Below, piece after piece: positions 1 through 25,639 of a DNA stretch of 25,639 nucleotides. Every line of letters begins with the position of its first letter. Within the stretch, counting starts at the first letter, position 1. Source of the DNA: a virus; IMG/VR virus record IMGVR_UViG_3300034104_002724, positions 1 to 25,639 of that record, one strand, 5' to 3'. A model generated the notes under the pieces. It did no database searches. It saw only the letters and a program-made list of their open reading frames with translations, and had not been told where the DNA came from. The translations under genes and the position numbers were made by a program.

Positions 1-1
1 A

Positions 2-139
2 CATTTAGGAAGTGGAAGCAGTAGAATAAGTGCCAATAAAGCAAAATTACACTTTGTCGGTTGTGAAATTGATGAGGAATATTTTAACAAACAAAATAAA
101 AGATATGAGGAATTTGTCAGTCAGGCTCGTTTATGGTAG
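2..139 (+). CDS. DNA methyltransferase, C-terminal fragment (5' end outside window)
   Basis: The reading frame is open from the left edge to TAG at 137-139. It encodes the end of a beta-class amino-methyltransferase, starting inside the SAM-binding motif I (HLGSGSS) and continuing through motif II (GCEIDEE). The last 45 residues match the C-terminus of the complete methyltransferase at 188-913 almost exactly, so the two genes are tandem paralogues. The upstream part, including the DPPY catalytic motif, lies outside the window, so I cannot say whether the gene is intact. It ends in ARLW where its neighbour ends in ARLF. Confidence 0.8.
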   Translation, partial: HLGSGSSRISANKAKLHFVGCEIDEEYFNKQNKRYEEFVSQARLW

Positions 140-160
140 GCGGTCTCTTGGCATTAAACC
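26..160 (+). repeat. Direct repeat, copy 1 (pairs with 800-934)
   Basis: Positions 26-160 align without gaps to 800-934 at a constant offset of 774 bp. The stretch 44-132 is identical to 818-906 over 89 bp. There are three mismatches at 41-43, and the similarity fades after the stop codon but continues to about 160. The repeat covers the 3' end of both methyltransferase genes and about 20 bp beyond each stop. Confidence 0.9.
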
Positions 161-187
161 ACCAAAGTTAATTAAAAATACAAAATT

Positions 188-913
188 ATGAATATAGATA
201 CAAATGTTTATATAAAGCACGAAAGCCCCACTTTTGGCAATACCTTGTTAGGTGCAGTGCCTTTGGTGTCGGAAGTGTATTTAATGGACTGTATTTTTTT
301 AATGAAGCATTACCCTGATAAATACTTCGATTTGGCTGTAGTTGACCCACCTTATGGAATTGGTGAGGATGGTGAAAAAAACCATAGCCGTTCAAAACAA
401 GCAAAAGCTAAAGAATACACTCCTAAAAATTGGGATAAAGAACCGCCACCACTTGAATACTTTTATGAGTTGTTTAGAGTTTCTAAAAATCAAATTGTTT
501 GGGGTGCAAATCACTTTATTAGCCGAATGCCCTATGATAGTAGTTGTTGGATAATTTGGGATAAAGAAAATGGCGAAAATGATTTTGCTGATTGTGAAAT
601 GGCTTGGGCTTCATTTGGAACTGCGGTAAGACGTTTTAAATTTCGCTGGGCTGGAATGTTACAAGGCAATATGAAAGATAAAGAAATTAGAATGCACCCA
701 ACCCAAAAGCCTGTGGCATTGTATGACTTTATTTATTCAAGATATGCAACTGAAGGAATGAAAGTTTTAGATACTCACTTGGGTAGTGGTTCAAGTCGAA
801 TAAGTGCCAATAAAAATAAATTACACTTTGTCGGTTGTGAAATTGATGAGGAATATTTTAACAAACAAAATAAAAGATATGAGGAATTTGTCAGTCAGGC
901 TCGTTTGTTTTAG
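188..913 (+). CDS. DNA methyltransferase, beta class (N6-adenine or N4-cytosine)
   Basis: The 241-aa product has the beta-class motif order. Catalytic motif IV DPPY is at residues 53-56, HPTQKP at 170-175, SAM-binding motif I (DTHLGSGSS) at about 195-203, and motif II CEID at 217-220. The expected reaction is transfer of a methyl group from SAM to an exocyclic amino group in DNA. Target specificity cannot be read from the sequence. No restriction endonuclease is adjacent, which fits an orphan phage anti-restriction methylase. The first 30 or so residues do not look like family sequence, and they overlap a repeat-like element at 247-261. GTG at 275 or ATG at 284 could be the true start, giving a protein that begins near MDCIFLMKHYPDKYFDL. 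The gene runs opposite to the late operon. Confidence 0.9.
   Translation: MNIDTNVYIKHESPTFGNTLLGAVPLVSEVYLMDCIFLMKHYPDKYFDLAVVDPPYGIGEDGEKNHSRSKQAKAKEYTPKNWDKEPPPLEYFYELFRVSKNQIVWGANHFISRMPYDSSCWIIWDKENGENDFADCEMAWASFGTAVRRFKFRWAGMLQGNMKDKEIRMHPTQKPVALYDFIYSRYATEGMKVLDTHLGSGSSRISANKNKLHFVGCEIDEEYFNKQNKRYEEFVSQARLF
247..261 (+). repeat. Inverted repeat arm, GTTAGGTGCAGTGCC (pairs with 924-938)
   Basis: This 15-mer is the reverse complement of 924-938 with a single mismatch. Its first seven bases, GTTAGGT, fit the GTTRRRY consensus of an integron attC right-hand core site. It sits inside the annotated start of the methyltransferase and would precede the alternative starts at 275 and 284. It is either a cassette boundary or an arm of an unnamed inverted-repeat element. 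Confidence 0.5.
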
Positions 914-934
914 GGTGTCTGCTGGCATTGCACC
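800..934 (+). repeat. Direct repeat, copy 2 (pairs with 26-160)
   Basis: This is the second copy of the methyltransferase 3'-end repeat, identical to copy 1 over 818-906. Just upstream, 778-799 encodes the same amino acids as copy 1 but with several synonymous differences. The shift to identity is abrupt, at about position 800. Confidence 0.9.
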
Positions 935-938
935 TAAC
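924..938 (+). repeat. Inverted repeat arm, GGCATTGCACCTAAC (pairs with 247-261)
   Basis: This is the inverted partner of 247-261, matching at 14 of 15 positions. It lies 11 bp after the methyltransferase stop codon. The last seven bases, ACCTAAC, fit the RYYYAAC consensus of an attC left-hand core site. The following bases contain the short complementary words GAACA (939-943) and TGTTC (958-962), so the segment can fold. Confidence 0.5.
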
Positions 939-988
939 GAACAGGGCTTGCCGCAGTTGTTCTATTTTATAAATTTAAAAAATAAATT

Positions 989-1216
989 ATGTTAAAAGAA
1001 TTAACAATGTACACAGTAATATGTGATAATTGTGGCAAAGATGTAAATGAAGACTCTGAATTTTCTGCTTGGTCAGATAAGACCTATGCAGAAGATGTTG
1101 CAATGGAAGCTAATTGGATAGATGAAGATGATAAGCATTATTGCGATGATTGTTTTAGTTATGATGATGAAGATAATTTAGTCTTGAAAACTATTGAAAA
1201 AAGCGATGTGTCTTAG
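989..1216 (+). CDS. Small acidic zinc-ribbon-like protein
   Basis: This 75-aa protein has two CxxC pairs, C12/C15 and C52/C55, spaced as in a zinc ribbon. It is very acidic, with runs of D and E near the C-terminus. ATG at 989 gives the longest form. ATG at 1007 (MYTVICDNCGK) puts the first Cys pair close to the N-terminus, and could be the true start. I do not recognise a specific family. It follows the methyltransferase on the same strand after a 75-bp gap and is probably part of the same accessory island. Metal binding is inferred from Cys spacing only. Confidence 0.7.
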   Translation: MLKELTMYTVICDNCGKDVNEDSEFSAWSDKTYAEDVAMEANWIDEDDKHYCDDCFSYDDEDNLVLKTIEKSDVS

Positions 1217-1221
1217 CCTTA

Positions 1222-1242
1222 CTGCCAACGTCCCCTTGGCAG
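1222..1242 (+). repeat. Hairpin-forming inverted repeat after the zinc-ribbon gene
   Basis: CTGCCAA at 1222-1228 pairs perfectly with TTGGCAG at 1236-1242 around a 7-nt loop. No T-run follows, so it does not look like a standard intrinsic terminator. It could be part of a cassette end, like the repeats that follow the methyltransferase genes. Confidence 0.45.
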
Positions 1243-1318
1243 ATAACTCATTAATTACAGTCGCAGGAGGATATATTCTAACCTCAATAGTTGGACCTTC
1301 ATACACGATTTGTTGATA

Positions 1319-1348
1319 AAAAAGTAATGTAACTTTACATTACTTTTT
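1319..1348. terminator. Bidirectional intrinsic terminator between convergent gene sets
   Basis: A perfect 14-bp inverted repeat (1319-1332 and 1335-1348) surrounds a 2-nt centre. The stem begins with A5 and ends with T5, so both strands give a hairpin with a U-tract. It lies between the + strand island ending at 1216 and the - strand lysis genes ending at 1447. It is well placed to stop transcription from both sides. The remaining sequence between 1217 and 1446 shows no gene. Confidence 0.85.
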
Positions 1349-1446
1349 GTATTTTGCAACTAATCTGTTGATTATCAATGATTTTAATCTTGTAAAGCTA
1401 CACAACTTTTATATAAAATGATACAACTACTTGAAAAACAATCTAT

Positions 1447-1911
1447 TTAACTGGCAGTTTCAAAGTGCATATAATCGTATCCTTTTTCAACCCCCAAAGA
1501 TTTAAAGCCATGCTTATAAAAAATATCAATCATAGGCTTATATTCTGAACGTGCAAATCTTGCTGTTTTAGCACTCTCTTTTAGTTGGTTTCTATCAGGA
1601 TCTAAATCTATGGCAACACCCCAAGAATGACGGCTATAATCGTTGCCGCCTCGCATCTTACGAAAGTTAAAACAACCACCAAATAAGTCGATTCCAAGCT
1701 CTTTAATCTTTTCGTAACCATACACCTTTAATAACTCATTAAACACTCTTAGAAAGTTATCAGCAACTAAAGAATGGCAACGCATCTTATTAACTACTGA
1801 ATTTTTATCCCAACTTAAACGCATAGGATAAGGCAAATCAATAGTTACAAGATAAGTGCCTTCTTCATTTGGTTGCCCATATTTAGCAATGAGTTGTGGT
1901 GTTGTAAGCAT
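1447..1911 (-). CDS. M15-family peptidase endolysin (VanY/L,D-endopeptidase-like)
   Basis: This 154-aa protein carries the M15 metallopeptidase signature. SRHSWGVAIDLD gives H95 and D102 as zinc ligands, and MHFE near the end gives H149 as the third. The family cuts peptide stems of peptidoglycan (D-Ala-D-Ala carboxypeptidases and phage L-Ala-D-Glu endopeptidases). The length is that of a single catalytic domain with no cell-wall-binding domain. No signal peptide is visible, so export would need a holin, and holin-like genes lie just upstream in the operon. It is the last gene before the terminator at 1319-1348. The exact bond cut is not predictable from sequence. Confidence 0.9.
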   Translation of the reverse strand: MLTTPQLIAKYGQPNEEGTYLVTIDLPYPMRLSWDKNSVVNKMRCHSLVADNFLRVFNELLKVYGYEKIKELGIDLFGGCFNFRKMRGGNDYSRHSWGVAIDLDPDRNQLKESAKTARFARSEYKPMIDIFYKHGFKSLGVEKGYDYMHFETAS

Positions 1912-1980
1912 TATTTGTTTATTTAAAAGTTATTGCAATCTTTATAAATAGATATTGCTTTTTCATGGTTTTTTTTTGTT

Positions 1981-2559
1981 TTATATTTTTAACTTTTTTA
2001 CAGATTTTAAAATTTTCAGCATTACAATTATCAACAACAACAACCACCAACCAATCAAAAACTTAACAACAAAACTTTTACCTTTTTTGTTTAAGGTACT
2101 AAACTCATTTTGTTTTTTTACATGCGTTGTAGTAGTTTCTTTTTTACCTGTACTATCTTGGGTATTGGTTACTGTATTGGTTTGCTCATTAATACCACTG
2201 CTATCTTTCGAAACTTTGGTTTGCTTGGTTTTAATGCTTTTTATTTTGCGTCCACCAGCATCAATGGTAGTTTGTGTAATGTCTTTTTTTATTACAACAG
2301 GACCACTAGGCTTGCTGCTATCATCATCGGCAAACACAATAATTACTTCGCTGCTATCCACCGTTTCTTGTTGGCTGGCAGTATCTTTTTTGGTAGTTTT
2401 TTTTACCTCAGCTTTTTTAGTAGAAAAAGTATCTTTATAAGTGTTGGTAATACTATCGCTTTTGCTTTTGCCAATAGATTTACTTATACTTCTTATGCTA
2501 CAGCTTGACAATAACAAAACAAAAAGTATGGTATATAAAAAACCAATTATTGCTTTCAT
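1981..2559 (-). CDS. Candidate unimolecular spanin (lipobox plus C-terminal TM)
   Basis: The N-terminus is a lipoprotein signal with lipobox LSSC and acylated Cys at 20. Residues 21-160 are hydrophilic and very rich in Ser, Thr and Lys. Residues about 163-183 (FLIGWWLLLLIIVML) form a transmembrane helix followed by a basic tail. An outer-membrane lipid anchor joined to an inner-membrane anchor in one chain is the architecture of u-spanins such as T1 gp11. Those proteins fuse the outer and inner membranes at the end of lysis. The neighbours agree: holin-like genes upstream and endolysin downstream. The low-complexity periplasmic segment is unusual. The alternative is a lipoprotein with an unrelated membrane tail. 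Function is inferred from architecture and context, not homology. Confidence 0.7.
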   Translation of the reverse strand: MKAIIGFLYTILFVLLLSSCSIRSISKSIGKSKSDSITNTYKDTFSTKKAEVKKTTKKDTASQQETVDSSEVIIVFADDDSSKPSGPVVIKKDITQTTIDAGGRKIKSIKTKQTKVSKDSSGINEQTNTVTNTQDSTGKKETTTTHVKKQNEFSTLNKKGKSFVVKFLIGWWLLLLIIVMLKILKSVKKLKI

Positions 2560-2561
2560 AC

Positions 2562-2885
2562 TTAATCTTTAGTTGTGTTATCAATAAACTTTTCGGCTTT
2601 GCCACCAAACTTTATAATAATAGATTGTGCCATATAGCCAATGGCAACAAAAGCCAATCCTAACCACTTGCCAACCTGTTCAAGCTGCTTTATTTCCTGA
2701 CTGGCTATAACACATACTATACCAAAACAAATTGATACAGCAATGCTAAAACGTTCTAATTTTAAATATTGCATTAACTTAAAATTGCCGTTGCTTTTTT
2801 TGTTTATTTCATCCATCTTCATTAAGTTATGAATGAGAATACCAAACATGTTTAAAGCCAATAATACCAAGGGAGTGTAATTCAT
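2562..2885 (-). CDS. Holin-like membrane protein
   Basis: This 107-aa protein has three predicted membrane segments, at about residues 3-20, 46-62 and 73-92, and a short charged C-terminal tail (KAEKFIDNTTKD). Size, topology and position in the lysis cassette, between a TM/coiled-coil protein and the spanin candidate, suggest a holin. Holins form inner-membrane lesions that release the endolysin. I do not recognise the exact family. It ends 2 nt before the spanin candidate begins, so translation is probably coupled. Confidence 0.65.
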   Translation of the reverse strand: MNYTPLVLLALNMFGILIHNLMKMDEINKKSNGNFKLMQYLKLERFSIAVSICFGIVCVIASQEIKQLEQVGKWLGLAFVAIGYMAQSIIIKFGGKAEKFIDNTTKD

Positions 2886-2891
2886 ACAAAT

Positions 2892-3197
2892 TTATTTTAA
2901 TCTAATTAATAATGTTTTCATTTCTTCCCAAAGCCTTTCGCTTCTTTCGTGTAAAACATTGCTCCTTTCAATAAGCATCATCATATCTTGCCTATCGTTT
3001 TTTTCGTAAAAATCCAATCTATCTTCTAGTTTTTTTATACGTTCATCTTTAAGTTTATTCTGCTCTTCAATCCATTTTTTAAACCAGCTTACCAAAACAA
3101 CAATTGCAATAAGAAATAAGGCACAAAAAAGCCCAACTACACTATACTTTAATAATTCATTTGTAAAAAAATCTACCTGCTTGTTTAAGAAAAACAT
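2892..3197 (-). CDS. Single-TM coiled-coil protein, lysis accessory or holin candidate
   Basis: This 101-aa protein has one strong membrane helix at about residues 19-38. Residues 42-100 are charged and helical with heptad-like character. Basic residues directly after the helix (KKW, KLKDERIKK) suggest that the C-terminal coiled coil is cytoplasmic. That orientation argues against an inner-membrane spanin subunit. It is the first gene of the lysis cassette and lies 6 nt upstream of the holin-like gene. It may be a second holin, an antiholin or a regulator of the holin. No specific family was recognised. Confidence 0.6.
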   Translation of the reverse strand: MFFLNKQVDFFTNELLKYSVVGLFCALFLIAIVVLVSWFKKWIEEQNKLKDERIKKLEDRLDFYEKNDRQDMMMLIERSNVLHERSERLWEEMKTLLIRLK

Positions 3198-3235
3198 TGT
3201 ATTAAATATTTTTATTAGTTATGTTGTTGGTTCAT

Positions 3236-4819
3236 TTAGTAAATCAAATTCATTATTGCACCATGAAAATACTTGAACAACGTTGTTGCACCTGTAACTG
3301 TTAAGTGTACTTTATCGGCATTATAATAAGTTGTGTTGTTACTTGCTGTTGCACTTGTACCCATATTTTGGTCAAGTGCAACATCAGCAACTTCGTAACC
3401 ATAAGTTTGTGCGTTGTTGCGAATAAGGTTATTTAAAGCAAGTCTAACAGTTTCATAAGTACTACCAACGACTGAGCCACATAATTGTGTTCTTGGAAGG
3501 CATGTAGCTACAACCATTTTAAAGCCAACCGCTTTAGCATTATTTACGTAGGTAACAATATCAGCAAAAATGTCCGTTGCAGAACGCCCTGCACAATCGT
3601 CATTTGTTCCGCCCCACAAAACCCCAACATTGTGCTCAACACTTCCATTGTACAATGGCAGCATATTGGTTGCCTGCCTTCCAAGCATACTTGTTGGGTC
3701 TGAAATTGGACCAATCGTTGTACCACCTACTGCAATATTGCTGTATGTTTTTATCTGTGGTGTTAACGCTGCTAAAATGCCTGTTGAACTTGTACCGTCA
3801 GGAATCCACCAAGCATTGTAACCACCAGTATTTGCACTTTGGCTATCCCCATCAATAACTAAATTTGTATTCCTATAAGATGAATAGTTGTATCTTGTTA
3901 CACCTAATAAATCAAAATAAATGTTCCAGCTTGCATTATCATTAGCAACTTCTGTTGCTGTAAACCCTTGTATTGTTAGCATGAAAGCACCAAAAGATGA
4001 GTTGTTGTAACTATTTGGTGTGGCATTTCTATACATTAAATAAATATCGCTACCATCATTTCCACCACCATTATTAGTAGTTATTGCTGTAGCTGTTGGT
4101 GTTTGATTATTATAATAAATTCTAAAATTATTAGCCGCAGTTCTCGATGCCATTATAAATCCTTTACCCACGATATTGGCGTTGTTTATTTTATGATCGT
4201 AAATAACTGTTGTAGTGTTATTGTTCGCGTAGGCAATCCAAGCATTATAACTACTATCGCTTCCAGCTATACTTGTATTATTTTGTATCTCAAAAAAATT
4301 GGCATAACTTGTATTAAAACTACTTATTATAGTACCTATACTTCTGTAACTTTTTATTACGTAAATTCCAAAACCAAAATTTGTTTGTGTATATACACTA
4401 TTGGGAATAGCTGTATTAATATAAAAATTAAAACCATCACCTTTTATTCCCCATTTACGAGAATAGTTAGTAGATTGACTTGTAGTATAGGATGTGTAAT
4501 TTGGCGACCATATAGAAACATCTCTTGGGTCTTTATAATTGATTCCGCAACTTTTCCAATTACCCCCTGCCATTGTATAGATAGCATTATATTTTGTCCA
4601 AGTGCCATTTGTTTTAAGCATAGATATCAAAGAATCAATTGCTACCTTTTCTTTATATAGAAATTTTTGTCCTCGTAAAACATTTATGCTATCAATCGCC
4701 TTTCCTTCTGCATTTTTAAACGTATAACATTGGTCTTTATTCATCATAAAAAAATTCTGCAATGTTGGGTTTTGCCCACAGCAAGAAAATGAAATCAACA
4801 ATAGAAATAATAAACGCAT
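3236..4819 (-). CDS. SGNH/GDSL hydrolase, tail-fibre-like, with signal peptide
   Basis: The C-terminal third of this 527-aa protein has all SGNH blocks. IDGDSQS contains the nucleophile S326. The second block is the GG in AVGGTTIG near 364-365. WGGTND holds G404, N406 and D407, and DKVHL holds D502 and H505. Such enzymes remove acyl groups from glycans or lipids. Residues about 100-310 form a beta-rich region like phage receptor-binding or LamG-like domains. The N-terminus (RLLFLLLISFSCCGQ) looks like a Sec signal. C13 could be lipidated, but the lipobox is weak. It follows another fibre-like protein that also has a signal peptide. Likely roles are a tail-associated polysaccharide deacetylase or a secreted surface-modifying enzyme. 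Confidence 0.8.
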   Translation of the reverse strand: MRLLFLLLISFSCCGQNPTLQNFFMMNKDQCYTFKNAEGKAIDSINVLRGQKFLYKEKVAIDSLISMLKTNGTWTKYNAIYTMAGGNWKSCGINYKDPRDVSIWSPNYTSYTTSQSTNYSRKWGIKGDGFNFYINTAIPNSVYTQTNFGFGIYVIKSYRSIGTIISSFNTSYANFFEIQNNTSIAGSDSSYNAWIAYANNNTTTVIYDHKINNANIVGKGFIMASRTAANNFRIYYNNQTPTATAITTNNGGGNDGSDIYLMYRNATPNSYNNSSFGAFMLTIQGFTATEVANDNASWNIYFDLLGVTRYNYSSYRNTNLVIDGDSQSANTGGYNAWWIPDGTSSTGILAALTPQIKTYSNIAVGGTTIGPISDPTSMLGRQATNMLPLYNGSVEHNVGVLWGGTNDDCAGRSATDIFADIVTYVNNAKAVGFKMVVATCLPRTQLCGSVVGSTYETVRLALNNLIRNNAQTYGYEVADVALDQNMGTSATASNNTTYYNADKVHLTVTGATTLFKYFHGAIMNLIY

Positions 4820-4820
4820 A

Positions 4821-5993
4821 CTAATTAAAATTTAATTGATAGTTAACAAAATAATTTGAGCCTACTTTTTGTATAGCTACTGCATCTGTTGCATTAGCCA
4901 ATGTGCTAAGGGTTACAACACCTGAACCATTACCACCCACTTTAATTGTTGGGAAAGTCGATGTTCTTCCGCCTGTGCCATCTTGTGTGATATAAACAAA
5001 CATTACACCACCGTCAGGGAAGTTGCTAAAACTAAAAGTTGTATTGCCTGTTAGTGTTACTGTTTGGGTTGTGCTATTTGCATAGTTTAAATCAAGTGTT
5101 AAACTATACGTTAATGCGTATGGTGCAGTTTTTTGAAACGTACCATTACTTAAAACTATTTGTGTAGCAGACGAACCTTTTGTTATTTTATTGTCAATAT
5201 TTGCTTGCAAACTATCTTTTACTTTATTCAATGACCCACCTGTTACAGATTGACTTGTGCCTCTACCTGTATCTAACCTTGAAATAGGTAAAGTACCTGC
5301 CGTAATGTTGCTTGCGTTAAGGTTTGACAATCCTGTATTAACAGCATTTACACTAGGGTATTTAGTAGCACTTGCTGTCAAATCGCTTTGCAAATTATCT
5401 AGCCTTTGAAACGTACTATTTGAAGAAGATATAGTTAAATTGGCAGCATTAATATTGGTAAATCTTCCTCTAGTTAATAAGCCATAATCTGAGTTGGTTG
5501 TATCTAAAGCAATATCTCTTAAGCTACCACTACCAGTAACAATAATAGGTGAAAAACCAGTTATTGTATTTATACCTCCAACATTTGCAAAGTCATACTT
5601 TTTTGTACCTGACCCTCCCGGGTTAATTCTTAAATACATACCTACGCCTGAACCTGCAAAATCAACACTATCTGCAAAATTTGGAAGTCCCCAACTTGCA
5701 GTTGTACCATCTGTTTTTAAAAATTTTCTAGCGTTGCCTGTTTGGGATGGGAGAGAAGAACCGCCGCCTGTAATAGCAGTCCAAAAAGTGCCATTAGATA
5801 CATACATGCTGCTACCAATTACCGCTATACTTTTAGCAGCTTTATTATTAGTTGTATCGGATGGCTGAATAGAAATACTATCAGCCCATAAACCAAAACT
5901 TTTAAACCGCTTTTGTAGGTAGCTGTTCCAACTTTGGCTGTTACTTGCAAATGCTATGCTACTAAGCAGTAGCAGGAATATCACACGAATCAT
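4821..5993 (-). CDS. Tail-fibre-like protein with N-terminal signal peptide
   Basis: This 390-aa protein has phrases typical of phage tail fibres. GNARKFLKTDGTTASWG occurs near residue 87 and repeat-like ITAGTLPISRLDTGR in the middle. The C-terminal beta domain includes TLTGNTTFSFSNFPDG and a Gly/Thr-rich end. Its start, MIRVIFLLLLSSIAFASNSQ, is a textbook Sec signal peptide with likely cleavage after AFA (14-16). A signal is unexpected for a virion protein that assembles in the cytoplasm. The gene overlaps the upstream tail completion gene by 32 bp and ends 1 bp before the SGNH hydrolase start, so the two fibre-like genes are probably co-translated. Fibre function is inferred from sequence style and position. 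Confidence 0.7.
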   Translation of the reverse strand: MIRVIFLLLLSSIAFASNSQSWNSYLQKRFKSFGLWADSISIQPSDTTNNKAAKSIAVIGSSMYVSNGTFWTAITGGGSSLPSQTGNARKFLKTDGTTASWGLPNFADSVDFAGSGVGMYLRINPGGSGTKKYDFANVGGINTITGFSPIIVTGSGSLRDIALDTTNSDYGLLTRGRFTNINAANLTISSSNSTFQRLDNLQSDLTASATKYPSVNAVNTGLSNLNASNITAGTLPISRLDTGRGTSQSVTGGSLNKVKDSLQANIDNKITKGSSATQIVLSNGTFQKTAPYALTYSLTLDLNYANSTTQTVTLTGNTTFSFSNFPDGGVMFVYITQDGTGGRTSTFPTIKVGGNGSGVVTLSTLANATDAVAIQKVGSNYFVNYQLNFN

Positions 5994-6399
5994 AATTTGA
6001 AATTGTAAATATGTTAAATGTTAATTGTACACCAGCTAAATAATCTTCAAATTTATCACTAATCACATCAAAATTAATGTTATTATCAATAAACCAATCA
6101 CTATTTTCTAATCTTAATTTAGAAACAATATCAGCAGCTATTTGCATTTGATCACTTACTACATCTGTTTCAAATTCTGCTTCAACACCACTCTTATCTA
6201 AAAACCATAACTGCACATTAAAAACCTGCTCCCTACCTTTATTTAATTGCCCTGCATTAATAGCATAACATACAATAGGGTATTCTGGTTGTTCATCTCG
6301 ACTTAACCACTCTAACGGTGTTGCAAACTTTACCTGCTTTATCATTGCATGTGCTTGCATTATTGTTCGCATATCCGTTACTATTTGGTTGTAAGTCAT
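5962..6399 (-). CDS. Putative tail terminator or neck completion protein
   Basis: This 145-aa protein has alternating short helices and strands. Its layout is seen in small head-tail completion proteins: an N-terminal helix, PIVCYAI and FNVQLWFLD strands, a helix containing SDQMQIAADIVSKL, then a final strand pair. It follows the connector-like gene and precedes the fibre genes, the usual place for a neck or tail-terminator protein. I cannot name the family with certainty. Its 3' end overlaps the signal peptide region of the next gene by 32 bp. Confidence 0.6.
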   Translation of the reverse strand: MTYNQIVTDMRTIMQAHAMIKQVKFATPLEWLSRDEQPEYPIVCYAINAGQLNKGREQVFNVQLWFLDKSGVEAEFETDVVSDQMQIAADIVSKLRLENSDWFIDNNINFDVISDKFEDYLAGVQLTFNIFTISNYDSCDIPATA

Positions 6400-6460
6400 G
6401 GTAAAATTTTTGCTTTACTTTTTCAATAAATTCTTTTTTGTAGCTTCTTTGTTTTGCCAT
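6293..6460 (-). CDS. Possible small basic ORF between connector and tail completion genes
   Basis: An ATG at 6460, 1 nt before the connector stop codon, opens a 55-codon frame starting MAKQRSYKKEFIEKVKQKF. The first 20 residues are unique and lysine-rich. The remaining 35 overlap the next gene in another frame and have low-complexity composition. It may be a short real gene or a leader that couples translation. Evidence is weak because most of its length is shared with a stronger gene. Confidence 0.2.
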   Translation of the reverse strand: MAKQRSYKKEFIEKVKQKFYHDLQPNSNGYANNNASTCNDKAGKVCNTVRVVKSR

Positions 6461-6461
6461 A

Positions 6462-7262
6462 TTATTTATATGTGATAATAAATGTTTCGCCTGTTTGAAA
6501 TATATCTCCTGTTGGTGCATAAATAACACCATTACTTATTTGTATGTAGTTAGTATCGGCTACGGCTATATTGCTGGTAATCTTTGCCAATCCACTTCTT
6601 GCACATGTCAATAATGTTTTACCTGCTAACACACTCAATGTAAATTGAGCAGTATCACCACTACCTGTAATAACGTAAGTAATTGTATTTTCACCGCTTA
6701 CATTAGCACCACCACTACGCAATATTGCTTGTCTTCTGCTATAACTGCCACGACCTAAATAAATAGGGGAAGTGTAAGCTTTTTCTTGTGGAAATATCGT
6801 ATCTATTCCTGTACCAGGATTAAGGTAAGTATAAAACAAATTTCTATTCTCAATTAAATAATCTACTAACCTTTGCTTATAAAATTCTGCATTGCTTGTA
6901 AACTTTCTTTCTAACAATTCAAAAGTTCCCTTACTTGGGTTTTGGCTTTCTTCAGCACTCTTTTGAAGCACCCCTTTACTAAAAAATTGATAACTGGTAA
7001 GTGTTACCATTTCACCCAATGTAAACCACAACAAAGTATCACTAACATAATTGTTCAATAATTCTTTTTCATCATTGGTTAAGTTGCTTACTTCTATGCC
7101 TTGCTGTAAACGATTGTACAAACCACTACCCAAAGCAGGCAGTATGTATTTATCTTGTGCAAGTTTAATTAAAGGTATTACTTGTTTATCATCAATGGCA
7201 GTTGATATAGGGTAACGCTTTTTAATAAATACAACATCAATAAAAGCTATGTTTAAACTCAT
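6462..7262 (-). CDS. Head-tail connector/adaptor-like protein
   Basis: Residues 1-160 of this 266-aa protein are mainly helical, with DKQVIPLIKLAQDKYILPALG near residue 25. That resembles helical adaptor proteins that dock under the portal (gp6-like or DUF6712-like, from memory). Residues about 190-266 are a separate beta-rich domain (ITYVITGSGDTAQFTL, then GDIFQTGETFIITYK). The gene lies 4 nt after the portal gene, where the first neck protein is expected. The added beta domain is longer than a minimal adaptor and may contact the tail or decorate the neck. The function call rests mostly on context. Confidence 0.6.
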   Translation of the reverse strand: MSLNIAFIDVVFIKKRYPISTAIDDKQVIPLIKLAQDKYILPALGSGLYNRLQQGIEVSNLTNDEKELLNNYVSDTLLWFTLGEMVTLTSYQFFSKGVLQKSAEESQNPSKGTFELLERKFTSNAEFYKQRLVDYLIENRNLFYTYLNPGTGIDTIFPQEKAYTSPIYLGRGSYSRRQAILRSGGANVSGENTITYVITGSGDTAQFTLSVLAGKTLLTCARSGLAKITSNIAVADTNYIQISNGVIYAPTGDIFQTGETFIITYK

Positions 7263-7266
7263 AATA

Positions 7267-9204
7267 TTATTTTTTCTTCGTTACTATTACTGTTTTCCAT
7301 TCGTGCCTGCATGATGGTGAATGTTGCCCGTCTGGCATAGTCCACCAACCGCCCCTTCTATCCCAAACTGAATAACCTAAACGCAAACTAATATTTTCAA
7401 TATCTTGCCTGCTCCACAATTTTGTTTTAGATAGCTGCATCATCTTTGCACAAAAAGGACGGTTTTTGCTATCTTCTGGTCCACTATAAGTATATCTTAA
7501 AAGAACTTGTGTTATTGATGGCTTAATGTTGCCTAAAATCTTTGCAATAGGTTTTGTTAAGCTACGTTCAATAGTGCCTAGCGCTGCTGTACTTACTGCA
7601 ATCAAATCAAGTGCAACCATATCAGCAATAGTTTTACTTACTATTTCTAATGGCACTTTTAATGTTGCTGCAATAGTTTCATTGGTTATTCTTTTATCCT
7701 TATTTAAAAGTTCTAAAATATTAGCTTCCAATTTTGTGGGTGCTTCTATTTCTTGAAACTTCTCATAATTTTTTTTTTCAATGATATTAAAATCATTTAC
7801 ATCATCCCCACATGCAGCAAACTCATTCAATAAAATATCATCTTCAACGGCTGCAAAGTCGTTTGTTTGTGGGTTGTCATCTATGCCTAAATAAGCATTG
7901 ATGCTTGTATCATCAAAACCAAAACCTTTTAATTGAATTGATGCTTGAGCCTTAGTTAATTTACCTTGTGAGAATAGACGGCTAATTCTAAGTAAAGCCT
8001 GTTGCTGCCTACCTGTAATATTTACAAGTGCATCATTGCCCTGCATTGAAGCCTGTACGTTTCCACTTGGTTCAATCATATCAGGTGCAAGTCCTAACTT
8101 TTCACGTATTTCATTACGTGTCATATTCGCTACCATTACTGATTCAGTAAATTCAAAGCCCAAAGGTTCAACAGATATAATCTTCCAATCGCCCGGGATA
8201 CCTGCCATATTCATTAACTTGCTAAATACTTTTTCATATTCTTCTTGCCTTTCATTTGCATAAATATTATTAAATTCTTCATAAGCGTCTCTTATCTCAT
8301 TTCTTGAAAAAGCAGAAGTACCAGCAACGCCAAATAATTGTGGCGAAGTAGCTTGATGGCAAATAAATATTTCTTGTTGAACTAAATTATTTACATTATT
8401 AAAATCTTCTTTAGTTAAAGATGTTTGCCCTAAATCGACAATATCAACTCCATTCTCTTTGCTTGAATTAAAAGATAAAACAAACCTATCCCCATCATGG
8501 TTTGAAAACTTTTTCTTCATATCTAACTCAACCTGTTCTTGCTCTTCTTCCTGTGGCAAACCATTGTTAAAATTAATTAACTTGGTTGCAACAAAGTTGT
8601 GCTTTGCATTGCCTAAAATATGCCTACTAATTTGTATATCACTTTCAATATAATTTAACCCTTGAAAATAATCGGGCATTGGATAAACATCACTAAAAGG
8701 GTTATATTGCTTGATGTACAATATTTGTGAGCCTGTTTTATCATTAAGGTTGTAAGCATCATAGCAACGTGGTTTCTCTTTATAGTTGCTAGCCTCCCAA
8801 TCATTTTTTACATAGAATTTTCTAAGGTCTTTAGATACCCTTACTTTCTGAAAAGGTATATGAAAAACATTTGCAATATTTCCTAGAGCATTATAAACTA
8901 TTTGTAAATAATAACCACCATGCAAATGGTCATCTAAAATACAACGCTTTAAAATAGTATTCCAACTTTCACCTTCAGTATTAGCTTTTTTTGGCACATC
9001 TTTAAAACCTTTACCAAAGCAAAACTTAACTTTCTTTTTTACAATAGTGCCATGTTTTGGGCTTTCATTGTATAATCCAATCAAGTAATTTGGGTAATTA
9101 TTTTTTTCACCAAATTCAACATAACCTTGTGCTTTCTTTTCCTCAAACTTAGGCTGCTGTGCTTGGTCAAATTGAATGGTAATAAGGTTTCTATATTGCT
9201 TCAT
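7267..9204 (-). CDS. Portal protein with fused winged-helix and MuF-like C-terminal region
   Basis: Residues 1 to about 430 of this 645-aa protein match the style of Bacteroidota phage portals: YVEFGEKNNYPNYLIGLYN near 28, long stem helices, and SPQLFGVAGTSAFSRNEIRD near 287. The portal ring is the DNA entry and exit channel of the capsid. After an acidic linker (450-480), residues about 490-545 look like a winged helix (ETIAATLKVPLEIVSKTI). Residues 570-645 carry YSGPEDSKNRPFC and SCRHEW, motifs I associate with MuF-type minor head proteins. The fusion makes the protein longer than a simple portal. Its ATG overlaps the upstream stop in TAATG, suggesting coupled translation. Portal identity is confident; the C-terminal domain names are inference. 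Confidence 0.85.
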   Translation of the reverse strand: MKQYRNLITIQFDQAQQPKFEEKKAQGYVEFGEKNNYPNYLIGLYNESPKHGTIVKKKVKFCFGKGFKDVPKKANTEGESWNTILKRCILDDHLHGGYYLQIVYNALGNIANVFHIPFQKVRVSKDLRKFYVKNDWEASNYKEKPRCYDAYNLNDKTGSQILYIKQYNPFSDVYPMPDYFQGLNYIESDIQISRHILGNAKHNFVATKLINFNNGLPQEEEQEQVELDMKKKFSNHDGDRFVLSFNSSKENGVDIVDLGQTSLTKEDFNNVNNLVQQEIFICHQATSPQLFGVAGTSAFSRNEIRDAYEEFNNIYANERQEEYEKVFSKLMNMAGIPGDWKIISVEPLGFEFTESVMVANMTRNEIREKLGLAPDMIEPSGNVQASMQGNDALVNITGRQQQALLRISRLFSQGKLTKAQASIQLKGFGFDDTSINAYLGIDDNPQTNDFAAVEDDILLNEFAACGDDVNDFNIIEKKNYEKFQEIEAPTKLEANILELLNKDKRITNETIAATLKVPLEIVSKTIADMVALDLIAVSTAALGTIERSLTKPIAKILGNIKPSITQVLLRYTYSGPEDSKNRPFCAKMMQLSKTKLWSRQDIENISLRLGYSVWDRRGGWWTMPDGQHSPSCRHEWKTVIVTKKK

Positions 9205-9578
9205 TATTCTACGTTGTAAGTAATAAATGTATTGTCTTGCTCATCATAAACTGTTGGTGTAAATCCTGTTGCTTCGTGCAAATACATAAAACCTTCCTCT
9301 ACTATTGCACCGCTTTCATCTTCATCTGTGTTGCTGCCGCTTGCTTGCTCTCTAATTTTATAACGCCACATACCAGCATCATAATTTTCAAAATAAGTAT
9401 TCGTTACAACAGTTGCTTTTTGATACCTATCTACTGTGCTTTCATTTGCTTTGACAAAACTAATTACATTGTTGTTACTACTCGTAAAAATAAACAAATA
9501 ATTTGGGTTTGTCAAAACTGCATTTTCAAGTGCAGTAAAATATAATATGTTGGTACTACCTTTTGTTAAATGAAGCAT
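9204..9578 (-). CDS. Conserved small phage structural protein of unknown role
   Basis: This 124-aa protein is beta-rich, with NYLFIFTSSNNNVISFV, MWRYKIREQASGSNTD and a C-terminal EQDNTFITYNVE. The pattern resembles a recurrent small protein found near the portal in Bacteroidota phages, from memory and without an assigned function. No catalytic motif, signal peptide or membrane helix is visible. It lies between a terminator and the portal gene, and its stop codon overlaps the portal start in TAATG. It could be a head decoration or head-completion protein. Confidence 0.6.
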   Translation of the reverse strand: MLHLTKGSTNILYFTALENAVLTNPNYLFIFTSSNNNVISFVKANESTVDRYQKATVVTNTYFENYDAGMWRYKIREQASGSNTDEDESGAIVEEGFMYLHEATGFTPTVYDEQDNTFITYNVE

Positions 9579-9594
9579 GATGTATTAATTAAAA

Positions 9595-9624
9595 ATCCCC
9601 TACCACACAAGGTAGGTAGGGGAT
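9595..9624 (-). terminator. Intrinsic terminator after the 171-aa structural gene
   Basis: Perfect 10-bp arms at 9595-9604 and 9615-9624 (ATCCCCTACC and its complement) surround a 10-nt loop. On the - strand the stem is followed by a T-rich tract. It lies between the 171-aa gene and the 124-aa gene, inside what otherwise looks like one long operon. It could limit downstream expression or protect the 3' end of abundant capsid-region mRNA. Confidence 0.8.
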
Positions 9625-9652
9625 AAAACAAAACTAAAAATATAAATCAAAA

Positions 9653-10168
9653 CTAACCTGCTGTTTCAAGTGCTGCACCAACGCCTGCTGATACTTCTAA
9701 AAAGTCCTCTGTTTGCATTCCTGTTAATGTAATGTTGTAACCATTTCTATCAGCCATTGCAGTACCACTACCAGCTTCAGTAGAAGCTAAATATAAGCCT
9801 TGCCCCTTGCCGTACATTCTATAACTACCATCATTATCTAACGTTACTACCAACAACTTAGCTTTAGCTAAAGTAGTAATAATATTTCTTGTAGTTGCAT
9901 CTCTTTTGTTCAAAGGGAAAACAACTTGATGGGTAAAGAATAGTGACCCGTTTTCTTCGCTTGCTGTTGCATTGGTTGAAGTGTTAGCTGTTGCTCTCGG
10001 CACTTCAAATTTGTAAAATCTTTTGCTTGTTGCTTTGGTAATGCCTGTAACCAAACCACTTACTTCGCTAACGGTCATGTTACCAAATTCTGCAATGTAA
10101 ACGGCTTTAACACCTCCTACATTTTCCCTGCAATCAATGGTATAACCTGCGTTTATCGCACATCCCAT
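9653..10168 (-). CDS. Putative virion structural protein, tail-tube-like
   Basis: This 171-aa protein has alternating beta strands and Gly/Thr-rich loops: GGVKAVYIAEFGNMTVSEVS near 18, FFTHQVVFPLNKRDATTRN near 77, RNGYNITLTGMQTEDFLEV near 140. It resembles a widespread Bacteroidota phage protein that sits next to the capsid gene. The fold and size suit a tail tube or decoration protein, but I could not prove either. It is flanked on both sides by strong terminators, which suggests its dosage is set separately. Most likely it is abundant in the particle. Confidence 0.6.
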   Translation of the reverse strand: MGCAINAGYTIDCRENVGGVKAVYIAEFGNMTVSEVSGLVTGITKATSKRFYKFEVPRATANTSTNATASEENGSLFFTHQVVFPLNKRDATTRNIITTLAKAKLLVVTLDNDGSYRMYGKGQGLYLASTEAGSGTAMADRNGYNITLTGMQTEDFLEVSAGVGAALETAG

Positions 10169-10185
10169 AATTTATGATATTTATA

Positions 10186-10217
10186 AAAAAGGCTGCTACT
10201 ATAGCAGCAGCCTTTTT
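10186..10217. terminator. Strong intrinsic terminator after the major capsid gene
   Basis: A perfect 12-bp stem (10186-10197 and 10206-10217), seven of its pairs in the block GGCTGCT/AGCAGCC, surrounds an 8-nt loop. It carries A5 on one side and T5 on the other, so it should act on either strand. It starts 22 bp downstream of the capsid stop codon and 18 bp upstream of the start of the 171-aa gene. Confidence 0.9.
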
Positions 10218-10238
10218 CGGTTTATTAATTTATACTAA

Positions 10239-11201
10239 TTAGATAGTACTTACAAACTTCACGCACAAATTTGTGTAAGCAACATTAACACCCAACTTAA
10301 ACGCCACTCTAAAACGCACTTCGTTGTTGTCTTGGCTGTACCAAATTTTAAAGTTTTCTTCTTCAGCTTCCAAATCGAACGCAAGTGCTATGTTGCTCAA
10401 ACGCGTTGCATATAAGTCACCCAAACCGTTCAATCCATTAACTGCTGTTAATTTAACGTTAGTTCCCGGAATAACGAATGATTGGTCTTTGTCGGCATCT
10501 CTTGTGTAGTTAAACAAGTTCAGGTTAGTGTAAGCTAATACAGCCAAACGATACAAATCAAAACCGCAGAAAATGTGCAAATCTTCAGCATCAATAATTT
10601 CAGCAGGTATTGCCTTATAAATAGCTTGTAATACGCTTACTACGTTAGCAGAAGTAATTGCTGTAATTGTACCTGTTGCACCTGTAAAACCACTAACGTT
10701 AGCATCTACTGGTGAACCTGCATCAATCAACTTTTTTAAGCCATCAAATTTGTTTAAGTAACTTGTACCGCTACCTGTGTCACCTTGCCAAATAGCAAGC
10801 TCTAACTGCTTGGCAATGTGCATGTTTTTAAGCTCGGCAAATTTTGTTTTAAATTCTGCCCAACCATAATCTTCGTATGTGCTACCAGCTTTCAAAGCTT
10901 CTTGTATAAAGTATGCTTCAAAATCTTTTGGGCAAATTGCTTCTTCCAACTTAATTCTCCCAACAGTGACATTTCTTTGCGTTACTGTTGTTGTGCCACT
11001 TGCACTCCAACCACATGCATCTGTTTGAAAAAATGCATCAGTTGTTAGCCTAGGAATAGCAACAGATGACTTTGTTTTAGGTAACAAAATACCACCTTGC
11101 TTAATAAGCATTTGTGTTTTAGCGCTCAATACCGCTTCGGTTAATAAAGGTCCAATTTCTTGTCTAGTATATGCTGTTAAGCTGCCTAATGATAAACTCA
11201 T
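10239..11201 (-). CDS. Major capsid protein
   Basis: This 320-aa protein is consistent with an HK97-fold shell protein. It has an N-terminal helix (TAYTRQEIGPLLTEAVLSAK), an E-loop-like region with IPRLTTDAFFQ, a helical spine (AELKNMHIAKQLELAIWQG) and a central domain with an NVVSVLQAIYKAIPAEI helix. It ends with a beta-rich segment (VRFRVAFKLGVNVAY). Order supports this: prohead protease, scaffold-like protein, then this gene. A very strong terminator follows it. No N-terminal delta domain is visible, matching the presence of a separate scaffold-like gene. HK97 fold is inferred; the capsid assignment rests on sequence style and location. Confidence 0.85.
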   Translation of the reverse strand: MSLSLGSLTAYTRQEIGPLLTEAVLSAKTQMLIKQGGILLPKTKSSVAIPRLTTDAFFQTDACGWSASGTTTVTQRNVTVGRIKLEEAICPKDFEAYFIQEALKAGSTYEDYGWAEFKTKFAELKNMHIAKQLELAIWQGDTGSGTSYLNKFDGLKKLIDAGSPVDANVSGFTGATGTITAITSANVVSVLQAIYKAIPAEIIDAEDLHIFCGFDLYRLAVLAYTNLNLFNYTRDADKDQSFVIPGTNVKLTAVNGLNGLGDLYATRLSNIALAFDLEAEEENFKIWYSQDNNEVRFRVAFKLGVNVAYTNLCVKFVSTI

Positions 11202-11219
11202 TTTTTTTATTTTTAATTG

Positions 11220-11810
11220 TTATGAACAAAGTTGTTTAGCCATTTGATTCCATTTTTCTTTTGGGTCTTCTGGTGTAATTGCGGCAAAGTTGTTGCCCAT
11301 TGGTACGGCACTATCAGGTTTTGCTTGTGGTGCTTCAACCAATAGTTTAGACAAATCCATTAAGCCCTGAATAACTTTATTTGATTGAGCCAATTTAGCT
11401 TCGTATTCAGCAAACTTGTTTTCATAAGATGCAAACTTTTCATTTGTTGCACTTTCAAATGCTGCAAATTTTGCACTCATATCTTCCATTGGCGGCATAG
11501 CTGGTTCGGGTGCTGCTTGCGATGGCATAATTTCCATGATAACACCATTATCGCCTAAAACTATTTTAGTACCATCTTCTAATTCATGCTCTCCTACAGG
11601 TGCTGCTGTACCTGCAATCGTTACAACACCATTAACTGCCATTTCAGTTACTTCAATCACAGTACCATCTTTCAACTTAGCTTCCATCATTTTCTGTGGT
11701 GCTGTTGTAGTACCGCTTGCATCGGGTGCAGGGTCTTGTGAACCATTCATCAACGTATTGAAAAATTGAGCAGTTCTTTCTAAAATAACTTGTGCTGGAT
11801 TCTTTTCCAT
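11220..11810 (-). CDS. Scaffold-like head protein with coiled coil
   Basis: This 196-aa protein begins with a helix (NPAQVILERTAQFFNTLM). A small beta domain spans about 43-96, with two similar motifs, KLKDGTVIEV and ELEDGTKIVL. A Pro/Ala-rich linker leads to a coiled coil at about 110-155 (MSAKFAAFESATNEKFASYE). A helical, charged protein placed between protease and major capsid protein is the usual description of a scaffold. The repeated DGT motifs are more like a decoration domain, so the protein may combine both roles. Confidence in head-assembly function is moderate. Confidence 0.65.
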   Translation of the reverse strand: MEKNPAQVILERTAQFFNTLMNGSQDPAPDASGTTTAPQKMMEAKLKDGTVIEVTEMAVNGVVTIAGTAAPVGEHELEDGTKIVLGDNGVIMEIMPSQAAPEPAMPPMEDMSAKFAAFESATNEKFASYENKFAEYEAKLAQSNKVIQGLMDLSKLLVEAPQAKPDSAVPMGNNFAAITPEDPKEKWNQMAKQLCS

Positions 11811-11821
11811 ATTAGTATATA

Positions 11822-12421
11822 TTAATTTGATAAAAAAGGTACTTTTAATAATGCAGCAAGTTCTTGTAATTGCTGTTCGGGTGTTTTTTCTGGTAGTACA
11901 TAATCAAACATTCCTTCAACTGAAAAACCTTTTACTTTACCATCTTTGATAAGTTGCCATGCTTGCGGATTCTCTACATAGAAAGAACCAAACCAACTAC
12001 CATCTTTTACTTCTTCAAAACCATTCATTGGCTTAATGCCTCGCTTACTGTCTACTATAAAACTTTCAAACATTACCAACCCATCTAACTGCATATTTTC
12101 TTCATGCATTAAATTCACGTTCTTTTGATAGCCTTTCTTTGAAAATTTAATAGCTATTTCCTTAATTGTTTCGGCTGAAAATTTTATAAAGTGTTGCCCA
12201 TATTTTGCATTGTTACGAATGATAGGCTCATCGGCTAACATTAACGGGCCAGAAATAATATGCTGGTCTTCGCTTTCAATGGCAAAGGCTAATTTCTGCT
12301 CATCAAATACTAGGAATTCTTTTCTTATGGCAGGTTTATCTACCAATGCCACAAAAGAAACTTCTGCAGCATCGGCTAAATCTTTTTGTATTCTGAGCTC
12401 ATAAATAATAGGTAACTCCAT
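11822..12421 (-). CDS. Prohead serine protease, XkdF-like
   Basis: This 199-aa protein begins LPIIYELRI and contains VSFVALVDKPAI near 22, as in XkdF-type phage proteases. Likely catalytic residues are H106 in VNLMHEEN and S120 in MFESFIVDS; GFSVEG at 165-170 is another conserved block. The family cleaves scaffold and capsid precursors during head maturation. It lies immediately upstream of the scaffold-like and capsid genes, the standard position. The length is compatible with a complete protease. Active-site assignment is by pattern only. Confidence 0.85.
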   Translation of the reverse strand: MELPIIYELRIQKDLADAAEVSFVALVDKPAIRKEFLVFDEQKLAFAIESEDQHIISGPLMLADEPIIRNNAKYGQHFIKFSAETIKEIAIKFSKKGYQKNVNLMHEENMQLDGLVMFESFIVDSKRGIKPMNGFEEVKDGSWFGSFYVENPQAWQLIKDGKVKGFSVEGMFDYVLPEKTPEQQLQELAALLKVPFLSN

Positions 12422-12456
12422 ACCTAATTAATATAAAATTGGTAGGTTTGGTACTT

Positions 12457-14547
12457 TTAATTAATCCTTGCAGCCCTATTTAACCTTCTAATACGTTCTT
12501 GATTATTACTTACATCGCTTTCAATTACAAATGCCCTTGCTGCTGTGTTGCCTATTTGATTTATTTGCCCTTGGTTTAAAGTTGTGGTTGCTGCTTGTGG
12601 TAATACAGGTGCTGAAATAGATGCACTCATACCCGCACCTGCTGAACTTCCACCTGCTGCACCAGGCAATGGTGTTGCTAATATTTTTCTAACAGAGCTT
12701 AATCCGCTTGCTATAACTGATGCTGCACCAACAAAGCCTAAAATTCCACCTTGTGCAAGTGCTTTAGTTGCACCTGTATAAGTATTAATTATTGCTTGCC
12801 CAACCGCCAACCCTTTGCCAATAACAGTTTGCTGCCCAATCAAATCACTCAATGCACCAAAAGCATTACCTACTGCTTCAAATTCAGCCATCTTAGCTTC
12901 CATAGTTGACTTGCTCAAAGTCTTTTGTGTGGTTGCTAATTGGGTATCAGTTGCGGCAATTTGATTATCATACTTTTCTTTTATAGCTGCAACATCTAAC
13001 CCTGCTTTTTCGGCAGCCAATATTTCAGCATCTCTTTGAGATGTTATTAAATTAATTTTTGCATCATGCTCTAACTTTGCAAGTTCAATTTGTTTGTTTA
13101 GTTTTTCAATTGGGTTGGCAATTAATTCTAAAGCAGCCTTTTCATTGTTTAAAAATTCAACACTATTTTGAAGCCTTGCAGCGTTTAAATCTTGCTCTCT
13201 TTTTAAGGTTATTTTGCCACGTTCAACTTTTGACTGTTCATCGGCTGCGTCTAATTCAGCAACCTTTTGCTTTAATGCAACCTCTGCATCTACCCTTGCT
13301 TGTGTACCTGCTGCAAATTGGTTAACATTGTCTTGTAATCTTTTTACTTCGCTTGCCCTTTCTTTATCTCGAATTGCTTGTAATGTTTGGTTTCTTAAAA
13401 GTTCATTTTCAATAAAAGAAGCTGCTAACTTTTCTTTATCAAAAGCAGCCTTTGCATCATTTTCCGATTGTGTTTTAGTAAGTGCAATCTGCTCTCTTGT
13501 TAAAGCATTGCTGTTCATTTTTTGCTCACTCTCCATCCCTGCAACTTCATCAAGAACATCAAGCCTTGCATTCTGTGCTCTAATTAATGCAGCCTGTAAA
13601 TCGATGTTACCTTTGTTTGCGTTAAGGTCGGCCTGTGCCGCTGCTATACCTTTTTCAGCAAGTGCAAGGGCTATTGTTTGGCGTTTCTTTAACACTTCGC
13701 CTAATTCATTATTGGCTTTAATTCTTTCCTCAATAGAAAGTTTATCATCGTCCCTAATTTGTCTTAACTTTTCAGCCTGTGTGTTATATTTTTTTAACAC
13801 ACCTTCCAATGTTGCTTCAGCTAACTTTGCATTGTTTTTTAGTTCAACCGTTGCTTTGCTTTGCTCATAAATTGCTTTTACTGAAATCTTACTTACACCT
13901 TCATAAGTTTTACTTACAACTTGCCCTACTTCATTAACTGCACCGCCAATATTTGTAACAATATCTTTACCTGCACCAACTGCCTTTTTACCAGCTTCAA
14001 CAATAGCAGTTTGCGTTTCTAAAATGCCCTTATTTAATTCAACTATCTTATCATTATCGTTGCCACCAAAAAAAGACTTTTCCCAAGCTAATTGAGCTTC
14101 TTGAATAACTAATTTAATAGCAAAAAATGTTAGCTTTAAAGGTGTTAACGCAATGGTTAAAATACCACCAACTACTTTGCCTAAATGCTCAAATCCATTG
14201 CTTGACTTGCTAACGCTATCTATAACGTTAGCAATGACACCAACAACGGCACTAAATACATTTTGTATAGTAGTCATTACCACAGCAACAGTATCGGCTA
14301 CCTTTTGATTTTTCATTAAAGCCCCACTAAATAATTCAAATCCTTTTTGAATTATTGTTACAACACCTAAACCTGCTATAATATTTTTTAGCTGTGATAA
14401 ACCAGAGGCACCTGTTTTACTTGACTTCCCTGTTTTTTCCAAGCCATCATTAAGCCCATTTATATCTTTCTTCAAATCCCCTACGGTCTTTGCACTATTG
14501 CCTGTTTCAACTTTAATCTCGGCTGCTATAACTGTTTTTTCTGACAT
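12457..14547 (-). CDS. Tail tape measure protein
   Basis: This 696-aa protein has the tape-measure layout. A short polar N-terminus carries KTVGDLKKDINGLNDGLEK. A hydrophobic region follows at about 55-120 (IIAGLGVVTIIQKGFELF). Long Ala/Glu/Lys coiled coil runs from about 215 to 560. A second hydrophobic Gly/Ala-rich segment lies near 575-640 (GKGLAVGQAIINTYTGATKA). Tape measure length sets tail length; at about 0.15 nm per residue it predicts a tail near 100 nm. Its ATG overlaps the preceding stop in TAATG. It sits directly before the head protease, an unusual junction of tail and head modules. No lysozyme or peptidase domain was noticed. Confidence 0.9.
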   Translation of the reverse strand: MSEKTVIAAEIKVETGNSAKTVGDLKKDINGLNDGLEKTGKSSKTGASGLSQLKNIIAGLGVVTIIQKGFELFSGALMKNQKVADTVAVVMTTIQNVFSAVVGVIANVIDSVSKSSNGFEHLGKVVGGILTIALTPLKLTFFAIKLVIQEAQLAWEKSFFGGNDNDKIVELNKGILETQTAIVEAGKKAVGAGKDIVTNIGGAVNEVGQVVSKTYEGVSKISVKAIYEQSKATVELKNNAKLAEATLEGVLKKYNTQAEKLRQIRDDDKLSIEERIKANNELGEVLKKRQTIALALAEKGIAAAQADLNANKGNIDLQAALIRAQNARLDVLDEVAGMESEQKMNSNALTREQIALTKTQSENDAKAAFDKEKLAASFIENELLRNQTLQAIRDKERASEVKRLQDNVNQFAAGTQARVDAEVALKQKVAELDAADEQSKVERGKITLKREQDLNAARLQNSVEFLNNEKAALELIANPIEKLNKQIELAKLEHDAKINLITSQRDAEILAAEKAGLDVAAIKEKYDNQIAATDTQLATTQKTLSKSTMEAKMAEFEAVGNAFGALSDLIGQQTVIGKGLAVGQAIINTYTGATKALAQGGILGFVGAASVIASGLSSVRKILATPLPGAAGGSSAGAGMSASISAPVLPQAATTTLNQGQINQIGNTAARAFVIESDVSNNQERIRRLNRAARIN

Positions 14548-16610
14548 TAGTAAACGGTATTTATTACTCTTAATAATTCTACTTTAGTAGTATCATTTGA
14601 GTTGGGTGTATAATCTATTACTTTACTTAATCGGTATAATGCCCCATCTATATATATAAATTTGCTGAAGTCTAGGTTGAATATATCCAAATCAGTTAAT
14701 TTAAAATAAGCTGTTAATAACCTGCTATCTTTATCTGTGATCTCTGATAAGTAAGGTGAATAATAAGTGTTAAACAAATTGTTGCTCAGGTTTCCACTTG
14801 CTAACTCAAAGTATAACTCTTTTGTTGCCCCAAAATTTAAGTCTGCATTTGGTGCATCTGGGTCATCAAAATGCCCTGCATATAGATAGGTTGTATTACT
14901 TCCTAAATTATTATTATCATTTAATATCTTCCAACTTGCAACACCTGTAATCTTCTTTACTTGCATCAATCTTACAATATGTTCAATCGGGTCTTCTTTG
15001 GTATTGTTATCAGATTTTTTATAAATGGCAGGGAATACTTTATCTTCTCCATTGGTACCATAAAGCGGAGTGCTTGCAAATATTACTTCAACAGTTTCCT
15101 TATCCTTTGCAAATTCCAATCCATTATCGTAAATCCTATCTCCATAACTTTCATTGTATTTTTTACGATAATCTTCATTATAAAAATCATTGTCCTGCCT
15201 CCATTTCAACTCGTAATATCTTGCATTAGCTTCACTCATTGGCTTTAATCGGATAGGCTTACTTCTATCTAATTTATCACTCCAATCAACTCTATCCCCT
15301 GTATAAAAATCAACATAAGGCTCAATTACTAAATGTTTGGTTTGAAACTTATCTTCGGTTACTAATAGGTTAAACATTTTTAGTATAGATGTAAAGAAGT
15401 CTTTTTGGAAGATACCTCTTGGGATAACATCGTTTAAATCGTAAAACTTGTTTAATGTTACAGGATCAGCAACTAATGAAGAAGATAGTATAGTTAATAA
15501 AGTATCTCCTGTATCAAATTGCAAATACCATGTTCCTGTTCCTGGTCCTACTACAACTACCGAAAGCGTATCACTTGCAACAAATGAAATATTAAATGCA
15601 GTGAAATTGTAATCAAATAAATAAGGAGATGATGCACTAAATCCACCTAATGAATAAGCAGATACAGCAACACCATTTTTTCTTACTTCAACACTAAAAG
15701 GTATTGAACTACTTTTTGTAAAGCTTCCTTTTATTCTAAAATTTAAAGTGCCACTTGCAGCACCACCACTTGTAAAAATAGTATTACCTGCACTTGCAGT
15801 AAATCCACCTAAAACAGTTTGGATGCCAAATGTAACAGCTTTACTTGCACCATCAGCAGTTGCATAATTATAAGAAGTTGCTGCAATGCTTAATGCAAAG
15901 TTGCTTAGTGTAGATAATTCTTTTTGATTTGTAGGTATTATCAACCGCTTAAAAAAAGCAGTATCGAAAAAATTACTTTCCCAAGTATAACCTGCATTTG
16001 TAATTATCTTATCGATATACTCACGTACAAATAAAGCAGGTCTAAATGCTTTGTATTGAAAATCTTTTTTAGCAACTCCATGATTGCCAATGCTTACATT
16101 TCCATAATCAATTAAAGGGTAACAATAGCCACTACCTGTTGCAGTATTCCATGAATCAGTAATATTCGCATAAGTATAATTGTGGTTATATGCTGAAAAG
16201 TCTAAATCTTCTAAACGGTTGTTGCCCAATGCAGCAACAAAACCACCTAACTCCCCAAATACAGCACATTCATATTCAATGTTTCTGCCATCTCTTATAA
16301 TTTCAAGCAAACGAAATACGCCTTTAATAATCTGCAAACCATCTACTTCTATACGGCAAACGGCACTTCTTGAAGCATTGAAATTATAATTTACATTGGC
16401 TGCACTATCATTGGTAAAGTTAGCATTGGTAAACTCAAACACATTGCCTAACAAAGCATTGTTTCTGGTTGTGCCGGGCAGGATAATTGTTTTGCTAAAT
16501 GCTGTACTTTTACTATCCAAATTATTAATGTCATCAATCGCATAAGTAATTTGATTGCTTAATCCTTGCGTTAAATCCAGCTCATTATTTTCTATGAATA
16601 TTCTTGTCAT
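14547..16610 (-). CDS. Large tail protein, baseplate/hub-like
   Basis: This 687-aa protein begins MTRIFIENNELDLTQGLSNQ. It is mostly beta with several ordered segments (TAFSKTIILPGTTRNNALLG near 36, RIEVDGLQIIKGVFRLLEI near 86, and a C-terminal FSKFIYIDGALYRLSKVIDY). It resembles large Bacteroidota phage proteins found next to the tape measure gene; baseplate hub or tail tip is the likely role. Position just upstream of the tape measure is reversed from the usual siphovirus order, where the tip genes follow it. No enzymatic motif was recognised. Start and stop overlap both neighbours by 1 nt (TAATG). Confidence 0.7.
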   Translation of the reverse strand: MTRIFIENNELDLTQGLSNQITYAIDDINNLDSKSTAFSKTIILPGTTRNNALLGNVFEFTNANFTNDSAANVNYNFNASRSAVCRIEVDGLQIIKGVFRLLEIIRDGRNIEYECAVFGELGGFVAALGNNRLEDLDFSAYNHNYTYANITDSWNTATGSGYCYPLIDYGNVSIGNHGVAKKDFQYKAFRPALFVREYIDKIITNAGYTWESNFFDTAFFKRLIIPTNQKELSTLSNFALSIAATSYNYATADGASKAVTFGIQTVLGGFTASAGNTIFTSGGAASGTLNFRIKGSFTKSSSIPFSVEVRKNGVAVSAYSLGGFSASSPYLFDYNFTAFNISFVASDTLSVVVVGPGTGTWYLQFDTGDTLLTILSSSLVADPVTLNKFYDLNDVIPRGIFQKDFFTSILKMFNLLVTEDKFQTKHLVIEPYVDFYTGDRVDWSDKLDRSKPIRLKPMSEANARYYELKWRQDNDFYNEDYRKKYNESYGDRIYDNGLEFAKDKETVEVIFASTPLYGTNGEDKVFPAIYKKSDNNTKEDPIEHIVRLMQVKKITGVASWKILNDNNNLGSNTTYLYAGHFDDPDAPNADLNFGATKELYFELASGNLSNNLFNTYYSPYLSEITDKDSRLLTAYFKLTDLDIFNLDFSKFIYIDGALYRLSKVIDYTPNSNDTTKVELLRVINTVY

Positions 16611-17761
16611 TATCTAAGGTGTGAATAACGTGTTTGAGATAATTCTAATTCAACTTCAAATACCTGCAAACGATTGTTTACATATTTCTTAAACTCGTAA
16701 TTTGTAGCTTTAATAGTTACAGGGTAGAAGTAACCATCTTTCTCAAAAAATATCTTTGGTGAAGTAACCAATTCAGCTAACCACTCCCACTCTGCATCTG
16801 TTGGTGCATTCATGGTTAACTTTTGGGTAAAGTCTTTTTTATTTAAGTAGTTTACTTTACTTTCATTATACACCTTGCTAGTTTGATAACTTACACCACC
16901 TGCACCAAATGAGTAATCACGCTGCATAAACATTTTACGTTCAATATCCATCGATAGCTTACTTACTAAATCAAACCTTGCTGTGTCATACATCCCCAAT
17001 GCATTAATAAAATGCAGGTTATAAGCATCGTATTTAGAATTGCATTTTAAGTACACACGGATTTTATCTAAGCTATTAAACCAAACATCATAATACTTTA
17101 CCCCATCATTTACCACACTTGAACCAAATAAACTATTGATAGCAGCACTACCAATATTGCATTGAACGTAACCTGCAGTAGTGGTTAAACCACTACTATC
17201 AACATAGTTATTAATTAATATATTTGAGTAGTTGTAAGTATCAACTTTAAAAGTAATAGCTGTATTTGTTTTGAATGGTATAAATAAGTTTTCTCCTAAC
17301 CCTGCATTAATAGTTGATGGCCTATTGGTAAACCACTTATTTAATTTGCTGGTGCTATCTTCAACAAACCTTTTGAATAGTGGAGCTGCCCAATTGTAAG
17401 CAGTAACATTGCCACTTGCTAAATTCAAATAAGTAACACCACTATACTCTTCGCCTATACGATATTGATATGTTTGTGCAATTTGCCCACTTGCATTTGG
17501 TTGTGCTGCATATACTTGTGATACAGGTGTAAACCATTGATAAGTAAATGTGTTTCTTACTGTTGGTGCTGCATCAAAGTATCCAATGTTATTAGCAGGT
17601 TCAGCAAATAGCTTTACCCTTATCTGCTGTGTACCGCCAACATAAATATCAAACACATATTTAAAATCACTTGCAGCAACATTATTGCTGCTAAATGTAT
17701 GCCAAAGTGAATCTTGAACAGTTGGTTCACCGCTTGGATATGCTATGTTAGTTATTGCCAT
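16610..17761 (-). CDS. Tail protein, distal-tail-like
   Basis: This 383-aa protein is beta-rich throughout, starting MAITNIAYPSGEPTVQDSLW, with FKYVFDIYVGGTQQIRVKLF near 33. It ends in YFYPVTIKATNYEFKKYV and a VFEVELELSQ strand. The C-terminal part is reminiscent of distal tail proteins that join the tail tube to the tip, which is an inference from style and location. It precedes the large tail protein and follows a small completion protein with a TAA-ATG junction. No cleavage site, signal or membrane helix is visible. Confidence 0.65.
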   Translation of the reverse strand: MAITNIAYPSGEPTVQDSLWHTFSSNNVAASDFKYVFDIYVGGTQQIRVKLFAEPANNIGYFDAAPTVRNTFTYQWFTPVSQVYAAQPNASGQIAQTYQYRIGEEYSGVTYLNLASGNVTAYNWAAPLFKRFVEDSTSKLNKWFTNRPSTINAGLGENLFIPFKTNTAITFKVDTYNYSNILINNYVDSSGLTTTAGYVQCNIGSAAINSLFGSSVVNDGVKYYDVWFNSLDKIRVYLKCNSKYDAYNLHFINALGMYDTARFDLVSKLSMDIERKMFMQRDYSFGAGGVSYQTSKVYNESKVNYLNKKDFTQKLTMNAPTDAEWEWLAELVTSPKIFFEKDGYFYPVTIKATNYEFKKYVNNRLQVFEVELELSQTRYSHLR

Positions 17762-18412
17762 TTATCTTAATTTAACTCTGTTAATTCTATCTAATGTTAC
17801 CACTATATCTTTGCCTAATGCTTCAGTCATAGTAACCTCAAAATCTTTGAATGTTTCTTTAAAAGCATCGGTGAAATAGTTTGTCGATTTAATACCAAAC
17901 TTCTTAATTAAAAAACCCATTGTTGCAACTTGTGTATCTATTAAACTTTTTCTTGCACTTAATCGAACACCTTTTTTTTCTAAACCTACACCTAATGCCT
18001 TATCGTTTCTTACTGTTCTAATCTTTGCCTTGCCGCTTTGAATGTAATCTTTTAGGCTTTTCTTCATACTGTCGGGTACACCATAGTTTTTATACTGATA
18101 AGGTGAGCTCGGAGCATTCTTTGAACTTGTTACCCCCTTTACCCCTTCATTTGGATAATCGTAATAATCCAACATTCTTATTCGTAAAGTTTCGGCTGTT
18201 GTTGTTTTTTCAATCTCTGGTATGATGTTGCTCAACAATTTACCACTTCCAACAACTTGTTTTTGATTGCCATACTTCGATAAGTTTTCTTGAAACAAAG
18301 CCCCATATTGCTCCAACACACTTTTAACCAAAGTGAACTCAACAATATTATCTCCTGTGCTATCTAAGAAGCTAAGATTGTTTTGCTGTGATTTGCTTAT
18401 GTTGATGCTCAT
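17762..18412 (-). CDS. Putative neck/tail completion protein (HK97 gp10-like)
   Basis: This 216-aa protein starts MSINISKSQQNNLSF and has a basic central part (PDSMKKSLKDYIQSGKAKIR). The C-terminus contains YFTDAFKETFKDFEVTMTEA and DIVVTLDRINR. The terminal helix-strand arrangement resembles HK97 gp10-type completion proteins. The N-terminal 41 bp overlap the end of the frameshift-accessed downstream frame at 18372-18412. The assignment is tentative. Confidence 0.5.
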   Translation of the reverse strand: MSINISKSQQNNLSFLDSTGDNIVEFTLVKSVLEQYGALFQENLSKYGNQKQVVGSGKLLSNIIPEIEKTTTAETLRIRMLDYYDYPNEGVKGVTSSKNAPSSPYQYKNYGVPDSMKKSLKDYIQSGKAKIRTVRNDKALGVGLEKKGVRLSARKSLIDTQVATMGFLIKKFGIKSTNYFTDAFKETFKDFEVTMTEALGKDIVVTLDRINRVKLR

Positions 18413-18656
18413 CTAATATTCTCTTTTGCTTTAAATAATTCAAATCGTTTAAAAATTGAATTACAGGTAAATCATAAACTCTGTCCGTTTCTATCCTTTC
18501 AAACTCCGCTACTATATGCACGTTGTACATCCAACCAAAACTTTTTAAAAAGTTGGCTGAAATAGCATCGGCTGCAATTGGCTCATCATTTGCTTCTCCA
18601 TCACTATCTCCAAATAATCCTTTGAACCTGATATTGAACTCGTTAAATATTGACAA
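18372..18656 (-). CDS. Downstream frame reached by -1 frameshift (tail assembly chaperone GT-like)
   Basis: This frame has no ATG near its upstream end; only a TTG at 18656 inside the T9 run could start it, and the frame is closed by TAA shortly upstream. The 94 codons encode LSIFNEFNIRFKGLF, an acidic stretch, then GWMYNVHIVAEFERIETD and an LNDLNYLKQKR helix. It is best read as the C-terminal extension made when ribosomes slip -1 in the upstream gene, giving a fusion of about 259 residues. The fused sequence continues smoothly from HALVFF into LSIFNEF. An assembly error in the T-run would give a single continuous gene instead. Confidence 0.7.
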   Translation of the reverse strand: MSIFNEFNIRFKGLFGDSDGEANDEPIAADAISANFLKSFGWMYNVHIVAEFERIETDRVYDLPVIQFLNDLNYLKQKRILDEHQHKQITAKQS

Positions 18657-19150
18657 AAAAAAACCAACGCATGATACCCATGTTTAAAATCAGCATGCTT
18701 TAAATCATTTGCATATTGTTCATGCAACAAAGCATTGTAAGGTAATGTCTCCCAAGCCAACTTATTCCAATTAAACACCATCGGTTCGGCAATTGATGCC
18801 AAAATATTATGCATATTCATAATGGTATTGCCATCGCTAAAAGTTGCAACCTCAATGTATCTGCCTGTATTAAATGGCTGCTTTGTTACCTCAAAGTTTA
18901 GCTTGTACCTTTTGCCATTGGCTTTGATTACTTGCTTAGGTTGGCTTTGGATGGCTGTATCCATGTTTAAATTAAACGCTTGTTCTAATTGCTTGCAAAT
19001 CCTTTCAAACTTCTTAATCGGTATCTTTTCAACTTCTTCTTCAGTTTTGTTCAATAATACTTGCACTAGCTTAATAGACTTTTCAAAGTCGGTCATTTCT
19101 AAAGTGCTAATTGAATGCAGTTGCTGAAATTTGTCAATAGTTAACTTCAT
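18545..19150 (-). CDS. Tail assembly chaperone-like protein (upstream frame)
   Basis: This 201-aa protein has an N-terminal helical half (MTDFEKSIKLVQVLLNKTEE) and a central basic strand region (IKANGKRYKLNFEV). A conserved-looking HNILASIAEPMVFNWNKL lies near 114 and HADFKHGYHALVFF at 152-165. It follows the terminase and precedes the tail genes, as the first tail-chaperone gene does. At codons 163-165 the GTT TTT TTT run is a slippery site for -1 frameshifting into the 94-codon frame. Without slipping, the protein ends at 201. The chaperone role is inferred from arrangement; in classic siphoviruses the pair sits directly before the tape measure, here three genes intervene. Confidence 0.7.
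   Translation of the reverse strand: MKLTIDKFQQLHSISTLEMTDFEKSIKLVQVLLNKTEEEVEKIPIKKFERICKQLEQAFNLNMDTAIQSQPKQVIKANGKRYKLNFEVTKQPFNTGRYIEVATFSDGNTIMNMHNILASIAEPMVFNWNKLAWETLPYNALLHEQYANDLKHADFKHGYHALVFFCQYLTSSISGSKDYLEIVMEKQMMSQLQPMLFQPTF
18655..18663 (-). promoter_or_regulatory. T9 slippery run for -1 ribosomal frameshift
   Basis: On the coding strand, nine T residues span codons GTT TTT TTT T. In frame this contains T TTT TTT, the X_XXY_YYZ type of heptamer used in -1 frameshifting. Slipping joins residue F165 of the 201-aa frame to the 94-codon frame. The +1 alternative reaches a stop after three codons, so only -1 is productive. Confidence 0.7.
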
Positions 19151-19168
19151 ACGTTATATATATATTTT

Positions 19169-20341
19169 TTAAACAACTCGGTACTTACCACTTGTATTAT
19201 GCGGCAATTTCATTAAGCCAACGTATCGAGCTGCATCTAAACTATGGTTGTTAAAGTCAATAGGTACATTTAAAATCTTACCTGCTGCATCTACTTTCCA
19301 CTTATAGCTTTTAACCTCTTTTCTCAAACCATGGCTATTTTGAGTAATTCTTAATGGGTATCGTTTTAATGTGTCAATACCTAACTTAATACTATCAGCT
19401 CCTTTTGTTACAGGGAATATTCGATGCCCAAATAAACCAATCTCTTTTATAGATTTTGGTTCACTACTATCTGCATAAATTTCTCTTGAGTGCTTTATTT
19501 TATTTGACTTAATTCTATCGGATATTTCTGGATTTGTTAATCCTTGTTCATAAATTGCTTCATCTAAGTAAACTTCATTATCTAACTTGTACAAATCAAT
19601 TAAGCTGGTAGGGTCGTTTGTAAAGCCAAAATCTAAACCACTACCAATATATTTTGCTGCATCTGGCACACAATTAACAATACTGTAGTTACGATAAATT
19701 AACCCTTCAATCTTTCCTGTTAACCCTCTTGCATAAACCTTCCATAATTCATAATCAGTATCTTTTAATGCTTCAATTTTGTTTCTAATCTTATTATCTA
19801 AAAACGGATTGTGCCTGTGGTCAGAAATAAACAGTTGTACATTCGGTTGCCCAATAACATTTTCATGCACCCAAAACTCCTCACTTGGGTTATAGTCAAC
19901 AAAACTTCTTACCCTTGTTCTTAATTGAATTTGTAGATAAATACTATAAGGAATGCCATTAGCTTCATTAAAAAAAGAGTAATCCCTTTTACCACTTTTT
20001 GCATCCTGTTCATTATCGTAGGAGTTAAACTCAATTATTGAGTTTGTTTTAGTCTTAAATATTCTATCAGTCTTATTATAAGTATCGATATTTTGTTTAA
20101 AAAATTCAGTTGTTTCAACAATATTCAATGCATCTCTCAATGCACCTACTTTTAAATTGGGTATATCTTGCCCGACTACAGTAATAATTTTATTTTCTTG
20201 GGTACATGCAATAAAAAATAAGACTTGCAGAATACTGTAAGTCTTACCAGAACTTGTACCCCCTTGATTAACTACAATATCAGCTTTGCAATTGTAATTC
20301 CAATAAAATACATCGCTAACATCTATTTCACAGCTTAACAT
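19169..20341 (-). CDS. terL: Terminase large subunit
   Basis: This 390-aa protein has the packaging ATPase motifs: Walker A GGTSSGKT at 27-34 and Walker B-like YSFFNEAN at 121-128 with catalytic E126. The nuclease domain carries GLDFGFTNDP with D237, YADSSEP with D291, and NHSLDAARY with D369. These acids form the metal site that cuts concatemeric DNA. TerL drives ATP-powered DNA translocation through the portal. Its start overlaps the small terminase by 14 bp. The length is slightly below many TerL proteins, but all key motifs are present. The packaging mode (cos or pac) cannot be read from the window. Confidence 0.95.
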   Translation of the reverse strand: MLSCEIDVSDVFYWNYNCKADIVVNQGGTSSGKTYSILQVLFFIACTQENKIITVVGQDIPNLKVGALRDALNIVETTEFFKQNIDTYNKTDRIFKTKTNSIIEFNSYDNEQDAKSGKRDYSFFNEANGIPYSIYLQIQLRTRVRSFVDYNPSEEFWVHENVIGQPNVQLFISDHRHNPFLDNKIRNKIEALKDTDYELWKVYARGLTGKIEGLIYRNYSIVNCVPDAAKYIGSGLDFGFTNDPTSLIDLYKLDNEVYLDEAIYEQGLTNPEISDRIKSNKIKHSREIYADSSEPKSIKEIGLFGHRIFPVTKGADSIKLGIDTLKRYPLRITQNSHGLRKEVKSYKWKVDAAGKILNVPIDFNNHSLDAARYVGLMKLPHNTSGKYRVV

Positions 20342-20792
20342 CTTTTTCGTTGGTTATTGGTTCAATACCAGATGTTTTTATATTAATTGTAATATCTTTT
20401 ATAGTGTGTGTATTATTGTTTGTATTTTCAGTAATTACCTTATCAGTCATACCCAAATAGTTTTTAGCGTAGAATATGCCTTTACCCTCATTTGCTACTA
20501 TATCAGTTGCTAATGCTCTAAAGGTGTCATCTATTTTTTTTGTAACTAAGTGGTAAGGATGTTCAGTATTATTTATTGATTCATACCATTCTGTTTTTTT
20601 GTAGAAATCAAAATCATTTATTCTTAGCCATATATATAAAAAATACTTTATAGTAGGTAAATGCCTTTCCTTTACTTCAACTGCACCCCTTGCTGTTGGG
20701 TATTCCTTAGTGCTATTTAAGCAATGCTCAATGTACGCATTAGCTAATTGCATTAGCTTATCAGTATCAACTTCTTTTATTTTTGGTGGCAT
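20328..20792 (-). CDS. terS: Terminase small subunit
   Basis: This 154-aa protein has an N-terminal helical region (MPPKIKEVDTDKLMQLANAY) and basic, aromatic-rich segments resembling TerS DNA-binding domains (HLPTIKYFLYIWLRI near 44). The C-terminal tail (TIKDITINIKTSG) suits contact with TerL. TerS recognises the packaging site and regulates TerL. It sits directly before TerL with a 14-bp overlap, and overlaps the GT2-like gene upstream by 16 bp. The overlaps tie the glycosyltransferase block to the packaging genes in one transcript. Confidence 0.8.
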   Translation of the reverse strand: MPPKIKEVDTDKLMQLANAYIEHCLNSTKEYPTARGAVEVKERHLPTIKYFLYIWLRINDFDFYKKTEWYESINNTEHPYHLVTKKIDDTFRALATDIVANEGKGIFYAKNYLGMTDKVITENTNNNTHTIKDITINIKTSGIEPITNEKDVKL

Positions 20793-21382
20793 AATTGTAT
20801 TGATTTACTTCCATTTCGGTAGCCTATAATATCATATTGATGTTGCTGCCAAAACTTGTTTACTAATTCTTGTTTATTCCAACCATATTCATTACCCTCT
20901 GCATGACTGCCATTATGAACGGCTAAGCAGTTTTTAACGTAGTACGTCTTAAATCCTGCTACCCATGCACGTTCAACATAGTCTAAATCAATAGGTCCAT
21001 ACGGAAACATGCTTTCATTAAACTCACCAATAGCATCTACAACTGCCTTACTGATAAGCCAATTGCTAATGATGTGTTCGCATGTTATTTCATTTCGTTC
21101 TCTATCTAATGAGCTTGCAACAATGCCAGCTTGTGGGTATAGTTGCAGTGCTTCAATCTTACTTAATAACCATCTATCGGGTTCAAGTATATCATTGGCA
21201 AGATATGCAATTGCTTCATAATCACCTTCATTAAAAACATCTAAACCCATGTTCATTGCATTAGCTATTCCTTCTTGATTTATTAGGATAACATCGGCAC
21301 TATAACCGCTACGCTTGAGTGTTTGCTCTAATATTTCAAGTGAACGGATGCCATAGATTAAACCAACGACTAATACTTTCAT
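20777..21382 (-). CDS. GT2-like (GT-A fold) glycosyltransferase
   Basis: This 201-aa protein starts with a strand (KVLVVGLIYG). AYLANDILEPDRWL at 59-72 has N63-D64 in the place of the DXD metal and nucleotide-sugar motif. IDLDYVERAW at 131-140 and AVHNGS at 154-159 match GT2 acceptor and catalytic blocks. It is shorter than many GT2 enzymes, so the nucleotide-binding half may be reduced. It probably transfers a sugar from a nucleotide donor; donor and acceptor are unknown. Start overlaps the preceding stop in TAATG, and its end overlaps terS by 16 bp. Confidence 0.7.
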   Translation of the reverse strand: MKVLVVGLIYGIRSLEILEQTLKRSGYSADVILINQEGIANAMNMGLDVFNEGDYEAIAYLANDILEPDRWLLSKIEALQLYPQAGIVASSLDRERNEITCEHIISNWLISKAVVDAIGEFNESMFPYGPIDLDYVERAWVAGFKTYYVKNCLAVHNGSHAEGNEYGWNKQELVNKFWQQHQYDIIGYRNGSKSIQLCHQK

Positions 21383-21861
21383 TATCTTATATTTTCGCCG
21401 ATGTCCTTAGCAGGTACACCAGCATATTTACGATAGGGTTGTAATATTGTCTTCTTACCTATGAATGCAGAAGCTCCAATCATGCAACCTTGTGGTACAA
21501 TTACCTTTTGGTGAATTACAGCATTTAAGCCTATGTTGCAATTGCTTTTTATAACTGAATGCCCACCAACTTTAGCACCACAACTTAATACAACATTATC
21601 CCACAACTCGGAATCATGCCCAACGTGTGAATGCTTCATTAAATAAGAACCTGGTCCTATCAATGTTGTACCTGTAACACCCGCATCAACTGTTACCAAT
21701 CCTGTTAATCTTGAACCTGCACCAATCCTTACACCTTTACTTTCTTCTTCATGTCCTTTCCATTCAGCAGGTGCACCAATAATACAGTAAGGACCTATAT
21801 AACAATCTTCTTCGATTATCACATTAGGATATATTATTGCTGTTGGATGTATGTAAGTCAT
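21382..21861 (-). CDS. Left-handed beta-helix acyltransferase-like protein (LpxA-like)
   Basis: This 159-aa protein starts YIHPTAIIYPNVIIEE and has hexapeptide repeats almost throughout (IGPYCIIGA, IGAGSRL, IGLNAVI, IGASAFIG). KHSHVGHD near 76-83 places H82 where LpxA has its catalytic His, and VGGHSVI follows as in LpxA. It lacks the C-terminal helical domain of LpxA, which is about 100 residues longer. Likely function is acyl transfer to a sugar or nucleotide sugar, perhaps for a glycan made by the adjacent glycosyltransferases. Its presence inside a packaging/structural operon is unusual. Substrate is unknown. Confidence 0.75.
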   Translation of the reverse strand: MTYIHPTAIIYPNVIIEEDCYIGPYCIIGAPAEWKGHEEESKGVRIGAGSRLTGLVTVDAGVTGTTLIGPGSYLMKHSHVGHDSELWDNVVLSCGAKVGGHSVIKSNCNIGLNAVIHQKVIVPQGCMIGASAFIGKKTILQPYRKYAGVPAKDIGENIR

Positions 21862-22018
21862 CTTTGTATAATTTATAAAGGTTTACTAAAAATTCACACA
21901 CACATGCAGGGCATCTTCTGTTGTAGTTGTAGTGTGGCTCTTTTAATCGGTACACTTCCAAAAGTTCATTTTGCACATCATCCCAAAAGTTCACCAGCTC
22001 ACCACTATTGACAATCAT
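21824..22018 (-). CDS. Small CxxC protein of unknown function
   Basis: From ATG at 22018, 13 nt after the glycosyltransferase stop, a 64-aa frame encodes MIVNSGELVNFWDDVQNELL. It continues with RRCPACVCEF, a CPxC-type metal-binding or redox pair, and a basic end. A longer start at 22129 is possible but would overlap the preceding gene by almost 100 bp with a shadow-like sequence, so I prefer 22018. Its 3' end overlaps the LpxA-like gene by 38 bp. No family was recognised. It may be a cofactor-binding or regulatory peptide. Confidence 0.5.
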   Translation of the reverse strand: MIVNSGELVNFWDDVQNELLEVYRLKEPHYNYNRRCPACVCEFLVNLYKLYKDDLHTSNSNNIS

Positions 22019-22031
22019 ATCATGGTAGTGC

Positions 22032-23033
22032 TTATGCTTCAATAAGGTTTTTAAATGCGGCTGCTCGTTGTTCGTTAATGGCTGTAAAGTTGTACCTTTC
22101 TTTTGCCCACTCGTATAGTTTTTCGCCATAATCTATTCTTGCTTGTTTATTCAAAGTTAAGAATTTTATATGTTTAAACCAATCAGATTGATTTTTTGCA
22201 AACAATACCGGGCAATCAACATCTACATTGTATGGTGCAACATCACTAACAACGCAAGGTATTTTTTTACTTGCAGCTTCCAATATCTTTAAATTGCTTT
22301 TACAGGCATGCCAATTGCTTTGCTCTAAAGGTATAACCATAATATCAGCATGTTCATATAAAGTCATGTAGCTATTTGGTTTAGTACCATGGACTACTTT
22401 CCAATTTAATCGCCTGCCATCGGTAAATATATTTAGCATTCTATTCCATAAGTCTTTACTCACAGGGTCAGTATCAGTATAACCTCCTAATACCATTTGA
22501 ATGTTAGGCAGCTCACGTAGCTTTTTAACAGGATTTCTTAGGATACCTAAATCATTTAAGTGAGTTGAACCACCTGCCCAAAAAACTCTTACAAATTCAC
22601 TTTCTTGCTTGGTTAGTGTATATTGGTGTTCACCCAATGGAATAGCATTAGGTAGTACTATTGCGTTGCTATTATATTTCTTTACTTTATCAGCTATTAA
22701 TTGGTTTGTGCAGGTAACTAAATCAGCATGTTGAATGTTGTTTAATACCCTTGCTTTTTGCCTGTGGTAATGAAAATGTAAAGGGTGATTGTGTGGCAAT
22801 TCCCAATCATCATCCAAATCCATTACTACCTTAAAATGTTTCTTTACCTCATCCCAACCATTGTCAATATGGCAAAAACGATTGTAAGTAATTATCTGAA
22901 AGTTATCTTCTAAAATATCGGGCGTAATAAAGTTTGTTACATGGCAATAGCTATCAGGAATAAACCCTAATGGAAGCATTACCCGATGCCAACCACAACC
23001 GCTTACCGCTTCAGTTAATCCTAATATTCTCAT
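22032..23033 (-). CDS. GT4-like (GT-B fold) glycosyltransferase
   Basis: This 333-aa protein begins MRILGLTEAVSGCGWHRVML, with the Gly-rich N-terminal loop of GT-B enzymes. FWAGGSTHLNDLG near 151 starts the second Rossmann domain. HADIMVIPLEQSNWHACKSN and LKILEAASKKIPCVVSDV match the donor-binding block (E plus small residues). Such enzymes build glycans using nucleotide sugars. The start overlaps the stop of the small membrane protein (ATGA). Together with the GT2-like and LpxA-like genes it forms a small glycan-modification set in this phage. Acceptor is unknown: host surface, virion or DNA are all possible. Confidence 0.8.
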   Translation of the reverse strand: MRILGLTEAVSGCGWHRVMLPLGFIPDSYCHVTNFITPDILEDNFQIITYNRFCHIDNGWDEVKKHFKVVMDLDDDWELPHNHPLHFHYHRQKARVLNNIQHADLVTCTNQLIADKVKKYNSNAIVLPNAIPLGEHQYTLTKQESEFVRVFWAGGSTHLNDLGILRNPVKKLRELPNIQMVLGGYTDTDPVSKDLWNRMLNIFTDGRRLNWKVVHGTKPNSYMTLYEHADIMVIPLEQSNWHACKSNLKILEAASKKIPCVVSDVAPYNVDVDCPVLFAKNQSDWFKHIKFLTLNKQARIDYGEKLYEWAKERYNFTAINEQRAAAFKNLIEA

Positions 23034-23269
23034 TTAATTCGAGTGCCAATAAAACCTGCACCAAAGGTTATTATAATAAATTGAGATACTTCAATCGGTA
23101 AAAAATATAAAACACATGCAACCCAAAAACTTAAACAAGTAACACAATCAAGCGGTTTTAACCTTTTGTATGGTGGATATTTTAAGTATTTTTTAATAGT
23201 GTTCGCCAACAATGCCACATTAACAAAATAATAAGCGAATAAAAATGCTGCTAATAGTTTGATATACAT
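23030..23269 (-). CDS. Small membrane protein with conserved-looking DCxxC motif
   Basis: This 79-aa protein has a hydrophobic N-terminal helix (residues 4-22) and a basic loop (KKYLKYPPYKRLK). DCVTCLSFW is at 41-49, followed by two more hydrophobic segments to residue 76. C42 and C45 form a CxxC at a membrane interface. The topology suggests an inner-membrane protein, perhaps an anchor for the soluble glycosyltransferase that follows. I recall similar proteins in Bacteroidota phages but know no function. Confidence 0.6.
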   Translation of the reverse strand: MYIKLLAAFLFAYYFVNVALLANTIKKYLKYPPYKRLKPLDCVTCLSFWVACVLYFLPIEVSQFIIITFGAGFIGTRIK

Positions 23270-23781
23270 ATAGTTTTGAGTTCTTTTTTTACTTTACGGA
23301 TAACATCTTTTACATGTTTTTCAGGTAATCCAAAATATTTAGCAACCTTATCACAACTCCGAACATCAACATAATAATTGAATAAAATTGCTTCATGTGC
23401 CTTGTTCTGGTCTAAAGTAAACTTTTTAATAAGCTCTTCATTGGCAATGGTAGCAAGGTTATTGTTAAGTGTTGGAAGTTTAACCTGTGATTTAAGATAG
23501 TTGATAGCTTTTTGATAATCGTTTTTACGGTATTTAGAATAAAATTGACTTGTATTGCTAAAAGCCATGTTTGAGATAATCTTTATAGTAAATCCTAATA
23601 AGCCATTAGATGCCCAAATTTGCGTTATTTTTCCGCAATCAATACTTAGTAAGGCTATTGCCATTTCCTGCCTTAAATCATCCTGTAATGCTTCAGGATG
23701 AATACTTTTAATTAGTTTCTCTACTTCGGGAGAAAGATATACTTTTTCAATATACTCATTACATTCACCCATTAGTACCAA
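23251..23781 (-). CDS. Sigma-factor-like protein
   Basis: The N-terminal half of this 176-aa protein (HPEALQDDLRQEMAIALL near 28, and NMAFSNTSQFYSKYRKN at 71-87) resembles region 2 of sigma-70/ECF factors. The C-terminal helix-turn-helix at about 128-168 (CDKVAKYFGLPEKHVKDVIR) resembles region 4. It may direct host RNA polymerase to late phage promoters. Position at the head of the late operon, right after the nuclease and lipoprotein genes, fits. The match is weak in region 2, and a DNA-binding regulator without sigma activity is the main alternative. It overlaps the lipoprotein gene by 10 bp. Confidence 0.6.
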   Translation of the reverse strand: MVLMGECNEYIEKVYLSPEVEKLIKSIHPEALQDDLRQEMAIALLSIDCGKITQIWASNGLLGFTIKIISNMAFSNTSQFYSKYRKNDYQKAINYLKSQVKLPTLNNNLATIANEELIKKFTLDQNKAHEAILFNYYVDVRSCDKVAKYFGLPEKHVKDVIRKVKKELKTICISNY

Positions 23782-24122
23782 TATTGCTTAGGGTTTGTAA
23801 ATATTTCTTTACCATCTTTTAAAGTAAACACCCAAAAGTAAAACCTATTGTTAGTAAATCCAGCAGCAGGGTCATAAGTAAATGCTTGCCCTTCTTTTAC
23901 AGGAATGCTAAAAGTATTATTTAGCTTAATAGTTTGAACGTTGGCAATGTTTTTTAACGTGTAAGTAATTTTAAGTGATGGTGTTGAACCAGCATAAACT
24001 TTTACTGTTGAGTTTATTTGAGCGGTTGGTTCTGTTGATTGCTGTGTTTGTTGCTGGGTAGTGTCAACCCGCTTACTGCAAGATGCCAACAAAATTAGCA
24101 ATACGAATAATAATTTTTTCAT
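23772..24122 (-). CDS. Phage-encoded lipoprotein
   Basis: This 116-aa protein has a clear lipobox LASC with acylated C15 after a hydrophobic signal (KKLLFVLLILLASC). A polar Thr/Gln linker (VDTTQQQTQQSTEP) follows, then a beta-sandwich-like domain at about 40-116. Export to the inner face of the outer membrane or the surface is expected. Phage lipoproteins expressed in the host often block superinfection or alter receptors. That function is inferred, not shown. It overlaps the sigma-like gene by 10 bp. Confidence 0.8.
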   Translation of the reverse strand: MKKLLFVLLILLASCSKRVDTTQQQTQQSTEPTAQINSTVKVYAGSTPSLKITYTLKNIANVQTIKLNNTFSIPVKEGQAFTYDPAAGFTNNRFYFWVFTLKDGKEIFTNPKQYWY

Positions 24123-24143
24123 GGTGTTTTGTTTTTGTAAAGG

Positions 24144-24509
24144 CTAAGGTAAACGTTTTTTTAGAATATCCAAAACATCTTGAGCATTGTAAGCAGTTTC
24201 AATAATTATACCAGCAGTGACCCATAATTGATTTAATGCTTTTTGTTTTGGTGAAATAGTGCCGTTTGGCATTTTAAGCTCGAGATACCAGCCTGGTAAA
24301 GGTAGTTCAAAACGAAAGTCATGCACTCCAGAAAGCACACCCATTGCATGAAGTTTAAGCCTAATTGCATCATTTGTTGCACTTTCATTGGGTATGTGAA
24401 AGAAAAAATGCCTTAAATGTGGGTAGTTGGCGTTAATGTAACGATAAGTTGCTGCTGTAAATTGATCTTCATTTTGGTAAATGGTGGTTAAAAATTGCTG
24501 TTGTGTCAT
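24144..24509 (-). CDS. VRR-NUC domain nuclease
   Basis: This 121-aa protein matches VRR-NUC, a PD-(D/E)xK family. HIPNES at 38-43, MGVLSGVHDF at 56-65 with D64, and YLELKMPNG with E77 and K79 form the active-site core; ISPKQK at 85-90 follows. The usual Pro before the catalytic Asp is His here. VRR-NUC proteins in phages cut branched or recombination DNA during replication. Position just downstream of the helicase and iteron region supports a replication role. It is a single-domain protein and the length is typical. Confidence 0.85.
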   Translation of the reverse strand: MTQQQFLTTIYQNEDQFTAATYRYINANYPHLRHFFFHIPNESATNDAIRLKLHAMGVLSGVHDFRFELPLPGWYLELKMPNGTISPKQKALNQLWVTAGIIIETAYNAQDVLDILKKRLP

Positions 24510-24828
24510 AAAGTTTTATATTTTACAGGATAATAAAATTACGTAAGTTACCAAAGTTACGTAACCAAATTTTTTTGGTAACCTATAACTGTTTGATAAT
24601 CAACAAGGTTACTAAGTTACTAAAGTTACGAGTGTTTCCCCTATACTCTATATAGGTTAAATTTACATTTTCCTTTTACGTTTAATAATTATTACCCTTT
24701 TATTCTTTTATTACTATTTATATACTAATAGTATATTTATTAGTAACTTAGTAACTTAATTGATTATTAAAGAGTTATAAAAATAAAATTGGTAACTTTT
24801 TAGTAACCAGTTGGTAACTTTAGTAACT
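24510..24828. repeat. Iteron-rich non-coding region, candidate origin or operator
   Basis: This 319-bp gap has no gene. It holds 13 copies of GTTAC or its complement GTAAC. The left cluster starts at 24547, 24556, 24561, 24578, 24608, 24616 and 24625. The right cluster starts at 24743, 24751, 24792, 24803, 24814 and 24823, all GTAAC, with spacings of 8-11 bp or 41 bp. The longer form is AAGTTAC on the left and GTAACTT on the right, so the arms face each other. Between them, 24640-24740 is A/T-rich and contains TATACT/AGTATA hairpin arms. A perfect 10-bp palindrome GTTACGTAAC lies at 24556-24565. On the - strand, 24552-24559 reads TAACTTTG, matching the Bacteroidota -7 box TAnnTTTG. It could be a replication origin, a promoter with operators, or both. 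Confidence 0.7.
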
Positions 24829-25639
24829 TTAAAAGGGTGTTGCTGTCATAAATTGCTTATACTTAACAGTGATATTGTTTACTTTTTTTACATAATCCTT
24901 CACAAACTCAACATTATTTTTTAAACCATAATCTTTTAGAGCATCGTTAATTCGTTTGCTCGATGGCTGGTAAGGCTTAGGTGTGTTTGCTTCAACATAA
25001 TAACGTTCTAAATCTAATTTAAAAGCCTCATTAGAAACTTCTACACGTTGTAGCCAACTTTCCCAATATTCAGCAATTAAACCAACGATAACGCTTCCAT
25101 AAGTTTGTTCAAACTGTTTAGCCCAACCAGTAGTTGTAAGAGATGGTGCAGTAAGTTTTCTATTAGCCTTTAACCATTCCTGTATGCTTTCAGCAATAAA
25201 GTTATCAAAGCCAGCATAATCTTCAACACTCCAACCTTTCGGGAAGTGGCAGCCGAAATGAACATCTAATCCACCAACATTGGTAAAAAAGTTGTTAAAC
25301 TCAATTGGAATTATTCTACGCTTTAGTCCCCCATCTGAAATTTCATAACTAAAGTTTGTTTGCACCAAAAATTTAGGAGCTTCCTCATTACTAATTTCAA
25401 CTTCATCTTTAAAAAGTTTCTTCCAAATAAAACTACCCGTTGATGGCTCTTTTAAAAATGCAAAATCAAAATTTTTCGGCACGTCTGAAATACAAAAAAT
25501 CTTTTGGCCATTCCAAGACTGAAAGAACTTTTCATCAAATTTAGTTTGGCTTCCAGGCTTTGAAGTGTAGGTAGTTGTTAAACGCAAAAGGCTGCTAAAC
25601 ACATTTTTACCAGATCCTCCGCCGTCTTTTGGGTTTTCG
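24829..25639 (-). CDS. SF3 helicase, D5/P4 primase-helicase-like (5' end outside window)
   Basis: The frame is open to the right edge, so this is the C-terminal part of a longer protein. The first visible residues include GGGSGKNVF, a Walker A motif. FCISDVP is in the place of Walker B, FLVQTNF is the SF3 sensor-like motif, and GGLKRRIIPIEF supplies the arginine finger. Such hexameric helicases unwind origins for phage replication, often fused to an N-terminal primase domain (not visible here). Walker A has Asn after Lys where Ser or Thr is most common. The frame continues upstream of the GTG at 25602 without a stop, so that codon is not the start. The gene ends at the edge of the iteron region. 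Confidence 0.85.
   Translation of the reverse strand, partial: ENPKDGGGSGKNVFSSLLRLTTTYTSKPGSQTKFDEKFFQSWNGQKIFCISDVPKNFDFAFLKEPSTGSFIWKKLFKDEVEISNEEAPKFLVQTNFSYEISDGGLKRRIIPIEFNNFFTNVGGLDVHFGCHFPKGWSVEDYAGFDNFIAESIQEWLKANRKLTAPSLTTTGWAKQFEQTYGSVIVGLIAEYWESWLQRVEVSNEAFKLDLERYYVEANTPKPYQPSSKRINDALKDYGLKNNVEFVKDYVKKVNNITVKYKQFMTATPF

Follow-up and report, generated by a model that had tools for sequence, protein, structure and literature searches.

A probable replication origin with changing iterons beside a PrimPol/SF3-type helicase gene in tailed phages of Bacteroidota

An iteron array around an AT-rich core

Does a group of short repeats next to a phage helicase gene mark the start site of DNA replication, or does it rather control the genes on its two sides? 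The window, that is, the whole stretch of 25,639 nucleotides analysed here, is a 25.6-kb phage fragment which carries genes for the terminase large subunit (positions 19169-20341, from the gene list and profile matches), the portal, the tape measure, other structural proteins and an endolysin; it was therefore assigned to a tailed phage and not to a satellite. The lack of a capsid, portal and tail set of its own, by which a PICI element is recognized, was not observed among the window genes. At the opposite end of the fragment, a gene at 188-913 (+) resembles DNA N6-adenine/N4-cytosine methyltransferases (PF01555, E 2e-15). Between the terminase and the replication genes, the region 21382-23033 (-) holds a glycosyltransferase-like gene (weak Pfam matches) and a gene with a hexapeptide-repeat-like sequence.

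Thirteen GTTAC/GTAAC words were found at 24547-24827, in two groups around an AT-rich core. This density, already reported by an earlier note on this DNA as thirteen words in about 290 bp, was borne out: dinucleotide shuffles of the array region gave a mean of 1.7 words and a maximum of 8, thirteen being reached in 0 of 5000, and any other 296-bp stretch of the window contains at most four. On the distal side, the outer cluster (24547-24582) consists of GTTAC at 24547 and 24556 (+) and GTAAC at 24561 and 24578 (-), and includes the palindrome GTTACGTAAC (24556-24565); the inner iterons (24608-24629, (+)) are three GTTAC words which start at 24608, 24616 and 24625, 8-9 bp apart. They are followed by the core (24630-24742), a candidate melting region of 113 bp with a GC content of 20.4% against 33.8% for the window, below 99.5% of the 113-bp stretches, in agreement with the A/T-rich centre noted before. 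On the helicase side, the inner pair of GTAAC words (24743-24755, (-)), starting at 24743 and 24751, 8 bp apart, precedes an outer cluster (24792-24827, (-)) with GTAAC at 24792, 24803, 24814 and 24823. The stop codon of the helicase gene (24829-24831) lies one base past this last iteron.

Two sites resembling the consensus WATCAANNNNTTR of the host protein IHF accompany the iterons: an exact copy, TATCAAACAGTTA, at 24586-24598 (-), and a copy with one mismatch, TATTAAAGAGTTA, at 24765-24777 (+), between the outer and inner iterons. Together with the inner iterons, they make up a 40-nt inverted repeat (24584-24779; arms 24584-24623 and 24740-24779, 88% complementary), which sets the symmetry of the candidate origin.

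The clusters had also been described as facing each other with helical-turn spacing. The orientation holds for the inner sites and for the helicase side, where all six words are on the minus strand, but not for the words at 24561 and 24578, which are inverted (two of the seven left-hand words). As for the spacing, the intervals in the window (9, 5, 17, 30, 8, 9, 118, 8, 41, 11, 11 and 9 bp) approximate a helical turn only roughly; the periodicity appeared when 43 arrays were pooled: successive spacings of 14-62 bp then showed a period of 10.0-10.5 bp (R 0.27, at about the 99.9% level of uniform nulls). GC skew was dropped as evidence for an origin, since it is confounded by gene orientation.

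The array could also be a multi-site operator, at which a phage or host regulator bound to the repeats would control the helicase, the VRR-NUC-like gene and the late genes. It lies between two co-directional genes, the helicase gene and, on the distal side, the VRR-NUC-like gene (24144-24509, (-); phrog_824, E 4e-21), which also matches the Holliday junction resolvase phrog_5702 (E 3e-4) and whose homologue in L006, one of the related loci described below, gave a weak PF08774 match (E 0.03, below the cut-off). Moreover, 43 bp before the start codon of the VRR-NUC-like gene, an iteron is overlapped by a TAnnTTTG box on the correct strand (24552-24559, minus strand). The symmetry of the array about its AT-rich core and the presence of IHF-type sites speak against an operator. 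The box itself, in which the earlier note had seen a -7 element that might couple replication to late-operon expression, did not sustain that suggestion: the window contains 31 such matches, no TTG was found 19-23 bp upstream of the one at 24552-24559 to provide a -33 partner, and the box, which comes without a -33 element, is absent from most relatives. Its presence at the array is to be expected from the word AAAGTTA, of which it is a by-product.

Repeat arrays with AT-rich centres are also found at packaging (cos/pac) or partition sites, and a function of this kind was considered on that general ground. However, the terminase genes are 4-5 kb away, no ParA/ParB family match was obtained among the window genes scanned, and the array is linked to, and covaries with, the replicative helicase (see below). 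We regard a packaging or partition site as extremely improbable.

The adjoining helicase and the arrays of its relatives

The gene next to the array (24829-25639, (-)) runs off the window and encodes 269 residues of a PrimPol/SF3-type helicase, roughly the C-terminal third; relatives have about 820 residues, and the N-terminal half lies beyond the window edge. In full-length relatives, a PF09250 Prim-Pol domain (E 1e-12) is followed by a weak match to PF19263 (DUF5906, E 2e-4, below its cut-off). A Toprim primase domain of the P4 alpha type was not observed: the relatives have the PF09250 Prim-Pol, a domain which the part of the gene inside the window does not reach. The helicase contains a Walker-type GGGSGKN motif. 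In an AlphaFold2 (AF2) model built from 44 relatives (mean pLDDT 84.7, around 95 for the last ~85 residues), the ATPase core is followed by a winged helix at residues ~185-265, with a helix at 203-216, the recognition helix at 227-240 and wing strands at 243-253 and 256-265. The wing codons (about residues 241-265; 24840-24914, (-)) were delimited from this model and from the covariation presented below; residue 252 of the window helicase is a lysine. The Foldseek matches in the PDB were SF3 helicases (AsfvPrimPol, the NrS-1 PrimPol CTR, the SaPI5 primase-helicase 7ola, papillomavirus E1 and poxvirus E5/D5). A PDB sequence search with the helicase profile gave matches at E 0.06 or worse, poxvirus D5/E5 among them. 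By its predicted fold, the protein belongs to the SF3 helicases; these structural neighbours and the Prim-Pol domain of the full-length relatives support the earlier identification of an adjoining SF3 replicative helicase.

Relatives were collected from scans of viral contigs and genomes, including Pedobacter and Mucilaginibacter prophages. Three of these prophages of the family reside in cultured bacteria, Pedobacter cryoconitis (L077), Pedobacter agri (L078) and Mucilaginibacter lappiensis ATCC BAA-1855 (L081, which is the same phage as L013). Cultured phages yielded a single distant match (25% identity). One helicase of the set, prophage-like and 63% identical to that of the window (L079), comes from a Legionellaceae MAG record, which is probably a contig from Bacteroidota that was binned wrongly.

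About 40 related phage contigs have the same array layout at the homologous helicase, which supports the claim of a replication origin beside this gene; distinct site maps were obtained for 31 loci in a first set and 12 in a second. The shared plan is a mirror image (4+2|2+4) of about four outer sites and an inner pair 8-9 bp apart on each side of an AT-rich core; the cores have a median length of 117.5 bp and 21% GC, with a median of 6 and 5 sites per side. The L112 array has exactly this form, in facing orientation (------ / ++++++). In approximately one third of the relatives, no array was found within the sequence examined.

The word itself differs among relatives: GTTAC, CGTTAC, ATTACTAA, GGTGTC, GTGACA, TTTGTC, CCTAACC, GTACCAAA, GGTTACC, TGTGACA, TGTCCCGA, CCGTCC and others were found, each locus usually being strongly enriched in its own word (Poisson -log10 p commonly 8-19). 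Even with motor domains 93-96% identical, the word is CGTTAC in L008 and L010 and ATTACTAA in L006 and L009. According to the earlier note, it would speak against its reading if the motif array were not conserved by related phages. What is conserved is the layout, not the word; when GTTAC alone was searched, L005, L006, L007 and L009 seemed free of arrays although other words are present there, and with such a search the array would have looked unconserved.

Unlike the iteron words, the IHF consensus is conserved in sequence among these origins. Exact copies number 31 over the 43 origins, where 2.45 would be expected; most of them are placed 16-50 bp beyond the core, between the outer and inner iterons.

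Most relatives whose flanks are intact have the array directly downstream of the helicase. In L013, L079 and L080 it lies 0.7-1 kb downstream, in L110 and L112 about 3.1 kb upstream of the helicase stop, and in L019 and L021 about 7.3 kb upstream. The upstream arrays of L110 and L112 are near-perfect GGTTACA arrays; in L112, a 9-bp tandem repeat, CGCTACAA, which is possibly coding, is found as well, some 0.8-1 kb downstream. The helicases of L019 and L021 are 56-57% identical to that of the window, and GTACCAAA is the word common to their distant arrays. This shift of position relative to the genes, between 7.3 kb before and 1 kb after the helicase, also argues against an operator.

Covariation of the wing and the iteron word

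Distances between the motif matrices of the arrays were compared with distances between protein segments by Mantel tests. In the first 31 loci, the distance between motor domains did not predict the distance between words (r 0.11, p 0.19). In contrast, wing distance given motor distance did so (r 0.37, p 0.0002, the Mantel p values modelling phylogeny only partly), with a sliding peak at residues 249-260, and in the second set of 12 loci, wing and word were again correlated (r 0.48, p 0.0002). The recognition helix, considered as the main specificity element, was a weaker predictor than the wing (r 0.16 vs 0.37); in L010 and L006, its residues 227-241 are identical and the words are different. 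It is thus with the predicted C-terminal winged helix that the iteron word covaries, and this joint change suggests, at the level of sequence comparison, that the helicase itself reads the word. The fact that the word tracks the helicase wing, instead of being conserved, is a further argument against an operator; together with the symmetric layout and the moving position of the array, it makes that alternative, put forward in the earlier note, highly improbable.

Among 106 columns, residue 252 was the best predictor of the word (Fisher 3e-7), by a rule formulated post hoc, after the data had been viewed. With K or R at this position, 33 words had an intact GTNAC (GTNNC-type) core and none an A-type core; with other residues, the numbers were 0 and 6. 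All six words lacking one core G (ATTAC type) pair with T, S or V at 252. Furthermore, when the orientation of the word was set by a fixed rule, the base before the core was a purine in 14 cases and a pyrimidine in none for K252, and the ratio was 4:20 for R252 (p 3e-7). Five of the seven arrays found last fit the residue-252 rule and the sister loci L110 and L112 do not, a result which is not significant alone. L020 and L069 are also exceptions, and L076 and L099 are ambiguous. In the four misfits (L110, L112, L020 and L069), the arginine is followed, at the next position or the one after, by an acidic residue.

The wing alignments contain gaps in L045 and L046 and longer loops in some loci. 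The alignment register was used to number the wing residues, because counting back from a conserved Phe fails for the longer loops. L130 (5 sites) and the words of L018, L024 and L074 were too irregular and were left out of the base-by-base tests. The motor-domain tree has 16 changes of the residue and 15 of the word, 12 of which share a branch; under the null, the number of shared branches had a mean of 3.4 and a maximum of 9 in 2000.

Another protein, either a host initiator or another phage protein, could in principle read the origin, the covariation then reflecting the physical linkage between the 3' end of the helicase gene and the origin. The wing codons are indeed only ~50-100 bp from the first iteron and, since the two adjoin, close relatives can co-inherit wing and origin. 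Between L008 and L009, which have 96% identical motor domains and different words, DNA identity is 84-91% along the helicase gene, falls to 43-60% at its wing codons, is 48-66% across most of the origin and returns to 82-88% within the VRR-NUC-like gene. In L009 and L006, which share the same word, identity stays at 83-98%. As the drop is confined to the wing codons and the origin, the two diverge as one block, and linkage alone could yield such a block in close relatives.

Linkage is, however, insufficient overall, because the covariation extends to distant relatives (it holds at 40-60% protein identity and in the 12 shared branch changes) and because L019 and L021 fit the residue-252 rule with arrays 7.3 kb from the helicase. 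The VRR-NUC-like gene, on the other side of the origin, was used as a linkage control: it showed no correlation with the word (r 0.06, p 0.26, n 27), and was on this ground rejected both as the reader of the word and as the source of a linkage explanation. Likewise, the extreme C-terminus of the helicase gave r 0.00, though it is nearer to the array than the wing. The concern about co-inheritance is answered in part by this control and by L019 and L021. As to a host initiator, no DnaA-box pattern was found in the origins, a search with at most one mismatch giving one 1-mismatch match in each of only two origins. The locus also differs in this respect from an iteron plasmid of the Rep_3/RepA type, which combines a non-helicase winged-helix Rep with DnaA boxes; here, the initiator candidate is the helicase. 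A reader other than the helicase is, in our estimation, very unlikely.

Proposed mechanism and comparison with known systems

The region of GTTAC words is very probably, judging from its sequence, a start site of phage DNA replication, and we consider it likely that it works with the adjacent helicase in the following way. The protein, which combines PrimPol, SF3 helicase and C-terminal winged helix, would be its own origin-binding initiator. The winged helices of the subunits of one hexamer would occupy about six iterons on each side (the outer four and the inner pair), the iterons under each hexamer being phased by about one helical turn, and host IHF or HU at the WATCAANNNNTTR sites would bend the spacer between outer and inner iterons. 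Two hexamers facing each other across the core would melt its 113 AT-rich bp, after which bidirectional synthesis would start, primed by the helicase's own PrimPol domain. The wing, above all residue 252, would read the iteron edge, so that wing and iterons would change in step, in part through the exchange of a wing-plus-origin cassette.

The closest known counterpart is the rep-ori of the SaPI/PICI elements. There, two iteron sets flank an AT-rich region 3' of rep, an arrangement reported for no other bacterial replicon, and the sequence of the iterons varies from one element to another (Ubeda 2007, cited in PMC7581432; Fillol-Salom 2018, PMC6092414). Similarly, in the window and most relatives, the origin lies immediately 3' of the rep/primase-helicase gene (the exceptions being L013, L079 and L080, 0.7-1 kb downstream, and L019, L021, L110 and L112, upstream), with two iteron sets around an AT-rich region and a word that varies between elements; in addition, the SaPI5 Rep fold (7ola) is among the structural neighbours of the modelled window helicase. 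Unlike the SaPI/PICI satellites, the present origins belong to tailed phages with terminase, portal, tape measure and endolysin, infecting another host phylum (Bacteroidota). Their helicases have an AEP-type Prim-Pol N-terminus, their IHF-consensus sites are conserved, and some have the array kilobases upstream of rep. The best reading of the sequence comparison is that these origins work like the SaPI/PICI rep-ori, in tailed phages of Bacteroidota.

Other systems resemble the present one in part. The alpha protein of phage P4 unites a primase of the Toprim type, a helicase and a C-terminal winged-helix origin-binding domain in one polypeptide, which binds the ori repeats (PMC4234260). By description, this domain plan resembles that of the present system, which differs from P4 and its ori/crr by its AEP Prim-Pol, its repeat and its symmetric layout. 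The pRN1-type replication proteins show the same domain order as the present family, AEP primase, SF3 helicase and winged helix; for AEP-SF3-winged-helix initiators, assembly at a 3' stem-loop has been proposed and no iterons were found by the authors (PMC4234260). In the present family, in contrast, there are iteron arrays, and the stem-loop proposal does not fit. In the PLE satellites of Vibrio cholerae, the DNA-binding domain of the RepA_N initiator and the ori covary and swap as a module, which allows escape from an origin-directed phage nuclease (PMC8263062). Here too, initiator domain and origin change together, but the initiator is unrelated, the putative reader is the helicase itself, with the change located in one wing. 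By analogy with PLE, attack by origin-directed nucleases is a possible driver of word turnover in these phages.

A wider reading, whose chances we put somewhat below even, is that the origin code is rapidly rewritten, the single wing residue 252 of a self-loading PrimPol-helicase setting the edge bases of the iteron, with at least 12 joint switches by residue change and cassette replacement. In the same tentative reading, switching would be selected, by superinfection incompatibility, origin-directed nucleases or satellites, and the PICI-type origin, found as a switching origin in tailed phages, would therefore be a general phage design and not a PICI hallmark.

The SaPI/PICI-type origin, described as common to no other bacterial replicon, would in this manner be extended to tailed phages of Bacteroidota. 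The approximately 40 helicase-origin pairs constitute a natural data set that may reveal, residue by residue, the rule by which a winged-helix initiator recognizes its sites, and the prophages of the three cultured hosts offer laboratory systems for tests. They also raise an evolutionary question, namely why the address of the origin keeps changing while its architecture is kept.
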